DNA of 64,000 nucleotides, taken from positions 1 to 64,000 of the forward strand of contig JAPLTG010000028.1 of NCBI GenBank assembly GCA_026398255.1, given 5' to 3'. Below, one piece after another: positions 1-64,000 of this stretch; positions within the stretch are counted from its first letter, which is position 1, and the number at the start of each line of letters is the position of its first letter. The translations under genes and the position numbers were made by a program. This stretch comes from Verrucomicrobiota bacterium. Its GTDB lineage: Bacteria; Verrucomicrobiota; Verrucomicrobiia; Chthoniobacterales; Terrimicrobiaceae. The notes beneath the pieces are model-generated. The model worked only from the letters and a program-made list of their open reading frames with translations, did not search any database and had not been told where the DNA came from.

Positions 1-3000
1 GTGCCGGTGGTGTCGAGTTTCAGGAGCGAGGTGCCGTTGGTCTGCGTGATCGTGCCAGTGCCGGCAGCGGCGGCGTTGCCGATCACGAGCGTTCCGGTGT
101 TGAGCGTGGTGCCGCCTGAGTAGGTATTGCTGCAGGAGAGGGTGAGTGTGCCAGTGCCGGATTTTGCCAGATTTCCGGAGCCTTGCACGACGCTGGAGAT
201 GGTGGTGTTCGTGGAGGTGTTGGTGGTGAGGGTGAATCCGGTGCCGAGGGAGAGGTTGCCGCCAGTGCCTGCTATGGCACCGATTGTCATGTTATTGCCG
301 ATGGCGAGCGTGCCGGCGTTGATGGTGGTGAGGCCGGTGTAGGTGTTGTTTCCGGAGAGAGTGAGCGTGCTGGTATTGCTCTTAGTGAGGTTACCGGTGC
401 CGGTCATGTTCTGCGAGTTGGTAACGCTGGCAGTGGAGTTCCAAGAGAAAGTGCCGTTGTTAGTAAAGGCAAGTGTGGAGGAGAAGGTCGGAGTGGAAGA
501 CCCGCCAAATTCCAACACACCATTGTTGATGGTGATACCTCTGAGTGTGGGTGATGCAGTGACAAGCACCTTTCCGGTTCCATTTTTTGTGATGGCATAT
601 GACCCAGCGACTGCCGCCATCACCATATCGGCTGTGGAGTTGCTACCGCTGGCTACATTGAAAATCAAGCCGCCATTGGTTCCTTGGTCATTGTAGAAGC
701 CGTTATTTGCAGAGGTGAGTTGGTTTTGGGCACCACCGTTGGTATTGATAGTCATCCAATTGCCACTTTGGATCAGGGCATTGAGGCCGTCATTTACAAT
801 GGTCGCACCACCGGTGCTATCAATATTAATGATCATGCCTTGAAGGGTGGGAATGTTGGCAAAACCTGATTGGAAGCCGAGCTGTAAGGTGGACCCGTTG
901 TTGATATTGATGGTGCTATTAGCGCCATAAATAATAAAATTTCCTTGGGCTTCCAATCGTAAGGTGCCCGCATTCACGGTCTTGGCTCCCGTGAAGGCGG
1001 TGGAGGCATTGAGGATTAAGGTGCCAGAGCCGTTTTTGGTTAATCCGAAGCCGGCCCCGGAGACCACGCCGCGGACGGTCAGGTTCCCGGCATTCACCGT
1101 GATGGTGCGGGAGGAGTTCATGGTGACGGCTCCGGTGCCCAAGTTCAGGTCTTTGGTGCCGGTGAAGGTGAAATTGCCGTTCCAATTCTGCACATTGTTG
1201 GTCGAGAGGGTGATCGCGCTGCCAGTCGTGTTATCAATCGTGCCGCCCGCGATGGTGAGAGTGCCGGTGCCGATGGCCGTGGCGTTGTTGATATTGAGCG
1301 TGCCGGCCCGGAGCGTTGTGGAGCCATTGTAAGTATTCGCCCCGGCGAGGGTGGTGCTGCCGGAACTATTCTGAGTGAGGGAAGCGGTGCCACTGATGAT
1401 GCTGGCCGCGCCTTGCGTGAAAGCGCTGGAACCCGCCGTGGTGATTGCCGTGCCACCCGAGAGGTTGCCCGTTAGGCTGAGCGTGCCGCCATTGATGGCG
1501 GTCGCACCGGTGTAGGTGTTGGCAGCAGAGAGCGTGAGGGTGCTGTTGCCGTTTTTGGTGACGACGCCCGTTCCGGAAATGACGCCACCGATCGTGATAT
1601 TCCCTGCCGCAGTGTCGATGATTCCGCTGGAACTGGCCCCGAGAGCCAAAGCCATGTTGATGGTTTGGGCACTGGCGGAGTTGTTGATGATGTCGCCCTT
1701 CACCGTGAGGGCGGTGCCCCCACTGGCTCCGGCGGAGCCGGCATTGGCGGCGAGCGTGTAGGAACTGGCGGTGGAATTGAAGGTGATAAAATTCAGCGAG
1801 GAAAGCGTGCCGTTGCCGATGTTGTTTGTCGCAGTGCCGCCGGCGCCGGTGAAAACGAGGTTTTTATCCGTGGTGGGGGCCGTCGGGGTGAAGCCAGTGG
1901 ACCAATCTCCGGTGGTGCCGGACCAGATGTAGTCGGGAGTGGCGGCGGCATAGGTGAGCGTGATATTGCCGCCACTGGGGTTGGTGAATGTCCAAGTGCC
2001 TGTGCGGTTGCCCGAGGTGATGCCGAAGTTGGTTAAGTTCACGGCGAAGTTTCCGGAGTTGAATCCGGTCTGGCTGGCGGCACTGATGAGATTCCAGCTG
2101 TAGTTGCCCGTATTGCTCCACCCGGTGGGGGTGCCGTGGAGCGTAATGGTGAAGGGGTTGGCGGCCGTATTGTTGAGCGTGAGAGCCCCGGCGCTGGCGA
2201 GTTGGTCGTAATCCGTGCCGGCCACGGAGGCATTCACATTGCCGATGGTGAAGGCGTAACCGGAGCCGCCTTGGACAGTGATCGAGGCAGCGTTGTATTT
2301 GGCGGAGGCGGTGGTGTTGCCGAGCGAAATGGTGCTGCCAGTTCCCAAGGTGAGTGCGCTGGAGGTGATATTGCTGGAGAGTTGGAGCGTGCCGCCATTC
2401 ACCGTGGTGGCTCCGGTGTAGGTATTGGTGCCGGCGAGGGTGAGTGTGCCGGTGCCGTTTTTGGTGATGGCCAGCGCGGCGGCTCCGCCATTTTGGATGG
2501 TTCCCGAGAAGGTGGTGCTGGAGTTATCAGCTCCCATCGTGAGGGTGGTGGCAGTAGAGGCGTGGCCGTTTTGCACGGTGCCTGCCCCGGCGAGGGAGCC
2601 GATGCCCTGCGAGGTGCCATTCACGGAAAGGACGGCACCGGAGGCCACGGTGTAGGCGGAGTTCGAGGAGAGGGAGGTGCCGTTGCCAGCGAGGATCATC
2701 AGGGTGCCGGCGTTGATGGTGGTGGCACCGGAGTAGGTGGAGTTGATGCCAGACCAGTTTTGAAGCATCAGGGTGCCACTGCCGTTCTTGGTGAGGCTCG
2801 TGGCCGTGACCCCATCGGTGATCCGGCCGCCGTAGGCGTAGGCTTGGGCGGCTGTCTGATTGACGGTCAACACGCCACCGCCCGTGATGCTTATGTTTTG
2901 GGTGTCGTAATTTCCCAAGGCCCCTTCCAGAGAGGCGACTGTTTGGTCGTAACCATTCAGATTCAATGTCGCGGTGCTCTGTCCTGCTGCGGCCCACCCG

Positions 3001-6000
3001 AAGCGAATTTTAGAGGATGAGGCAATAGCGTTAGTTGTTCCCAGCGTGAGATTACCACCGAAATAGAGGATGATATTTCCGAAAGTATTCCCAGAGGAAT
3101 TGATCCTGGTGGTGAGGCCTGATAAATACATGTCTCCAGTGCCGATCGAGATTGTGGAGTTGACAATGGCTTGCCCACCAAAGGCCAAGCCGCTATTGTT
3201 CGCACTGGTAATCCGTCCATTAATCATTAATGTCCCACCACCAGCGTGATGGATCCCACCCGTATAGGTCAGAAGGCCGGTCAGGGTCGTATTTCCGGCA
3301 CCCGTTTCAAGATTTACACTCCCTCCGCCAAAAGACATATTGTTGGCGATAGTCATGTTCCCGCCACCGGGGGCGATTAAGAGCTTGGTATTGAGCGCTG
3401 CCGTCAGGTTACCCGTGCCGAGACCCGCGGCGGAGGTGACTTGGATGGTTCCGGTGGTAAGAGTGGTGCCGCCCGCATAGGTGTTATTTCCAGAGAGAGT
3501 GAGCGTGCCGGCGGCATTTTTCGTGACGGCGCCGGCGCCGGAGATCACGCCCGAGAGGGTTTGGTTATTCGTGCCGCTATGAATCAGAAGGCCGCTGTTG
3601 GAGATATTGCCGGTGTAGTTTCCCCCACCCAAGCTCCCGGCCGCACCGATGAGCAGGGTGCCGGCGTTGATGGTGGTGGCGCCAGTGTAGGTGTTGTTGC
3701 CGGAGAGGGTGAGCGTGCTGGCGGCGTTTTGCGTGAGGGCGCCGGTGCCAGAGATCACGCCGGAGAGGGTTTGGTTTGCAGTGCTGGTGTAGAGAAGGGT
3801 GCCGGAGTTGCTGATCGTGTTTGAGTAATTCCCCCCGCCGAGGAGGCCGGCACCTCCGATCTGCAGCGTGCCAGCGCTGATGGTCGTGCTGCCTGTATAG
3901 GTGTTGTTACCGGAGAGAGTGAGTGTGCTGGAACCGCTTTTCGAAATGCCGCCCGCGCCGGAAATGGCGCCGCCGAGGGTGATGTTGCCGGAGGCGGTAT
4001 TAATGGCGCGGACGCCGTTGAGCGCCAGAGCATTGTTGATGGCCTGGGCATTGGCCGAGTTGTTCACGATGGAGCCGGAAACATTGAGGGTGGAGCCATT
4101 GCCTGCCGAGCCAGAATTCGCGGCCAAAGTGTAGGAACCTGCTGTGGAGTTGAAGGTGATCGTGCCGACAGAGCTGAGGGTGCCGCTGGCGATGTCGTTC
4201 GTGGCCGTGCCGCCTGCTCCGGTGAAGAGCATGTCCAGGTTGTTGGACATGGATGGGGTGAAATTGCCGCTCCAGACTCCCGTGCCGCCCGCCCATGTCG
4301 GCGTGCCTGCAGTGCCGTAGGTGAGGGTCAGGTTTCCGCCAGAGGCTCCAAATGTCCAAGAAGCTCCGGAAGCAAGAGCCCCGCCGAATGACGAGTAATC
4401 CGCGACAAAGTTCCCTGATGAAAATCCACTGAGGCTCGAACCACTCAGGATATTCCAAGTGTAGCTGCCGGAGGAACTCCAGTTCGTTGGGGTGCCATTG
4501 ATGTAAACGGTGAAAGGATTGGCCGCCGTGTTGTTAAATGTAATAGCCCCTGTGGTGGTGATCTGGTCGTAGTCGGTGCCAGCTGTGCCCGCCGTGCCGC
4601 CGGAAATGTTCCCAATCGTGAAGGCGTAGCCGCTGTCACCCGCGACCGTGAGCGAGGCGGCGTTGAATTTGGCAACGGCGGCGGTGGAACCCGCCGAGAC
4701 CACACCTCCGGAGTTGATTGTGAGGGCGCTGGAGGAGATGTTGCCGCTCACGGCGAGCGTGCCGGCGTTGATCGTGGTCGATCCATTGTAGGTATTGGCG
4801 GCGTTGCTGAGGGTGAGCATGCCGGTGCCGTTTTGAGTAATGGCGCCGGTGCCGCTGATCACGCCGGAGAGGGTTTGGGCATTCGTGCCAGAGTAGATGA
4901 AGGCGGCGCTATTGCTGATGGTGCCATTGTAATTTCCGGTCATGAGGCGGCCAGCGGCACCGATTTCCAAGGTGCCGGCACTGATCGTCACATTTGCAGA
5001 ACTGGTGTTGTTGCCAGACAGAATCAGCATGCCAGCACCGCTTTTTTGGAGGCTACCGTTGGTGGGGCCTGCGAGATTGTATGCCAATACAGAGGAGATG
5101 GTAGTGGTGCCACTCGTGACATTGAAATTGCCGGATCCCTGGGTGATGGTCGGACCGGAGATCGTGTTGTTGCCAGAGAGGGTGTAGGAAGCGGCCGCGA
5201 AATCGCCGGGATTACCCGTAATCGTGGAGTCCACCATCGTCAGTGCCCCGTTAAAGCCCCCTAAAAGATAACCAGTCGAAGTGGACGACAAAGTCGACCC
5301 ATTCATTGTGATGGATGTGAGGGCGTTAAAGGCGTTGTGGGCGTTCCCCAAAACAGTTGTTCCGTTATTCATCACCAAAGCTCCCGAAATGCCCGACCCT
5401 ACATTGAGCGATAGCGTCCCCGCATTCACTGTGGTGCCTCCGGAGTAGGCATTTGTTCCAGAGAGCGAGAGCGTGCCATTACCGATCTTAGTGAGGGCCA
5501 GCGTGCCGGCGGTGTTTTTGATCACGCCGGAGAAGGTGCTGGTCGCATTGTTGTCGCCCACGTTCAGGGTCGCGCCGTTGCCATCAATGGTGCCGTTACC
5601 CGAGAGTCCATTGATGGTTTCACTGAAGCCGGCCATGTTGAAAGTGCCAGAATTGATAATGAGGTTGCCTTTGCCAGCGCCATTGGCGATCTGGTTGGCC
5701 GCCCCGAGGGCAAGCGTCGTGTTCGCCGAAATCGTCGTATTTCCTGAATAGTTATTGGTATTGACTAGGCTGTTATTGGTCAGTGTGAGCGTGAAGGCGG
5801 TGCCTTGTGACGGATTCAACAACAACCCGTTCGTGCCGGTGAGTTGACCATAGGCCGTCGCCGAACCCGTGCCGCTACCGTTGGACAAACTGATGTCCGA
5901 GGCTCCGGCAGTGAGTGTGCCATAAAGCTGAATCCCTGAGCCATCAATACGGAATGCAGCTCTACCACCATCAACGTAAGTTGCTCCTGCATTGACGACA

Positions 6001-8873
6001 ATATTATTATAAACCAAGCCTGAATTAAGCATCAATTGAGCCGCGGCCGTGCTGCCATTGGCGCCGATGTAGACGGTGCCTGTTCCTAAATTGCTTTTTG
6101 TTAGGGTCCCATTGACGAGAGTGTTCGTTACGGACCCTTGATAGAGGCGCGCATTACTGCCACCATTGGCAATAGTAAGCCCTCCGGAAAAGGTGTTATT
6201 CGCATTGGAAAGCGCGTTAGCCCCACCGTTATTATAAATGGTCACCGCCGTCTTGGCTGTGGCACCATCCGTAATGAGCGAGGCCAGATTGACATTGTAA
6301 TTCGTGATCGTGAGCGTGTTTGTGCCGGAGCCTGAGGCCGAGTTTGTGATCGTGCCCGCCGCGTTGCCAACTCCCACGGCCGCCACGGTCGCGTTGTAGC
6401 CATTGAGATCAAAAACACCCCCGGTGGCGTTTAGCGTGCTTGCGCTACTTATGCCGGTGGCGCTGCCCGCCTTGAGTGTGCCGGCGCTGATGGTGGTCGC
6501 GCCAGTGTAGGTATTGTTGCCGGAGAGCGTGAGCGTGCCGGTGCCGATCTTGGTCAGGGCGACCGTGCCGGTGACGGTGGCCGGCGAGGAGGATGTGTTG
6601 GATACCGAGATGCCATTGTCCTTGATGGTGCCGCTGAAGTTCGAGGTCGTATTGCCCGAACCCAAGGTGAGCGTCGCGGCGGTGGCGCTACCGTTCTGCA
6701 CCGAGAAGTTGCCGCTGCCGGAAATCGAGGCCAGGGTCTGCGCTTGCCCGTTCAGATAGAGGTCGGCGTAGTTCAGCGTGAGCGCGGTGGTGGTCGGCAG
6801 GGCGTTGGTAGCACCGAGGTAGAGCATGGCCTGCCCGGTGTAACCGAATTGAGCCGTCTCGGATCCGGTGACGGAGGTGGCACCCGCGTAGTCGTTGGTG
6901 GCACCCGTGATCAGGTAGCGACCACCGATACTGCTGGGCTGTAGCACGAAATCCAAGCCGCCGACCCCGGTAATTTTGCCGCTAAGTTGGAGCGTTTTGT
7001 CGTTCCACACATTGGAAACATTGGAAGTGGCATTTAGGGTAATTTGGCCAGTCAGATTGGTTGTGACGCCTGCTCCAGGCTGGTTGCTGAAGATGGCGCC
7101 ATTCGTAGTCGTTCCGTTCAGGGTGATGTTGTTGGCGATGGTCAAATTGTTCGCGCCGACTTCAAGCTTGCCGCCTGCGGCCACCGAGACATTGCCAGAG
7201 CCGAGTGCCGAACTGTTTGTGACGTTGAGGGTGCCGAGACTAATCGTCGTGCCGCCGCTGTAGGTATTGGTGTTTGAGAGCGTGAGTGTGCTTGCGGCGT
7301 TTTGGGTGAGCGCGCCGGTGCCGCTGATCACGCCGGAGAGGGTTTGGGCATTCGTGCCGGAATAGATCAAGGTTCCATTGTTAGAAATACTCCCAGCGTA
7401 GCTTCCGGCTCCAAGCCGACCAGTCGCTCCGATCTCGAGCGTGCCGGCGCTGACCGTGGTTGTGCCAGTGTAGGTGTTGTTGCCGCTGAGCGTGAGTATG
7501 CCTGTGCCATCCTTGGTGAGCGTGCCGGTGCTGGTTGTGATATTTCCGCTGATGATCGTGTTGCTGGCTCCGCCGATCGTCAGGTTTTGTGTGCCGGTGA
7601 TGCCGCCGGAGAGGGTCAGCGTGTTGGCATCGGAGTTAATGCGGGCGGCGCCGCCGAGCGTGATGACCCCCGCATAGGAATTGTTGCCCGAAATATTGCG
7701 CAATCCACCTCCAGAGCTGATGCCGGTGCTGCTCAGCGAGAGGGCTTCGGCTCCCACAGAAATTCCCCCGGTAAGTTCCAAAGCACTTCCACTTGCCACC
7801 GAAGTGCCGTTAGCTGTGGTGCCGAGCGCATTGGCGTGGGCGATGCGGAGAATGCTGGAGCCCGTGATCCACGTGGTTCCAGTGTAGGAATTATTGCCCG
7901 ATAAAATCCAGTAACCGGCCTCGCTTGTCCCTCCATTGGGCGTGATAGCGCCGACTGTTAATGCTGTGATATTGCCGCCGATCACGCCCGAAATTTCATT
8001 GCTCCCCGTGTTCGCAATGCCGGAAAGCGTAAGGCTCGAGGCGTAGGAGGCAGTCCCTGTTACATTTCCCGTGATGACAAGGGCGCCACTTTGGGCAATC
8101 AAGGCATTGTTTCCTCCATCCAATTTAAATGTCCGGTTCGTGGAGGCCGCGGTAGCACCTGTATAATTGAGGTTAGGGCCCTGCCCGCCACCCCATGCCA
8201 AAGTAATCATCGAGCCGGCCCCAAGCGCGCTGCTTTGGCCCGCATTCGCAATGGAATTGAAATCCACCCAACCGCGGCCCAGAGAAAAATTGCCAGTGTA
8301 GGTATTGTTGCCGTTAAAGGTGATGGGGCCATTCGAATTTCCAGAATCCGTAGCGAGGGCGTTCGCGCCGCTGATCACGCCATTGAAGGTCAACTTGCTG
8401 CCACCGCTAAAGGATATGTCGGAAGCTGCACGCGTGATATTGCTGGTGATCGTGTGCGTCTGGGTGGTGTTCGCGCTAGCGATACTACCGGCAAGCGAGA
8501 TGTTGCCGCCCGAGAGGGTGATGTTGCCCGAGGCAGTGCCAAAGGTGATGGCGCCCGAACTGACATTGCCGGAGACGGTGATCGTGCCGGCGGCGAGGCC
8601 ATCTGTTGCGGTGCCGAAATTCAAGGCATCGGCGGTGGTGGTGTTCGTCGTGCCGGACATGACATTGACTCCCGTCGCGGAAGTACTCCAGCCTTGGGTG
8701 GCATCATTCGTGGTCGGCGCGGCCCAAGTGCCGCCCGCCGTGCCGAAGCCAGCGGTGCTGTTGTTCGTGTCCCAATAATAAGTCACCGCGTGAATTTCAG
8801 GAGCTGCCAGCAAAGTCAATGCCAGAGCCGCTGCGCGGGCGGGTGAGAAGTGAAGGAGGCGCGGGGCTTTCAT
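1..8873 (-). CDS. Giant autotransporter-associated beta-strand repeat protein (C-terminus beyond window)
   Basis: A single minus-strand frame is open from an ATG at 8873 to the left edge, at least 2,957 codons; the stop lies outside. It opens with a signal peptide (MKAPRLLHF, then a hydrophobic Ala/Leu stretch ending APEIHA). The mature part is a long series of Gly/Thr/Ser/Asn-rich units such as LTLSGNNTYTGATTISAGTL, the autotransporter-associated beta-strand repeat (PF12951 type) that folds as a right-handed beta-helix. At least fifteen YTG/YSG units are readable, for example near 112, 334, 1511, 2415, 3475, 3693, 3895, 5445, 6505, 7468 and 8296. It is probably a secreted or surface adhesin or structural protein. 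Neither an autotransporter barrel nor a PEP-CTERM anchor is visible; either could lie in the missing C-terminus. No Shine-Dalgarno sequence precedes the start. Confidence 0.9.
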   Translation of the reverse strand, partial: MKAPRLLHFSPARAAALALTLLAAPEIHAVTYYWDTNNSTAGFGTAGGTWAAPTTNDATQGWSTSATGVNVMSGTTNTTTADALNFGTATDGLAAGTITVSGNVSSGAITFGTASGNITLSGGNISLAGSIASANTTQTHTITSNITRAASDISFSGGSKLTFNGVISGANALATDSGNSNGPITFNGNNTYTGNFSLGRGWVDFNSIANAGQSSALGAGSMITLAWGGGQGPNLNYTGATAASTNRTFKLDGGNNALIAQSGALVITGNVTGTASYASSLTLSGIANTGSNEISGVIGGNITALTVGAITPNGGTSEAGYWILSGNNSYTGTTWITGSSILRIAHANALGTTANGTSVASGSALELTGGISVGAEALSLSSTGISSGGGLRNISGNNSYAGVITLGGAARINSDANTLTLSGGITGTQNLTIGGASNTIISGNITTSTGTLTKDGTGILTLSGNNTYTGTTTVSAGTLEIGATGRLGAGSYAGSISNNGTLIYSGTNAQTLSGVISGTGALTQNAASTLTLSNTNTYSGGTTISLGTLNVTNSSALGSGNVSVAAGGKLEVGANNLTIANNITLNGTTTNGAIFSNQPGAGVTTNLTGQITLNATSNVSNVWNDKTLQLSGKITGVGGLDFVLQPSSIGGRYLITGATNDYAGATSVTGSETAQFGYTGQAMLYLGATNALPTTTALTLNYADLYLNGQAQTLASISGSGNFSVQNGSATAATLTLGSGNTTSNFSGTIKDNGISVSNTSSSPATVTGTVALTKIGTGTLTLSGNNTYTGATTISAGTLKAGSATGISSASTLNATGGVFDLNGYNATVAAVGVGNAAGTITNSASGSGTNTLTITNYNVNLASLITDGATAKTAVTIYNNGGANALSNANNTFSGGLTIANGGSNARLYQGSVTNTLVNGTLTKSNLGTGTVYIGANGSTAAAQLMLNSGLVYNNIVVNAGATYVDGGRAAFRIDGSGIQLYGTLTAGASDISLSNGSGTGSATAYGQLTGTNGLLLNPSQGTAFTLTLTNNSLVNTNNYSGNTTISANTTLALGAANQIANGAGKGNLIINSGTFNMAGFSETINGLSGNGTIDGNGATLNVGDNNATSTFSGVIKNTAGTLALTKIGNGTLSLSGTNAYSGGTTVNAGTLSLNVGSGISGALVMNNGTTVLGNAHNAFNALTSITMNGSTLSSTSTGYLLGGFNGALTMVDSTITGNPGDFAAASYTLSGNNTISGPTITQGSGNFNVTSGTTTISSVLAYNLAGPTNGSLQKSGAGMLILSGNNTSSANVTISAGTLEIGAAGRLMTGNYNGTISNSAAFIYSGTNAQTLSGVISGTGAITQNGTGMLTLSNAANTYNGSTTINAGTLAVSGNISSSALTINSGGVVSAGSTAAVAKFNAASLTVAGDSGYAFTIGNISGGTAGTAGTDYDQITTTGAITFNNTAANPFTVYINGTPTNWSSSGSYTWNILSGSSLSGFSSGNFVADYSSFGGALASGASWTFGASGGNLTLTYGTAGTPTWAGGTGVWSGNFTPSMSNNLDMLFTGAGGTATNDIASGTLSSVGTITFNSTAGSYTLAANSGSAGNGSTLNVSGSIVNNSANAQAINNALALNGVRAINTASGNITLGGAISGAGGISKSGSSTLTLSGNNTYTGSTTISAGTLQIGGAGLLGGGNYSNTISNSGTLLYTSTANQTLSGVISGTGALTQNAASTLTLSGNNTYTGATTINAGTLLIGAAGSLGGGNYTGNISNSGLLIHSGTNNQTLSGVISGAGAVTKNAAGTLTLSGNNTYAGGTTLTTGTIQVTSAAGLGTGNLTAALNTKLLIAPGGGNMTIANNMSFGGGSVNLETGAGNTTLTGLLTYTGGIHHAGGGTLMINGRITSANNSGLAFGGQAIVNSTISIGTGDMYLSGLTTRINSSGNTFGNIILYFGGNLTLGTTNAIASSSKIRFGWAAAGQSTATLNLNGYDQTVASLEGALGNYDTQNISITGGGVLTVNQTAAQAYAYGGRITDGVTATSLTKNGSGTLMLQNWSGINSTYSGATTINAGTLMILAGNGTSLSSNSAYTVASGAVLSVNGTSQGIGSLAGAGTVQNGHASTATTLTMGADNSSTTFSGTIQNGGAAALAITKNGTGTLTLAGTNTYTGATTVNGGTLQLSSNITSSALTLGTGSTISLGNTTASAKYNAASITVQGGSGYAFTIGNVNASVAGTDYDQLASAGALTLNNTAANPFTITLHGTPTGWSNTGNYSWNLISAASQTGFNSGNFAVNLTNFGITSGNRTGTWTFTNPSGGNITLTYAAATPDYIWSGTTGDWSTGFTPTAPTTDKNLVFTGAGGTATNNIGNGTLSSLNFITFNSTASSYTLAANAGSAGASGGTALTVKGDIINNSASAQTINMALALGASSSGIIDTAAGNITIGGVISGTGVVTKNGNSTLTLSAANTYTGATAINGGTLSLTGNLSGGTAITTAGSSAFTQGAASIISGTASLTQNSSGSTTLAGANTYNGSTTLRAGTLNINNATAIGTGTLTIAGGTIDNTTGSAITLSTNNVQNWNGNFTFTGTKDLNLGTGAVTMNSSRTITVNAGNLTVRGVVSGAGFGLTKNGSGTLILNASTAFTGAKTVNAGTLRLEAQGNFIIYGANSTININNGSTLQLGFQSGFANIPTLQGMIINIDSTGGATIVNDGLNALIQSGNWMTINTNGGAQNQLTSANNGFYNDQGTNGGLIFNVASGSNSTADMVMAAVAGSYAITKNGTGKVLVTASPTLRGITINNGVLEFGGSSTPTFSSTLAFTNNGTFSWNSTASVTNSQNMTGTGNLTKSNTSTLTLSGNNTYTGLTTINAGTLAIGNNMTIGAIAGTGGNLSLGTGFTLTTNTSTNTTISSVVQGSGNLAKSGTGTLTLSCSNTYSGGTTLNTGTLVIGNAAAAGTGTITQTNGTSLLKLDTTG
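1750..2330 (-). repeat. Internal module end/start, copy 2 of a ~791-residue tandem duplication
   Basis: Inside the giant repeat gene, this stretch encodes a non-repeat segment (TDYDQLASAGALTLNN, then NPFTITLHGTPTGW, then a Trp-rich link, then LVFTGAGGTATNNIGNGTLS). The same order and wording recurs at about 4123-4700. The shared codons for VYRTLAAN-like text (plus-strand gtgtaggaac) begin at 1756 and 4129, an offset of 2,373 bp or exactly 791 codons. Protein similarity is clear, while DNA has diverged, so the duplication is old. Confidence 0.65.
4123..4700 (-). repeat. Internal module end/start, copy 1 of a ~791-residue tandem duplication
   Basis: Partner of the segment at 1750-2330. Read on the minus strand it gives TDYDQITTTGAITFNN, NPFTVYINGTPTNW, a Ser-rich link with Trp, then LFTGAGGTATNDIASGTLSS. 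Text of this kind usually closes the passenger of a single secreted beta-strand protein, before its anchor. Finding it twice inside one chain suggests that complete passenger cassettes were joined end to end. Confidence 0.65.
4843..4889 (-). repeat. 47-bp exact repeat within the beta-strand gene, copy A
   Basis: These 47 bases are identical to 7312-7358 and lie in the same reading frame (offset 2,469 bp, 823 codons). They encode the TNAQTLSGVISGTGA part of a repeat unit. Related but diverged versions occur near 3531-3580 and 3748-3795. Confidence 0.8.
7312..7358 (-). repeat. 47-bp exact repeat within the beta-strand gene, copy B
   Basis: Identical over 47 bases to 4843-4889, in frame, encoding TNAQTLSGVISGTGA. 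Exact identity over this length inside an otherwise diverged repeat field suggests recent gene conversion or recombination between units. Confidence 0.8.
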
Positions 8874-9682
8874 GGGAGGAGAGCCACGAAAAGCGGGAGG
8901 GAGTTTTTAGGCGAAGCCTGCCGAGGCCCACGGAAAGTGGTGGAGCAGGCGTTGGCATCCGAAAAAAGCCCCGCGCACGCGAAGCGCCCCAACAAATCAA
9001 CCCAAGCCGCCGCGCCGGAAAAATATCCATCGCCGAGGTGACGATACCTCGCGCGAGCTAGGCTGGGAGTGGCAGGGGCGGCCATGGAGGAGGATTTAGA
9101 GGTGGAGGGTTTGTGGGGGTTGTATTTGTTACTCTTGAATTAACAGGCACACAAAACATCGTAGCCGTTCTGTAAAGGCGCAAGAAAAAAATGGGAAATT
9201 TTGCAAAAAAAATCTTGCACCAAAATCGAAGCGATCCAGCCCGTGGCTAGGGAGGGGGGAAAGGAAAAGCGGAAAGTAGCGGAATTTTGAAAAAATTTCG
9301 AGGGCGGTTTGCCATGGCTCGCCTGAAAGCCATCGAAAGCCGTTTCGGCTTCCGCTACGGGGGACTCTTGGCTACTGAGGGTCTTGGCATGAAGGTTTTT
9401 TTGGGGTTTTTTGGCCCGCGAATGCCGGAAGATCCACGCGAACGGAAGAAGAGCGGAAGGCTGAGACCGGAACACATGCCAGCGGGTGCTGGCCGGATCG
9501 TTTCGTTGTAGGGTTGCAACGGCAAGAGGTGGCCCTTCGCGTCGCCCGGCGCGATGGCCATCAGGGTTTCCAATCGATGGCGGCGGTGCTGAGGAGTTTT
9601 TTCATGGAATATCAGAGGAAAAAAGAAGGTTGGTTCAAAATATTGATTTGATTATCTGATTATCTGATTTTAAATATTTGGC
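8874..9682. other. 809-bp region without a recognisable gene
   Basis: This holds the upstream region of the giant beta-strand gene (minus strand) and the leader of the toxin-antitoxin pair. Short open frames exist on both strands but none shows a start, composition or motif that I can support. A minus-strand stretch near 9355-9605 reads like a decayed small gene: an ATG at 9605 gives MKKLLSTAAIDWKP then stops, and a shifted frame continues with TLMAIAPGDAKGHLLPLQPY. I cannot assign it. Poly-T and poly-A runs near 9180-9215 and 9395-9412 may include terminators. Confidence 0.4.
9637..9679. promoter_or_regulatory. AT-rich direct and inverted repeats upstream of the Phd/VapC pair
   Basis: Two adjacent copies of GATTATCT (9650-9657 and 9658-9665), followed by GATTT, are flanked by AAAATATT (9637-9644) and AAATATTT (about 9672-9679). 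The array ends three bases before the antitoxin ATG at 9683. Phd-type antitoxins normally repress their own operon by binding short repeats at the promoter, so this is a plausible operator. No binding evidence exists beyond the sequence pattern. Confidence 0.45.
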
Positions 9683-9961
9683 ATGGAATCAACCCTTACC
9701 GTCACCGAAGCAGCTCGGAATTTTTCGGATTTGATCAACCGCGTCGTTTATCGCGGTGATGCGGCCGTTCTCACGCGGAATGGAAAACCCGTGGCGCGAC
9801 TGGTTCCCGAGGGATTGAAAAAAACCACCGGGCGCGAGTTGGCGGAGTTTTGGAGGAAGCGGGTCCCCATGTCGGCCGAGGAAGCGGATTCCTTTTCCGG
9901 CGACTTGTCGAAAATCCGCAGTGAATCGAACCGTCCGCAGCGCGACCCCTGGGCGGAATGA
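9683..9961 (+). CDS. Type II antitoxin, Phd/YefM family
   Basis: This 92-residue protein begins TVTEAARNFSDLINRV, the typical N-terminus of Phd/YefM antitoxins, and continues with RNGKPVARLVP, the second conserved strand of that DNA-binding fold. The C-terminal third (FWRKRVPMSAEEADSF and on) is acidic and probably wraps the toxin. It should neutralise the PIN toxin encoded immediately downstream and repress the operon. The stop overlaps the toxin start as ATGA, so the two genes are translationally coupled. A repeat array directly upstream is the likely operator. Confidence 0.88.
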   Translation: MESTLTVTEAARNFSDLINRVVYRGDAAVLTRNGKPVARLVPEGLKKTTGRELAEFWRKRVPMSAEEADSFSGDLSKIRSESNRPQRDPWAE

Positions 9962-10377
9962 GCGTGCTGTTTGACACCTCGGTGTTGATCGCGCAGGAGC
10001 GCGGTCGTTGGGATGCCATCGCATTCAACGAGCAGGTCGTGGGGGACTCGGAAGCGGCGATCAGCGCGATCACGGCCTCCGAGTTTTTAGAGGGAGTTTT
10101 TCGCGCACCGGCCGGGAAGCGTCAGGAGTCCCGGCGTGGATTTTTTGAAGCGCTCGTCGCCTCGCATGTTGTTTTCCCGTTTGGAATCGAAGAGGCAAAA
10201 ACCCATGCCCGCCTGAAAGCGGACCTCTCCGCGCAAGGCGTGGCCATCGGCGCGCACGACCTCCTGATTGCGGCGACTTGTCTGCACCATGATTTCGACC
10301 TCGCAACCCTGAACACCGCCGAATTTTTGCGTATACCGGGCCTCCGACTCTCGCCTGCGGAAAAATTCCTGCGCTGA
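9958..10377 (+). CDS. vapC: PIN-domain ribonuclease toxin, VapC family
   Basis: This 139-residue protein has the PIN-domain layout. The first catalytic Asp is in LFDTSVLIAQE (residues 3-13), a conserved Thr/Ser-Glu pair sits in ITASEFLEGV, and the last acidic residue is in GAHDLLIAATCLHH followed by DLATLN. These acidic residues coordinate the metal ion for RNA cleavage. VapC toxins usually cut tRNA or rRNA and stop translation; the target here is unknown. It overlaps the antitoxin by four bases. Length and motifs look intact, so the module may be functional. Confidence 0.9.
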   Translation: MSVLFDTSVLIAQERGRWDAIAFNEQVVGDSEAAISAITASEFLEGVFRAPAGKRQESRRGFFEALVASHVVFPFGIEEAKTHARLKADLSAQGVAIGAHDLLIAATCLHHDFDLATLNTAEFLRIPGLRLSPAEKFLR

Positions 10378-10678
10378 ACGGCAATCAGGCTCCGGGTCGC
10401 GCACGGCGGCCAGCTCGAACGACTTCCTCATCCACGGCGAGAGGTTCAGGTCCTCGCCCGGAAAACTGATCCACTCCACCACCCAACCCGACGGTTGGAG
10501 AATTCCCATGCGCCACAACGCCGGCGCGCTCCACTCCGCACTCTCCCCCACCCTCGCTGTCGGTGGTCCGCGCATTGGCCTTCCAGTGGCAAAGCATCCC
10601 CGAAGCGGGAGGTTTTCCGGAGGCTCTTGAATTTGGAAATTGCTAAACCTCGATCAAGGAATTTGATTTTTCTGAATC
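10378..10678. other. Intergenic stretch with a possible gene remnant
   Basis: No intact gene is seen between vapC and the LysR gene. On the minus strand (about 10600 down to 10384) one frame reads MGILQPSGWVVEWISFPGED, then LNLSPWMRKSFELAAV, which looks protein-like but has no assignable start or family and runs into the vapC 3' end. It may be a decayed gene or a chance frame. The final 50 bases are AT-rich and probably hold the LysR gene promoter. Confidence 0.3.
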
Positions 10679-11575
10679 ATGAACACGCAACTCAATTACC
10701 ACCATCTCCGCTATTTTCTGGCTGTGGCGACGAACGGGGGAATCACGGCCGCCTCGGAGGCGATCCATGTTTCCGCCCCGACGCTGAGTGCGCAGCTCAA
10801 GGAGTTGGAGGCTTTTTTTGGGAAACCTCTTTTCCGCCGTGAGGGTCGCCAGATGCGGCTCACGGAGGATGGGCGGCATCTTCTACGCTATGCGGAGCGG
10901 ATTTTTGCGACGGGTGATGAGATGGTCGAGGTGCTGCAGCGCAGGAAATCGGCCGGACCTGGCACGGTCTTTCTGGGCGTGTCGGATGGCGTGCCGAAAC
11001 TTCTTGTCGCCCGCTTGCTCGACCGGGCGTTTCAGTTGGCGCCTAATCTCCAGTGCGTGGTTCGCGAGGGTCAACCGCAGGAACTCTGGGGCGCGCTGGG
11101 TTTGCACCAAGTCGATCTGGTGATTGCGAACGAGGCGCCGCCGCCGAATCTCGCCAACCTCCCCACGGGCCGCCGCATCGGTCGGATGCGTGTGATTTTT
11201 GCGGCCTCACGAACGCTGGCGAAGTCGTTTCAAAAAAATCCCGATCCGGCCAAGTTGCCGGTTCTAGCGCCGGCGAGGGAATCTGTGTTGCGGCGCGAGT
11301 TGGAGCAATGGTGGGCCGCCCAGGAAATCGAACCCATGATTCGCGCGGAATTTGACGACGCGGCCGCGATGTTTGAGTTGGCCGCGCGGGGACTCGGAGC
11401 CGCGCCAATCCACGAGCCGGTGCTCGAGGATGTCTGCAAACGCTACGGGCTGGTGGCCTTGCCGCTAAAGCCCGATATCGAGGATGACCTCTTCGTCGTG
11501 GGCGACAAACGCCGCTACTCCGCCGAGGGCGTCGCCATCCTCATGGATTTGTCGGACGGAATTCTGAAGGCCTGA
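10679..11575 (+). CDS. LysR-family transcriptional regulator, NhaR-like
   Basis: 298 residues, the usual LysR length. The N-terminal winged helix-turn-helix is clear: LNYHHLRYFLAVATNGGIT, then AASEAIHVSAPTLSAQLKEL, then LFRREGRQMRLTEDG. The opening and the phrase GTVFLGVSDGVPKLLVARLL resemble NhaR, the sodium-responsive activator of nhaA, more than metabolic LysR members. Residues from about 90 onward form the effector-binding domain. It is convergent with rhaT, only 11 bp away, so a link with rhamnose is not implied. No nhaA is present in the window, so its target is unknown. Confidence 0.85.
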   Translation: MNTQLNYHHLRYFLAVATNGGITAASEAIHVSAPTLSAQLKELEAFFGKPLFRREGRQMRLTEDGRHLLRYAERIFATGDEMVEVLQRRKSAGPGTVFLGVSDGVPKLLVARLLDRAFQLAPNLQCVVREGQPQELWGALGLHQVDLVIANEAPPPNLANLPTGRRIGRMRVIFAASRTLAKSFQKNPDPAKLPVLAPARESVLRRELEQWWAAQEIEPMIRAEFDDAAAMFELAARGLGAAPIHEPVLEDVCKRYGLVALPLKPDIEDDLFVVGDKRRYSAEGVAILMDLSDGILKA

Positions 11576-11586
11576 GCCGGCGAGCC

Positions 11587-12774
11587 TCAATGTCCGGCGC
11601 CGGGAGCGCCCTTCAGGTAGGTGCCGTAGCCGATCACAATGGTGGAGAGAATGAGCGTGAGGATTCCCGCGACGATCAGCGTGTAGGTTTTCTTCGAGGA
11701 GCCTTTCCACTCATGGAAAATCCAGCCCCATACCGTTGAGAAAACAATGATCGAGGCCATGTGGAGGGTCCACGACGAAAAGCCGAAGCCGTCGGGATCC
11801 GATCCGCCCATGCGAATGTGGCCCATGGAGTAAAAGAAAAACTGGAAATACCAGATACTGCCGGCGAGGGCGCAGAAGAAATAATTCCCGAGCATCGGAA
11901 TGCGGAGGTCATTTTTGTCAATTTTCGGAGCTACACCGCCGCCGCCGTGGTCGCCGCCGGTGACCGCCAAGCCAGCGTGCTCAGGGCGCGCCTGAGTGGA
12001 GAGATACTGATAGCCGGTTTTGTTTTTGAGGTTGAGCATCACGCACCAGATAAAATTTGTGGTGAACCCGCCCAGCATCACGACGATGAGGCTTGGGATG
12101 CCGGACCAGAGTTCGTCAGTGCCCAGCGCCACGGAGGCTTTGCCGATCGGCTCGCCAGCGGTGAGGCCGAAGCTGAAGCACGCGCTCATCACGCCTGAGA
12201 AGGTCGCGACGAGAATACCCTTCTTGAAGTCGAACTCCTTCACCGTTTTCAACTTCTCTTCGGCAGGCATCTCCTTTTCCTTGTTCGCACCCGCGAGCGC
12301 GGCCACCCAGATCCCGAGCAAACAGATCCCGACGCCCAGCAGCGTGATTTTTCCCGGAAAAGTCGAGGCGATCTGGCCAATGGTTTCGCCCACCGGAATG
12401 TCGGGCAGGAAGGTCTTGAGAATCGGCGGCAGCAGCGTGCCAAAGGCGGCGCAATATCCGAGCGCCACGCCCATGCCCAGCGACATGCCGAGGTAGCGCA
12501 TCGCGAGGCCGAAGGTCAGCCCGCCGAAGCCCCAGAGCACACCGAAAAAATAAGTCCAAGCCAAGGTGGAGAACGGCTGGGAAGAGAGGACGCCGGTGAC
12601 ATCCTTCGTCAAAATCGAGGCCAAAAGCCAGGGGCAGATGAGCCAGGAAAACACCCCGCCGACGAGCCAATAGGTCTCCCAGGACCATTTTTTGACCGCG
12701 CGGTAGGGAACATAGAACGAGCCGGAGGCGAGGCCGCCGAGCCAGTGGAACAGGACGCCGAGGATGGGATTCAT
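11587..12774 (-). CDS. rhaT: L-rhamnose/H+ symporter RhaT
   Basis: A 395-residue integral membrane protein with about ten hydrophobic segments, opening MNPILGVLFHWLGGLASGSF, a good match to RhaT. Other family text includes YFFGVLWGFGGLTFGLAMRY, followed by a long Gly/Leu-rich helix. A charged cytoplasmic loop (KEKEMPAEEKLKTVKEFDFKK) lies mid-protein. It imports L-rhamnose with a proton across the inner membrane. It follows rhaA by 16 bp on the same strand, so the two form an operon supplying and isomerising rhamnose. No Shine-Dalgarno sequence precedes the ATG. Confidence 0.93.
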   Translation of the reverse strand: MNPILGVLFHWLGGLASGSFYVPYRAVKKWSWETYWLVGGVFSWLICPWLLASILTKDVTGVLSSQPFSTLAWTYFFGVLWGFGGLTFGLAMRYLGMSLGMGVALGYCAAFGTLLPPILKTFLPDIPVGETIGQIASTFPGKITLLGVGICLLGIWVAALAGANKEKEMPAEEKLKTVKEFDFKKGILVATFSGVMSACFSFGLTAGEPIGKASVALGTDELWSGIPSLIVVMLGGFTTNFIWCVMLNLKNKTGYQYLSTQARPEHAGLAVTGGDHGGGGVAPKIDKNDLRIPMLGNYFFCALAGSIWYFQFFFYSMGHIRMGGSDPDGFGFSSWTLHMASIIVFSTVWGWIFHEWKGSSKKTYTLIVAGILTLILSTIVIGYGTYLKGAPGAGH

Positions 12775-12790
12775 GGTGGTGGGGTTGGGA

Positions 12791-14041
12791 TTAGTTGCGG
12801 GAAGCGAGCACGGAGCGCTCGTAATTTTTCACCTCGGCGAGCCAGGAATGGTCAGCGGGGACATTTTGGCGGCGGCAGTGCTCCTGCCAGACCGCTCCGA
12901 GCGGAAGAGTCTTCGCCTCCTCCATGAGAGCGAGGCGCGAGGTGTGGTCGCCGTCTTTCTCGGCTTGGCGCAGAAGGGCGGCGGGCTCGAGGAGCGCGGC
13001 GAGGAGGCACTTGATGGTCGAGCGGGTGCCGATGACCCAAGCGGCAATGCGGTTGATGCTGGCATCGAAGAAATCCAAGCCGATGTGCGTGCGGCCGAGG
13101 AATCCGCCGCGAACGAGTTCTTCCATGATCGCGCGGGTCGGGTCGTCCATGAGAACGACATGGTCGCTGTCCCAGCGCACGCCACGGCTGACATGGAGTA
13201 GGATTTCGGGAACGAATTGGAGGACGGACGAGATTTTGTCCGAGAGGTTTTCCGTGGGATGGAAATGGCCGGCGTCGAGGCAGTAGAGGAGTTGGTTTTT
13301 GACGGCGTAGGCGAGGTAGAATTCATGCGAGCCGACGACATAGCTCTCCGAGCCGATGCCGAAGAGTTTGCTCTCCACGGCGTCGAGGTTGAGCGTGCGG
13401 TCCACAGGCGCGGCAAGAATCTCGTCGAGCGAGGCGGCGAGCCGCTCGCGGGGCGACTTGCGGTCGTGGGGCATGTCCTTCGAGCCATCGGGAATCCAGA
13501 CATTCGTGACCACCGGCGAGCCGAGTTGCATGGCGATCTCGGCGCCGATCTTACGACAGGCGATGCCGTGGTTGATCCAGAACTCGCGGATTTTTTTGTC
13601 CGGATGGCTGAGCGTGAGGCCATCGGCCGCGAGGGGGTGCGAGAAATAGCTTGGGTTGAAATCCATCCCAAGTCCCTTCGATTTGCACCAATCCACCCAG
13701 CTCTGGAATTGCGCGATCGTGTAGGCGTCGCGGTCCACACGGCCGCCGGAGAGGTCGGCGTAGCAGGCGTGGACATTCAAGCGGTGCTTGCCAGGAATGA
13801 GCGAGAGCGCCTTGTCGAGGTCGGCGCGGAGTTCCTCAATCGTGCGCGCCTTGCCGGGGTAGTTGCCGGTGGCTTGGATGCCGCCGCCTTCGAGTTTCGA
13901 GCCGGCTTTTTCAAACCCGCCGACATCATCGCCCTGCCAGCAATGGAGGGAGATCGGCGTCTTGGCGAGGGTCTCGAGGGCGGCTTCGGTGTCCACGCCG
14001 AGGGCGGCGTATTGTTCGCGGGCAGAGGGGTAGTTGCTCAT
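12791..14041 (-). CDS. rhaA: L-rhamnose isomerase RhaA
   Basis: 416 residues, the normal length for RhaA (419 in E. coli). The protein converts L-rhamnose to L-rhamnulose in the cytoplasm. The metal-binding residues known from the E. coli enzyme (E234, D267, H294, D302, D304) all appear with a constant offset of eleven: E223, D256 in [11 protein letters not shown]283 in LLHVSRG, and D291/D293 in WDSDHV. It is the first gene of a rhaA-rhaT operon read divergently from an AraC-family gene. The downstream steps, rhamnulose kinase and aldolase, are not in this window. Confidence 0.95.
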
Positions 14042-14101
14042 AAGAATAGTGGAAGGAGTTCCATTTCTTAGCTCTTGGGAGGGGCATTATGGAATGCAAA
14101 T

Positions 14102-14128
14102 AATGACCTAAATTATCATCAAAATGAC
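14102..14128. promoter_or_regulatory. Candidate AraC-type operator between rhaA and the AraC gene
   Basis: AATGAC occurs at 14102-14107 and again at 14123-14128, 21 bp apart, which is two helical turns and the usual spacing of tandem half-sites for AraC-family regulators. Both copies are preceded by an A-rich stretch. They sit about 60-85 bp upstream of the rhaA start and about 165-190 bp upstream of the AraC start. The arrangement fits activation of rhaA-rhaT by the divergent regulator, but only the sequence pattern supports it. Confidence 0.4.
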
Positions 14129-14290
14129 ACCAGTGAGTTTTCCTCCCATTCGCCGCCGAGGGAGTGAAATGAAGCGAGTCAGCGAGCCTTGAGATGAGCA
14201 AAAAGTCCAGCAGGGGAATTGATAAAAAGAGGTTGCCGGTTGATTCATGCAGGGCAACCTTCGCAGCTCCGTTGCATTCCTTTTTTTAAA

Positions 14291-15193
14291 ATGCCACATA
14301 AACAGAAGGACTATTTTCTCTACCTGCCGAGGACGCCCGAGCGGGAGCGCTGGGGGGTGGAGGTCTTGGGAGGCGGATTTGCCAGGATCCCTGCCAAGAT
14401 TTACTACCCTCCCATCGGCCATCCCACGGATCACTCGTTCAACTACGAAAAGGGACGCGTGCTCCAATCCCTGCAAATCCTCTGCGTCACCGAGGGCAAG
14501 GGTCTGCTGAAAACCGCCTCCAACTCGACGCAGAGAATCACCGCCGGGAGCGTCTTTGTTTTGATCCCTGGGGAGTGGCACACCTATCGTCCCGACCCGA
14601 AGACCGGCTGGGCTGAGCACTGGATCGAACTCGATGGCATCGTGCCGCGCCGACTTCTCGCCGACGGGATTTTTTCAGCGACCAAGTGTGTTTTTACTGA
14701 GGGCGCTGGGGTCGGGGCGGCATTCATGAAAATCCACCCGTTGCTGGATGGTCGCCGCCATGCGTCCGCCTCCGAGTTGGCGGTGGCCGCCATGGAATTG
14801 CTTTCCGCCTGCGCGATGCTCTCTGGCGGCGGAACGAATCGTGCGAAACATTTGGAAAAAATCGCCATCGCCGAGCGACGCCTCTCGAGCCCGATCGATG
14901 GCCCACCCGACCTCAAAGCCCTCGCCAAGGAATTGAGCTGGGGATATTCGTATTTTCGTCGGGAATTTAAAAAACAGACCGGCTTGTCTCCTTGGCAATA
15001 TCACCTGCAGGCTCGGTTTTCCCTGGCGCAACGGTCTTTGATGACGACGAGTGACACGCTCGAGGAGATCGCACAATCCACGGGCTTCGGCTCGGCTTTT
15101 CATCTCTCCAATGCCTTCAAGAAAGCCTTTGGGAAATCTCCAGGGCATTGGCGCGAACACCACCCTCCGGACGAGCCGCTCAGCGGAAGGTGA
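14291..15193 (+). CDS. AraC-family transcriptional regulator, probable rhamnose regulator
   Basis: From the ATG at 14291 the protein has 300 residues; a TTG at 14219 would add 24. An N-terminal cupin-type sensing region (TAGSVFVLIPGEWHTYRPDP) precedes a C-terminal pair of helix-turn-helix motifs (DLKALAKELSWGYSYFRREF, and DTLEEIAQSTGFGSAFHLSN), ending in the AraC signature FKKAFGKSPGHWR. It is divergent from rhaA-rhaT and very likely controls that operon in response to rhamnose. Its last four codons and stop (LSGR) lie in a 56-bp sequence repeated 899 bp downstream, where they also end a toxin gene. Confidence 0.9.
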   Translation: MPHKQKDYFLYLPRTPERERWGVEVLGGGFARIPAKIYYPPIGHPTDHSFNYEKGRVLQSLQILCVTEGKGLLKTASNSTQRITAGSVFVLIPGEWHTYRPDPKTGWAEHWIELDGIVPRRLLADGIFSATKCVFTEGAGVGAAFMKIHPLLDGRRHASASELAVAAMELLSACAMLSGGGTNRAKHLEKIAIAERRLSSPIDGPPDLKALAKELSWGYSYFRREFKKQTGLSPWQYHLQARFSLAQRSLMTTSDTLEEIAQSTGFGSAFHLSNAFKKAFGKSPGHWREHHPPDEPLSGR

Positions 15194-15232
15194 TCTTCAC
15201 CGCGCCTTTGGGCTGAAGGCTGTCGGCGAGGG
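15177..15232 (+). repeat. 56-bp direct repeat flanking the antitoxin/PIN module, left copy
   Basis: This segment matches 16076-16131 at 53 of 56 bases, 899 bp apart. It carries the end of the AraC gene (stop at 15191-15193) and, read on the minus strand, a copy of the last codons of the nifU-like gene (DSLQPKGAVKITFR). The differences are two C/T changes near 15195-15198 and one G/C change near 15210. Together the two copies bracket the toxin-antitoxin module. Confidence 0.9.
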
Positions 15233-15285
15233 CGAACGCGGCAAACCAGAAAACTTATCTTCCCTTCCGTTCAATCTACCCAATC

Positions 15286-15314
15286 TTGACAAACACATGA
15301 TATCTTACATTTTT
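15286..15314 (+). promoter_or_regulatory. Possible promoter of the second toxin-antitoxin module
   Basis: A perfect TTGACA (15286-15291) lies 30 bp before the antitoxin ATG at 15322, inside an AT-rich stretch unlike the GC-rich surroundings. The -10 box is not clear: TACATT at 15306-15311 is the best candidate, with a short 14-bp spacer. The sequence between it and the ATG may also hold the antitoxin operator. Confidence 0.35.
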
Positions 15315-15321
15315 GTTAGAC

Positions 15322-15558
15322 ATGACGACTATCACTTCCAGAGACCTTGCCCACCGCTCAGGGGAAATCCGTAAGATTCTGGCCACAGGGGAAACCCTGC
15401 GTTGGACATCTCACGGGGCTCCGGTCGCCTTTATAAAACCCGCAACCCTGCCGCTAGGCGGAAAAAAGCCGGATTGGATTTCCCGGGCCCGCGCTGCGGG
15501 GGCAGTGAATTCGAGCCAATCCCAAGTGGCGGATTCCCTCTACGCCGATCGCGATTGA
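15322..15558 (+). CDS. Type II antitoxin, Phd/YefM-like
   Basis: 78 residues from the ATG at 15322. The opening MTTITSRDLAHRSGEIRKIL and the following TSHGAPVAFIKPATL follow the Phd/YefM pattern of a short DNA-binding domain that enters the second strand through a GxPVAxI motif. The tail (SQSQVADSLYADRD) is acidic and fits the toxin-neutralising part. It ends 12 bp before a PIN-domain gene on the same strand. The module sits between two copies of a 56-bp repeat, so it was probably acquired. Confidence 0.82.
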   Translation: MTTITSRDLAHRSGEIRKILATGETLRWTSHGAPVAFIKPATLPLGGKKPDWISRARAAGAVNSSQSQVADSLYADRD

Positions 15559-15570
15559 TATCCCCCGCCC

Positions 15571-16092
15571 ATGACCAAGGTTTATTTCGACACAGGGGCG
15601 CTCGTAAAACTCTACATCGTCGAATCCGGCAGCGCCTTTGTGGAACGAAAAGCGCGCGCAGCCACCCTCATCCCTCTCAACCAACTTCAGGAAACCGAAA
15701 TCCGGAACGCGATCCACGCCGCCGTGGGACGCAAAACCATCCCCGCCGCCGCAGGGGCTTTGGCACTAGAGAATCTGGATAGCGACCTTCGAAGCGGAGT
15801 GCTGGCCACCACCTTGATCGACTGGGGCACCACATGGACACGCGCGGCCCATTTGGCTCGACTCCATACGGCCAAGATTCTTTGCCGCACACTGGATATC
15901 CTGCATGTGGCTGCTGCTGAATCCTGCGGATCTGACCTCTTTGTGACCGGTGATGAGCGACAATTTCGTCTTTGCAAAGCGGTCGGCCTCGACGGCGCGT
16001 CCGCGCCTGAGTCTTGGGGCCGCTACGGCGAGCCGCCCCTACCCTGGGTTTTTGCTGGGCGCTGCCGCGCTGAGGCGCTCAGCGGAAGGTGA
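15571..16092 (+). CDS. PIN-domain ribonuclease toxin with junction-derived C-terminal tail
   Basis: 173 residues. The PIN core is visible: YFDTGALVKLYIVESGS with the first catalytic Asp, NQLQETEIRNAI with the Glu, LDILHVAAAESCG with the next Asp, and DLFVTGDERQFRLCKAVGL at the end of the fold. That core ends near residue 140. The last 30 or so residues (from ASAPESWGRYGEPPLPWVF on) are not PIN-like, and the final LSGR and stop lie in the 56-bp repeat shared with the AraC gene. The original stop seems to have been replaced at the insertion junction. Its 3' end overlaps the convergent nifU-like gene by 14 bp. Confidence 0.85.
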   Translation: MTKVYFDTGALVKLYIVESGSAFVERKARAATLIPLNQLQETEIRNAIHAAVGRKTIPAAAGALALENLDSDLRSGVLATTLIDWGTTWTRAAHLARLHTAKILCRTLDILHVAAAESCGSDLFVTGDERQFRLCKAVGLDGASAPESWGRYGEPPLPWVFAGRCRAEALSGR

Positions 16093-16131
16093 TTTTTACC
16101 GCGCCTTTCGGCTGAAGGCTGTCGGCGAGGG
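16076..16131 (+). repeat. 56-bp direct repeat flanking the antitoxin/PIN module, right copy
   Basis: This is the second copy of 15177-15232 (53 of 56 bases identical). On the plus strand it supplies the last codons and stop of the PIN gene, and on the minus strand the genuine C-terminal codons of the nifU-like gene. Because the nifU-like frame runs through it without a break, this copy preserves that gene, while the left copy preserves the AraC gene. Confidence 0.9.
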
Positions 16132-16531
16132 TCGGAGCCGAGGCACCGGGCGCGGGGGTGGCTTCGCCGGTGAGGGCGTTTTTGAGGGCGCCTTCGACGA
16201 GTTGGGCGCAGTGGATTTTCATCGGCGGGAGGGGGCCGAGCGGCGCGGAGAGGTCGCCGCCGGACATCGAGAGCGCCTCCTGTGGGGTTTTGCCTTTGAT
16301 CATCTCGGTCGCCATGCTGGCTACGGCGATGGCGGTTTGGCAGCCGAAGGATTGGAAGCTCGCCTTGTCGATGACGCGTCGGCCTTTTTCATCTTCGCGG
16401 AATTTAATCCACATCCGGAGCATGTCGCCGCAATCGCCGCTTCCGGCAGTGCCAACCGCATCGGCGCCGGTCATTTCCCCGAGGTTTTGGGGATTGCGGA
16501 TCGCCTCGTCGATTTTTTCGTCGGTCGTCAT
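16079..16531 (-). CDS. NifU/IscU-like Fe-S cluster scaffold protein
   Basis: 150 residues from the ATG at 16531. The three scaffold cysteines are present in their usual settings: SGDCGDMLRMWIKF, SFQSFGCQTAIAVASMATEM and PPMKIHCAQLVEGALKNAL, matching the CGD, FGCGSAI and KIHC motifs of IscU/NifU. It should assemble Fe-S clusters for transfer to apoproteins. About 30 low-complexity residues (Ala/Pro/Thr) follow the fold. The start overlaps the stop of the rhodanese-like gene as ATGA, so the two are coupled. No IscS, IscA or HscA gene is nearby. Confidence 0.88.
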   Translation of the reverse strand: MTTDEKIDEAIRNPQNLGEMTGADAVGTAGSGDCGDMLRMWIKFREDEKGRRVIDKASFQSFGCQTAIAVASMATEMIKGKTPQEALSMSGGDLSAPLGPLPPMKIHCAQLVEGALKNALTGEATPAPGASAPTLADSLQPKGAVKITFR

Positions 16532-17061
16532 TCGGTCGTGTAGCGTGGCAAAGAGGGATCGACCTCGCAACTCCAGGCATCGATCCCGCCACGGAGGGCG
16601 CGGGCGTTGAGGAATCCGTGCCCCGAAAAATACGCGGCGGCGTCCAACCCGCGCGTGCCGGTATGGTCGACCAGCACGATCATCGTGTCCTTCGGCCAGC
16701 GGCCCATGACTTCCTGTAAAAAATCCTGCCCCATGAGCTGCGAGCCGGGAATTTGAACGGCGTCGAATTCCTCGCGCGTGCGAATGTCGAGGAATCGCGC
16801 ACCGAGCTTTTCGGCGGAGGAGGACGCCTCGGCGGGGCTGATGTAAACCTTCTCGTCCTGCGCGTGGGCATCGAGAATCCGCGCGATGACTTCGCCGGGG
16901 TCGAGGTTTTCATTCCGCGCACAAACGCCCTCGATTGTCTCGTCGGTCTGGAATCCACAGCTCGCGCAGCCGCCGATGTGGTAGTGGCGGAAAAGCGCGC
17001 GCTGAGCGCCGGGGCAACGCTCTAGCAATTCCCGCATCGTGGTCTTCGGTGAAATCTCCAT
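16528..17061 (-). CDS. DUF1858/ScdA-type N-terminal domain fused to a rhodanese-like domain lacking the active-site Cys
   Basis: 177 residues from the ATG at 17061; upstream in-frame codons look non-coding. Residues 1-60 (TTMRELLERCPGAQRALFRH, then CASCGFQTDETIEGVCARN) resemble the ScdA-N/DUF1858 hybrid-cluster-associated domain, with a CxxC. Residues 75-177 follow the rhodanese fold (RFLDIRTREEFDAVQIPGS and LRGGIDAWSCEV). The expected catalytic loop CRxGxR reads VDHTGTRG, so Cys is replaced by Asp and sulfur transfer by that loop is unlikely. The four-base overlap with the NifU-like scaffold suggests a role in Fe-S or sulfur handling. Confidence 0.8.
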   Translation of the reverse strand: MEISPKTTMRELLERCPGAQRALFRHYHIGGCASCGFQTDETIEGVCARNENLDPGEVIARILDAHAQDEKVYISPAEASSSAEKLGARFLDIRTREEFDAVQIPGSQLMGQDFLQEVMGRWPKDTMIVLVDHTGTRGLDAAAYFSGHGFLNARALRGGIDAWSCEVDPSLPRYTTE

Positions 17062-17145
17062 GCGCCGAAACCTACCGTTTTTTGTGCGGGGGCGCGAAGG
17101 GTTTTCCTGCTCGAAATTCGGCCGCGGGCCCGTTTCCATGCGTGG

Positions 17146-17901
17146 ATGAAATTGATTTCCTGGAATGTGAATGGCATCCGCTCGATCATCGGCAAGGGCC
17201 TCATGGACTACCTCGAGCGCGAGAAACCTGATGTCCTCTGCCTCCAGGAAATCAAAGCCCGACCCGAGCAGGTCCCTCAGAAATTCGACGGCTACGAGGT
17301 TTATTGGAACTCCGCCGTCCGCCCAGGCTACTCCGGCACGGCAATCCTCACCCGCAAAACCCCGGCCGGAGTTACCAACGGCATCGGCCACCCCGAGCAC
17401 GACCAGGAGGGACGCGTGATCACGGCGGACTTCGGCGATTTTTATCTCGTGAATGTCTACACGCCGAATTCCCAGCGCGAGCTGACGCGGCTCGACTACC
17501 GCACGCACGAGTGGACGCCGGCGTTCATCGGCTACTTGCGGGATCTTCAAAAAACGAAGCCGGTCGTATTTTGTGGCGATATGAATGTGGCGCACCGGGA
17601 AATCGACCTCGCCCGACCGCGTGAGAACACCCGCAACGCCGGCTTCACCATCGAGGAGCGAACCTCCTTCGACCAAATCCTCGCCGCAGGATTCATCGAT
17701 ACCTTTCGCCACTTCGAACCCGCTGGGGGTCACTACACCTGGTGGAGCTACCAGAATGGCGCCCGCGAGCGGAATATCGGGTGGCGCATCGACTATTTTT
17801 GCGCCTCGGAGGCACTCGAGGAAAATCTACAATCCTCTTTTATCCAAATGAATGTCATGGGCAGCGACCACTGCCCGACAGGCCTCGTTCTCACAGACTG
17901 A
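17146..17901 (+). CDS. xth: Exodeoxyribonuclease III
   Basis: 251 residues with the full exonuclease III/AP endonuclease pattern: MKLISWNVNGIRS at the start, DVLCLQEIKARPEQVP with the metal-binding Glu, VFCGDMNVAHREIDLARP with the catalytic Asp/Asn pair, RTSFDQILAAGFIDTFRHF, and WRIDYFCAS with SDHCPTGLVL at the end carrying the Asp-His pair. It acts in base-excision repair by cutting at abasic sites and as a 3'-5' exonuclease. It is divergent from the rhodanese-like gene and is followed by a strong hairpin at 17972-18025. Confidence 0.94.
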   Translation: MKLISWNVNGIRSIIGKGLMDYLEREKPDVLCLQEIKARPEQVPQKFDGYEVYWNSAVRPGYSGTAILTRKTPAGVTNGIGHPEHDQEGRVITADFGDFYLVNVYTPNSQRELTRLDYRTHEWTPAFIGYLRDLQKTKPVVFCGDMNVAHREIDLARPRENTRNAGFTIEERTSFDQILAAGFIDTFRHFEPAGGHYTWWSYQNGARERNIGWRIDYFCASEALEENLQSSFIQMNVMGSDHCPTGLVLTD

Positions 17902-17971
17902 AATTTTTTTTGAGAATTTTTTGAACGCCGCGCTTAGGTGATCGTCTAACCTACCAGTTGAGACAACAACT

Positions 17972-18025
17972 CAGGTCACCGCGGTTCAGTTTTCTTGTTT
18001 TTCTGAACCACCACGCGGTGACCTG
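17972..18025 (+). terminator. Long two-part hairpin between xth and the phoB-like gene
   Basis: CAGGTCACCGCG (17972-17983) pairs perfectly with CGCGGTGACCTG (18014-18025). Just inside, GTTCAG (17984-17989) pairs with CTGAAC (18003-18008). The loop is T-rich, and the plus strand continues ATGTTTTTGTC. It most likely terminates xth transcription, although the T-run is short. Since it lies 60 bp before the phoB-like start it could also act in the 5' leader of that operon. Confidence 0.6.
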
Positions 18026-18085
18026 ATGTTTTTGTCACATTCTGGTTCTTGTCCGCACGGGCCTGCTTGGATAATCACCGCCCCA

Positions 18086-18778
18086 ATGGAAGACACCGTG
18101 TTGCTGGTCGAGGATGAGTCGGATGTGGTCGATTTGCTCCGCTATCACCTGCGCAAGGCGGGCTTCAAGGTATTGGTCGAAAATTCCGGTTCCGCCGGCC
18201 TCGAAGCCGTTCGCCAAAACATGCCCGACGCCGTCGTGCTCGACATCATGCTGCCCGGAATGACCGGCCTCGAGGTGTGCCGCACGATGAAATCCGACCC
18301 CGTTCTCGCGAGCGTTCCCGTCCTGATGCTCACCGCCAAAAGCGATGTGAAGGACCGCGTGAAAGGCCTCGAACTCGGCGCGGAGGACTATGTCACGAAG
18401 CCCTTCAGCCCGAAGGAGGTCGTTCTGCGCGTCCAAGCCCTCCTCAAGCGCCTCCGGAGCGGCTCGGCGGTCGGCACCACGCTCGAGTCGGGAAGCATCG
18501 TTCTCGACAAATCAACCCTGTCGGCCAAACTCGACGGCAAGCGATTGGACCTCACAACCACCGAATTCAAATTGCTCACCGCCTTTCTCAACAATCCTGC
18601 CCGAACGCTCAGCCGCGACCTTCTTTTGAAGGATGTCTGGGGCTACGCCTCGGGGGCCGACACGCGGACCGTGGACACCCACATCCGGCGACTCCGTGAA
18701 AAACTCGGCGACCACGCCGACCGCCTTGAAACCATGCGAGGCGAGGGTTACCGCCTCAACCCGCCACTCGCGATTTGA
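18086..18778 (+). CDS. OmpR/PhoB-family response regulator
   Basis: 230 residues from ATG 18086 (an earlier ATG at 18026 abuts the hairpin and adds non-family sequence). The receiver domain opens TVLLVEDESDVVDLLRYHL, with phospho-acceptor D53 in VVLDIMLPGMTG, the Thr in MLTAKS and the Lys in YVTKPFSP. A linker leads to a winged-helix DNA-binding domain (LDLTTTEFKLLTAFLNNPAR, then TRTVDTHIRRLREKLGD). It resembles PhoB, the phosphate-starvation activator, but no phosphate genes are in view, so the signal is not shown. The kinase gene follows with a four-base overlap. Confidence 0.9.
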   Translation: MEDTVLLVEDESDVVDLLRYHLRKAGFKVLVENSGSAGLEAVRQNMPDAVVLDIMLPGMTGLEVCRTMKSDPVLASVPVLMLTAKSDVKDRVKGLELGAEDYVTKPFSPKEVVLRVQALLKRLRSGSAVGTTLESGSIVLDKSTLSAKLDGKRLDLTTTEFKLLTAFLNNPARTLSRDLLLKDVWGYASGADTRTVDTHIRRLREKLGDHADRLETMRGEGYRLNPPLAI

Positions 18779-20049
18779 GTCCCGCCGAGTGGCTTTTTCC
18801 CTTGGCGCTCGGCGCCACGGCCCTCGCGTATGTCTACTTCCGCGTCGTCAAACCCTGGCGCGCCGTGCGGCGGGATTTGGAGCGAGTGGCCACCGGCGAC
18901 TACCACCTCCCTCCCCTCTCCCCCGACTACGCCCCCTACCTCGAATCCGCCACGCAGATCCGGAAAATCTCGCGCCAACTCGAGCAACTCGACCGCCAGA
19001 TCGCGAATGAAGGCCTGAGCCTGCGCGGCATCCTCTCGGGCATGCGCGAGGGAATCCTCGTGGCGAACCGCTCCATGCGGGTGACACTTTGCAACCAAGC
19101 GCTGCTTGGGTTTTTCCCGGACATCAAAAACCCCGTGAATCGCACCGTGCTGGAAGTCCTGCGCCGCCACGAAATCCAGCAGGCCGTGGAGTCCACCATG
19201 GCCACCGGCCACGAGCGCGAACTTGAGTTGGCGTTCGACACGCGAACCTTCGTCGTCCATGTCGCCCCGCTCGCTGCGGAGAACGAAACGAAGCCCCGCG
19301 CCGCGCTGATCGTGTTTCAAGACATCACCGCCGTTCGCTCGCTGGAGGCAGTTCGCCGCGAGTTCGTCGCCAATGTCTCCCATGAATTCCGCACGCCGCT
19401 GACAATCATCAACGGCTATGTCGAAACACTCCGCGATGGCGCGATCGAGGACCCGGCGATGACCGAAAAATCGCTCGAGGCCATCCACCGGAATGTCCAA
19501 AGACTCGCCCTGCTCCTCGAGGATCTCCTCACGATCTCGAGCATGGAAAACCGCTCGCGGCTTTTGCATTTCGCCAATACCGACCTGCGCCCGCTGGTCG
19601 AGCGGGTTATCGAAAACCTCACTCCAAAAATCGAAGAGCGCTCTGCCGAGATCGTCCTGGATTGGGGCGAGGACGCGCGGCATGCGGAGATCGACCCGAG
19701 CCGTATCGAGCAGGTTTGCACGAACCTCCTCCTCAACGCGCTTCAGCACGGCGAAGTCCCCGCCTTGAAAATCCATCTCACCGCCAAGCGCATTGGCGAA
19801 AGCATCCAGCTGACTTTTTCCGACAACGGCCCGGGAATCCCGCTCGAGGACCAAGCCCACATTTTCGAGAGATTTTACCGCGTCCACAAACACCGCGCGC
19901 GCGACGCCGGCGGCACAGGCCTCGGCCTCTCAATTGTTAAAAATATCGTTCTTGCGCATGGCGGCACTGTCTCGCTGGAAAGCATGCCCGGAGAGGGCGC
20001 GGCGTTTCATGTGACCCTGCCCGTCACTCAGTCGGGCAAGCCGAGCTGA
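18775..20049 (+). CDS. PhoR-like sensor histidine kinase
   Basis: 424 residues starting at a TTG that overlaps the regulator stop (TTGA). One N-terminal membrane segment (residues 5-23) has no periplasmic domain, as in PhoR. A HAMP-like stretch and a PAS-like region (about 80-185) follow. The phospho-accepting His is H203 in VSHEFRTPLT. The ATP-binding domain shows an N box (NLLLNALQHGE), DNGPGIP and GGTGLGLSIVKNIV. It should phosphorylate the regulator encoded just upstream. The lack of an extracellular sensor suggests control through a partner protein or an internal cue. Confidence 0.9.
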   Translation: MSPAEWLFPLALGATALAYVYFRVVKPWRAVRRDLERVATGDYHLPPLSPDYAPYLESATQIRKISRQLEQLDRQIANEGLSLRGILSGMREGILVANRSMRVTLCNQALLGFFPDIKNPVNRTVLEVLRRHEIQQAVESTMATGHERELELAFDTRTFVVHVAPLAAENETKPRAALIVFQDITAVRSLEAVRREFVANVSHEFRTPLTIINGYVETLRDGAIEDPAMTEKSLEAIHRNVQRLALLLEDLLTISSMENRSRLLHFANTDLRPLVERVIENLTPKIEERSAEIVLDWGEDARHAEIDPSRIEQVCTNLLLNALQHGEVPALKIHLTAKRIGESIQLTFSDNGPGIPLEDQAHIFERFYRVHKHRARDAGGTGLGLSIVKNIVLAHGGTVSLESMPGEGAAFHVTLPVTQSGKPS

Positions 20050-20058
20050 AACCGTCCG

Positions 20059-20265
20059 TTATTTTCCCCAAGGCTTCTCGGCCTCGGGCTGGGGAGCGTT
20101 CGCGGGCTGGCTCTCGCGGGGCCACGGCCAAGGCTTGGTGGCGAGCATCCGCGTGTAGGGCCCCTCGACTTGCTGCGGCTCCCAAAGATACCGGCGGTTT
20201 TGGAGGGTGGTGCACGAGGTCGTCAACAACGCAACGGCGATCGCCAGAATCGGGAAGGGTTTCAC
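20059..20265 (-). CDS. Small lipoprotein, function unknown
   Basis: 68 residues. It starts MKPFPILAIAVALLTTSC, a short signal peptide with a lipobox ending in Cys18, so it is probably lipid-anchored in the envelope. The mature part is about 50 residues, rich in Pro, Glu and Trp (LWEPQQVEGPYTRML, then KPWPWPRESQ). I recognise no family. It is convergent with the histidine kinase gene, ending 9 bp from it. The clear lipobox and tight fit between genes argue that it is real. Confidence 0.65.
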   Translation of the reverse strand: MKPFPILAIAVALLTTSCTTLQNRRYLWEPQQVEGPYTRMLATKPWPWPRESQPANAPQPEAEKPWGK

Positions 20266-20364
20266 GGCGCGTATCTAGCAACGCCAGCGCCAATGGTGTC
20301 AAGGCCGCGGGTTTTGCGGTTCCATGCCCGAGCCAAAGCGGCTAACAACCCCGCTTTCCCTGCG

Positions 20365-20910
20365 ATGGAACTTACCGAAAAACTCCTCGTCTCGCTTGGC
20401 GGTTGGGATGTCATGAAGCGCGCCCGCGCCATCAAGGCCTCCGGTGCCGTGCGCGATGCCGCCTACGAGCCGCCGCTCCTGAAAGGCCGAATCGCCGAGG
20501 GTAGACGCGAGTTTTTGGCGGGTCTCCGCCTGCGCAATCCGGTGGATATCGAAAATCTCTGCCCGTGCGCGGACTCGCGCCGCCGAGGCATCATCTGCGC
20601 GCACTCCGTGGCAATCGGCCTCGAAGTTCTCTCTCCAGCTAAATCCGCCCCCGCGCCGAAACCCATCGCCGCGGCATCTCCCAGCCAGGCCAGCACCGAG
20701 AGGCCACACGTTACCCTCTCGATCGAAGGCTCGCTCCGCCACCTCGAGGCCACAGTGGATTTCGAATATTCCACGCCCGGCGCCAGCAACCCAACCGCCG
20801 AGACCGAGGTTTTGGCGGAACTCGTGCGCACCGGTTTCGAGAACGACAAGCCGTCCTGCGAGGGGAGGATGCAGTCGTTGGTTTTTTCGCCAACACCCTT
20901 CCCCTCCTGA
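20365..20910 (+). CDS. SWIM zinc-finger N-terminal part of a frameshifted SNF2 helicase
   Basis: From ATG 20365 the frame encodes 181 residues. It contains a SWIM zinc finger (ENLCPCADSRRRGIICAHSV, i.e. CxC then CxH), a module often fused to SNF2 helicases. Near codon 160 (about 20846-20855) the frame is lost: the remaining codons (PSCEGRMQSLVFSPTPFPS) are unlike the family. The next frame reads VLRGEDAVVGFFANTLPLLK, which is the expected continuation, and runs into the helicase at 20952. A one-base deletion, or a sequencing error, splits what should be one gene of about 768 codons (20365-22670). Confidence 0.75.
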   Translation: MELTEKLLVSLGGWDVMKRARAIKASGAVRDAAYEPPLLKGRIAEGRREFLAGLRLRNPVDIENLCPCADSRRRGIICAHSVAIGLEVLSPAKSAPAPKPIAAASPSQASTERPHVTLSIEGSLRHLEATVDFEYSTPGASNPTAETEVLAELVRTGFENDKPSCEGRMQSLVFSPTPFPS

Positions 20911-20951
20911 AACAAAAATGGACCGTCCGCGAGGGCGAGAGATTCCAGCAT

Positions 20952-22670
20952 GTGACGCGTGACATCGTTCGACTCGAGCCGCAATTCGCCCTCCGCGAGC
21001 GTGGAGATGGCTGGCTCGATTTCCATGTCCATTTCAGCGCCGGCAAGGAAGCCGTCCTGAGCGACCAGGATGTGCGAAGGCTTTTGCAGAGCGGCACGCC
21101 ACGGCTCCGGCTCTCCAACGGCCAGATCGCCATTCCCGACGCCACGCTCGCCTCCGATCTCGAGGAGGTCTTGAGGGATTGCAACCCTTCACAGGAACGC
21201 GGCGGCTACCGAATCCCTCCCACCCAGCGCGGGTATCTCGAAGCCAGCATCGCCGAGTGGAGCCGCGAGGAAACGCCCACCGCCAAATCCTCCCCAAAAA
21301 AACTCGGCCCGCTCCAATCGCGCCTCCGTCCCTATCAAATCGAAGGCGCGTCGTGGTTGCTCGCCCGCCAGGCCGGGCTTTTGGCGGATGACATGGGGCT
21401 CGGAAAAACCGTTCAAGCCCTCGCGTATTTCGAGGCCACACCCGGCCCGCACCTTGTGATCTGCCCCTCCTCGCTCGTCTGGAACTGGACGCGCGAAGCG
21501 GCACGCTTCGTCCCCGGCCTCCAAATCCTCACCCTCGGCGGTCCGGACCGGGAAAAACTTTTCGCCCAAATCCCCAGCCACGACCTCATCGTGACGAGCT
21601 ACGCCCTGCTCCGCCGCGACATCGCGCATTACCAAAACCTCGCGTTCGCCTCGGTCGTCCTCGACGAGGCCCAGCACATCAAAAATCCCGAAAGCCAGAA
21701 CGCCAAAGCCGCCTACGCGGTGAAGTCCAGTGCGCGCTTCATTCTCACCGGCACCCCGCTCGAAAATTCCGTGCGCGACCTCTGGTCCCTCTTCGAATTC
21801 CTCCTGCCCGGCTACCTCGGAACGCGCGGAGATTTCCAAGACCGCTACGAAAAGCCCATCCTCGCCGGCGAGGGCGCCGGAGCCTGGCCCCGCCTTCTCC
21901 GTCGCGTGAGGCCCTGGATGCTCCGCCGCACGAAATCCCAAATCCTCCCCGAGCTTCCCGCCAAGATCGAGCAGGTCGTGGAGGTCGAACTGACCCCCGA
22001 CCAAAAAGCCGCCTACACCCAACTCCAGATCGCCGCCCGCGCACAGGTCGATGCCCTCCGCGAGTCCGGCGGCGCCGCCCGCATGAAGGTCCTCGCCGCC
22101 CTGCTCCGCCTCCGCCAGGCCAGTTGCGACCTGCGTTTGCTCGGCAAAGACTCCCCCGCCCCCTCGGGAAAACTCGAGGCGCTCCTGGAGTTGCTGCGCG
22201 AGGCTGTGGATGGCGGGCACCGCTCGCTCGTCTTCAGCCAATTCACCTCGATGCTCGACCTCATCGCTCCCGCGCTCGACGAGGCTGGCATTTCCTGGTG
22301 CCGCTTGGATGGAACCACCAAAGACCGAGGCGCTGTGGTCGAGCGCTTCCAAAACGACCCCTCGATTTCCGTCTTTCTCATCAGCCTCAAAGCCGGCGGC
22401 ACCGGCCTCAACCTCACCGCCGCCGACACCGTCATCCACTTCGACCCCTGGTGGAACCCCGCCGTCGAAGCCCAAGCCACCGATCGCGCCCACCGCATCG
22501 GTCAGCAAAATGTCGTCACCTCGATCAAACTCGTCGCCCGCGACACCGTCGAACAACGCGTGCTCGACATGCAGGAGAAAAAACGCGCCCTTATCACCGA
22601 ACTCCTCGACCCCGAAAACTCCGCCGCCCCCGCGCTCGACGCCGACGAGTTGGTGAATCTGATCGGTTGA
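20952..22670 (+). CDS. SNF2-family DEAD/DEAH helicase (C-terminal part of the frameshifted gene)
   Basis: This frame is open from upstream of 20850; the first in-frame start-like codon after the shift is GTG 20952, giving 572 residues. SNF2 motifs are complete: Walker A in LLADDMGLGKTVQALAYF, the DEAQ box in VVLDEAQHIKN, motif III in FILTGTPLENSVRDLWSLFE, and C-terminal motifs V-VI in LKAGGTGLNLTAAD and DRAHRIGQQNV. Such proteins move along DNA or remodel nucleic acid-protein complexes. The separate start may not be natural, since the coding signal begins about 100 bp earlier in this frame and joins the SWIM part. Confidence 0.88.
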   Translation: MTRDIVRLEPQFALRERGDGWLDFHVHFSAGKEAVLSDQDVRRLLQSGTPRLRLSNGQIAIPDATLASDLEEVLRDCNPSQERGGYRIPPTQRGYLEASIAEWSREETPTAKSSPKKLGPLQSRLRPYQIEGASWLLARQAGLLADDMGLGKTVQALAYFEATPGPHLVICPSSLVWNWTREAARFVPGLQILTLGGPDREKLFAQIPSHDLIVTSYALLRRDIAHYQNLAFASVVLDEAQHIKNPESQNAKAAYAVKSSARFILTGTPLENSVRDLWSLFEFLLPGYLGTRGDFQDRYEKPILAGEGAGAWPRLLRRVRPWMLRRTKSQILPELPAKIEQVVEVELTPDQKAAYTQLQIAARAQVDALRESGGAARMKVLAALLRLRQASCDLRLLGKDSPAPSGKLEALLELLREAVDGGHRSLVFSQFTSMLDLIAPALDEAGISWCRLDGTTKDRGAVVERFQNDPSISVFLISLKAGGTGLNLTAADTVIHFDPWWNPAVEAQATDRAHRIGQQNVVTSIKLVARDTVEQRVLDMQEKKRALITELLDPENSAAPALDADELVNLIG

Positions 22671-22721
22671 GCTGCGAGCTTTCCATTGCCGCACCTCTTG
22701 CGAACTGGCACAACTTGCCGC

Positions 22722-23945
22722 ATGTCATTTCAGCAACTCGGGCTTTCGGAGCCTGTTCTTCACGGCGCGCAACGCATGGGCTATTCGGATCCGACCCCGA
22801 TCCAACTCCGCGCCACCCCGGTGATTCTTTCCGGCAGGGACCTCATCGCCTCGGCGCAAACCGGCACGGGAAAAACCGCTGCCTTCGCCCTGCCTGTTCT
22901 TTCGAAGCTCGACCACCACGAACCGCGCATTCGTTGTCTCGTCCTCGAGCCCACGCGCGAGCTGGCCATGCAGGTCGAGACGGCCTTCCGCGACTACATG
23001 CGCTTCATGCACACCGAGGTTTCGCTGATCCACGGCGGCGTGGGCTACGGCAAGCAGCGCGATGATTTGAAACGCCAGTGCGATGTGATCGTGGCCACGC
23101 CCGGCCGGCTGCTCGATCACATGGAGCAAGGCGCGGTGGATTTGAGTTCCCTGCAATTTCTCATCCTTGATGAGGTCGACCGCATGCTCGACATGGGCTT
23201 CCTGCCCGATGTGCGTCGGATTGTTGAGAAATGCCCGAAGGAACGCCAGACGCTCCTGTTCTCAGCCACGATCCCCGAGGAGATCCAGCGCCTCTCGTCC
23301 TGGTGCCTGCGCGATCCGGAGCGCATCGAGATCGGTGCGCGCCGTTCACCCGCCGAGACCGTCTCCCACGCACTCTACCCGGTGGCGGTAGACCAAAAAT
23401 TCGATTTGCTCCTGACCCTGCTCGAGCGCACGAACTACGACAGCGTTTTGATTTTCAGCCGCACCAAGGACGGCGCTGACCGCATCTCGCGGCAATTGAA
23501 AAAGAACAACCACTCCGTTGCCACGCTCCACTCGAACCGCACTCAAAACGAACGCGTCGATGCGCTCGAGGGCTTCAAAGGCGGGCGCTACGAGGTCATG
23601 GTCGCCACGGACATCGCCGCACGCGGCATCGACATCGCCGGCGTGAGCCATGTGATCAACTACGATGTGCCGCAGCATCCGGAGGACTATGTGCACCGCA
23701 TCGGCCGCACCGGTCGCGCTCAGACAGTCGGCGAGGCGTTCACGATCATGACTGCCGAGGAACTCCCGCATGTGCTCGATATCGAGCGCTTCATCGGCCA
23801 GAAGGTTCCGCGCAAAAAGCTCGAGAATTTCACTTATGTCTACACCGCGCTGTTCGACGAGGACCGCGTGATGTCCTCGCTCAAAGGCGCGAAAGGAGTT
23901 CGCACCCACAAGGGCATGCGCTTCGGCGCGAAGCGGCGCCGGTAG
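22722..23945 (+). CDS. DEAD-box ATP-dependent RNA helicase, RhlE-like
   Basis: 407 residues from ATG 22722 (MSFQQLGLSEPVLHGAQRMG). The Q motif (DPTPIQLRATPVILSG), Walker A (AQTGTGKTAAF), PTRELAMQV, TPGRLLDHM, motif II LDEVDRMLDMGF (DEVD in place of DEAD), SAT, and the C-terminal DIAARGIDIAGVSHVINYD and HRIGRTGRA are all present. It probably unwinds RNA in ribosome assembly or mRNA decay. The tail (VRTHKGMRFGAKRRR) is basic, as in RhlE proteins, and should help bind RNA. Confidence 0.93.
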   Translation: MSFQQLGLSEPVLHGAQRMGYSDPTPIQLRATPVILSGRDLIASAQTGTGKTAAFALPVLSKLDHHEPRIRCLVLEPTRELAMQVETAFRDYMRFMHTEVSLIHGGVGYGKQRDDLKRQCDVIVATPGRLLDHMEQGAVDLSSLQFLILDEVDRMLDMGFLPDVRRIVEKCPKERQTLLFSATIPEEIQRLSSWCLRDPERIEIGARRSPAETVSHALYPVAVDQKFDLLLTLLERTNYDSVLIFSRTKDGADRISRQLKKNNHSVATLHSNRTQNERVDALEGFKGGRYEVMVATDIAARGIDIAGVSHVINYDVPQHPEDYVHRIGRTGRAQTVGEAFTIMTAEELPHVLDIERFIGQKVPRKKLENFTYVYTALFDEDRVMSSLKGAKGVRTHKGMRFGAKRRR

Positions 23946-23948
23946 TTT

Positions 23949-25067
23949 TCAACCTCTCCGGCAGAGGGAGGAGACGAAATTCGCGATGTCCTTCGCGGCT
24001 GTGGGATGGCTGAGCGAAGTGGCGGCTTTCAGGCAGTCGCGGTAGGGCGCGCCGTTAGAATCAAAAATCCGGCGCACGGCCTCCACGACAGCGGCGGGAC
24101 TTTGCGCCACAAACCCAGCACCGGCTTCCGCAAGAAGGCGGGCATTTCCCTCCTCCTGGCCGGGAACGACCTTGGTAATGACCATCGGCGTGTGCGCGGC
24201 CATGGCCTCCTGGACCGTGGCGCCGCCCGCCTTGCCGATGAGCAAATGGCTTCGTCGGATCAACTCCGGCATTTCGGGAGCCCAACCCAAAACCTCGATC
24301 GGCCTGCCCAATTCCTCGCCGAGGTCTCGCATACGGCGGCAGAGGGTTTCGTTGCGCCCGCAGGTGACGGTGAGGGCGAGGCTTTCCAATCCGAGCAATC
24401 CGCGCGCGGTTTTCAGCGCATCGTCACCCTCGGCGTTGACCATGTAGAGCACCTTCCACAGGCCATCGGCGGGTGGAACCTCGCGGGGATGAGTGGCTGG
24501 CGTGGCGAAAAGGAGCGGAACGGGAAATCCGGTGACGCGGATTTTCGAGCGGGGGATTCCTTTTCGTTCGAGGATTTGGGCGGTGGGGTCGTTCGGAACG
24601 AAATACGCGTCGGAGGTTGGCTGCAGCCAGATCGAGTTGATTGAAATCGAATCGGTGATGACGGTCGCGAAGGGGAGCTGCAAATCGAATTTGCGCGCGG
24701 CGCGTTGAAAGATCGGGCCGTAGCCGGGAAAGGTGCTGACGACAATGCCCGCCTCCATGCGGAGGATCGTGTGGCGCATCCGCCGGGCGGCGCGCCGGTA
24801 AAAGCCCAGCCCGAACGAAGACACGCGCGGGAAGCGGTCGAGGAATTGGTAAAAGAGATTCCAAGCCCATGGCGCACGGCGGATGGCGTTTTTATAGGCC
24901 CACTGCGCGAGGGGATAAATCCACGGATGCGCCTCGCGGAAGAAGTCGTGCACCGAGACCAAAATCTCGGGATGGAACTCCTTGATCGCGTCCTCAAGGT
25001 TTCGGGCGGCAGCATTGTGTCCCTCGCCGAATCCGGCGGTGACGATGAGGACAGAGACGGGAACCAT
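23949..25067 (-). CDS. MGDG-synthase/MurG-like (GT28) glycosyltransferase
   Basis: 372 residues. The N-terminus VSVLIVTAGFGEGHNAAARN matches the MGDG synthase N-terminal domain, and the C-terminal half has the GT28 donor-binding pattern (VLGWAPEMPELIRRSHLLIG, then KAGGATVQEAMAA). Relatives transfer glucose or galactose to diacylglycerol, making glycolipids at the inner membrane. It is the last gene of an operon with lpxI and an oxidoreductase, where lpxB is often found in other genomes, so a lipid acceptor is likely. The exact acceptor and sugar are not shown. Confidence 0.85.
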   Translation of the reverse strand: MVPVSVLIVTAGFGEGHNAAARNLEDAIKEFHPEILVSVHDFFREAHPWIYPLAQWAYKNAIRRAPWAWNLFYQFLDRFPRVSSFGLGFYRRAARRMRHTILRMEAGIVVSTFPGYGPIFQRAARKFDLQLPFATVITDSISINSIWLQPTSDAYFVPNDPTAQILERKGIPRSKIRVTGFPVPLLFATPATHPREVPPADGLWKVLYMVNAEGDDALKTARGLLGLESLALTVTCGRNETLCRRMRDLGEELGRPIEVLGWAPEMPELIRRSHLLIGKAGGATVQEAMAAHTPMVITKVVPGQEEGNARLLAEAGAGFVAQSPAAVVEAVRRIFDSNGAPYRDCLKAATSLSHPTAAKDIANFVSSLCRRG

Positions 25068-25079
25068 GGCAGGAAATTT

Positions 25080-26096
25080 TCAGCCTTGCCGGCGCGGGTC
25101 GGACTCCTCGATGCGGCGGGTGATCTCGAGCGCGAGGTCGAGCGCGTCAGCGGCGGCGAGGCCGGTGACGCAGGGCTTCAGACCCTCGCGGGCGCATTGA
25201 AGGAACGACTCCAGCTCGATGCGCAACGGCTCCCCTTTTTCCACCTCCACCGGCTCACGCACGATCCGGTGTCCGCTGAAATCGGTGACGATTTTCGAGT
25301 CCGTGGCGAGGCTGATGAGTTTTCCAAGGCCGGAGCTTTCCTTTTCATCCTCGCGGGCGAGGCGGAGCAGGTAGCCGGATTGGTTTTTGTAGTCGAGCGA
25401 GAGGTAGGCGTTCTCCTGGAAGACGCGGATTTTGCGCACGCGCTCCTGGCTGATGCGGCTGGCGGTCACATTCGCCACGCAGCCATTGGCAAAGCGGAAG
25501 CGCACATTCGCGATGTCTTCGCCCCGGCTCAGGACCGGGATTCCCACGGCATCGATGCTTTCCACCGGGGAGCGGACGAGGTGCAGGATGATCTCGATGT
25601 CGTGAATCATGAGGTCCAAAACCACGCCAATGTCGGTGCTGCGGTTTGGAAACGGCGACAGGCGAGTGACCTCAAGGAAGCGGGGATTTTTGAGCTGGGC
25701 CTCGAGCGCGTGGAGGACGGGATTGAAGCGCTCGACATGGCCGACCTGCAGCACGCAACCCTTCGCGGCGGCCAGGGCGGCGAGTTCGCGCGCCTCGGCG
25801 GGAGTGGTCGCGATGGGCTTTTCGATGAGCAGGTGCTTGCCCTTTTCCAAAAGCTCCAAACCGATCCGGTGGTGGGTGACGGTCGGCGTGCAAATCGTGG
25901 CGGCATCGACCAATCCGGCGAATTCCTCGAGGCTGGATGCAGCGCGGCAGCCGAAACGCTTCGCGGCGGCGGCGGCGTTTTCGGCGTTGGAATCGAAGAT
26001 GGCAGCGAATTCACTGCCGGGGATTTCACTGTAAAGGCGGGCGTGGTTGACGCCCATGTGGCCGACGCCGACGACTCCGGTGCGAAGAGTTTTCAT
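25080..26096 (-). CDS. Gfo/Idh/MocA-family NAD(P)-dependent sugar oxidoreductase, GnnA-like
   Basis: 338 residues from the ATG at 26096, which overlaps the lpxI stop as ATGA. The N-terminal Rossmann fold opens RTGVVGVGHMGVNHARLYSE; the catalytic Lys is in the family EKP motif (HLLIEKPIATTPAEAREL), followed by QVGHVERFNPVLHAL. Similar genes next to lpx genes include GnnA, which oxidises the 3-OH of UDP-GlcNAc to allow amide-linked lipid A. The GnnB aminotransferase that should follow is not in this window, so that role stays an inference. It is followed 12 bp later by the glycosyltransferase. Confidence 0.85.
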   Translation of the reverse strand: MKTLRTGVVGVGHMGVNHARLYSEIPGSEFAAIFDSNAENAAAAAKRFGCRAASSLEEFAGLVDAATICTPTVTHHRIGLELLEKGKHLLIEKPIATTPAEARELAALAAAKGCVLQVGHVERFNPVLHALEAQLKNPRFLEVTRLSPFPNRSTDIGVVLDLMIHDIEIILHLVRSPVESIDAVGIPVLSRGEDIANVRFRFANGCVANVTASRISQERVRKIRVFQENAYLSLDYKNQSGYLLRLAREDEKESSGLGKLISLATDSKIVTDFSGHRIVREPVEVEKGEPLRIELESFLQCAREGLKPCVTGLAAADALDLALEITRRIEESDPRRQG

Positions 26097-26905
26097 AATC
26101 CGTGGATGGAGAGAGAGAGTTTTTGGGCGAGCTCGCAGACCTTCGGGCGGTCGAGGAGCAGGGTTTTTCCGGCTTCGACGCCGATGTGGCGGATGCCTGC
26201 CGCAACGGCGACTTCGAGAGTTTTGACGCCGACGACCGGCACATCGAACCGCATGTCCTGGTTGGGCTTCGAGACTTTGACCATGGTCGCGCCGCCGCAC
26301 CCGAGCTGACCACCCCGGCGAATGGCTTCGTTGGTTCCTTCAAAGGCCTCAACGGCGAGGACGGTTCCGTTTTTGACCACCACCGTCTGGCCGATGTCGA
26401 GGCGGCTGGATTCCTTCGCGATGCGGAAGCCGAATTCCAAATCCTCGATCGCGCGGGGCTTCAAGCGCGGACCGGCGATGAGGCCGGAGGGGGCGATGTG
26501 GTCATCCAGAAAAGTCGTGGCGGAGAGGAGTTCCAGCCCGGCTTTGGCGAGTTCGTCGGCGACGGCACCGAAGAGTGTCTCGGCATTGCGGCGTTTGAGT
26601 TTGGCGAGGATGAGGAGGGCTTTGAAATCGGGGCGGAGGTCGAACAGATTGCCCGGTGCGAGTTGGCCGGCCATCAACGCACGGCCGGCTCCGGATTTTT
26701 TCGCGGCGTCGAGGAGGCGGCCCATCTGACCCACGCGCATCCACTCGACACCATCGACGAGCGCGGCATTTTCCGGCTTCGTCTCCCCCTCGAAGGCGGC
26801 CATGACGATCCGCGAGACCCCCACGCGGCGGGCGCCCTCGATCACGAGGCCTGGGTAGTCCCCTCCTCCGGCGATCAAAAATAACGGCGCATCCGTGGGA
26901 TTCAT
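26093..26905 (-). CDS. lpxI: UDP-2,3-diacylglucosamine pyrophosphatase LpxI
   Basis: 270 residues from ATG 26905. The text follows LpxI (DUF1009): LFLIAGGGDYPGLVIEGARR at the start, then VGQMGRLLDAAKKSGA, ATTFLDDHIAPSGLIAG, and DIGQTVVVKNGTVLAVEAFE with EGTNEAIRRGG. LpxI releases UMP from UDP-2,3-diacylglucosamine to make lipid X, the fourth step of lipid A synthesis, replacing LpxH in many phyla. This supports an LPS-containing outer membrane. It overlaps the next gene by four bases and starts 2 bp after the M23 gene. Confidence 0.92.
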   Translation of the reverse strand: MNPTDAPLFLIAGGGDYPGLVIEGARRVGVSRIVMAAFEGETKPENAALVDGVEWMRVGQMGRLLDAAKKSGAGRALMAGQLAPGNLFDLRPDFKALLILAKLKRRNAETLFGAVADELAKAGLELLSATTFLDDHIAPSGLIAGPRLKPRAIEDLEFGFRIAKESSRLDIGQTVVVKNGTVLAVEAFEGTNEAIRRGGQLGCGGATMVKVSKPNQDMRFDVPVVGVKTLEVAVAAGIRHIGVEAGKTLLLDRPKVCELAQKLSLSIHGL

Positions 26906-26907
26906 GG

Positions 26908-27630
26908 TCAGTAGCCGATATCGTCGAAGCGGTTCACGCGGAACCGGTCGGGGCGGGCAGCGGGTTTGTCTTTTTTGCCGGGTTTCCAGTCCGATTGCGG
27001 GATTTGGTAGCCGGATTGGTCGGTCGCATAGGTGCCGATGGGAACCGAGGCCGTGCGTCCAGCTCCGGGCAACTGGCGGCGCTGGGCGATGAATTGGCTG
27101 GGGCGGTGGTAGTTCGTCAGGTCCTTCGCAAATCGCGAGCGGTTGATGCCGATGAAAAGGTTTTTCCTGACCTCGTAGTGGAGGTGGGCGGTATACATGC
27201 CCCGGTTCGTCCCGATGGTTCCAACTTGTTGCCCGCGTTTTACCTGCTGGCCTTTTTTTACCATGATTTGATTCAGGTGGGCATACATGGAATCGACCAT
27301 CTGGAGCTTGCCACCCTCGAGGAAGGCATGGCGCACGATCACGACATTCCCCCAGCCCATGCGGGCGTCCTGGGAATAGGTGACGACGCCATTTCCGATG
27401 CAATAAACCGGTGCGCCGAAGTCGGAGTTTCCGCCTCGAACATCGTTCCAATCCTCTCCGGGATGGTAAGATAGAAAACCTCGCGCCATGTAGTAGCCCT
27501 CCCCGGCAGGCTTGCCAACGGGAAGGTCAAACCCATCTGCCACAAAGGTATTTGTGCGCTTCAAGTCCGGCACCGCGACGAGCGCGGAAACGAACACAAA
27601 GAGGCAAATCCAGAACAACCATCGACGCAT
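26908..27630 (-). CDS. Secreted M23-family (LytM-type) peptidase
   Basis: 240 residues. A signal peptide (MRRWLFWICLFVFVSALVAV) leads to an M23 domain with the first zinc-ligand motif HPGEDWND (HxxxD) and the second HLHYEV (HxH). The catalytic groove text GAPVYCIGNGVV and VKKGQQVKRGQQVGTIG is typical. Family members cut peptide cross-links in peptidoglycan, and both metal motifs look intact, so it is probably active. The C-terminal 50 residues are basic and Pro-rich. It heads an operon with lpxI, spaced by 2 bp. Confidence 0.88.
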   Translation of the reverse strand: MRRWLFWICLFVFVSALVAVPDLKRTNTFVADGFDLPVGKPAGEGYYMARGFLSYHPGEDWNDVRGGNSDFGAPVYCIGNGVVTYSQDARMGWGNVVIVRHAFLEGGKLQMVDSMYAHLNQIMVKKGQQVKRGQQVGTIGTNRGMYTAHLHYEVRKNLFIGINRSRFAKDLTNYHRPSQFIAQRRQLPGAGRTASVPIGTYATDQSGYQIPQSDWKPGKKDKPAARPDRFRVNRFDDIGY

Positions 27631-27723
27631 GAGCCGACTAGCCTAGGTATGAACCCCATCGGGCGCAAGCCATGGAGATCGGTTTTTACCCCATGGAAGG
27701 ATCCCGGCCGGACGGTTGAAATC

Positions 27724-28224
27724 TCAGGATTGGAACTGCGGCGCGGCGTAATCCGTCCAGATCGGCTGGAGGTCCCCCTCGTCGGTGAGGGCGAGGACGC
27801 GGCAGATGCGGCAGCGTTTTTTGGACTCCGTCAAATGCTCGCGGGCGCTGGGGAGATTGCCGAGTTGGCACTCGCAGCAGGCGAGATGGTAGTGGACCAA
27901 CCCCTCCTCGGGGAAACGCTCGAGGGCCTCGAGCAAAAGGATTCGTGCGCTGTTGATCGAGTTGGCGAGCCGAAGAGCGTGTGCCCAATCGATCCAACGC
28001 ACGACATTTCCCGGCTCCGCCGCCCAGAGGCGCTCGGCGACCGACTCCATCTCCGGCCACTCTTCTTCGGCGCGGTGGATTTCCATGAGGAGCGTGAGAC
28101 CCTCGATGCTGAACTTCGCCTCGCGCGGCAGGTTCATAAACTCGCGCATGGCGTCATCGGTCATTCCGAGTTCGAGATAACCCTCCGCCGCCATCAGTCC
28201 CATTTTGTATTGGTCGTCGATCAT
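27724..28224 (-). CDS. TPR-like repeat protein
   Basis: 166 residues. Helical repeats with TPR spacing are visible: LMAAEGYLELGMTDDAMREF, then WPEMESVAERLWAAEPGN, RWIDWAHALRLANSINSAR, and LVHYHLACCECQLGNLPSAR. Such repeats are protein-binding scaffolds; no signal peptide or other domain is seen, so it is probably cytoplasmic. It lies between the fucokinase gene (72 bp upstream) and the M23 gene (93 bp downstream), on the same strand. Partners are unknown. Confidence 0.75.
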   Translation of the reverse strand: MIDDQYKMGLMAAEGYLELGMTDDAMREFMNLPREAKFSIEGLTLLMEIHRAEEEWPEMESVAERLWAAEPGNVVRWIDWAHALRLANSINSARILLLEALERFPEEGLVHYHLACCECQLGNLPSAREHLTESKKRCRICRVLALTDEGDLQPIWTDYAAPQFQS

Positions 28225-28295
28225 GGTTTTTCCTCCTACCAGAAGAAATCGACGCGTTTCGACGGGACTTTAATTTTAAAACATGGAGAGCGGAT

Positions 28296-31187
28296 TTAGC
28301 TGCGGGTGACTTGGAATCCTGTTGGAGAGATTTTCATTTTCACGAACCTCGCGCGAGGATTTGGCGGGCGGTCCGTGAGTTCCTGGCGGATGCGGGCGGC
28401 GGCCTCGACATCCTTGGCGAGGAGGAAAACATAACCGCCCCCGCCAGCGCCCGGGAGCTTCGCGGCGGCGGTCCAATCCGCCACGCGCGCGAGGATTTGG
28501 CGGACTTCCGGGGGATTCGTGCCGGCGTCGAGGGCGCAATTGAGTTCCCAACTCCGGCGGACGACGCGGCAGAGGTCGTCCCAGGATTGACGGTGGAGCA
28601 GGTCGAACGACTCACGCGCATGGGCCGAGATGTCGTCGAGGATCGCCAAGGTGTCGGCGCGGTTGAGGAACATCCCGCGAACGATGTCCTGCAGGATCGA
28701 TTTCGCGACGCGGGTGAGGCCGGTGTAGTAGAGGAGCGCGGTGCCGTTGTTGAGCGCCTCGGCAAGCAGGTGGTCGGGAAGCCAGCGCACGGCGGCGCGC
28801 TGAACGAGGCCGGGCGATGTCTCAACCATTTTGAGACCGTGGTGGATGCCGCCCGCTTGGTCCTGCCATCCACCGCCGGTGGTGAGGAGTTGCTCGAGCA
28901 CGAGGGTGCGGGAGGTGATTTCCGAGGGATCCCAAGCGAGACCGCAGACCTCGGAGAGGGTTCCCAGAAGCGTGGCCGAGAGGATGCTGCTCGTGCCGAG
29001 GCCGGAGCCTTTGGGCGTGGCGGCGAGAAGGGAAATTTCGAGCCCGCCGCCGAAAGCGCCGAGGATTTGGTCGAGCGATCGCGCGCCGGTGTGGGCACTG
29101 AAGCGGGGATGGAATCCGGCGAGGGCGAGCGCGGCCTTGGCGAGGGAGAATTCGCCACCGACTTTTGCGCAGTCCTCGAGATCTTGGAAATCCGAGACGC
29201 GAGTCTCCGCGCCGAGATCGATCGAGCGGATGACGAGGTGTTTCTCCGAGGTGACCCGTGCAAAAACCTGCACGGGCGGCTGGCCATTGAGTTCCAGCGC
29301 GACATTCACGACCGCGCCGCCGTGTTTCAGGCAGTAGGGCGGCGTGTCCGACCAACCACCGGCGAGATCGACGCGAATGGGACTGCGGCCCCAGACGATC
29401 TGGTCCTCCACGGCATTGCGGAGCGGAGCGCACGGACGCGCGGCCATCGCCCCGGCGATCGTGCGGGAGAGGGATTCGAAGGCGGTCTTCTCAAGGTTGG
29501 CGGATTTTTCGGCATCACCTCGGAGGGAGGCGACGCGGGCGGCTAACATGGTTTCCTCCAAGGTCTCGAGCAGGGCTGGCCCGGCAGTTTCAAAAACCTC
29601 GGGAACCGGCGCGGTGGACTCGGCGAAGAACGAGGCGGCGTTGTCGAGATCGAGGCGGTGGAAGGCGTTCCTCGCTCGGTGCGCGTGGATCAACGGCGCG
29701 GCGGAGGCGATCAGGCCGTGGCGGGCTTGGAGCAGGCGCTCCGGCGAGAACCGCTCGGTGATTTCCTGCGCGGAGAGGCGCTCGCTTTTTTTCCAGAGCG
29801 CGAGCATTTCGGCGTCGCCGGCGGCTTCGGGGAGACCCATCCACTCGATGAGGCGGGCGAGTGGCGCGGCGGAATCGACAACGGGGAAGAGCTTCGCGTT
29901 TTGGATGTCGGTCTCGGGAGCCAAGCCGGCTTGGGCAAGGGTGAGGCCCCGGCGCTCGAACCACTCCAGAAGCGGCTCGCCGAGGAACATCGTGGAGCCC
30001 TTGACGATCACGCCTTTGAAGGGGTCATCGATCCCATAGACGCGCACGGCGAGGTTTTGGTCACCCACCGGCGGCGTGTCCACGCACATTCCCGGCGCGA
30101 CGCGGAAACGGCCGATTCCTGCGGGCAGGTTGGTAAGCACATTTCCCGAGGCGAGCGGCATGTCGCCGGGCAGGACGCTATTCTCGACCCACACCGGCTT
30201 GTTTTCGGGGGAACGCGCGGCGAACGCGAAGTCCGAATTCATCACATACATGTCGGGATGCGGCTTCAGGGCGAGCGGGGATTGGCCGCGCTGGTCGAGG
30301 GTCCGGTTTTGGAGGGCAGAGACCGATTCGATCATCTGACGGCTCGTGCCGAAGTGGTAGAACTCTGCGTCGGGCAAGGGCACGACGGCGCACGAGAGCG
30401 GTGAAATATCGGCATCGCGTTCGATGGGATCGCTGCCGAGGCATGGCCCCATGCCGGCGTAGAGTTCGTAAAAACTCGGAACGCCGCCGGGAAAATCGCC
30501 GCGTGCGGCGTCCCACCCGCATTTTTTGAAGAGCACCGAAACAGCCCGCGCGCTCAGGAGCCAGAGGCCGGTGTCGACGAGAAACAAATGATCCACGGCC
30601 CGGGCGAGGATTTCGGCGGGCTTGGGTTTTTGGAGGAAGAAGGCGAGCTGGTCGGGGCGTTCGCGCGGGGAGAAAAACACGCCGAAGTGCGAGGCGGTTT
30701 CGGCATCCACCCACATTCCCAGGCCGATCACATCGGCTTCGGGCATGGGCGGGAGTTTCGGCGGGAAGCGGAGCAACACATCACCGCTCGCGAGCATTAC
30801 ACGGCTCGAGGCAGGGGCGGCTTCGGCGATGTGGCGGAAGCTGGGAAATTGGACATCGAGGAGGGTTTGGTCCAACCGCTGCCCCTCCGCCCACCGCAAC
30901 GCCGGGAACGGCATGAGGATTTTTCCCGTGGCGGCGTAGGCCGGAAGACGGCGGCTTTGCCCGCCCGCCATGAGAGCGAGTTTCAGGCCCGAATCACACC
31001 AGTCAGCGAAGGATTTTTCACCAGCAGACGCGCGCCAGGCCGAGGCGAGGAGATGGGCTATGCCACCGCCGGAGCCGAGTTTGGAACCAGCGGGGTCGCA
31101 CGCGGCGAACCAATTCCTCCCTTCCGGAGAGGTCGGAAAAAATTCCGCCATCGCGGGCGGGAGTGAGATCAAACGCTGAAAGTCCAT
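28296..31187 (-). CDS. fkp: Bifunctional L-fucokinase/L-fucose-1-phosphate guanylyltransferase (Fkp-like)
   Basis: 963 residues, close to Bacteroides Fkp (949). The N-terminal half resembles the L-fucokinase/pyrophosphorylase domain (MAGGQSRRLPAYAATGKILM), with a nucleotide-sugar transferase signature, and includes a beta-helical stretch (WVENSVLPGDMPLASGNVL). The C-terminal half is a GHMP kinase (APKGSGLGTSSILSA, and LPGAGGGGYVFLL near the end). It should phosphorylate L-fucose and then form GDP-L-fucose from GTP, the salvage route to fucosylated surface glycans. fucP precedes it by 60 bp on the same strand. That pairing, rather than with fucose isomerase, points to glycan decoration instead of catabolism. 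Confidence 0.88.
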   Translation of the reverse strand: MDFQRLISLPPAMAEFFPTSPEGRNWFAACDPAGSKLGSGGGIAHLLASAWRASAGEKSFADWCDSGLKLALMAGGQSRRLPAYAATGKILMPFPALRWAEGQRLDQTLLDVQFPSFRHIAEAAPASSRVMLASGDVLLRFPPKLPPMPEADVIGLGMWVDAETASHFGVFFSPRERPDQLAFFLQKPKPAEILARAVDHLFLVDTGLWLLSARAVSVLFKKCGWDAARGDFPGGVPSFYELYAGMGPCLGSDPIERDADISPLSCAVVPLPDAEFYHFGTSRQMIESVSALQNRTLDQRGQSPLALKPHPDMYVMNSDFAFAARSPENKPVWVENSVLPGDMPLASGNVLTNLPAGIGRFRVAPGMCVDTPPVGDQNLAVRVYGIDDPFKGVIVKGSTMFLGEPLLEWFERRGLTLAQAGLAPETDIQNAKLFPVVDSAAPLARLIEWMGLPEAAGDAEMLALWKKSERLSAQEITERFSPERLLQARHGLIASAAPLIHAHRARNAFHRLDLDNAASFFAESTAPVPEVFETAGPALLETLEETMLAARVASLRGDAEKSANLEKTAFESLSRTIAGAMAARPCAPLRNAVEDQIVWGRSPIRVDLAGGWSDTPPYCLKHGGAVVNVALELNGQPPVQVFARVTSEKHLVIRSIDLGAETRVSDFQDLEDCAKVGGEFSLAKAALALAGFHPRFSAHTGARSLDQILGAFGGGLEISLLAATPKGSGLGTSSILSATLLGTLSEVCGLAWDPSEITSRTLVLEQLLTTGGGWQDQAGGIHHGLKMVETSPGLVQRAAVRWLPDHLLAEALNNGTALLYYTGLTRVAKSILQDIVRGMFLNRADTLAILDDISAHARESFDLLHRQSWDDLCRVVRRSWELNCALDAGTNPPEVRQILARVADWTAAAKLPGAGGGGYVFLLAKDVEAAARIRQELTDRPPNPRARFVKMKISPTGFQVTRS

Positions 31188-31247
31188 ACGATCTTTTCTT
31201 TCGTATCGGCTATCGCGTTTCCCGGCAACTCTAGTGGGACGGAGGTC

Positions 31248-32534
31248 TCAAGCCTTGCGGCGGGCGACCGTGAATCCGTAGGCGGCGATGACCACGAAGC
31301 AGATAAACGGTAGGAGGAACGAGGCGCGCGTCGCAGAAATCGATCCCCAGGCGGAGCCGTCCATGATCAGCGCCTGAAGGGGAGGCATGAGACAACCCCC
31401 ACCGATGGCGAAAATGAGACCCGCCGAGCCGAGCTTGGCGTCATCACCCAAGCCGGAGAGGGCGATGCCGTAGATGGTCGGAAACATGAGCGACATGCAG
31501 GCGGAGACTCCGACGAGCGAGTAGAGGCCGGGCATTCCTTTCAGGAAAATCGCACCCATCACCAAGGCTCCCCCCGCGATGGCGAGGAAGGTGAGAAGCA
31601 GGCCGGGATTGAAGAATTTGAGCAGGTAGGTGCAAACGAACCGGCTCGAGACGAAGATCACCATGGCCACGATGTTCCAGCCTTGGGCGGTTTGAGCTGA
31701 CAGGCCGATTTCATTCACCGCGTATTGGATGATGAAGGTCCAGACCATGATTTGAGCCCCGACATAGAAAGCCTGCGCCACAACGCCCCAAACATAATCC
31801 GGCGTGCGCAACAATCGACCTAGGGAGGCGCCCACGGTGCTTTCACGGGATTCCGTGGAGGTCGAATCCGGAAGCTTCGCGAGGGCGAATGCGACCATCG
31901 CCAAAAGCACAACGCCGCCAAGAATGGCATACGGACCCACGATCACGGCCAGGTCGGCGATTTGGATTTTCTGGAAAGCCTCGGGGGCGGATTCAGCCAT
32001 CGCGCGGCGGGCCGTTTCGTCTGCGGGATCAAGGCGGCCCAGAATGAAATCCTTCGCCACAAACATGCCCAAGAGCGAACCAACCGGATTGAAGGCTTGC
32101 GCGAAATTCAAACGCCGTGCGGCTGTTTCCTCCGGCCCCATCGAGAGGATGTAGGGATTCGCGGTGGTCTCTAAAAACGCGAGGCCGCTCGTCATGATGA
32201 AATAGGCGGCGAGGAAAAAGGAAAAATCGCGGGCGTTTCCAGCGGGAATAAAAAGCAGGCAACCGAGGGCGTAAAGGACGAGGCCGGCGAGGATGCCGCT
32301 CTTGTAGGTGAAGCGACGGATGAACAGCGCGGCCGGGATGGCCATCACACAATACCCGCCGTAGAAGGCGGCTTGGACGAGCGAACTCTCGAAGTGCGAG
32401 AGCAGAAGGACATTTTTGAACGCCGCCACCATCGGATTCGTGATGTCGTTCGCAAATCCCCAGAGGCTGAAAAGCGTGGTGACGAGAATGAAGGGGATGA
32501 TGAAATTCCGGGGTAGCAGGGAGGGTGAACTCAT
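31248..32534 (-). CDS. fucP: L-fucose/H+ symporter FucP-like (MFS)
   Basis: 428 residues and about twelve membrane segments. The opening FIIPFILVTTLFSLWGFAND is characteristic of FucP and related glucose/galactose carriers, as are YGGYCVMAIPAALFIRRFTY, the ETTANPYI motif in LAFLETTANPYILSMG, and RLNFAQAFNPVGSLLG. It imports L-fucose, or possibly glucose/galactose, with protons. The fkp gene follows 60 bp downstream, which favours fucose. A 48-bp gap separates it from the RND pump gene upstream. Confidence 0.88.
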   Translation of the reverse strand: MSSPSLLPRNFIIPFILVTTLFSLWGFANDITNPMVAAFKNVLLLSHFESSLVQAAFYGGYCVMAIPAALFIRRFTYKSGILAGLVLYALGCLLFIPAGNARDFSFFLAAYFIMTSGLAFLETTANPYILSMGPEETAARRLNFAQAFNPVGSLLGMFVAKDFILGRLDPADETARRAMAESAPEAFQKIQIADLAVIVGPYAILGGVVLLAMVAFALAKLPDSTSTESRESTVGASLGRLLRTPDYVWGVVAQAFYVGAQIMVWTFIIQYAVNEIGLSAQTAQGWNIVAMVIFVSSRFVCTYLLKFFNPGLLLTFLAIAGGALVMGAIFLKGMPGLYSLVGVSACMSLMFPTIYGIALSGLGDDAKLGSAGLIFAIGGGCLMPPLQALIMDGSAWGSISATRASFLLPFICFVVIAAYGFTVARRKA

Positions 32535-32582
32535 AATGGTTGGCGGGAGGAGGTGGTTATGAAAATCAAATCGACGGACCGG

Positions 32583-35500
32583 CTACAAGGCCGACTTCGG
32601 CTCGGCGGCAGGTTTTTCGGGGTGCCCGCCGACGAAATATTTTTCCACCAGATAAAAACAGGCCGGGATGATGAAGATCGAAATAAAGGTGGCGGCGAGC
32701 ATTCCGCCGATGACGGTGGTGCCGAGGACTTGGCGGCTGACGGCGCCCGAACCCGAGGCCAAAGCCAGAGGCACGGTGCCGAGGATGAAGGCGAAGGCGG
32801 TCATCAGGATCGGGCGGAGGCGGAGTTTCGCGCCGGTGAGCGTGGCCTCGAGGAGGTCTTTGCCTTTCTCGTATTCGTCCTTCGCAAATTCCACGATGAG
32901 GATGGCGTTTTTCGCGGCGAGGCCGATGAGCATGACGAGGCCGATCTGCGCGTAGAGGTTGTTTTGCATTCCGCGCATCGAGAGGGCGGCGAAGGCTCCG
33001 AAGACCGCGATCGGTGTGGTGAAGAGGACGCTGAACGGCAGGCTCCAGCTCTCGTATTGCGCGGCGAGGATGAGAAACACGAACAGCAGGGATAACGCGA
33101 AAATGGCCGTGGGCGGCACACCTTGCGCGGCCTGCTGCTCCTGATAGGACATGCCGAAGTAGTCGTAGCCCATGCCCGGCGGCATCGTCTGGGCGAAAAC
33201 CTCCTCAAGCGCTTTCATCGCCTGCGCGGTCGAGTAGCCCGGTGCGACGGAGGCGTTGATTTGCGAGCAGCGGAACATGTTGTAGCGCATGGTGAATTCG
33301 GGGCCGAATGAGCTTTCGGCCTTGATGAACGAATTCACGGGCACGGCCTCCTTGTTTTTGTTGCTGAGATAAAAGAGCCCGAGGTTGTCGAGATCCGTGC
33401 GGTAGTTGCCTTCCGCTTGGACATAGACCTGCCACTGGAGGCCGAAGCGGTTGAAGTAATTCACGAAATACCCGCCGAGGAAGGTCTGCACAGTCTGATA
33501 GGCTTCGGTGAGATCCACGCCTTGGATCATCGCCTGGGCTTCATCCACATTGAGGTGGATTTGCGGCACATCCCACAGCGCGGTTGTGAAAAGGCTGGTG
33601 AACTCCGGGCGAGCCTTCGCGGCGGCCATGAATTTCTGGGTGTTCTCCGCGATGACATTCACCGGTCCGCCAGTGCGGTCCTCGAGCATGAAGGTCACGC
33701 CACCGGCCGTGCCGATGCCGGGAATGGCGGGCGGAGGAAAGGCGAACGAGGCGGTGGGATTCGAGAGCGCACCGAGTTCGCGATTGATATTCGCTTGGAT
33801 GGCATCGACGGAGAGTTCCGGTGTCTTGCGTTTCGACCACTCCTCGAGCGTGATGAAAAAGAAGCCCGTGTAGGTGCTCGTAACGGTGCTGAGGAGATTG
33901 AAGCCGATGATGGAGGTGACATATTCCACGCCTGGGGTCTTGAGGAGAATTTGCTCGATCTTGCCGGCGGCCTCGGTGGTTTGTTGGAGGGACGAGGCGC
34001 GCGGGAGTTGGACTACGCCGAAGAGGTAGCCCTGATCCTCCTCGGGGATGAACGCGGTGGGCATCGTTCCGCCAATTCCTCCCGCAGCGACGGCGAGGCC
34101 GACGAGAAGCAACATCGAAATCGCGAGCTTGCGGATCAGACCGCGGCAAACGGCGGTGTATCCATTCGTCGCAGTGTCGAAGAATTTGTTGAAGCCACGG
34201 AAAAACGCACCGAGCGGGCCGCGGGTTTCCTTGCGGGGACGCAGGAGAAGCGCGCCAAGCGCGGGACTGAGCGAGAGGGCGTTGAAGGCCGAGATCAATA
34301 CCGACACGGCCATCGTGACGGCGAATTGCTGATACATCGCACCGGTGATTCCAGGAATGAACACCGTCGGAATGAACACCGCTGCAAGGATAAGCGCGAT
34401 GGCGATGACGGGTCCTGAGACCTGCGACATGGCTTTGAAGGCCGCATCCTTTGGACTCAGCCCCTCCTCGATGTGGGACTCGATGGCCTCGACGACGACG
34501 ATGGCATCATCGACCACCAGGCCGATCGCCAGCACCATTCCAAAAAGCGAGAGGGTGTTGATCGAAAAACCCAGCATTGGAAACAGCGCAAAAGTTCCGA
34601 TTAGAGAAACCGGCACGGCGATGAGCGGAATCAGAGTCGCGCGCCAGCCTTGCAGGAAAATGAAGACCACCAGAATCACGAGAGCCATCGCCTCGAAAAG
34701 GGTCTTCACGATTTCCTTCATGCCGTCGGTGATCGCCAAGGTCGTGTCGAGTGCGACGGTGTATTGAAGCCCGCTGGGGAAAACTTTCGATTGCTGCTCA
34801 AAAAACGCGCGGGCCTGTTTCATGGTGTCCACGGCGTTCGATCCGGGAAGTTGGTAGACCGCGATGATGCAGGCGTTCTGGCCCTGGAAGCGGCCGCGGA
34901 TGTTGTAGACCTGTCCGCCGAGTTCCACGCGCGCGACATCCTTCACCCGCACAATCGAGCCGTCGGGGTCGGCGCGAATGACGATGTCTTCAAATTCCTC
35001 GACCGTGGTGAGGCGGCTCGTGGTCGTGACGGTGTAAGTGAAAACTTGGCCTTCGGGAACAGGTTCGCCACCGATCTGACCGGCGGGGTTCACCTTGTTC
35101 TGGGCGTTCACGGCCTGAATAACCTCGGGAACCGTGATGTTCAGCGTGGCGAGGCGGTCGGGCTTCACCCAGATGCGCATCGCGTATTGGCCCGCGCCGA
35201 AAATGCTCACGCTGCCGATGCCTGGGATGCGGGTGAGCGGGTCGTTGAGGTTGATGTAGGCGTAGTTCGCCAAAAAGGTCGGGTCGAACTCGCCTCCGGG
35301 TGACGAAAGCACGAAGACGCCGAGCGGCGAGGAAAGGGATTGCTCAACCGTGACGCCGTAGTTTTTCACCTCCGCCGGAAGCTGCGAGGCCGCCTGCGTC
35401 TGACGCATCTGAGCGAGGATTTGGTCGGTCGTCGGCACCGTGTCCGTGCCGAAGATCACATTCAGGTTCATGATCCCCGAGTTGGCGTTGATGGAATACA

Positions 35501-35732
35501 TGTATTCCATGCCCTCGACGCCGCTCATTTGCTGTTCGATCGGGGTGGCGACGGATTGCTCAACCGTCAGCGCGTCGGCGCCGACATAGGTGGTCGAGAC
35601 CTGGATTTGGGGAGGAACGATATTCGGAAACTGAGCGACCGGCAGGCCGGCCATAGCGACCAGGCCGACGATGACCATAATGATCGCAATGACCATGGCC
35701 ACAATCGGCCGGCGGATGAAGAAATTCGACAT
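32583..35732 (-). CDS. RND multidrug efflux pump, inner-membrane subunit (AcrB/MexB type)
   Basis: 1,049 residues, the standard HAE-1 length. It opens MSNFFIRRPIVAMVIAIIMV. The proton-relay pair is present in GLVVDDAIVVVEAIESHIEE, with the later Lys in LAAKNAILIVEFAKDEYEKG. Two large periplasmic loops and twelve membrane helices are evident. It expels hydrophobic drugs or other compounds from the periplasm using the proton gradient. The adaptor gene lies 12 bp upstream. No TolC-type outer-membrane channel gene is in the cluster, so it must borrow one from elsewhere. Confidence 0.94.
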   Translation of the reverse strand: MSNFFIRRPIVAMVIAIIMVIVGLVAMAGLPVAQFPNIVPPQIQVSTTYVGADALTVEQSVATPIEQQMSGVEGMEYMYSINANSGIMNLNVIFGTDTVPTTDQILAQMRQTQAASQLPAEVKNYGVTVEQSLSSPLGVFVLSSPGGEFDPTFLANYAYINLNDPLTRIPGIGSVSIFGAGQYAMRIWVKPDRLATLNITVPEVIQAVNAQNKVNPAGQIGGEPVPEGQVFTYTVTTTSRLTTVEEFEDIVIRADPDGSIVRVKDVARVELGGQVYNIRGRFQGQNACIIAVYQLPGSNAVDTMKQARAFFEQQSKVFPSGLQYTVALDTTLAITDGMKEIVKTLFEAMALVILVVFIFLQGWRATLIPLIAVPVSLIGTFALFPMLGFSINTLSLFGMVLAIGLVVDDAIVVVEAIESHIEEGLSPKDAAFKAMSQVSGPVIAIALILAAVFIPTVFIPGITGAMYQQFAVTMAVSVLISAFNALSLSPALGALLLRPRKETRGPLGAFFRGFNKFFDTATNGYTAVCRGLIRKLAISMLLLVGLAVAAGGIGGTMPTAFIPEEDQGYLFGVVQLPRASSLQQTTEAAGKIEQILLKTPGVEYVTSIIGFNLLSTVTSTYTGFFFITLEEWSKRKTPELSVDAIQANINRELGALSNPTASFAFPPPAIPGIGTAGGVTFMLEDRTGGPVNVIAENTQKFMAAAKARPEFTSLFTTALWDVPQIHLNVDEAQAMIQGVDLTEAYQTVQTFLGGYFVNYFNRFGLQWQVYVQAEGNYRTDLDNLGLFYLSNKNKEAVPVNSFIKAESSFGPEFTMRYNMFRCSQINASVAPGYSTAQAMKALEEVFAQTMPPGMGYDYFGMSYQEQQAAQGVPPTAIFALSLLFVFLILAAQYESWSLPFSVLFTTPIAVFGAFAALSMRGMQNNLYAQIGLVMLIGLAAKNAILIVEFAKDEYEKGKDLLEATLTGAKLRLRPILMTAFAFILGTVPLALASGSGAVSRQVLGTTVIGGMLAATFISIFIIPACFYLVEKYFVGGHPEKPAAEPKSAL

Positions 35733-35744
35733 GGTCGGCGGTCC

Positions 35745-36941
35745 TTACTTGGCGGCGGCGGGCGAAGGCTCGGGAGTGGGTTGAGCCTCGGGGCGATTGG
35801 GCAGCTCCGGAGGCGGCGGGGCTTTCCATTCGGTGACATTGACCTTCATGCCCGGGCGGGCTTTTTCAACCCCCTCGACGATCACTTTTTCACCCTCGAC
35901 AACGGGTCCGGTTACCACCTGCCAAGGGCCGAGGATCGGACCGAGTTTCACGGGAACGGATTTCACCGTGCCATCGGCTTGAACGGAGGAAACAAAGAAG
36001 GTTCCCTGCATTTCGACGGCGGCTTTTTGAGGAATGAGCAGGGCGCCATCGATCATCTGGACGGGCCCGGAGACGGTGGCGAACAGACCAGGGCGGAGGA
36101 TGCTTTTGGGATTCGGAAAGAGGGCCGTGACCTGGATCGTGCCGGTGGAGGTATTGATCTGGCGGTTGACGAAATCGTATTTACCCAGCTCGGGGTATTC
36201 CGTGCCGTCGGCGAGTTTGAGCGAGAGCCGGGCTCGGCGGTCCTCTTTCGGCATGGCATCGAGGCGCTGGATGAGCGGAGCGAGTTGGAGGTATTCCGCC
36301 TCGGTGATGAAGAAGTTCATCTTCATCGGGTCGATCTGCGAGGATTGTGTCAGCACACTCACGCGTCCACCGGGCCCGACGAGATCGCCGATCTGGGCTT
36401 CAGCGACACCCACGACTCCATCTAATGGAGAGGTGATCGTGCAGTAGCCGAGATTGACTTGAGCGGCCTGCACGGCGGCTTGGGCGGCACCGACATTGGC
36501 CAAAGAGGCCTGCGTGTCTTGATAGGATGTCTGGTATTCCTGCTCGCTGATGACCTTCGTCTGGTAGAGCTGGGTTTGTTTTTGGAGGGTCAACTGCTGG
36601 AGCTGGGCCTTGGCGACCGCACTGGCGTATTCGGCTTCGGCTTGCGCGAGAGCGGCCTGGAACGGCCGGGGATCAATCGTGAAAAGCGTGTCGCCTTTTT
36701 TGACCATCGAGCCCTCTTTGTAGTTTTGAGTGAGGAGATAGCCGGTGACTTGGGCCTGGATGTTCGAGTTCTGAAAACCATCGAGCAAACCCACCCAAGT
36801 CTGCGAAGCCACGACATCCATCTTGAGAACGGGGGTGACTTGGACATTCGGCGGGGGAGGTGTTGGCGGAGCTGGTTTTTTACAGCCTGCAAAAACAGCA
36901 GCGCTCAAAAAAGCCGCGGCAACGAGGAGTCGAGGATTCAT
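35745..36941 (-). CDS. RND efflux periplasmic adaptor subunit (membrane fusion protein, lipoprotein)
   Basis: 398 residues. The signal peptide ends in a lipobox (AAVFAGCKK), so it is lipid-anchored in the inner membrane. The split lipoyl domain (NIQAQVTGYLLTQNYKEGSM and CTITSPLDGVVGVAEAQIGD) flanks a coiled-coil hairpin rich in Gln, followed by beta-barrel and membrane-proximal domains (LRPGLFATVSGPVQMIDGAL). It links the RND pump to an outer-membrane channel. The tail is Pro-rich (PPPPELPNRPEAQPTPEPSP). A 9-bp inverted repeat, GATTTGCCT (36947-36955) and AGGCAAATC (37002-37010), lies just upstream of the start. Confidence 0.92.
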   Translation of the reverse strand: MNPRLLVAAAFLSAAVFAGCKKPAPPTPPPPNVQVTPVLKMDVVASQTWVGLLDGFQNSNIQAQVTGYLLTQNYKEGSMVKKGDTLFTIDPRPFQAALAQAEAEYASAVAKAQLQQLTLQKQTQLYQTKVISEQEYQTSYQDTQASLANVGAAQAAVQAAQVNLGYCTITSPLDGVVGVAEAQIGDLVGPGGRVSVLTQSSQIDPMKMNFFITEAEYLQLAPLIQRLDAMPKEDRRARLSLKLADGTEYPELGKYDFVNRQINTSTGTIQVTALFPNPKSILRPGLFATVSGPVQMIDGALLIPQKAAVEMQGTFFVSSVQADGTVKSVPVKLGPILGPWQVVTGPVVEGEKVIVEGVEKARPGMKVNVTEWKAPPPPELPNRPEAQPTPEPSPAAAK

Positions 36942-36946
36942 GGGGG

Positions 36947-37010
36947 GATTTGCCTATAGGGAAAAAAACGGGGGCGCGAGGTTTTTTGTCGGCTGGGCAT
37001 CAGGCAAATC
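36947..37010. promoter_or_regulatory. Inverted repeat upstream of the RND operon
   Basis: GATTTGCCT at 36947-36955 and its exact complement AGGCAAATC at 37002-37010 are separated by 46 bases, starting 5 bp upstream of the adaptor ATG. The spacing is long for a simple operator, but two sites of one regulator could loop. No regulator gene is adjacent. Confidence 0.25.
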
Positions 37011-37065
37011 AACACTTCCTATGATGAGTTTAGGGTAGAGCAGCATTGGGGGTGAATTTGCAGTT

Positions 37066-37593
37066 TTACCTCCGGATCGTTCGGAAAACGGGTTGAAGGA
37101 TGTTGTTCGGGTGTTCTTGGATTGCGGTGCCGAGGAATTCGCCTTTTTCGTTGTATATCGGGACGATGGTGCGGATCGGTGTGCCGTAGTTGATGAAGCC
37201 TTCGAGTTCTGTTTGCTCAAAGCCACCATCGGGGCTCAGCATCACGCCGGTCTTACGGGTTTCGAAGGAATGAGGCGTTGCGGGTTGAATGACCTGTGCA
37301 CCGCCGGGAGAGGTGGTGATGCGAGGGGCGTTGTAGCTGGTCGGCACAGCGACCTCACGGCCAATGAACATCGTAGTGCGAGCTGGGCGGGCCGGTTCGC
37401 CGAGAAAGCGGTGGTTGCGCCGAATTTCCTGCTCTTCCTCGTCGGGCGTGGCCTTGGGCCGGGGAGTGGCAGAAACAGCGGCGGGACTCGGAGAGGCTTG
37501 GGGAGTCGGGGAAGGCTCGCCCGCCATCGCGGCGGGGAAAAATCCCGACACTACGGCCAAACCCAAAAAAACTGAGAGCGTGATTTTTTTCAA
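37066..37593 (-). CDS. Secreted Pro-rich protein, function unknown
   Basis: The best start is TTG 37593, giving 175 residues: LKKITLSVFLGLAVVSGFFP followed by AAMA is a good signal peptide. The earlier 37 in-frame codons look non-coding. The mature protein begins with a Pro/Ser/Thr-rich spacer (EPSPTPQASPSPAAVSATP), then about 120 residues with FIGREVAVPTSYNAPRI and GFINYGTPIRTIVPIYNEKG. I recognise no family. It is the last of a run of minus-strand genes starting with hpt, 31 bp after the preceding secreted protein. Confidence 0.6.
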   Translation of the reverse strand: MKKITLSVFLGLAVVSGFFPAAMAGEPSPTPQASPSPAAVSATPRPKATPDEEEQEIRRNHRFLGEPARPARTTMFIGREVAVPTSYNAPRITTSPGGAQVIQPATPHSFETRKTGVMLSPDGGFEQTELEGFINYGTPIRTIVPIYNEKGEFLGTAIQEHPNNILQPVFRTIRR

Positions 37594-37624
37594 GGGGGGG
37601 AAGGCGCAGTTAGGCGAAGGGCGG

Positions 37625-38326
37625 CTAATCTTTCTCTTTCGGGCCGACGGTGCGCTCGCCAACCAGGAATTCCTGAACATCGCCGACCGTGCGCAGAGTG
37701 GCATTTTGAACTTTTTTCGCGGTCGACTCGGTGAAATCCACCACTTTCCCGACCAGGCCCCCCACCCTTTTTTCGGAATCCTCGTTGGTGCTGACTCCTT
37801 CCGGTGGAACCAGGGGCTCGATCACCTCGCCACCAACCGCCGAGAGGCGAAGGGTCCCAGCGATCGATCCGGCGCTGTCATAGAGCCGCGCAGTCCACTC
37901 GGGCTGGAGCGTCTGGGGATTTGTCGCCAGAGAGTAGTCGATCCAGTGGAAACCGAGTTCGCACTGCACCGCCTCACGCTGGGCGATTTCGAAGACGCTT
38001 CCGGCATCCACCAAAACCTTGGCGCGGTCCAACGCCGGCCGGCTGGCAATATCGCTGAATCCGGCCAGAGGTGTGCGCTCGCCGGTGATCTGGCCATTTG
38101 CGACCGTTAATTCACGGACTCCCCCGCGGGCCGAGGGATCCGCCAGGAGAACGATCCACTCGGCGGGGACGGGCTCGCCTCGCTCGCCGCGCAATTCGAC
38201 GAAAGCGGCGCTTTGGGCGACCGGATGCACCGAGATGATTTGGAGGGCTGTGAGGGCCGAACCGGCATTCCCGGCAAAAACCGAGGCAGCGCTTGTGAAA
38301 AGGGAGAAAATGGCGAGGCGGATCAT
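37625..38326 (-). CDS. Secreted protein, function unknown
   Basis: 233 residues. A short signal peptide (MIRLAIFSLFTSAASVFA) precedes a mature chain with no family I can name. Features include AAFVELRGERGEPVPAEWIV, VANGQITGERTPLAGFSDIA and CELGFHWIDYSLATNPQTLQ. The C-terminal third (VGKVVDFTESTAKKVQNATL) is predicted helical and charged. It sits 61 bp after the SRAP-like gene and 31 bp before another secreted protein on the same strand, so it may belong to one transcript. Confidence 0.65.
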   Translation of the reverse strand: MIRLAIFSLFTSAASVFAGNAGSALTALQIISVHPVAQSAAFVELRGERGEPVPAEWIVLLADPSARGGVRELTVANGQITGERTPLAGFSDIASRPALDRAKVLVDAGSVFEIAQREAVQCELGFHWIDYSLATNPQTLQPEWTARLYDSAGSIAGTLRLSAVGGEVIEPLVPPEGVSTNEDSEKRVGGLVGKVVDFTESTAKKVQNATLRTVGDVQEFLVGERTVGPKEKD

Positions 38327-38387
38327 GGCGAAATTTTTAAGCGAGAGAATCGGAGATTCCAGCGGATTTTTTTGGAGGGAGTGAACA

Positions 38388-38861
38388 TCAAAAGTCGAAA
38401 AGCATTTCCTGAACGAGCCTGGTAGGAGCTGGCTTGGGTTGCTTTGCTGGCTTTGGTGTGGCGGGAGGCGTTGGCTCGGGAAAAGTCATGGGAGCGGCGG
38501 CGTGGAGGGGCTTTTCCAGAACCGGCATGCGGTTGTGCTGGAATCGCTCGAGTTCGGTGGGGGCGGATTCGCGGGTGACGATTTTGACGAGTTCATGGGC
38601 CGTCTGGCGGTCAAGGATCGCGCGGATCACGAGGCCCGAGGGCAGTTCGTCCCACACCAACTCCCCGGAGCAGTCGGAGCGTTCCGCGAATTCCTCGGCG
38701 GGAATGTCGAGCAGGATGCCGCCACGCTGAATCCACCAATTTAAAATCTCGCTTCGGGCAAAGCCGGCCCAGATGCGATGGATCGGCCCGTCGGGACCCA
38801 CTGCGGGCACTTCACGACCGGGGCGAAATGTTTTCCCTTGGACTTTAAAAACCGCGCACAC
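38388..38861 (-). CDS. Small protein resembling a shortened SRAP (YedK/HMCES) domain
   Basis: 157 residues from GTG 38861, so that Cys is residue 2 after the initiator Met. The SRAP family (DNA-protein crosslink shield for abasic sites) starts with catalytic Cys2. It has a RP-x-x-xVP strand, a WGx-x-xxW motif, and an IVT-x(10)-HxRMP-V end carrying the catalytic His. This protein reads MCAVF, RPGREVPAV, RIWAGFARSEILNWW and KIVTRESAPTELERFQHNRM with PVLE after it. The usual NARxE and GFYEW motifs are not recognisable, so activity is doubtful. A Pro-rich tail follows. It starts 8 bp after hpt. The family call is moderate. Confidence 0.5.
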   Translation of the reverse strand: MCAVFKVQGKTFRPGREVPAVGPDGPIHRIWAGFARSEILNWWIQRGGILLDIPAEEFAERSDCSGELVWDELPSGLVIRAILDRQTAHELVKIVTRESAPTELERFQHNRMPVLEKPLHAAAPMTFPEPTPPATPKPAKQPKPAPTRLVQEMLFDF

Positions 38862-38869
38862 GGCTTGTT

Positions 38870-39418
38870 TCAGCGGGCGTGCCGCCGGATCGCCTCTTCC
38901 TTCAAAACCCCGATGTAGGGAAGGTTGCGGTATTGCTCATTGTAATCGAGCCCGTAGCCCACGACGAATTCGTTGGGAATATCAAAGCCAATATAGTCGG
39001 CATCGATGGCGGTCTCGCGCGTCACGCTTTTGCGGAGGAGCACGCAGGAGCGGATGCTGGCGGCGCCGGACTCGGTGGCGAGGCGTTCCTGAATGGCACG
39101 AAGTGTGAGCCCGCTATCGAGGATGTCATCAAGGAGCAGGACATGGCGCCCGCGCACATCGGCGATGGTTTGCTGGCGGAATTGGATCTGACCCCGGGAT
39201 TTCGTGCCGTGGTAACTGGAGACGCTCCAGGAGTCGATTTGGAGCGGCAATGGCACGCGCCGCAGGAGGTCTGCCATGAAAATAAAACTGCCGTTCAGGA
39301 TGGAAACCACGGTGAGTTCCTTGTCCGCGTAGTCGCTTGTAATCTGGTGGGCCATCTCATCGAGACGGCTGAGGATCGTGGACTCGTGATAAAGGACTCG
39401 GGCGATGTCGGCGACCAT
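38870..39418 (-). CDS. hpt: Hypoxanthine phosphoribosyltransferase
   Basis: 182 residues. The PRPP-binding motif is clear in HVLLLDDILDSGLTLRAIQE, together with LTVVSILNGSFIFMADLLRR and, toward the end, DFxVGYGLDYNEQYRNLPYI-type text (FVVGYGLDYNEQYRNLPYIG). It salvages hypoxanthine and probably guanine to their monophosphates using PRPP. The ATG at 39418 lies 97 bp downstream of the tRNA-Arg gene on the same strand, so they could share a transcript. The SRAP-like gene follows 8 bp after its stop. Confidence 0.93.
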   Translation of the reverse strand: MVADIARVLYHESTILSRLDEMAHQITSDYADKELTVVSILNGSFIFMADLLRRVPLPLQIDSWSVSSYHGTKSRGQIQFRQQTIADVRGRHVLLLDDILDSGLTLRAIQERLATESGAASIRSCVLLRKSVTRETAIDADYIGFDIPNEFVVGYGLDYNEQYRNLPYIGVLKEEAIRRHAR

Positions 39419-39515
39419 TTGGCGACTTCATAGCCTCGGCTTCGCGAGAGGCAAGGACTTAATAGGATCCGCCCGCACCCAATGGCTCGAGCCAATCCAC
39501 GCGGAGGAGGGAAAT

Positions 39516-39589
39516 TGCACCCGGCGGGGGTCGAACCCACAACCTACGGCTTCGGAGGCCGTCACTCTATCCAGTTGAGCTACGGGTGC
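39516..39589 (-). tRNA. tRNA-Arg (anticodon CCG)
   Basis: A 74-nt cloverleaf on the minus strand. The acceptor stem pairs GCACCCG with CGGGTGC, plus discriminator A. The D arm reads GCTC-AACTGGATA-GAGT, the anticodon arm is ACGGC-CTCCGAA-GCCGT with anticodon CCG (reads CGG), and the T arm GTGGGTTCGACCCCC carries the TTCGA loop. The 3' CCA is not encoded. The arginyl-tRNA synthetase gene lies about 2 kb away. Confidence 0.95.
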
Positions 39590-39759
39590 GTCAGCGAGCA
39601 ACACTCTGGCAAGCGATTCGGAAAATCAAACGCAAAAGCCAGAGTCACCTCAAACATGCGGCTTGCAATTTTCCGGAGCGGAAAAGAATCTGGCGCACTT
39701 CCACGGGAGAACCGGCTTTCGCCGCCACCCGAGGAATTGATAAACGACGCAACCATACG

Positions 39760-41001
39760 ATGGCGACAACTACACTCGAGCACCCCGATGCCTTGGCGCG
39801 CAGCCTCAAGGCCATGCAGGAAACCGAAGAACTGCTGGGGGAAAAACTGGTCATCAACATGGGCCCGTCCCATCCCTCGACCCACGGCGTGCTCCGCATG
39901 ATCCTTGAGTTGGACGGCGAGATCGTCACCAAGGCCACGCCGGAAATCGGCTACCTCCATCGCGGCGACGAAAAAATCGCCGAGAACATGACCTACAATC
40001 AGTTCGTGCCCTACACGGACCGCTTGGACTACCTCGCCCCGATCGCGAACAATGTCACCTACGCCCTCGCCGTCGAGAAGCTCATGGGCTGGGAAATCCC
40101 ACCCCGCGGCAAGGCGATTCGCGTGATCTGCTACGAACTCGCCCGCATTTCCTCCCACCTCCTCGGCGTCGGTTGCCTGGGCATGGATCTCGGCGCGACC
40201 ACCGTGTTTCTCTACACCTTCACCGAGCGCGAGAAAATCTACAACCTGATCGAGCAACTCACCGGCGCCCGTTTCACCACGAGCTACACCCGCGTGGGCG
40301 GCCAGACCCGCGACCTGCCCCCGGCGTTCATCACCATGCTCAAGGATTTCCTCGAGACCTTCCCGAAGGCCTTCGAGGATGTGAACAACCTCATCACTCG
40401 CAACCGCATTTTCGTCGATCGTTGCAAGGAAGTCGGCGTGATTTCGAAGGAGGACGCCATCGCCTTTGGCCTCTCGGGCCCGAACCTCCGGAGCAGCGGG
40501 GTGGACCACGACCTTCGCAAGAAACACCCCTATCTCGATTACCAAAACTACGACTTCGATGTGCCCATCGGCACCGTGGGCGACAGCTACGACCGCTATC
40601 TCGTCCGGCTTGAGGAGATCCGCCAGAGCGTTTCCATCCTCCGCCAAGTCCTCGACAAATTGCCCCCCGGTCCGATCAACTGGCACGACCCCAAGTCCAC
40701 CCTTCCGGACAAAGAGTCGGTCCTCTCGAAGATGGAGGAACTCATCCACCACTTCATTGTCGCCACCGAAGGCGTCCACGCCCCCGCCGGGGAGGTCTAT
40801 TTCGGTGCGGAAAACCCGAAAGGCGAGCTGGGATTCTACATTTACAGCAAAGGCGGAGGAGTCCCCTACCGCCTGAAAATCCGCTCGCCCTCGTTCTGCA
40901 ACATCAGCATCCTCTCCAAAATGCTACCCGGATCGATGGTCTCCGATGTCGTGACGATTCTCGGATCGCTCGATCCCGTCTTCGGCGAGGTAGACCGCTG
41001 A
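39760..41001 (+). CDS. nuoD: NADH-quinone oxidoreductase subunit D
   Basis: 413 residues from ATG 39760 (MATTTLEHPDALARSLKAM); earlier in-frame codons overlap the tRNA. It is the 49-kDa complex I subunit: NMGPSHPSTHGVLRMILELD near the start, then GYLHRGDEKIAENMTYNQFV, RLDYLAPIANNVTYALAVEK, and the C-terminal PSFCNISILSKMLPGS and DPVFGEVDR. With NuoB it forms the quinone pocket. The other nuo genes are absent here, so the locus is dispersed in this genome. ptsN follows after an 82-bp gap. Confidence 0.95.
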   Translation: MATTTLEHPDALARSLKAMQETEELLGEKLVINMGPSHPSTHGVLRMILELDGEIVTKATPEIGYLHRGDEKIAENMTYNQFVPYTDRLDYLAPIANNVTYALAVEKLMGWEIPPRGKAIRVICYELARISSHLLGVGCLGMDLGATTVFLYTFTEREKIYNLIEQLTGARFTTSYTRVGGQTRDLPPAFITMLKDFLETFPKAFEDVNNLITRNRIFVDRCKEVGVISKEDAIAFGLSGPNLRSSGVDHDLRKKHPYLDYQNYDFDVPIGTVGDSYDRYLVRLEEIRQSVSILRQVLDKLPPGPINWHDPKSTLPDKESVLSKMEELIHHFIVATEGVHAPAGEVYFGAENPKGELGFYIYSKGGGVPYRLKIRSPSFCNISILSKMLPGSMVSDVVTILGSLDPVFGEVDR

Positions 41002-41083
41002 TGGTTGACACCACTACTCGCCAACGCCCGGCTTCCCCGACCATCGCCGCCAGCCGTCCAAGTAATTTTATCCATATCTTAAA

Positions 41084-41551
41084 ATGACCCTGGCCAACCT
41101 TTTATCAGAGTCGCAAATCATCCCCGAGATGGCAGCCAAGGAACGCTGGCAAGCCATCCAAGAGCTGGTTGACTGCCTTGTGGCATCCGGCAAAGTCGAT
41201 CGCGCCGACGAGGAGGCCATCCTCGAATCCATCCGTCAGCGCGAGGAAACCATGAGCACTGGCATCGGCTTCGGCATCGCGATCCCACACGCCTCCTCCT
41301 CGAAGGTCGGCGATGTCGTAGCCGCTTTCGGGCGCTCCTCCGCCGGCATCCAGTTCGATGCCCTCGACGGCGAACCCGTCTTCTTCATCGTGCTCTTCGT
41401 GGTGCCGAAGGACCAGTTCCAGACCCACCTCCGCACCCTCGCCGCAATCGCAAAATTCTTGAACGACAAAACGGTCCGCGAAGAACTCACCAAGGCCGAG
41501 AACATCCCCAGCATTCTCCAAGTCTTCGAGAACCGCTCCACTCGCCCCTGA
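41084..41551 (+). CDS. PTS fructose-type EIIA domain protein, PtsN-like
   Basis: 155 residues, one EIIA-fru domain. The phosphorylated His is H69 in GFGIAIPHASSSKVG, with the family texts QREETMSTGIGFGIA and PVFFIVLFVVPKDQFQTHLR. PtsN-type proteins are regulators of the nitrogen PTS rather than sugar importers, often affecting potassium uptake and envelope stress. No EIIB/EIIC genes lie nearby, which favours the regulatory role. No Shine-Dalgarno sequence is visible before the ATG. Confidence 0.87.
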   Translation: MTLANLLSESQIIPEMAAKERWQAIQELVDCLVASGKVDRADEEAILESIRQREETMSTGIGFGIAIPHASSSKVGDVVAAFGRSSAGIQFDALDGEPVFFIVLFVVPKDQFQTHLRTLAAIAKFLNDKTVREELTKAENIPSILQVFENRSTRP

Positions 41552-41581
41552 ATTTCGCAGCGGCGCCGACTCTGAAGGTTT

Positions 41582-41612
41582 AACCACAGAGGACACAGAG
41601 AGCACGGAGGAG
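41582..41612. repeat. Widespread intergenic motif AACCACAGAGGACACAGAG
   Basis: This stretch between ptsN and argS reads AACCACAGAGGACACAGAG, then AGCACGGAGG. A sequence of this kind is scattered in intergenic regions of many Verrucomicrobiota and related genomes, as I recall it. It appears only once in this window and has no coding role. Confidence 0.5.
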
Positions 41613-41658
41613 AAAATTGTATCAAGCAAACTGATCCCGATTTCGGGCACGGCTACTG

Positions 41659-41679
41659 AAAACTTAAAACTTAAAACTT
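41659..41679 (+). repeat. Three tandem AAAACTT heptamers before argS
   Basis: AAAACTT occurs three times without interruption (41659-41665, 41666-41672, 41673-41679), ending 3 bp before the argS ATG at 41683. Short tandem repeats of this kind can change in copy number by slippage. They replace a Shine-Dalgarno sequence here. Confidence 0.7.
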
Positions 41680-41682
41680 CCC

Positions 41683-43392
41683 ATGCCTACCCCGCGCGAA
41701 CTCCTCTCTGCCCGACTCCGCGACTCGCTCACCGCCCGTGAACTCGACCCCGCCCGCGGCGAAGTCGCCCAAGCCGCCGACTCCCGCTTCGGCGACTATC
41801 AGACGAACGCCGCGATGGTTTTGGCCAAGGAGAAAAAAACCAACCCGCGCCAACTCGCCACCGACATCCTCGATAAGCTCGATGTCTCCGGCCTCGCCGC
41901 TGCCCCCGAGATTGCCGGCGCTGGGTTCATTAACTTCCGCCTGGAGGATTCCTTCATCGCCTCCGCCATTTCCTCCCTCGCCACCGACCCCCGCCTCGGC
42001 GTCGCCCCTGCTGCCAAGCCCAAGAAAATCCTCGTTGATTTCAGCTCGCCCAATGTCGCGAAGCCGATGCATGTCGGCCATATCCGTAGCACGATCCTCG
42101 GCGACTGCCTCGTGCGCGTCGCCCGTTTCCTCGGCCACGAAGTCACCGCCGACAACCACATCGGCGACTGGGGCACGCAATTCGGAAAAGTCATCTACGG
42201 CTGGAAACACTTCCTCGATCGCGACGCTCTCGACCGCGACGCCATCGCCGAACTCGTCCGCCTCTACCGCGAAGTCACCCGCCTCGAGGAGACCGACGAG
42301 AACATCAAACGCACCGCGCGCGAGGAATTGGTCAAACTCCAAGCCGGCGACGCCGAAAACCTCGCCATCTGGAAACAAACCGTCGAACTCTCCTGGCGCG
42401 AATTCGAGAAACTCTACGACCTTCTCGGCATCAAGTTCGACGAACGCCTCGGCGAAAGCGCCTACAACGACGCCCTCGCCCCTCTTTGCGCCGAACTCGA
42501 AAAACGCGGCATCGCCCGCGAGAGCGACGGCGCCCTCTGCATTTTCTTCCCCGAAATCCCCACCCTCGACGGCAAGCCCGCCATCGTCCGCAAGTCCGAC
42601 GGCGGATTCCTCTATGCCTCCACCGACCTCGCGACGATCGACTACCGCGTGAATCGCTGGAACCCCGATGCCATCTGGTATGTCGTCGGCGCGCCGCAGG
42701 CGCTCCACTTCCAACAAATCTTCGCCGCCGCGAAAATGATGGGCATCGACGGCGACCTCCGCCACATCGCCTTCGGCAGCATCCTCGGCGAGGACCGGAA
42801 GATCATGAAAACCCGGTCCGGCGAGAATGTCGGCCTCGCCGAAGTTCTCCACGAAGCGATCGAGCGCGCCCGCAAAATCCTCGCCGCCCGCACCGAAGCC
42901 CTACCGCCCGAAGAGGCCGAATCCACCGCCCGCCTCATCGGCCTCGGCGCCGTGAAATACGCGGAACTCTCCCAAAACCGCCTCACCGATTATGTTTTCT
43001 CGTGGGACAAACTTTTGGCGTTCGAAGGCAACACCGCCCCCTACCTTCAGAATGCCTATGTCCGCATCCGCTCGATTTTCCGAAAGGCCGGAGAAACCCC
43101 GGACCCCGCCACTCCGATCCTCATCACCGCCCCCGCCGAGCGCGCCCTGGCGCTGAAAATTCTCCAATACGCCGAAACCCTCCCCGTCGTCCTCGACGAC
43201 TACCGCCCGAACATCCTTGCGAATTACCTCTACGAATTGGCCAACACCTACCACTCGTTCTACGAAGCCTGCCCGGTGTTAAAAGCAGAGCCCGCGCTCC
43301 GCGCCAGCCGCCTCATTTTGAGCGACCTCGCCGCCCGCACCCTCTCCCACGGCCTCGCCCTCCTAGGCATCGCCTGCCCGGAGCGGATGTAG
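41683..43392 (+). CDS. argS: Arginyl-tRNA synthetase
   Basis: 569 residues. Class I motifs are present: HIGH as HVGHIRSTILGDCLV, following VDFSSPNVAKPM, and a KMSKS-like site in EDRKIMKTRSGENVGLAEVL. The N-terminal ADD1 domain (residues 1-110) and the C-terminal anticodon-binding DALR domain (LSQNRLTDYVFSWDKLLAFE, ending HGLALLGIACPERM) complete the protein. It charges tRNA-Arg with arginine. It stands alone between ptsN and the convergent acetate-type symporter gene. Confidence 0.95.
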   Translation: MPTPRELLSARLRDSLTARELDPARGEVAQAADSRFGDYQTNAAMVLAKEKKTNPRQLATDILDKLDVSGLAAAPEIAGAGFINFRLEDSFIASAISSLATDPRLGVAPAAKPKKILVDFSSPNVAKPMHVGHIRSTILGDCLVRVARFLGHEVTADNHIGDWGTQFGKVIYGWKHFLDRDALDRDAIAELVRLYREVTRLEETDENIKRTAREELVKLQAGDAENLAIWKQTVELSWREFEKLYDLLGIKFDERLGESAYNDALAPLCAELEKRGIARESDGALCIFFPEIPTLDGKPAIVRKSDGGFLYASTDLATIDYRVNRWNPDAIWYVVGAPQALHFQQIFAAAKMMGIDGDLRHIAFGSILGEDRKIMKTRSGENVGLAEVLHEAIERARKILAARTEALPPEEAESTARLIGLGAVKYAELSQNRLTDYVFSWDKLLAFEGNTAPYLQNAYVRIRSIFRKAGETPDPATPILITAPAERALALKILQYAETLPVVLDDYRPNILANYLYELANTYHSFYEACPVLKAEPALRASRLILSDLAARTLSHGLALLGIACPERM

Positions 43393-43427
43393 GCTGCCCC
43401 GAACCCCTCCCCTCGCTTGGAGGCACC

Positions 43428-45008
<1,581 letters not shown>

Positions 45009-45009
45009 A

Positions 45010-45351
45010 TCAATGTTTGGAGGTGTAACCGAATTTGGCGAGGAGAGTGCGTTCGCTGCGATCCCAACCGCTGGCGGCGACCACATAAATAGCCGCCAAC
45101 ACCCAGGCCATCAGGAATTGCGACAGGGCGAAAAAATACGCGATGTTCATGTCGCCCCAGATTTTTTTCTCCATGAATTCCGGGAACCAACCCACGCCGA
45201 TGGGAAGCGCAAAGTAGTAAACGATGAAAAATACAGTGGCCGGAATGACCAGGCGGGCCTTGCTCCGGACAAGCGCGGAGAAATCGGGATCACGCTGGAT
45301 GCGATGCCAGTCGATGGGTTTGTCCGCCGCTGAAGGTTGGGGGTCTTTCAT
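45010..45351 (-). CDS. DUF485-family membrane protein (YjcH-like)
   Basis: 113 residues from ATG 45351. Two membrane helices (ARLVIPATVFFIVYYFALPI and AYFFALSQFLMAWVLAAIYV) flank a short loop, the hallmark of DUF485 proteins found with actP. The N-terminal phrase DWHRIQRDPDFSALVRSKAR is also typical. Its function is not established; it is thought to assist the neighbouring acetate symporter. One base separates its stop from the symporter start. Confidence 0.88.
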   Translation of the reverse strand: MKDPQPSAADKPIDWHRIQRDPDFSALVRSKARLVIPATVFFIVYYFALPIGVGWFPEFMEKKIWGDMNIAYFFALSQFLMAWVLAAIYVVAASGWDRSERTLLAKFGYTSKH

Positions 45352-45412
45352 GGCGGGCTGGATTACCACCTCGCACAAAGGTTGTCTAGAGGGCTTTGAT
45401 CCGCGCTGAATC

Positions 45413-45802
45413 TTAATTGGACAACCAGTGCGCCATGACAGCTCCCAGCCATACGGCGAAAAGACAAACGGCCACGCTGGCGAGGATATAAACCCCGCCT
45501 AGCACCGCTTGGCCTGTTCGAAGAAGTGCCAGAGTTTGAAGGCTGAAAGAAGAGAAAGTCGTGAAGCCCCCGAAAATCCCGACAAAGACGAACGCGTGAA
45601 CGCTGGAACTCGCATGCCAGATACGACCTTCGAGTAGCAACTCAGAGAAAATGCCGATCCCGAAGGAGCCGGCGACATTCACTAGAAGGGTTCCAAAAGG
45701 AAACCCGGCCGACCATGGCATCGTGGCGATCCACTCGGCAACCAGCCAGCGGCCGAGACTTCCAAGAGCCCCGCCAGCCATGACCGCCAAGGCCTCCCTC
45801 AC
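45413..45802 (-). CDS. crcB: Fluoride channel CrcB/FluC
   Basis: 129 residues from GTG 45802, which overlaps the dcd stop as GTGA. Four membrane segments are visible, with the family signature [15 protein letters not shown] at the N-terminus, [20 protein letters not shown] with the conserved Asn, and [17 protein letters not shown] with the Phe-box and Thr-rich sodium site. It exports fluoride as a dual-topology dimer, so this single gene can suffice. It ends the dnaX-ybaB-dcd-crcB operon. No fluoride riboswitch is evident, as expected for an internal gene. Confidence 0.92.
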
Positions 45803-46368
45803 ATCCGGGGAATCGTGATGCCGCGCTGGCCCATGTATTTTCCGGCGCGATCGGCGTAGCTCGTCTCGCAAACCTCACTCGCCTGGAAAAACACCACCTG
45901 AGCCAATCCCTCATTCGCATAAATGCGCGCAGGGAGCGGCGTGGTATTGGAAATCTCAAGCGTCACATGCCCCTCCCACTCGGGCTCGAAGGGAGTGACA
46001 TTCACAATGATGCCGCAGCGCGCGTAGGTGGACTTGCCGACGCAGATCGTGAGCACCTCGCGCGGGATGCGGAAATACTCGACGCTGCGGGCGAGCGCGA
46101 AGGAATTTGGCGGCACCACACAGACATCGGTTTCCATGTCCACAAACGAGCGGTCATCGAAAGATTTTGGATCGACCACGCTCCCGTAGACATTGGTGAA
46201 AACTTTGAACTCGTTCGAAACGCGGAGGTCGTAGCCGTAGCTCGAGAGGCCGTAGCTAATGACGTGCTCACCAGTTTCGGATTTCTTGATCTGGCCATCC
46301 ACAAACGGCTCGATCATTCCCTTCTCCGTCGCCATGCGACGGATCCATTGGTCGGAGCAAACTCCCAT
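45799..46368 (-). CDS. dcd: dCTP deaminase
   Basis: 189 residues, the normal length. The active-site region reads [20 protein letters not shown], followed by [20 protein letters not shown] and [12 protein letters not shown], matching Dcd. It turns dCTP into dUTP, a source of dUMP for thymidylate synthesis. Its ATG shares a base with the ybaB stop (TAATG), and its stop overlaps the crcB start, so the operon is tightly coupled. Confidence 0.94.
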
Positions 46369-46679
46369 TACATCGAGAGACCGGGGATTTTGAGCCCGCC
46401 AGTCAGTTTTCCCATTTCATCACCCGCCATTTTTTTGGCGTCCTCGACCGCTTGGCGAACGGCGCTCAAGACCAAATCCTCGAGTATCTCGACATCGTTC
46501 GGATCGACCACTTGCGGGTCGATCTTGATCGAGGTGATCTCGCCCGAGCCGGTGGCTTTGACGACGACCTTGCCGCCGCCGGATGAGGCTTCGACGCTGC
46601 GAGCGGAGAGTTGGGTTTGGGCTTCGGCCATGCGCTCCTGCATGCGCTGGGCCTCTTTTAGCATTTTTGCGATGTTCAT
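46368..46679 (-). CDS. YbaB/EbfC-family nucleoid-associated protein
   Basis: 103 residues with the YbaB pattern: [40 protein letters not shown], and [20 protein letters not shown]. These small dimeric proteins bind DNA. The gene overlaps the dnaX stop as ATGA, the classic dnaX-ybaB arrangement. dcd follows with a one-base overlap. Confidence 0.93.
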
Positions 46680-48358
46680 GCTTGGCGAGTCTGGAGGGTG
46701 CTCTTGAAGATTTCGAGGGCTTTTTCGATCAGGGGATCATTCATAAAATCCGCCATCGGATCGGCGGGCGGCTCCTCAGGAGGGGGCGGCGCGATTTCCT
46801 TTTCGGCGACTGGCTCCTCGCGGACCTCTGGATTTTCCTGCACCAGCGGCTCAGCCTGGAGGGACTCGTCGAACTCCATCTCCAACTTCATCGGGCGGTC
46901 GAATTCCTTGTTCAGCCGGCGCTCGATCTCCTTCAAGCCCTCCTCCATGAAATACGAAGTGGCGGATTCCCTGGCGGATTCCGGGAAGCGGATAAAAATT
47001 TTTCCGGCCCCGAGGCGGTCGAAAACCCCGTCACGCAACCAACCAAACCGGATGAAGGAATTTTTAGATAAATCCGCCGCGATTTTTTCCCAAATCACAG
47101 CGTCGTTTACGGCTTGATCCGAGCCGGCGGACGCGAGGGGCTCAACAGGAGCTGGAACCACAGCCGGCGCCGGCGCGGGGACCACGGGCGGCGGAGTGAC
47201 AGGATCCGAATTTTTTGAGATTTGCGGTGCCGGAACCGGGGCGCGAGGGGCGGGACGGGGTGCCGGAACCTCGCCATGGCAAAGACCGGTGAGCGTCTGG
47301 ATCACATCAGTGAGGCTCGTCTCGTCGAGGAGATGGATCGCTTTGATGATGGCGACATCGAGTTGAAGTTTTTTGTCAGCGACCCATTTCATCGAGCCCT
47401 CGGCCCCGCTGAAATGCTCGATGAGATCGAGAAGTTTGGACTGCGCAATTCGCATCTCCGCGCCGGTGGCTTGGGCGACGAGCAGATCGCGAAGGTGAGC
47501 GACGAGTTCGGCGGTCAAGCGCATGAGATCTTTCCCGGCATCGGATTGCTCCGCGATGATCTCCAGCGCCATGCGGAAATCCGCGACAAACAACGCGTCG
47601 GCGAGGTTTTTCACCACCTCGAGCGGCGTGAAGCCGAAGACATCCATCACATCCTTCTGGGTGATGTGCGTGCCACAAAACGAAACCATCTGGTCGAGCA
47701 TGCTCTCGGCATCGCGCAACCCGCCATCCGCGCCACGGGCGAGGGTTTCGGCGGCGGAATCATCGAGCTGGATCTCCTCGCATTTCGCGATGTGGAGCAG
47801 ATGTTTTTGGATGAGCGCGGCCGGAATCCGGCGGAGATCGAAACGCTGGCAACGGCTGGTGATGGTCGCAGGGACTTTTTGCGCCTCGGTCGTCGCGAAG
47901 ATGAATTTCACATGCGGCGGCGGCTCCTCCAGCGTCTTGAGGAGGGCATTGAACGCTCCAGTGGAGAGCATGTGGACCTCATCGATGAGGTAGATTTTAA
48001 ATTCCCCGCTGGCTGGGGCGTAGGCCGCGCTTTCGCGCAGATCGCGGATATTTTCCACGCCATTGTTGCTGGCGCCGTCGATTTCGATGACATCCAGGCT
48101 GCGGCCCTCGGCGATCTCCAGGCAGGAATCGCATTTCCCACAAGGCTCGGCCGAGATGCCTTCCTTGCAATTGAGGGCCTTCGCGAGGATGCGGGCGGTG
48201 GAGGTCTTGCCGATACCGCGCGGGCCGACAAAGAGGTAGGCTTGCGCGAGGCGCTTCGAGGTTACGGCATTTTGCAGGGTGCGCGTGATGTGGTCCTGCC
48301 CGACCACCTCGGCGAAGGTCTGCGGACGGTATTTGCGGGCGAACACGCGGTAACTCAC
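46676..48358 (-). CDS. dnaX: DNA polymerase III subunits gamma/tau
   Basis: 560 residues. The AAA+ clamp-loader module has Walker A (VGPRGIGKTSTARILAKAL), a zinc-binding set of cysteines (PCGKCDSCLEIAEG), Walker B and sensor text (IDEVHMLSTGAFNALLKTLE), and FIFATTEAQKVPATITSRCQ. A Pro/Ala-rich linker (about residues 370-420) leads to a tau-like C-terminal domain. It loads the sliding clamp in replication. A frameshift site for a separate gamma was not looked for in detail. It starts the dnaX-ybaB-dcd-crcB operon. Confidence 0.95.
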   Translation of the reverse strand: MSYRVFARKYRPQTFAEVVGQDHITRTLQNAVTSKRLAQAYLFVGPRGIGKTSTARILAKALNCKEGISAEPCGKCDSCLEIAEGRSLDVIEIDGASNNGVENIRDLRESAAYAPASGEFKIYLIDEVHMLSTGAFNALLKTLEEPPPHVKFIFATTEAQKVPATITSRCQRFDLRRIPAALIQKHLLHIAKCEEIQLDDSAAETLARGADGGLRDAESMLDQMVSFCGTHITQKDVMDVFGFTPLEVVKNLADALFVADFRMALEIIAEQSDAGKDLMRLTAELVAHLRDLLVAQATGAEMRIAQSKLLDLIEHFSGAEGSMKWVADKKLQLDVAIIKAIHLLDETSLTDVIQTLTGLCHGEVPAPRPAPRAPVPAPQISKNSDPVTPPPVVPAPAPAVVPAPVEPLASAGSDQAVNDAVIWEKIAADLSKNSFIRFGWLRDGVFDRLGAGKIFIRFPESARESATSYFMEEGLKEIERRLNKEFDRPMKLEMEFDESLQAEPLVQENPEVREEPVAEKEIAPPPPEEPPADPMADFMNDPLIEKALEIFKSTLQTRQA

Positions 48359-48426
48359 GGGCGGACATTAGAACGGGGAGCGGGGGCCATCCAGCAAGAT
48401 TTGTTCCCAAAAATGACGAGGGAGTT

Positions 48427-48455
48427 TTGACAATTTTTGGGAATCCGTGTTGATG
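48427..48455 (+). promoter_or_regulatory. Possible sigma-70 promoter of the ABC-like/squalene synthase pair
   Basis: A perfect TTGACA (48427-48432) is followed after 17 bp by TTGATG (48450-48455), a poor -10 box. It lies about 40 bp before the ATG at 48493, in the only intergenic space between the divergent dnaX and this operon. Confidence 0.35.
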
Positions 48456-48492
48456 GGACGAAGGAAACTCCACCGGCCTGCAAGGTGCCCCG

Positions 48493-49143
48493 ATGATCCC
48501 CCTCCACTGCCAACACATCAATTGTCGCCGACCCGCATGGAACGGGAGAAATCCGGTCGCAGTGGAGGATTTTTCGGGACTTTTCGAGGAGGGAACCGTC
48601 ACGGCGTTTCGTTGTTCCGGGGATGGCAAAACAGGACTCCTGATGAACATCCTCGGAATGATCGAGCGACCGGACTCAGGCGAAATCCATGTCTTGGGAA
48701 AAGCCGTGCTGAAAATGGAGAGCCAATCCGCGCACCGGTTGCGCGACGGGGCCTTCGGCTATCTCTTCACACATCCGCACCTCCTTCCCTCCTTCACGGC
48801 GGCCGAGAACATCGCAATGCCCTACCTGCGCCACCACGGAAACTCGATCGACTCGGCCCGGGACAGGATCGCCGAAGTTCTGGAAGTTTCCGGCCTCCCT
48901 CTTTCATCCGCAAATCTCGCGGTTGCGAATCTCGATGAAGAATCCCTCTGGCGAGTCGCCTTCGCGCGATCCATCGTTCACCACCCGAAAATCCTCGTCG
49001 CCGTTTCGCCACCGGCGGCTTTTCTGCTCCCCTTGGCGAAAGCCCACGCCACTGCGACTGGCTTGGTGGTTCTCTGGAACGCCGGCGACACCCCCGCAGT
49101 GGCGGCATGCGATGGGCTTCTTGCTTCGGAGAAAACAAAATGA
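48493..49143 (+). CDS. LolD-like ABC ATPase homologue with degraded catalytic motifs
   Basis: 216 residues, full length for a LolD-type ATPase (about 220), with family text such as HPHLLPSFTAAENIAMPYL and GMIERPDSGEIHVLGK. Every catalytic motif is altered. Walker A (residues 39-48) reads FRCSGDGKTG, losing its first Gly. The Q-loop Gln (about 93) is Thr. The LSGGQ signature (147-152) reads LDEESL. Walker B (165-173) reads KILVAVSPP without Asp/Glu, and the H-loop His (195) is Trp-Asn. ATP hydrolysis looks impossible, yet the frame is intact and overlaps the next gene as ATGA. It may be a non-catalytic regulator or a decaying gene. Confidence 0.7.
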   Translation: MIPLHCQHINCRRPAWNGRNPVAVEDFSGLFEEGTVTAFRCSGDGKTGLLMNILGMIERPDSGEIHVLGKAVLKMESQSAHRLRDGAFGYLFTHPHLLPSFTAAENIAMPYLRHHGNSIDSARDRIAEVLEVSGLPLSSANLAVANLDEESLWRVAFARSIVHHPKILVAVSPPAAFLLPLAKAHATATGLVVLWNAGDTPAVAACDGLLASEKTK

Positions 49144-49946
49144 GCGGCGTGCCATCACTCCCGGAGCCCGGAGATTCCAATCTCGCCTTCGCTCTTTTTT
49201 TTCTCCCAAGGAAACGCCGCAGGGATGCGATGCTGTTTTATCGATTCTGCCGTGCGGTGGATGACATCGCCGACGATGAAAGCCTCCCGCCTGCGGAGCG
49301 CGAGCGGCGATTGAATGAATGGAATCTCACCATCGAGGAGCGACGCCACGAAGAGATCGAGCGATTGATCGAAAGCCACTCGATCGAAAGAAATCTCCTT
49401 CTCGAAATCCTGCGTGGCTGCGCGTCGGACATCCACCCGCGCCGCTTCCACACGATCATCGATCTCGAAGATTATTGCTGGAAAGTAGCTGCCGTGCCCG
49501 GACTCGTTTCGCTTAAAATTTTTGGTTGCCGGAATCCCCAAAGCGAAACTTACGCGATCCATCTTGGCCAGGCCATGCAACTCACGAATATCCTCCGCGA
49601 TGTCGGCGAGGACGCCGTCCATGGGAGGATTTACCTACCGCTCGAAGACCTCGCGCGATTTCGAGTCTCCGAGCAGGAAATCCTCGAAGCCCGACCGGGC
49701 CTGGGATTCCGGAGCTTGATGACATTCGAAGCTGGGCGCGCCGCCACCCGCTACGCGGCGGCGATTCCTCCACGCGAGGATTGGAAATCCCTTCTGCCAG
49801 CGCGCGCGATGGCTCGAATCTACCGACGCATCCTGCGCAAGCTCGAACACGAGAGATTTCCGGTGTTTCAGCGGATGATGTCTTTGGGCCGACTGGAAAA
49901 AGCCGCGTGCATCGCGGCGGCCGTGGCGGAACGGATCGATGGATAA
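49140..49946 (+). CDS. Squalene/phytoene synthase family protein
   Basis: 268 residues from ATG 49140, which overlaps the upstream stop. Two Asp-rich substrate-binding motifs are present: RAVDDIADDE (residues near 40) and NILRDVGEDAVHGRIYLPLE. Also present are YCWKVAAVPGLVSLKIFG and AMQLTN. Such enzymes condense two farnesyl- or geranylgeranyl-diphosphates, giving presqualene diphosphate/squalene (HpnC/HpnD type) or phytoene. The hopanoid branch is common in this phylum, but no cyclase or HpnE gene is in the window, so the product is unsettled. Confidence 0.87.
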   Translation: MSGVPSLPEPGDSNLAFALFFLPRKRRRDAMLFYRFCRAVDDIADDESLPPAERERRLNEWNLTIEERRHEEIERLIESHSIERNLLLEILRGCASDIHPRRFHTIIDLEDYCWKVAAVPGLVSLKIFGCRNPQSETYAIHLGQAMQLTNILRDVGEDAVHGRIYLPLEDLARFRVSEQEILEARPGLGFRSLMTFEAGRAATRYAAAIPPREDWKSLLPARAMARIYRRILRKLEHERFPVFQRMMSLGRLEKAACIAAAVAERIDG

Positions 49947-49966
49947 AACCTCCGTTGCCGAAAATG

Positions 49967-50001
49967 AAACAGGCCCGCTCCACTTGGGAACGGGCCTGTT
50001 T
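49967..50001 (-). terminator. Rho-independent terminator between squalene synthase and HU
   Basis: AAACAGGCCCG (49967-49977) and CGGGCCTGTTT (49991-50001) form a perfect 11-bp stem around a 13-base loop. On the minus strand it follows the HU stop and ends in a T run (CGGGCCTGTTTCATTTT). The plus-strand side also ends GTTTT, so it may terminate both genes. Confidence 0.85.
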
Positions 50002-50015
50002 TCTACGAGGGGAAA

Positions 50016-50285
50016 TTAGACTGCGGACTTGAAAGCTTTTCCCGCAACGAAACGAACGGTCTTCGAAGCTTTGATTTTGATTTTATCACCGGTCTTCGGA
50101 TTCACGCCAGTGCGAGCCTTGCGATGGCCGATTTTGAAGGTGCCGAAACCGATGAGCTGAACGGTCTTGGTTTTTTTGACACCAGCCTTGATGCCGTCGA
50201 TGACAGCGTTCACAGCGCGCTCAGCGTCTGCTTTGCTGGAGCCGAGGGTTTTTTGGACTGCTACGGTGAGTTCTACTTTATTCAT
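50016..50285 (-). CDS. hup: DNA-binding protein HU
   Basis: 89 residues from ATG 50285 (MNKVELTVAVQKTLGSSKAD). The body follows HU: AERAVNAVIDGIKAGVKKTK, VQLIGFGTFKIGHRKARTGV and NPKTGDKIKIKASKTVRFVA, including the DNA-intercalating Pro in the NPKTG arm. HU compacts and bends DNA. An upstream in-frame start at 50345 would add 20 residues with no family support. The leader AAAACAACTACCAC before the ATG has no Shine-Dalgarno. A perfect hairpin terminator follows the stop. Confidence 0.95.
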   Translation of the reverse strand: MNKVELTVAVQKTLGSSKADAERAVNAVIDGIKAGVKKTKTVQLIGFGTFKIGHRKARTGVNPKTGDKIKIKASKTVRFVAGKAFKSAV

Positions 50286-50358
50286 GTGGTAGTTGTTTTG
50301 TTGTGGGTTGAGTGGAGTGGATGTTTCCGGGGCCAAGAGCATCAAAAGCCCTGAGGGG

Positions 50359-50364
50359 TGTCAA
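50359..50364 (-). promoter_or_regulatory. Candidate -35 box of the HU gene
   Basis: TTGACA on the minus strand at 50364-50359, 74 bp before the HU start, in the 106-bp gap to the PBP2 gene. A matching -10 box at 17 bp is weak (TGCTCT), so the promoter assignment is uncertain. Confidence 0.3.
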
Positions 50365-50391
50365 GCGGTGACAAGGTGGTTTTTAGAAAAT

Positions 50392-52338
50392 TTAATTCGA
50401 CTCGTCCAATGGCACTTGCGGGCCGTTTTCGGAATCTATGGCGGCGGGTTGCTCGACCGGTTGAGCTACAGGAGCGGGTGTCTCCTCGGCAACAGGGATC
50501 GCCGCACGCACCGCTGTGGGCGCGGATTCCGAGCTTTCGGCAGGTTTCGCTTTGCGCTTGTAAACCTCCTTGAAAACCTGGCCGATAAGCGGGGCCGCGT
50601 GGGATCCCCCGCCGGCTTTGGCATTCGGCTCACTCTCATAAAGCGCGGCGAAGGCATACTGGGGATTATCGGCGGGCAGAAATCCGGCGAACCATGCGGC
50701 GATGCGCTGGCGCTCGGTTGGGCCCCATTGCGCGGTGCCGGTTTTTCCTGCGACATCGATGCCTTTCACCTTCGCGCGGCTGGCGGTTCCCATGCCATCG
50801 CTCGTTACAGCCACCATCGCTCGCCGCATTTCCTCGCGAATCTCAGGGCGCATCGGGATCTCATCCCGCACCCGATCGGGATAGGCCGCGATGACTTGGT
50901 TCGCGATATTTTGAACCTGCAAAACCAGGCGCGCCTGGTGAAGGACTCCGCCGTTCGCCATGACGCTCATCGCCTGCGCCATTTGGAGTGGGCTGATCAG
51001 GATGTCGCCTTGGCCAATCGAGATGTTTGCGGTATCGCCGCCTTTGATGGTCCGCTTGTGAACGCGAAGCATGTAGTCGTCATCAGGGATGTTTCCGGCC
51101 GCCTCGGAGCGGAGAGGGATGCCCGTGCGACGACCGAACCCGAGTCGCTTGGCGTAGTCGATCATCGGCTCTGCGCCGATTTTTAGTCCGGCTTGGTAGA
51201 ACCAGGTATTGCAAGACTGCGTGAGTGCTTGGCGGAAATTAAGCCGACCGGCGTCCTCTTTTTTCCAATTGCGGAAAACATGGTTTCCCACCGCAAATGA
51301 AGTCGGGCAGGAAAAAGTCTCGCTTGCATTGATGCGACCACTTTCCAGGCCCGCGAACCCGACAAAGGTCTTGAAGGTCGAGCCCGGTGGATACGCGGAA
51401 CGGAACGCGCGAGGCAGGAGGGGATTCGAGGGATCGGTCGAGAGGGCGTTGTAAACGGACGCCTTCACGGACGGCACGAAATCGTTCGGATTGAAAGTAG
51501 GCCACGAGGCGAGCGCGAGGATTTCGCCATTGTTAGGATCCGTCACGGCGATCGCGCCGCGCTGGGAGTTTTTCGACAGGACATCCTCTGAGATTTGCTG
51601 AAGATCGAGGTCGAGGGTTGTGATGATATTGTTGCCGGGAACGGGTTGGCGGGCCACGCGCTCGGAGGCTTTTTTGCCATCGGCACCGAATGTGATCTGC
51701 AAAAGGCCAGGCTGGCCGCGGAGTTCGCGGTCGAAAATTTGCTCGATGCCCTCGCGGCCCTCGCTCTCCGGGAAGATGAGGTCGTTGTTTTCAATCGGCC
51801 GGAGGGAGAGCGGCGCCTGGGGGCCGGTGTATCCGATAATGTGAGCGGCAAGGGGGCCGTTGGGGTAGAAGCGCACATAGGTCTGCCGTAGGATTTGGTT
51901 GGGAGGCATCGAGCGTTGAACAGCTGTCAACTCTCGCGGCAGCAAATCCTCGGCGATGTCGAGCGGAAGGACGCCGCGGTTCTTGTAGTGGTTCAGAATT
52001 GTCGAGTCGGCGATTTTGATGTCGCGGTTGATGAGTCCGCTGGCAATGGCCGCCTGTTGTTTCGCAAAGGCGAGGATTTTGGCGTCTGGCCAATCCAGCG
52101 GCGTCGGAAAATTAATCGCGAGGTTGTAACTCAGCCGGCTCTGGGCGAGCGGGCGACCTTGTCGGTCGGTGATCTGGCCTCGAGGCGCGGGGATGAGTAG
52201 AGAGAAGGTGCGGGCTTGTCGCTGGGTCTCCCACGAGGGCTTCGGATTTTCAACGATGCCGGTGTTGTCGATCAAGGTCTCCCGCGCGGAGAGGAGTCCG
52301 GAAAGAAGCCAAAGCACAACCAAAGGCGCAAATTTCAT
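50392..52338 (-). CDS. mrdA: Penicillin-binding protein 2 (peptidoglycan transpeptidase)
   Basis: 648 residues. A short N-terminal signal/anchor (MKFAPLVVLWLLSGLLSA) is followed by a dimerisation domain (APRGQITDRQGRPLAQSRLS) and the transpeptidase domain. Its three motifs are complete: SxxK in AYPPGSTFKTFVGFAGLES, SxN in ALTQSCNTWFYQAGLKIG, and KTG in VAGKTGTAQWGPT. It builds cross-links for lateral wall growth. A Pro/Ala-rich tail of about 55 residues is an addition. The rod genes (mreC, mreD, rodA) are not here. The start lies 11 bp from the divergent methyltransferase gene. Confidence 0.92.
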   Translation of the reverse strand: MKFAPLVVLWLLSGLLSARETLIDNTGIVENPKPSWETQRQARTFSLLIPAPRGQITDRQGRPLAQSRLSYNLAINFPTPLDWPDAKILAFAKQQAAIASGLINRDIKIADSTILNHYKNRGVLPLDIAEDLLPRELTAVQRSMPPNQILRQTYVRFYPNGPLAAHIIGYTGPQAPLSLRPIENNDLIFPESEGREGIEQIFDRELRGQPGLLQITFGADGKKASERVARQPVPGNNIITTLDLDLQQISEDVLSKNSQRGAIAVTDPNNGEILALASWPTFNPNDFVPSVKASVYNALSTDPSNPLLPRAFRSAYPPGSTFKTFVGFAGLESGRINASETFSCPTSFAVGNHVFRNWKKEDAGRLNFRQALTQSCNTWFYQAGLKIGAEPMIDYAKRLGFGRRTGIPLRSEAAGNIPDDDYMLRVHKRTIKGGDTANISIGQGDILISPLQMAQAMSVMANGGVLHQARLVLQVQNIANQVIAAYPDRVRDEIPMRPEIREEMRRAMVAVTSDGMGTASRAKVKGIDVAGKTGTAQWGPTERQRIAAWFAGFLPADNPQYAFAALYESEPNAKAGGGSHAAPLIGQVFKEVYKRKAKPAESSESAPTAVRAAIPVAEETPAPVAQPVEQPAAIDSENGPQVPLDESN

Positions 52339-52349
52339 CGAGCCACGAT

Positions 52350-53003
52350 ATGCAAATCACCGGCGCGACTCTAATGGAAAAATCGTTTTTGGTATTGCGC
52401 CGCCGAATCCGCGCCTGCAAGTTCTGCCGCGTGTCGTTGCACTTTATCAAAGCCATGATGCGCTCGCCGGGTTCCGTGGGGGCCATTTGGCCTTCATCGC
52501 CCTTCCTCGCGAAGGCGATGGTGCGCGCCTCTTCACTGGAGAATGCCGAGCATGTGCTGGAACTCGGTCCTGGCACTGGAGCCTTCACCGGCGAAATTCT
52601 CTCCTCCCTCCGACAAGGAGCCAGTTTCTCCGCTCTCGAAATCGACCACGAGTTGGCCCAGACAATATCGAAAAAATTCCCACGAGCCAAAGTCATCGCT
52701 GGGTGTGCGACCAAGCTCGGCGAGCATTTGGAAACCGAAAAAGTCCCGCCTCCCGATGCGATCCTGTCGGGTCTGCCCTGGGCTGTTTTCGATGAGAATC
52801 TCCAGACCCACATTCTCTCACAAATCCAATCCGTTCTGCGCGATGGTGGAGTTTTTTCGACCTTCGCCTACTACGGCCCGCACCGTTTGAAGGGTGGTCA
52901 GGCTTTTCGCCGCAAATTGGAAAATTCCTTCAGTCGCGTCGAGCGAAGCTCTGTCGTGCTCCGGAATTTCCCGCCTGCGTTTATCTATACCTGCCGGCCT
53001 TGA
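52350..53003 (+). CDS. PmtA-like phospholipid N-methyltransferase
   Basis: 217 residues from ATG 52350; ATG 52374 is an alternative start. The SAM-binding motif is VLELGPGTGAFTGEILSSLR, followed by SALEIDHELAQTISKKFPRA. The phrase FIKAMMRSPGSVGAIWPSSP matches bacterial PmtA-type methyltransferases, which turn phosphatidylethanolamine into phosphatidylcholine by three methylations. It overlaps the convergent Maf gene by 19 bp. A related rRNA-methyltransferase role cannot be fully excluded. Confidence 0.75.
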   Translation: MQITGATLMEKSFLVLRRRIRACKFCRVSLHFIKAMMRSPGSVGAIWPSSPFLAKAMVRASSLENAEHVLELGPGTGAFTGEILSSLRQGASFSALEIDHELAQTISKKFPRAKVIAGCATKLGEHLETEKVPPPDAILSGLPWAVFDENLQTHILSQIQSVLRDGGVFSTFAYYGPHRLKGGQAFRRKLENSFSRVERSSVVLRNFPPAFIYTCRP

Positions 53004-53569
53004 GGTCGCAGCCCGAGCGAACCCAAATGGTCGCCGACCCGCTCGATCGGTAGCCCGATCACATTGCTTCGCAGTCCGGCGATCTCGGAGATGATTCGCC
53101 CCCCCTCCCCTTGGGCGGCATAGGCACCCGCCTTGTCGAGCGGGTTGATCTCGCGCAGGTAGTCCTTGATGTCGCTCGCTGAGAAGTCCCGAAATGTCAC
53201 CAGCGTGGTTTCGGCAAACTCCGAAGCCCCTTGCGAGTGACTGCCGAGCACGACACCAGTGACCACCGAATGCGTTCGTCCCACCAGCGCGCTGACCATT
53301 TCAAATGCATGATCGAAATCTCGCGGCTTCGCAAAAAATTTTCCCTCCAACCAAACCACCGTGTCCGCAGCGATCACGATGTCCTCGGGACGAGACGGAG
53401 CGATCGCCGCCCACTTGCGTCGGGCATTTTCCATCGCCAAAAAATCCGGTCCCTCCCCGTGATGCTCGGCTTCTTCGGCTCCTGAAACCAAGACTTCAAA
53501 ATCCCAGCCGGCTTCGCGCATCAAGTCCACGCGACGCGGTGAGGCCGAGGCCAGAACGATCCGGGGCAC
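52985..53569 (-). CDS. maf: Maf-family nucleotide pyrophosphatase
   Basis: 194 residues from GTG 53569 (PRIVLASASPRRVDLMREAG); TTG 53575 is also possible, and the longer frame to 53719 runs into the previous gene. It has SASPRR, ENARRKWAAIAPSRPEDIVI, ADTVVWLEG, and NPLDKAGAYAAQGEGGRIIS. Maf enzymes hydrolyse non-canonical or excess nucleoside triphosphates, and overproduction blocks septation. The last 19 bp overlap the convergent methyltransferase gene. Confidence 0.9.
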   Translation of the reverse strand: MPRIVLASASPRRVDLMREAGWDFEVLVSGAEEAEHHGEGPDFLAMENARRKWAAIAPSRPEDIVIAADTVVWLEGKFFAKPRDFDHAFEMVSALVGRTHSVVTGVVLGSHSQGASEFAETTLVTFRDFSASDIKDYLREINPLDKAGAYAAQGEGGRIISEIAGLRSNVIGLPIERVGDHLGSLGLRPQGRQV

Positions 53570-53588
53570 GCTCAAAAGCTCGGCGCGG

Positions 53589-53885
53589 TTATTCCTGATC
53601 GCTGTCGTCAAATTCCCCGCGAATGCCCTCGAGGCGCTTGCGCATGGCCCGCGAGGAGTCGGGGCGGGAACTGATCTTTGAGGCGATGCCCCAGACGAGC
53701 GGAACGAGCGCGGCGGCACCGAGTCCGATCAAAGCGATGCCGGCATTGCGGCGTGCATTTTGACCGATGCTATCAGCGATCAGGAACCCGGCACCGAGTC
53801 CGATCGCGACTTGCGAGAACCCCACAATGCCGGAGACGGGGAGGTTTTCGCCGAATTTATCCAAGGAAAGCTGTGACATGGGCAT
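53589..53885 (-). CDS. Small membrane protein, function unknown
   Basis: 98 residues from ATG 53885 (or 53879). Two hydrophobic segments (SGIVGFSQVAIGLGAGFLIA and AGIALIGLGAAALVPLVWGI) are joined by a basic hinge (QNARRNAG). The C-terminus (SRAMRKRLEGIRGEFDDSDQ) is charged. I recognise no family. It precedes the Maf gene by about 19 bp on the same strand and is divergent from ruvX, with 37 bp between starts. Confidence 0.65.
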   Translation of the reverse strand: MPMSQLSLDKFGENLPVSGIVGFSQVAIGLGAGFLIADSIGQNARRNAGIALIGLGAAALVPLVWGIASKISSRPDSSRAMRKRLEGIRGEFDDSDQE

Positions 53886-53922
53886 TGAAGCTAGGCAGGC
53901 GGTGTGGGACTTTCAACCCCTA

Positions 53923-54333
53923 ATGAAAAAGGCACTCGGCATAGATCTTGGGGATGCACGCATTGGCGTGGCGGCCAGCGACGACCTCGGAATGCTCGCC
54001 CACCCGCTCGAAACCATTCCCGCCACCAAAGGCGATCCGATCGCGAGAATCCTCGAACTCGCCGCCAGCCGGGGAGCCGCCGCCATCGTCATCGGCATGC
54101 CAAGAAACATGGATGGCACCTACGGCCCCGCCGCGACCAAGGCGAAGGAGTTCATCGAAAAACTCCGAGGCCTCACGACACTGCAGATCATTGCGTGGGA
54201 CGAACGCCTCTCCACCGTCGCCGCGCAACGATCCCTCCAGGAGGCCGGCCGAAACACCCGAAACCAGAAATCCGTCATCGATCAAGTCGCCGCCCAAATC
54301 ATTCTTCAAGGCTGGCTCGACGCCCAAGTGTGA
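53923..54333 (+). CDS. ruvX: Putative Holliday junction resolvase RuvX (YqgF)
   Basis: 136 residues from ATG 53923. The RNase H-like fold starts KALGIDLGDARIGVAASDDL with the first catalytic Asp. Also present are AIVIGMPRNMDGTYGPAATK and IIAWDERLSTVAAQRSLQEA with further acidic residues, then KSVIDQVAAQIILQGWLD. YqgF proteins act in rRNA 16S maturation and are linked to recombination. Its stop overlaps the truA GTG as GTGA. The strong match to the family makes the call firm. Confidence 0.92.
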   Translation: MKKALGIDLGDARIGVAASDDLGMLAHPLETIPATKGDPIARILELAASRGAAAIVIGMPRNMDGTYGPAATKAKEFIEKLRGLTTLQIIAWDERLSTVAAQRSLQEAGRNTRNQKSVIDQVAAQIILQGWLDAQV

Positions 54334-55073
54334 GGCTTCTTCTCGAAATCGCCTACCACGGCGCGGGCTTGAACGGATGGCAAAGCCAGGCCGGAGGAAA
54401 CACCGTTCAGGATTTTCTGGAAAAAGCGTTCCACGCCCTCGGCGAGCGCGAGGCCTCCATCCACGGCTCCGGCCGCACCGATGCGGGAGTTCACGCGAAT
54501 GCCCAGCAGGCCCATGTCGATGTCGCCAGCGGACGCTTCACCCCTCGCGAATGGCTCGCCGCTCTCAACGCCCACCTGCCGCCAACGATTCGCGTCATGG
54601 GCCTCCGCGAAGTGTCCGAGGATTTTCACGCGAGGTTTTCGGCTGTTGGAAAAATCTACTCCTACACGATCTGGAACTCGCCGATGACGCATCCGATGCT
54701 CGCCGACCGATCATGGCATGTTCACTGGAAGCTCAATCCCGACTCGATCCGCGCGGCATGTTCTCTTTTCGAAGGCACCCATGATTTCGCCGCCTTCTCC
54801 GCGCGCCGGACGAAGGAACCAGAGCACACGGTTCGCACGATCCATCGCATCGAAGCTGGTTTTGATGGACCAAAAATCGAACTCCGCTTCGAAGGCGGTG
54901 GCTTCCTTTACAAGATGGTTCGCATTCTGGCCGCCGCCATCACCCGCCACGCAGCAGGTCGATGCCGTTTGGAGGAGCTCACCACAAGACTGCGCACGGG
55001 GGCCCCGGCGTTTTGCCACACGGCCCCCGCATGCGGACTCCGGCTCGAAAAAGTCCTTTACCCATCGTCTTGA
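54330..55073 (+). CDS. truA: tRNA pseudouridine synthase A
   Basis: 247 residues from GTG 54330. The catalytic Asp lies in HGSGRTDAGVHANAQQAHVD. The start VRLLLEIAYHGAGLNGWQSQ and the C-terminal GGGFLYKMVRILAAAITRHA follow TruA. It makes pseudouridine at positions 38-40 of tRNA anticodon arms. It overlaps ruvX at the 5' end and the amidase at the 3' end, both through shared stop/start tetranucleotides. Confidence 0.94.
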   Translation: MRLLLEIAYHGAGLNGWQSQAGGNTVQDFLEKAFHALGEREASIHGSGRTDAGVHANAQQAHVDVASGRFTPREWLAALNAHLPPTIRVMGLREVSEDFHARFSAVGKIYSYTIWNSPMTHPMLADRSWHVHWKLNPDSIRAACSLFEGTHDFAAFSARRTKEPEHTVRTIHRIEAGFDGPKIELRFEGGGFLYKMVRILAAAITRHAAGRCRLEELTTRLRTGAPAFCHTAPACGLRLEKVLYPSS

Positions 55074-56164
55074 AAATCCTTCGCCCCTTGTTAGCGTGCG
55101 GCGTGCGAAGTCCGACCTTGGGCATTCTCGTTCTTGTTTTTGCCAGCTTGCTGTTCGTGCCGAAGCTCGGCGCGCAATTGAGCGAGGCAGAAAAAAAGCG
55201 CCTCTTTCTCAAGGCGCGTGAAGACATCCGTCCCGTCTCGAAACCCTCTCCTGCAGCAACTCCCAAGCCGAAGCCAAAGCCCGCTTCCACCCCTGAAAAA
55301 CCAGTTCCCCGCGAAACTCCGCGACCCTCCACTCCGGAGCCGACTCCTAAAAAAATCGCCACTCCAACTCCCGAACCCAAGCCAGAGCCCACCGCTCCAC
55401 CCGAAGCCAAGAAGAAACCGATCTCCGATTCGGACGACTACATTTTGATCCCCGGCGAGGATGAGATTCCTGAAAAGAAATCCTCCACACCCGAGCGGGT
55501 CGAGAAACCCACGCCCACGCCGAAAGTTCAAATTCCAAAAGGCAAAACCCCCTCGGGTCAAAAAATCGACGCCCCGATCCTCATCGAGAAATCCGGCCTG
55601 CAAGACGAGGCGGGATTTGAGCCTCCCCCAGCTTCCGTTTTTGGCGGCTTCATGAAGCGTTGGCGTTACCTCAGCCCCGCCGTGCGCAAAGCGATCGACA
55701 ACGCCAAAATCCGCAAAGGTCGCTGGAAATACATCATCATCCACAACAGCGGAACCCGCCAAGGAAACGCCCGGATTTTTGACAATTACCACCGCCGAGT
55801 TCGTAAAATGGAGAACGGCCTCGCCTATCACTTCGTCATCGGCAACGGCGCCTCCTCCGGCAACGGCCAAATCGAGATTGGCCCCCGCTGGACCCGCCAA
55901 ATCAACGGGGGCCATGTCGCAAGCAACTACCTGAACGACATCTCGATCGGCATCTGCCTCGTTGGCGATCTGAACCGCGACCTTCCGACAAAAGCCCAAC
56001 TCGAAGCACTCGATGAACTCTGTTCTTACCTCCGAAACCGCGTCGGCAAGGTGAAAGGCAAGGCCGCAATCGTCAAAGGCCACAAAGAGATCAATCCCAA
56101 GCCCACCGACTGCCCCGGCGACCGATTCCCTCTATCCTTCCTGCGCAAACGGTTTGGAAATTAA
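55070..56164 (+). CDS. Secreted N-acetylmuramoyl-L-alanine amidase (amidase_2/PGRP type)
   Basis: 364 residues from TTG 55070, which overlaps the truA stop as TTGA. A signal or anchor segment (GILVLVFASLLFVPKLGAQ) precedes a Pro/Lys/Thr-rich linker of about 130 residues (KPSPAATPKPKPKPASTPEK). The amidase domain holds zinc-ligand text YIIIHNSGTRQG, AYHFVIGNGASSGNGQIEIG and GHKEINPKPTDCPGD with His and Cys. It cuts the bond between MurNAc and the stem peptide. The long flexible linker suggests reach into the periplasm or wall. Confidence 0.88.
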   Translation: MKILRPLLACGVRSPTLGILVLVFASLLFVPKLGAQLSEAEKKRLFLKAREDIRPVSKPSPAATPKPKPKPASTPEKPVPRETPRPSTPEPTPKKIATPTPEPKPEPTAPPEAKKKPISDSDDYILIPGEDEIPEKKSSTPERVEKPTPTPKVQIPKGKTPSGQKIDAPILIEKSGLQDEAGFEPPPASVFGGFMKRWRYLSPAVRKAIDNAKIRKGRWKYIIIHNSGTRQGNARIFDNYHRRVRKMENGLAYHFVIGNGASSGNGQIEIGPRWTRQINGGHVASNYLNDISIGICLVGDLNRDLPTKAQLEALDELCSYLRNRVGKVKGKAAIVKGHKEINPKPTDCPGDRFPLSFLRKRFGN

Positions 56165-56277
56165 CTGCGGGTTTTCCTGTATAGAGCTTATGGCCGATAT
56201 CGCTCAAATTGTCGTTGCCAACACCTAGTTATGTGCGTATCTCAATCAAAAATCCAAAAGCTGCTTAAAATCACTCG

Positions 56278-56544
56278 ATGAAACAGAATAAACTCCGTCG
56301 CCCGACTCGCTCCAAGCTGAACCTCACGATCCATCCTGAAATCAAGGATTTCGCCGTTGAGATTTCGAATAAAAGGCGCCGATCCCTCGCTCAACTTTTC
56401 GAGGATTTGGTGGAAGCCGAGTGGAATCGCGTGAATGGCATCCAACCATCCTACCCGACGCCAACCTATACCCCTCTTCAACAACTGTATCAGCCAGCGC
56501 CCGGATACTATCAGGCACCGTTTTACCATTCAAAAACTCACTGA
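56278..56544 (+). CDS. Small ribbon-helix-helix-like protein
   Basis: 88 residues. A basic N-terminus and strand (RPTRSKLNLTIHPEIKDFAV) followed by two helices (EISNKRRRSLAQLFEDLVEA) match a ribbon-helix-helix DNA-binding fold, as in CopG/Arc. After residue 50 the chain is Pro/Tyr/Gln-rich (YPTPTYTPLQQLYQPAPG) and probably unstructured. No toxin gene accompanies it. A similar gene lies convergently at 56576-56758. The match is by pattern only. Confidence 0.65.
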   Translation: MKQNKLRRPTRSKLNLTIHPEIKDFAVEISNKRRRSLAQLFEDLVEAEWNRVNGIQPSYPTPTYTPLQQLYQPAPGYYQAPFYHSKTH

Positions 56545-56572
56545 GACGACTCGAACAAGCCGTCGGTTTTTT
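56545..56572 (+). terminator. Weak hairpin terminator after the first RHH gene
   Basis: GACGAC (56545-56550) and GCCGTC (56559-56564) pair with one mismatch around an 8-base loop, followed by GGTTTTTT (56565-56572). It begins right after the stop. The stem is short, so this is tentative. Confidence 0.35.
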
Positions 56573-56575
56573 AAA

Positions 56576-56758
56576 TTAGGATTCCGAGGAATCGTCTTTG
56601 GGGAGAGAACCATTGAGTTCTTGCGATAGCCAATATTCAAAAAGGCGTCCCACACTGATGCCTCTCTTTTTGGCGATCTCGATTGCTTTGTTTTTATTCT
56701 CCTCTTCGATCATTAAATTGATCTTTACGGGAAACCTAAGTCTTTTTGGGCGTGCCAT
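56576..56758 (-). CDS. Small ribbon-helix-helix-like protein
   Basis: 60 residues. MARPKRLRFPVKINLMIEEE is a basic tail and strand, followed by NKNKAIEIAKKRGISVGRLF and EYWLSQELNGSL, two helices. The layout is the same as in the convergent protein at 56278-56544: a basic strand, a Lys/Arg-rich turn (AKKRG here, SNKRRR there), then S-x-x-LF-E. They are likely related regulators, here without a C-terminal extension. No partner toxin is adjacent; the glgE operon ends 135 bp upstream. Confidence 0.65.
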   Translation of the reverse strand: MARPKRLRFPVKINLMIEEENKNKAIEIAKKRGISVGRLFEYWLSQELNGSLPKDDSSES

Positions 56759-56892
56759 ATATTTTATTACAGAGCCCAGGCCTTCCCCTTCACCCGGCAG
56801 TCATGATCTGCTCAGGCTGAAATAAATTCCCTAGAAACTCCAAGGGGTAAACGCACAAGGAGCGGATTTTTGCAGGATTTTTTTAAAAAAAA

Positions 56893-58890
56893 TCAGGCGA
56901 ACAAATCGACGCCTTCTTCGCGACCGATTGGACGGCGCACTCGGAAGACATGCGCGGGACGGTTTTGGGGATCAAGCGCCACGAAATTTCTGGAACCGCG
57001 CCAATGGAAAACCTCACCCGTGAGCAAATCCTCCATCGCATACTCCTCGTCGGCCCCGATGCCGAATTCTTCGAGGGGCACATGCACAAAAGCGCTTTGA
57101 TTGCTGCGCGGATCGAGCGTGGCCGCGATGAAAACGATATTGTCCAGCGCCGGCGTGGATTTCGAGAAGCAGAGGATTTGGTCATTCTCAGCCGTGTGGA
57201 GCCGGAGGTTGTCGAACCCGCGAAGGGCGCGGTTGCCGGCGCGAATGGCGTTCAGCTTCGTGATGTAATCCTTGATGTTTCCCGGCGCGTTCCAGTCTCG
57301 GCCTTTGAACTGGTATTTCTCGGAGTCGAGATACTCCTCCTTGCCAAGCACGGGCGTGTTTTCACACAGCTCGAATCCGCTGTAGATGCCGTAAACCGGC
57401 GAAGTCATCGCCGCCAGCAGCGCGCGGATGAGAAAGGCCGGGCGGCCACCATGCTGCAAAAACTCAGGCAGGATGTCGGGCGTGTTCGCGAAGAAATTCG
57501 GGCGGAAAAAATCACGCATCGGCGGCGTGTTGAGCTCGGTGAGATACTCGACGAGTTCCCACTTCGTATTGCGCCAGGTGAAGTAGGTGTAGCTCTGCGT
57601 GTAGCCCGCTTTCGCGAGTTCCTGCATCATCTTGGGCTTTGTGAAGGCCTCGCTCAGGAAAACCGTGTCCGGATATTTCGCCTTCACCTCGGCGATGACC
57701 CATTCCCAAAACGCAACGGGCTTTGTGTGGGGATTGTCCACGCGGAAGATTTTTACGCCATGGCCGCACCAGAAGAGAATCACATCGCGGAGCTCGTCCC
57801 AAAGGGCGCGCCAGTCGGCATTGTGGAAATTCAGCGGATAGACATCCTCGTATTTTTTCGGCGGGTTCTCGGCATACTTGATCGAACCGTCGGGACGCTT
57901 GAAAAACCACTCGGGATGCTCGTGGACATACGGGTGGTCGGGCGAGCAATTGATCGCGAAGTCGAGCGCGATCTCCAGGCCACGCTTCTGGATTTGGGCG
58001 ACGAGCCAGTCGAAATCCTCGAGCGTTCCGAGTTCCGGCGCGACATCCTTGTGCCCGCCGCCGTTGACTCCCTGGCGGCGGTTGCCAATCGCATAGGGCA
58101 CACCGGGCTCTCCGGGTTGGCAGGTCGTGGAATTGTTGCGTCCCTTGCGGTTCGATTCGCCGATTGGGTGGATCGGAGGAAAATAAATCACATCAAACCC
58201 CATCGCTTTGGCGTCATCGATGCGGCCGAGGCAATCGCGGAAGGTCGAGCCCGAATCGGGCTTGCCCTCGGCCGAGCGCGGAAAAAATTCATACCACGAC
58301 GCAAAGGTCGCCCGTTCACGGTCCACCCACACGGGATGAAACGGCTCGGCCGTCGTGGAAATCGAGCGATCGGCGTGGATCACCATCAACGCGCAAAGAT
58401 TCGGATCGTGCGCGAGGGCGTGGGCTTTGTCCGGATCGGCGGCGCGCATTTCCTTGGCGAACTTTTTTAGAGCCTCGCAGTCGCCGCCTTTGCCAGCCTG
58501 CTTGGCCGCCGTCTCGATGAAGCCCGCACCTTCCAAAATCTCGCTTTGCAATTCGCGCAACCCGGCGGCGAATTTTTTTTCCAATTCGTGCTGCCAGGAG
58601 AAAAATACATCGCCCCAAGCCTCGACCGTGAACTCCCAAGCGCCCGCATCGGCAACCAAAAACTCCCCGGCCCAGCGGTCGTTGAGCAAAGGACGCATCG
58701 GCGTTTCATTCCACGCAGACTCCCCAACGCGCCGCCATTTCAAGAGAGCCGCGACTTCGTCGTGCCCGTCCTTAAAAATATCGGCCTCGACTTGGAGCGT
58801 GCCGCCGACGGGACGCTTGATGGCGAACCGGGCGTTGTCGAGCGAGGGGGTAATGCGGCGGATGACGACAGTTTCGGGGCTTTTGGTCAT
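56893..58890 (-). CDS. glgE: Alpha-1,4-glucan:maltose-1-phosphate maltosyltransferase GlgE
   Basis: 665 residues, the normal GlgE length (about 660-700). A GlgE N-terminal domain (RRITPSLDNARFAIKRPVGG) precedes the GH13_3 barrel. The latter carries YFPPIHPIGESNRKGRNNST, ALDFAINCSPDHPYV, the nucleophile Asp in FRVDNPHTKPVAFW and the acid Glu in FLSEAFTKPKMMQELAKAGY. It extends alpha-glucan using alpha-maltose-1-phosphate. The start overlaps the stop of the AmgK-like kinase as ATGA. The usual suppliers of maltose-1-phosphate, TreS-Pep2 or GlgM, are not in the window. Confidence 0.93.
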   Translation of the reverse strand: MTKSPETVVIRRITPSLDNARFAIKRPVGGTLQVEADIFKDGHDEVAALLKWRRVGESAWNETPMRPLLNDRWAGEFLVADAGAWEFTVEAWGDVFFSWQHELEKKFAAGLRELQSEILEGAGFIETAAKQAGKGGDCEALKKFAKEMRAADPDKAHALAHDPNLCALMVIHADRSISTTAEPFHPVWVDRERATFASWYEFFPRSAEGKPDSGSTFRDCLGRIDDAKAMGFDVIYFPPIHPIGESNRKGRNNSTTCQPGEPGVPYAIGNRRQGVNGGGHKDVAPELGTLEDFDWLVAQIQKRGLEIALDFAINCSPDHPYVHEHPEWFFKRPDGSIKYAENPPKKYEDVYPLNFHNADWRALWDELRDVILFWCGHGVKIFRVDNPHTKPVAFWEWVIAEVKAKYPDTVFLSEAFTKPKMMQELAKAGYTQSYTYFTWRNTKWELVEYLTELNTPPMRDFFRPNFFANTPDILPEFLQHGGRPAFLIRALLAAMTSPVYGIYSGFELCENTPVLGKEEYLDSEKYQFKGRDWNAPGNIKDYITKLNAIRAGNRALRGFDNLRLHTAENDQILCFSKSTPALDNIVFIAATLDPRSNQSAFVHVPLEEFGIGADEEYAMEDLLTGEVFHWRGSRNFVALDPQNRPAHVFRVRRPIGREEGVDLFA

Positions 58891-59855
58891 GTGAGTTCCT
58901 CCAGTGTTTGCATCAGGGGGTCGAGCCCATCAAGGCCGGAAGCGACCTTGCCAAGTGAGCGAAGGGCCTGCGGCACATGGGTGAGAAATTCGGAGCGGCC
59001 TTTTTGCAGGCCCAAAAATCCATAGGCGCCGAGCGCCTGCATCAATCGCTGAAGCGCGCACCAGCGGAAAATTTCGTCGAAATCCGCAGAGACCCCGCCG
59101 CAGAGGGATTTGTAATAATCCAAAAGCTCCCGGCGCTCGCCATCGTGGAGCGAGACATACGGGTCGTAGAGCAGCGAGGCCAGGTCGTATTGGGCGAGCC
59201 CGAAGCGCATCCCTTGAAAGTCGATCAACCAAGCAGACCCCTCGCGGATCATCACATTTTGCGATTGGAAATCGCGGTGGACCAACACTCGAGGAAGCGA
59301 AGCCAAACGCTCGGCCGCCGCTCCCAGCGCCGGCAGCGAAGACAACTCCCGGGTATCTATTTTGAAAAAATTCCCAAGGCAGTGCTCGAAAAAGTAGCTC
59401 TGCTCCCAGAGGTAGAGGTCGGCGTCGAAAACCCGTTGAAGCTCCAACTCCCCCACCCCATCCGCCGAGGTGGCATTCCGGTGCATCGCGAAAACTGCAT
59501 CCAGCGTGGATTGATAAAGCGCGCGGCGGGTCGGCCAGGGATCCTTGCGATGGCTCCAGAGATCGACTTCCCCGAGATCCTGCATCCAAATCAGGCTCTC
59601 CTCCTCATCGTGGAGATAAACCTCCGGCACCGGAACGCCCGCGCCAGAGAGGAACCGCGCGATCGCCACATAGTGGCGGTTCTCTTCTTTGTGATTCGAA
59701 TACTTGATGAAAATCATCGAGTCCCCACCCATGCGAATGCGGTAGAACTTGCGTTCCGAGCCGCCTTTTTCGAGAGGTTCGACCGTTGGAGTTCCCGAGT
59801 TAAAGGCAGGAAAACGAACGCTTGTGAGCGAGATGACATCATGAACAGCCAGCAT
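58887..59855 (-). CDS. AmgK-like sugar kinase (aminoglycoside phosphotransferase fold)
   Basis: 322 residues from ATG 59855; a TTG at 59897 would add 14. The APH-type kinase core is LVHRDFQSQNVMIREGSAWL (catalytic HRD-like Asp) and IDFQGMRFGLAQYDLASLLY (metal-binding Asp), a pattern close to AmgK, which phosphorylates MurNAc/GlcNAc at the anomeric carbon. The N-lobe has GGSERKFYRIRMGGDSMIFI. It overlaps glgE as ATGA, so an anomeric sugar phosphate made here could feed GlgE. Maltokinases are distant fold relatives. Its substrate is not known from sequence. Confidence 0.75.
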   Translation of the reverse strand: MLAVHDVISLTSVRFPAFNSGTPTVEPLEKGGSERKFYRIRMGGDSMIFIKYSNHKEENRHYVAIARFLSGAGVPVPEVYLHDEEESLIWMQDLGEVDLWSHRKDPWPTRRALYQSTLDAVFAMHRNATSADGVGELELQRVFDADLYLWEQSYFFEHCLGNFFKIDTRELSSLPALGAAAERLASLPRVLVHRDFQSQNVMIREGSAWLIDFQGMRFGLAQYDLASLLYDPYVSLHDGERRELLDYYKSLCGGVSADFDEIFRWCALQRLMQALGAYGFLGLQKGRSEFLTHVPQALRSLGKVASGLDGLDPLMQTLEELT

Positions 59856-59898
59856 GGTTCGGCATCCAACACGCTGACCGCAAAGCGTGAAAGCCAAA

Positions 59899-61020
59899 TC
59901 ACCGAATAGCCGATTCCAGCACCCGCTCGTAGTCGTTCAGGCGGTCGGGGAGATTGAAATCCCGCGACTTTTCCAGCGAAGCCGCCCGCATCGCTAAAAG
60001 ACGATCGGGATTTTCCAGAACCTCGCGCAGGCCCTTGGCGAAATACTCGGGCGTGAGATCGCAAAGGAGGCCGTTTTTTCCGTCCGCAACGACATCCATC
60101 AAACCGCCAATTCGGCTGCCGACAATCGCCAAACCGTGGCGCAAGGCCTCGATACCTGCCATCGGCAACCCCTCGGAAGTGGAGGTCATCAGAAGAATGT
60201 CGGAAGCGGCAAGGCGCTCGGAAACTTCCTCCGCAGCCAGCCAACCCGAGAACACGACACGGTCTGCGAGGCCGTTTCCCTCAACGCACTCACGCATCGG
60301 CGCAGCAAGCGGCCCCTCGCCGATGACCTCCAATCGCCACGGCAGGTCTTTGACCAACGACAAAGCTCGAATGGCGAGCAGGGGATTTTTTTGAACACTC
60401 AAGCGTCCGACCATCACGAGCCGAACGGGATTTTGGAGTTCCAACCTTGCGGGTGGCGGGAGCATCGGAACGCCGTTGAGGATGACCTTCGCGGAAACGC
60501 CGCAATTTTTCTCGGCCAACTCCGCGACAAAGCCGCTCACAGCAGTAACAGCCGCGGCGTTTTTCCAGATCGGACGAATGAAAGGACCCAGCCAACGGAA
60601 CAATTTGTCGGTTTGCTCCGGAACCCCTCCTGGCACATCTCCGAGGTGCGCGGTGAGCACATAGGGAATTCCCGTCAGCCAATGCAGTGCCAGAGCGAGC
60701 GCTCCCGTGGGAACCACAAAGTGGGCGTGAATCACATCGGGTCGCCATTGCCGACAAAGTCGCAGAGCAGGAAAAAACGCCGTCAGAAGGAACAACGCCA
60801 TTTCCGGCACGGAGCAGGTATCCTCGCGTTTCCGAAAAGACTCGGGCCTAAAAACCTCAACACCCTCGATGACCGCCCGTCGCGGTAAATGGCGAAGTCC
60901 CGCCGAAACGACTTTTACCTCATGCCCCCTGGCTGCTAACCCCGCCCCCACCGAAGCGGCCACGCGTCCACCGCCGCCACCAACCGGGGGATATTCGTAG
61001 CAAAGGACGAGGATTTTCAT
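59899..61020 (-). CDS. GT4-family glycosyltransferase
   Basis: 373 residues with a GT-B fold. The N-terminal LCYEYPPVGGGGGRVAASVG and the C-terminal donor motif (MTSTSEGLPMAGIEALRHGL, an EX7E pattern) are typical of the GT4 family. It probably adds a nucleotide-activated sugar to a growing glycan on the cytoplasmic face. It overlaps the preceding glycosyltransferase by four bases (ATGA at 61017-61020). Sugar and acceptor are unknown. Confidence 0.88.
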   Translation of the reverse strand: MKILVLCYEYPPVGGGGGRVAASVGAGLAARGHEVKVVSAGLRHLPRRAVIEGVEVFRPESFRKREDTCSVPEMALFLLTAFFPALRLCRQWRPDVIHAHFVVPTGALALALHWLTGIPYVLTAHLGDVPGGVPEQTDKLFRWLGPFIRPIWKNAAAVTAVSGFVAELAEKNCGVSAKVILNGVPMLPPPARLELQNPVRLVMVGRLSVQKNPLLAIRALSLVKDLPWRLEVIGEGPLAAPMRECVEGNGLADRVVFSGWLAAEEVSERLAASDILLMTSTSEGLPMAGIEALRHGLAIVGSRIGGLMDVVADGKNGLLCDLTPEYFAKGLREVLENPDRLLAMRAASLEKSRDFNLPDRLNDYERVLESAIR

Positions 61021-62147
61021 GGGAGGAAGTGGTCGTAGATCGATTCCACAGCGGAAGTCATGCGTTCAACGGAAAAGCGGGCTTCGATTTTGGTGCGGGC
61101 GTTGGTGGCGAGTTCCGAGGATTTGGCGGGATGCTCGAGCAGTGCGGCGCAGCGTTCCGCGAAGGCGGTAACATCAGCGGAATCGACGAGATAGCCCTCG
61201 CGTCCCTCCTCAATGACTTCCGCAATGCCATCCAGTTTGGAGGCGACGACGGGGAGATTCATCGCCATCGCTTCGAGCAGGGTCATGGGCAAACCCTCGA
61301 ATCGGGAAGGCATGAGCAGAATGTCGGCGGCGGCATAGACTTGGCGGGTGTCGGCGATGTAACCGGCGAAGACAAGCCGGTCAGCGATACCCAGTTGGCG
61401 GGCTTTTTTGCGAAGCATCGCTTCCTCGGGTCCCTCACCAGCCAGGAGGAAACGCAAATTCGGGAACCTCGGACTGAGCGCGGCCGCCACATCGAGAAAC
61501 AAAGAGAAATTTTTTTGAGAATTCAATCGGCCAACCCCGGCGATCACTGGGGCATCCGGCGACAAGCCGAGTTTCGAGCGGGCATCCCGTCGCGTGATTT
61601 GGCCAGGCGAGAATCGACGGAGATCGATGGCATTCGGCACCAGCGTGATTTTTTCCGGAGGGATCGATTCGTGCTGAATCAGAAAATCCCGGCACGCACC
61701 GGCAACGGCGATGATGTGGTGCGCGAATCGGTTGGTCGCTTTATCAAGCGTGAGGAGGAGTTTGTTGTCGATTCGCTGGGGATCGTTGGTGTGGTCGTGA
61801 TTGAGGATGAGTGGCACGCCCATTAAAGCCCCGAGCGGCTTGGCGATGATGTTTGAGGGAATCAAGTGACAATGAAGAATGTCAGGGCGCTTGGCGAACA
61901 GGAGTGCTGGAAGCGTGGCTAGGTAGGCGGGGAGAAATTTGTGAGGGGAGAGACTATGGACCTTGATGCCCGCCTCGCGGAGACGGTTCCAATAAATTCC
62001 GTGGCCGTGCATCGTGGCGACCTCATGGCGAAATCTCGGACTGCCGCAAGTGGCAAGGTTGAGAACGACCTCCTGAGCTCCCCCGAGGTGGAGGCTGTCG
62101 ATGACATGGAGGATGCGTTTCACCGGGTTGGATTGCGAGCGCTCCAT
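61017..62147 (-). CDS. GT4-family glycosyltransferase
   Basis: 376 residues from ATG 62147; GTG 62168 would add seven. It opens KRILHVIDSLHLGGAQEVVL, the GT4 start, and has FEGLPMTLLEAMAMNLPVVA as the EX7E donor-binding motif. The gene overlaps asnB by 28 bp and the next glycosyltransferase by four. It belongs to an operon for glycan building on the envelope. The substrate is not identifiable. Confidence 0.88.
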   Translation of the reverse strand: MERSQSNPVKRILHVIDSLHLGGAQEVVLNLATCGSPRFRHEVATMHGHGIYWNRLREAGIKVHSLSPHKFLPAYLATLPALLFAKRPDILHCHLIPSNIIAKPLGALMGVPLILNHDHTNDPQRIDNKLLLTLDKATNRFAHHIIAVAGACRDFLIQHESIPPEKITLVPNAIDLRRFSPGQITRRDARSKLGLSPDAPVIAGVGRLNSQKNFSLFLDVAAALSPRFPNLRFLLAGEGPEEAMLRKKARQLGIADRLVFAGYIADTRQVYAAADILLMPSRFEGLPMTLLEAMAMNLPVVASKLDGIAEVIEEGREGYLVDSADVTAFAERCAALLEHPAKSSELATNARTKIEARFSVERMTSAVESIYDHFLP

Positions 62148-63961
62148 TGCTGCCAGACATATTCGCACCAGAGGTGCAGACGCTCATCGGAGCGACCGGC
62201 GAGATGGGAATCGAGATGCTCGCGGAGAAGAGAGTTTTTGGGTTCGGGAGCGATGCGGCCAGTGCGAAGCCAAGCGCCGACCGGGGTGCCAAAGCCTTTC
62301 TTTTTGCGATGGACGATCTTGGCGGGCAGGAGCTTTTCGGCGGCGCGCTTGAGTAGGTATTTGGTGGTTTTTCCTCGGAGCTTGAAAGAGTGAGGCAATC
62401 GACGGGCGAAGTCGGCGACTTCGATGTCGAGAAAGGGACTGCGAACTTCGAGAGAGTTCATCATACTTGCGCGGTCGGCCTTCGCGAGGATGCCATCCTG
62501 CAGGTAGATTTCTGTGTAAAATTGAAGCGTGCGGTCCACAGGATCGGTTGTGGCGCATGACTCCCAGGCCTCGATCGACTCGCTGTAGATTTCCTCAATC
62601 GAAAATCGGGCACCGGTGAGGCGGGCCAGATCAGAGGGTTCGAGTGCGCCGAGCCAGACGGGATTCCAAAGCCTCGGCGGATGATCGAGTCCGCGCAGGG
62701 TGCGTTTGATTTTGAAATCGAGGCTGATGTTTTTGTGGGAAACAGGGAGGCGGGCGGCGAGGAGGCGCAAGGCCGCATGGAGAGGACGAGGAACAACTTT
62801 TCGGTAAATCTCCGCGAGGCGGAGCGCTCGAAAGGGATCGTAGCCAGCGAAGAGTTCGTCCCCCCCATCGCCACTGAGGGCGACGGTGACTTTCGTCCGC
62901 GCAAACCGGCAGAGCAGCCAAGTCGGGAGGAGCGAGCTGTCACCCTGAGGTTCATCCAATCGATCAAAAATTTGCGGCAAAGCAGCGAGGGCCCCGTCGA
63001 GACTCAGCGTATCAACATGATGGTCCGTTTTAAGAAAATCGGCGACTCGAGCGGCGAAGAAAGACTCGTCGAAAGACGGCTCGCGAAAACCGATGGTGAA
63101 TGTTTTCAAGCCATGAGGAGCGTCCTTCCGGCCAGCCAGTGCTGCGATGGTGGAGGAATCCAAGCCTCCACTTAAAAACACGCCAAGCGGCACATCCGCG
63201 ACGAGGCGCCGAGCCGTGGCACGGGTCAGGATTTCGAGGAGTTCCTCGAGCAAGGCCGGCTCGCTTTTGGGCTTCGCAGCGGGCTCGATCGTGTAGCGCC
63301 ACCAGCGTTGGATTCGTGGAGCGGAACCGCCCAGATCCAGCGTGAGATGATGGGCAGCGGGGAGTTTTTGGATTCCCTCGATGGCGGTGTGAGGCGCAGG
63401 GATCAAGGCGTGGGCGAGAAACTTGACCCGTGCGAGTTCGGATTCACTGCGCGGCGCGAGGGGATGCTCGAGGAGCGAAGTCAACTCCGAGGCGAACCCG
63501 AAGGTTCCCTGTCGATGGAACCAATAGAGTGGTTTTTTTCCAAAGCGGTCGCGGGCGAGAAAGAGCCGTTTCTCGCGTCCGTCCAAAATGGCAAAAGCCC
63601 ACATGCCATTAAGTCGATCGAGCATGGCCGACCCCCATTCCCGCCAGGCGTAAAGAAGCACCTCGGTATCGGAATGATCGGTTGCGAAGACATGCCCCCT
63701 CGCCTGCAATTGGGCGCGGAGTTCTGCGTGATTGTAAATCTCCCCGTTGAAAACAATAACCGTTTGGCCGTCGACGGTAGACATCGGCTGTGCGCCGCCG
63801 GAGAGGTCGATGATGGATAACCGGCGATGACCGAGAAACACCCCGGCCTCTGGTTTTTCAAAAAATCCCTGGGCATCGGGCCCGCGATGAACCAATCGAT
63901 CCGTCATTCGGCGCAATACCGCGCCATCCCCCGCGCCGACGAATCCGGCGATTCCGCACAT
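62120..63961 (-). CDS. asnB: Asparagine synthetase (glutamine-hydrolysing)
   Basis: 613 residues. The glutaminase domain starts MCGIAGFVGAGDG with the catalytic Cys2, followed by HRGPDAQGFFEKPEAGVFLG and FNGEIYNHAELRAQL. The ATP-pyrophosphatase domain has GVFLSGGLDSSTIAALAG and ALSGDGGDELFAGYDPFRAL. It makes asparagine, or in polysaccharide operons may amidate a sugar or peptide. Two glycosyltransferases follow. The ATG overlaps the stop of a partial upstream gene (TGATG). Confidence 0.93.
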   Translation of the reverse strand: MCGIAGFVGAGDGAVLRRMTDRLVHRGPDAQGFFEKPEAGVFLGHRRLSIIDLSGGAQPMSTVDGQTVIVFNGEIYNHAELRAQLQARGHVFATDHSDTEVLLYAWREWGSAMLDRLNGMWAFAILDGREKRLFLARDRFGKKPLYWFHRQGTFGFASELTSLLEHPLAPRSESELARVKFLAHALIPAPHTAIEGIQKLPAAHHLTLDLGGSAPRIQRWWRYTIEPAAKPKSEPALLEELLEILTRATARRLVADVPLGVFLSGGLDSSTIAALAGRKDAPHGLKTFTIGFREPSFDESFFAARVADFLKTDHHVDTLSLDGALAALPQIFDRLDEPQGDSSLLPTWLLCRFARTKVTVALSGDGGDELFAGYDPFRALRLAEIYRKVVPRPLHAALRLLAARLPVSHKNISLDFKIKRTLRGLDHPPRLWNPVWLGALEPSDLARLTGARFSIEEIYSESIEAWESCATTDPVDRTLQFYTEIYLQDGILAKADRASMMNSLEVRSPFLDIEVADFARRLPHSFKLRGKTTKYLLKRAAEKLLPAKIVHRKKKGFGTPVGAWLRTGRIAPEPKNSLLREHLDSHLAGRSDERLHLWCEYVWQQWSARNPTR

Positions 63962-64000
63962 CAGATGGCGGAGGTTTTCCCGTCCAGATTGCGGGTGTCG
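63961..64000 (-). CDS. C-terminal end of an upstream gene (partial)
   Basis: Only the last 12 codons and stop are in the window, reading DTRNLDGKTSAI. The frame is open to the right edge and its stop overlaps the asnB start as TGATG, so it likely belongs to the same operon. Nothing about its function can be said. Confidence 0.35.
   Translation of the reverse strand, partial: DTRNLDGKTSAI

Follow-up and report, generated by a model that had tools for sequence, protein, structure and literature searches.

In autotransporter models, folding has one C-terminal seed. The available parts of two sources (PMC5895577, PMC5767081) describe classical autotransporters in which passengers cross with the C-terminus leading and the stable core that seeds folding consists of their last rungs. 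Autochaperones (ACs) located far from the translocator are noted as unresolved in the same portion of PMC5767081. Giant genes are known from related phyla, according to the accessible section of PMC12057145. The question is by what means surface proteins of 3,000 to 12,000 residues are folded in bacteria.

We analysed a window of 64,000 nucleotides of a Verrucomicrobiota bacterium (contig JAPLTG010000028.1, here C22, of a 2.6 Mb draft genome). Base 1 of the window is base 1 of the contig. Its minus strand carries a giant surface-protein gene, which starts with ATG at 8873, stays open for 2,957 codons through base 3 and has lost its 3′ end at the assembly break. PATR (PF12951) was the only Pfam family matched (311.8 bits against a cut-off of 27), and the TIGR02601 score was 282.5 bits.

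The protein has 16 PATR stretches and a predicted beta-helix in common with the PATR/TIGR02601 passengers (PF12951; ShdA, IcsA and Ssp type). In contrast to them, the repeated element here is a whole passenger with its closing and opening caps, and the gene most likely has no barrel of its own. The closing cap, here called TAIL, superposes in predicted models on the type Va autochaperone AC-1 as described in the available part of Rojas-Lopez et al. (2018, PMC5767081) and likewise lies at the C-terminal end of a beta-helix; however, it is internal and repeated, has no sequence match to AC-1 and also occurs before PEP-CTERM anchors. As in the PEP-CTERM/exosortase proteins treated in the portion consulted of Haft et al. 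(2006, PMC1569441), paralogues and relatives of the gene end in PEP-CTERM and an exosortase is encoded in the genome, although the end of the window gene itself is off the contig. In Periscope proteins, which are surface rods of variable repeat number (PMC9704523, accessible part), length is also set by the number of modules and PATR is among the examples, but the repeated module here is a complete capped passenger and not one repeat domain. Tandem AC-ended units had no description in the part of PMC5767081 at hand. Our search of open-licence PubMed Central papers, with bioRxiv preprints outside its scope, found no report of tandem autochaperone-ended passengers or of such a unit structure.

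Two similar joints in one reading frame

The preliminary description had reported that text of a closing type occurs twice, 2,373 bp (791 codons) apart, in one frame of at least 2,957 codons, and had named no strand. On the minus strand this was reproduced: the two copies of TDYDQ, at aa 1433 and 2220, are spaced by 787, and those of FTGAGGTATN, at aa 1550 and 2341, by 791. Both texts belong to two joints of about 270 residues (aa 1376-1647 and 2166-2442), which are 61% identical and 787-791 residues apart. The self dot-plot proposed as a check for a diagonal near 791 residues displayed strong diagonals, ungapped over 60 residues and with 34-38 identities each, at the offsets 787, 790, 791 and 795. 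The joints aligned over their full length with few gaps, at a local BLOSUM62 score of 790. Comparatively, the maximum over 1,000 shuffles of joint 2 was 166, and the best of 64 other equal-length segments of the protein scored 172. A chance likeness from low-complexity composition was ruled out by these two comparisons. Between the joints, dN (0.33) was well below dS (1.19). The parts of the gene are listed in Table 1.

Table 1. Parts of the giant gene in window coordinates
Feature	Position	Strand	Remarks
Giant PATR-repeat surface protein	3..8873	-	2,957 codons, 3′ end cut at contig edge
Probable signal peptide, aa 1-29	8787..8873	-	by-eye reading; N-terminus 64/80 identical to paralogue C4a
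N-terminal opener H1, aa ~30-170	8364..8786	-	unrecognised by HEAD profile
Block closest to paralogue C4b, aa 760-1160	5394..6596	-	sliding comparison
TAIL 1, aa 1381-1519, autochaperone-like closing cap (TDYDQ...)	4317..4733	-	profile 147 bits; AlphaFold and VIA-align
TAIL 1-HEAD 2 linker, 5 residues, without anchor or signal peptide	4302..4316	-	
HEAD 2, aa 1525-1647, opening cap (W.GG.G.W...FTGAGGTATN)	3933..4301	-	profile 143 bits
Complete middle unit HEAD 2 - PATR beta-helix - TAIL 2, aa 1525-2309	1947..4301	-	
TAIL 2, aa 2170-2309	1947..2366	-	profile 155 bits; predicted fold
TAIL 2-HEAD 3 linker, 6 residues	1929..1946	-	
HEAD 3, aa 2316-2442	1548..1928	-	profile 148 bits
Third unit past HEAD 3, aa 2481-2957, closest to paralogue C4a	3..1433	-	

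We considered whether repeats of several paralogues had been stitched together during assembly. The contig does break inside the gene, the 3′ end of paralogue C4a is frame-shifted, and contigs C9 and C39 bear orphan ends of a like kind. However, the two joints differ at 35% of their nucleotides (dS 1.2), too far for an assembler to confuse them, and the joint also occurs in other genomes, with up to three in one frame of 5,390 codons. An assembly artefact is thus highly improbable.

TAIL and HEAD in single-unit relatives

Profiles of TAIL and HEAD, the opening cap, were built from 14 joints and run over the frames of fetched loci. In the family's other genera, all 13 tails were terminal, ending 26-38 residues short of the stop. 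Mostly 0-2 residues separated them from VPEP or IPEP text, which followed within about 4 in L112 and L113. HEAD stood just behind a signal-like N-terminus in 7/7 head-only genes of this set, and nine more HEADs were internal, in three multi-head proteins (L099, L102, L104). For a wider sample, the phylum search supplied its 12 highest-ranking tail-only and 8 highest-ranking head-only frames of fewer than 2,000 codons. TAIL was terminal in 10 of the 12, nine of them with PEP-CTERM text; the frame in L140 ended 14 residues after TAIL without such text. In the other two (L131, L132), TAIL was internal with other domains after it, which means that TAIL need not be the final unit. HEAD lay right behind the N-terminus in 9/9 head-only frames (the eight chosen and one neighbour in L147). 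The tail frames in L136 and L140 also carry a weaker internal HEAD; these two loci also hold a further edge-cut frame, left out of the counts.

By these profile assignments, the repeated text consists of a TAIL (TDYDQ...NPF...GTPT.W) and, 5-6 residues on, a HEAD (W.GG.G.W...FTGAGGTATN), and the gene reads TAIL, 5 residues, HEAD ... TAIL, 6 residues, HEAD. The earlier view of the whole text as closing text held for the stretch from TDYDQ to GTPT.W, whereas W...FTGAGGTATN opens the next unit. Since single-unit relatives have HEAD after the signal peptide and TAIL before PEP-CTERM, the order of these domains demonstrates, at the level of sequence, passengers joined end to start, with the upstream anchor and the downstream signal peptide missing at each joint.

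Two complete cassettes had also been proposed, for a span (1750-4700) that takes in the middle unit, almost the whole of TAIL 1 and a portion of HEAD 3. Whole units do stand in tandem, but only in the middle one, from HEAD 2 to TAIL 2, do both end domains belong to the TAIL/HEAD family. In the opener H1 of the first unit, the HEAD profile gave a domain of the expected length at only -1.6 bits, and the end of the third unit is off the contig.

Predicted fold of the joint

An AlphaFold model of joint 1 with its flanks (aa 1290-1780, 14 sequences) reached a mean pLDDT of 84.2 and a pTM of 0.59. We aligned it to 86 PDB chains with VIA-align 2. Residues 1-234 of the model aligned to the C-terminal parts of autotransporter passengers, best to Ssp 398-641 (Z 18.9, 200 residues, 3.1 Å), and also to IcsA 505-740 (Z 15.6), SepA 766-1006 (14.8), Hap 747-976 (13.7) and pertactin 336-571 (12.3). 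The IcsA autochaperone 3ml3 was matched at Z 9.6 over 136 residues. Alignments that started at about residue 235 were to beta-helices, among them the HxuA, HMW1 and EtpA secretion domains. The middle unit gave a weaker second model, made from alignment A6 (26 rows, pLDDT 72.1, pTM 0.48), with confident ends and a weak middle; alignments A4 and A6, of the whole unit plus fragments, were noisy. In this model, TAIL 2 matched 3ml3 at Z 9.2 (132 residues, 2.9 Å). The pTM values leave the relative placement of the units undefined in both models.

The published AC limits of IcsA (606-720), pertactin (444-556) and Hap (830-964), as given in the accessible part of PMC5767081, fall inside the ranges aligned here. 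A short helix was called within TAIL; in the available section of PMC9977779, the last rungs of Ssp are called autochaperone-like and are said to have a boundary helix and a hairpin cap. The autochaperone link rests on this second look with VIA-align and on the matched ranges. Foldseek against the PDB returned nothing at E ≤ 0.001 (best 0.031). TAIL 1 matched no Pfam family even at E ≤ 1, and 19 tails had weak, unrelated Pfam matches only, none to an autochaperone family. A profile of the tail sequences found among PDB chains only a piece of a pilin (3.8e-5, in two 35-residue stretches), a lectin and an antibody. Because ACs are defined by structure in the portion of PMC5767081 consulted, a missing sequence match does not exclude an AC fold. 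The models support an AC-type fold of TAIL at the C-terminal end of a right-handed beta-helix and a new beta-helix beginning at HEAD. The suggested structural check for repeated beta-helix plus cap units came out accordingly, with both TAILs matching the ends of autotransporter passengers in the predicted structures.

TAIL-HEAD might instead be a single domain, inserted as a spacer at intervals in one long passenger, and never have been the end and the start of separate proteins. The two parts are contiguous and co-inherited in the genus of the window, where the 14 joints form a few clades. This reading is improbable, however, given that a lone TAIL and a lone HEAD are normal in single-unit relatives, at opposite ends of the protein, and that the passenger regions matched by the two halves in the predicted fold differ in kind.

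Anchoring

PF03797 barrels were matched in genes with joints at 189 bits (C20) and 193 bits. C20 is the only PF03797 match in the genome and is another gene than the window gene. The paralogue C4b ends with PEP-CTERM text, and an exosortase (PF09721) is encoded in the genome (136.2 bits against a cut-off of 25.7). Because the sole barrel is in C20 and PEP-CTERM text stands in the paralogues most similar at the 3′ end, a barrel on the missing end of the window gene appears unlikely, unless it fell into an assembly gap. The product is probably PEP-CTERM-anchored, a membership that we infer from these relatives, its own C-terminus being off the contig. Judged from the domains, the unit is independent of the type of anchor, with joints in both barrel-ended and PEP-CTERM-ended proteins.

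Neither C9 nor C39 has an exact end overlap with the window. C9, which has a terminal PATR block of its own, was rejected as the direct 3′ continuation of the gene. C39 is the likelier continuation, since it begins inside the terminal cap, with some 160 residues missing by homology. The PEP-CTERM scores were 20.4 bits for C39, against a cut-off of 20.7, and 13.5 for C9.

Distribution of the joint

The genome has six joints in four genes: two in the window gene, two in C20 and one each in C4a and C4b, which are tandem neighbours on contig C4. The closest named joint (50% identity) was from 'Verrucomicrobia bacterium UWPOB_VERRUCO3'. Full-length joints were present in 5 of the 16 genomes of the genus (G000, G002, G004, G005, G012). 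It is in G004 that three joints lie within one barrel-ended frame, and its synteny with C20 was too thin for calling the two genes orthologues.

At most nine candidates were scored per genome in the phylum survey, and the counts are lower bounds. At least 51 of 288 genomes, our own included, matched TAIL and/or HEAD at E ≤ 1e-10. Joints spanning TAIL and HEAD occurred outside the family in at least seven genomes (G037, G110, G149, G187, G202, G258, G289), as read by hand from the listing. TAILs and HEADs alternate along one frame in G187. In G289, a frame has 12,857 codons and its profile-matched piece of 6,666 codons has four TAILs.

Possible working of the protein

Taking these data together, we consider it likely that the gene encodes a modular surface rod, in which separate beta-helices capped by TAIL and HEAD are joined end to start. 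The product would be a Sec-exported rod of at least three passenger units with a probable PEP-CTERM anchor, each unit being a right-handed beta-helix of PATR-type rungs. Two of the visible units close with an autochaperone-like TAIL, and two of the unit starts are HEAD caps. TAIL would cap the C-terminal end of its own helix and keep it from running into the next. It may also seed the folding of the rungs before it, and a passenger of about 3,000 residues would then fold in segments, not as one. In barrel proteins like C20, such seeding by units would follow the known direction of transport.

More tentatively, folding might proceed as a relay, a possibility to which we give somewhat less than even weight. 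The internal caps would split giant passengers into units that start their own folding on emergence, so that length could grow by self-folding units, and the same unit would serve the autotransporter and the exosortase routes. Seed-like caps stand at intervals, two or three to a passenger, in natural proteins of both the barrel-anchored and the PEP-CTERM type, which allow a direct test of one seeding against folding unit by unit. The architecture suggests very long surface fibres made and folded in the latter way. A role of the rod in adhesion or matrix is a guess made from the class of protein. The grammar of opener, helix and cap could aid the annotation of proteins labelled only as repeats in databases.

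Origin of the joints

In a sliding comparison, much of aa 1-560 and aa 2481-2957 was closest to C4a, with up to 75/80 identical residues near the end, and aa 760-1160 was mostly closest to C4b. The third unit shared 91.7% of its amino acids with C4a over the last 216 codons (dN 0.047, dS 0.28). In the tree of joints, joint 2 paired with the C4b joint (support 83/89) and not with joint 1, and its identity was 68% to the former and 61% to the latter. Exchange among tandem paralogues is favoured because of the mosaic likeness to C4a and C4b and this pairing of joint 2; units would probably have been added or swapped by a route that we infer to be recombination among these paralogues.

Alternatively, one unit might have been duplicated in tandem inside the window gene without such exchange. 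Forcing the two window joints together cost 6.5 log-likelihood units, which was not rejected at the 5% level (AU test, P = 0.066). The pairing of joint 2 with C4b and the mosaic of C4a-like and C4b-like stretches point the other way, and we regard plain duplication as rather unlikely. Placing all internal tails in one clade gave P = 0.062, and the fewest changes between end and internal positions on the tail tree were three.

Growth by fusion of cassettes, as first suggested, fits the architecture and the mosaic similarity to two paralogues, although the result of the AU test leaves room for internal duplication. The accompanying statement that growth was not only by repeat units agrees with the whole passenger units in tandem. 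Addition of repeat units is also present: the self dot-plot revealed a local duplication of about 70 aa near aa 1649.

Gene ends of the paralogues

The window gene, a giant minus-strand frame of PATR repeats (PF12951), runs off the contig edge at its 3' end. Two orphan PEP-CTERM ends (C-terminal sorting text) lie at contig edges of the assembly. We consider contig C39 a likelier source of the missing 3' end than contig C9, whose orphan end has no visible 5' part in the assembly.

In C4a, one of two tandem paralogues on contig C4, the 3' end is out of frame. Its PEP-CTERM-like text lies in a different frame, and sequence at the C39 edge matches it. Either decay or misassembly might account for this. 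Stops separate its neighbour, C4b, from the signal-peptide/opener fragment upstream, and it looks as if C4b's own start has been replaced.

An additional PEP-CTERM paralogue on contig C42 did not match the profiles of TAIL and HEAD (the closing and opening cap domains). Read by eye, it seems to carry a tail-head joint of a different sequence type, ...ATSDRLTF... followed by YYWKGANGSTWGTANNW.

Positions of the paralogues, gene-end fragments and other window genes
Feature	Position	Remark
C4a	L031:4349-9268	contig C4
Signal-peptide/opener fragment, second copy	L031 ~17169-17441 (C4:43168-43440)	~2 kb upstream of C4b
C42 paralogue	L032:3477-8225	
Orphan PEP-CTERM end	L035:9388-9831	
Orphan PEP-CTERM end	L030:1-1785	
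L-rhamnose genes	window 11590-15190	RhaT transporter, RhaA isomerase, AraC-type regulator

Giant frames in other genomes

The largest frame among those listed had 12,857 codons with repeated tails (genome G289, contig C14, L116). Two adjacent giant frames were present in G149 (contig C104, L124), with a tail spacing of ~900 residues. PATR was not detected by profile in these two tail-bearing frames; therefore, TAIL may be independent of PATR.
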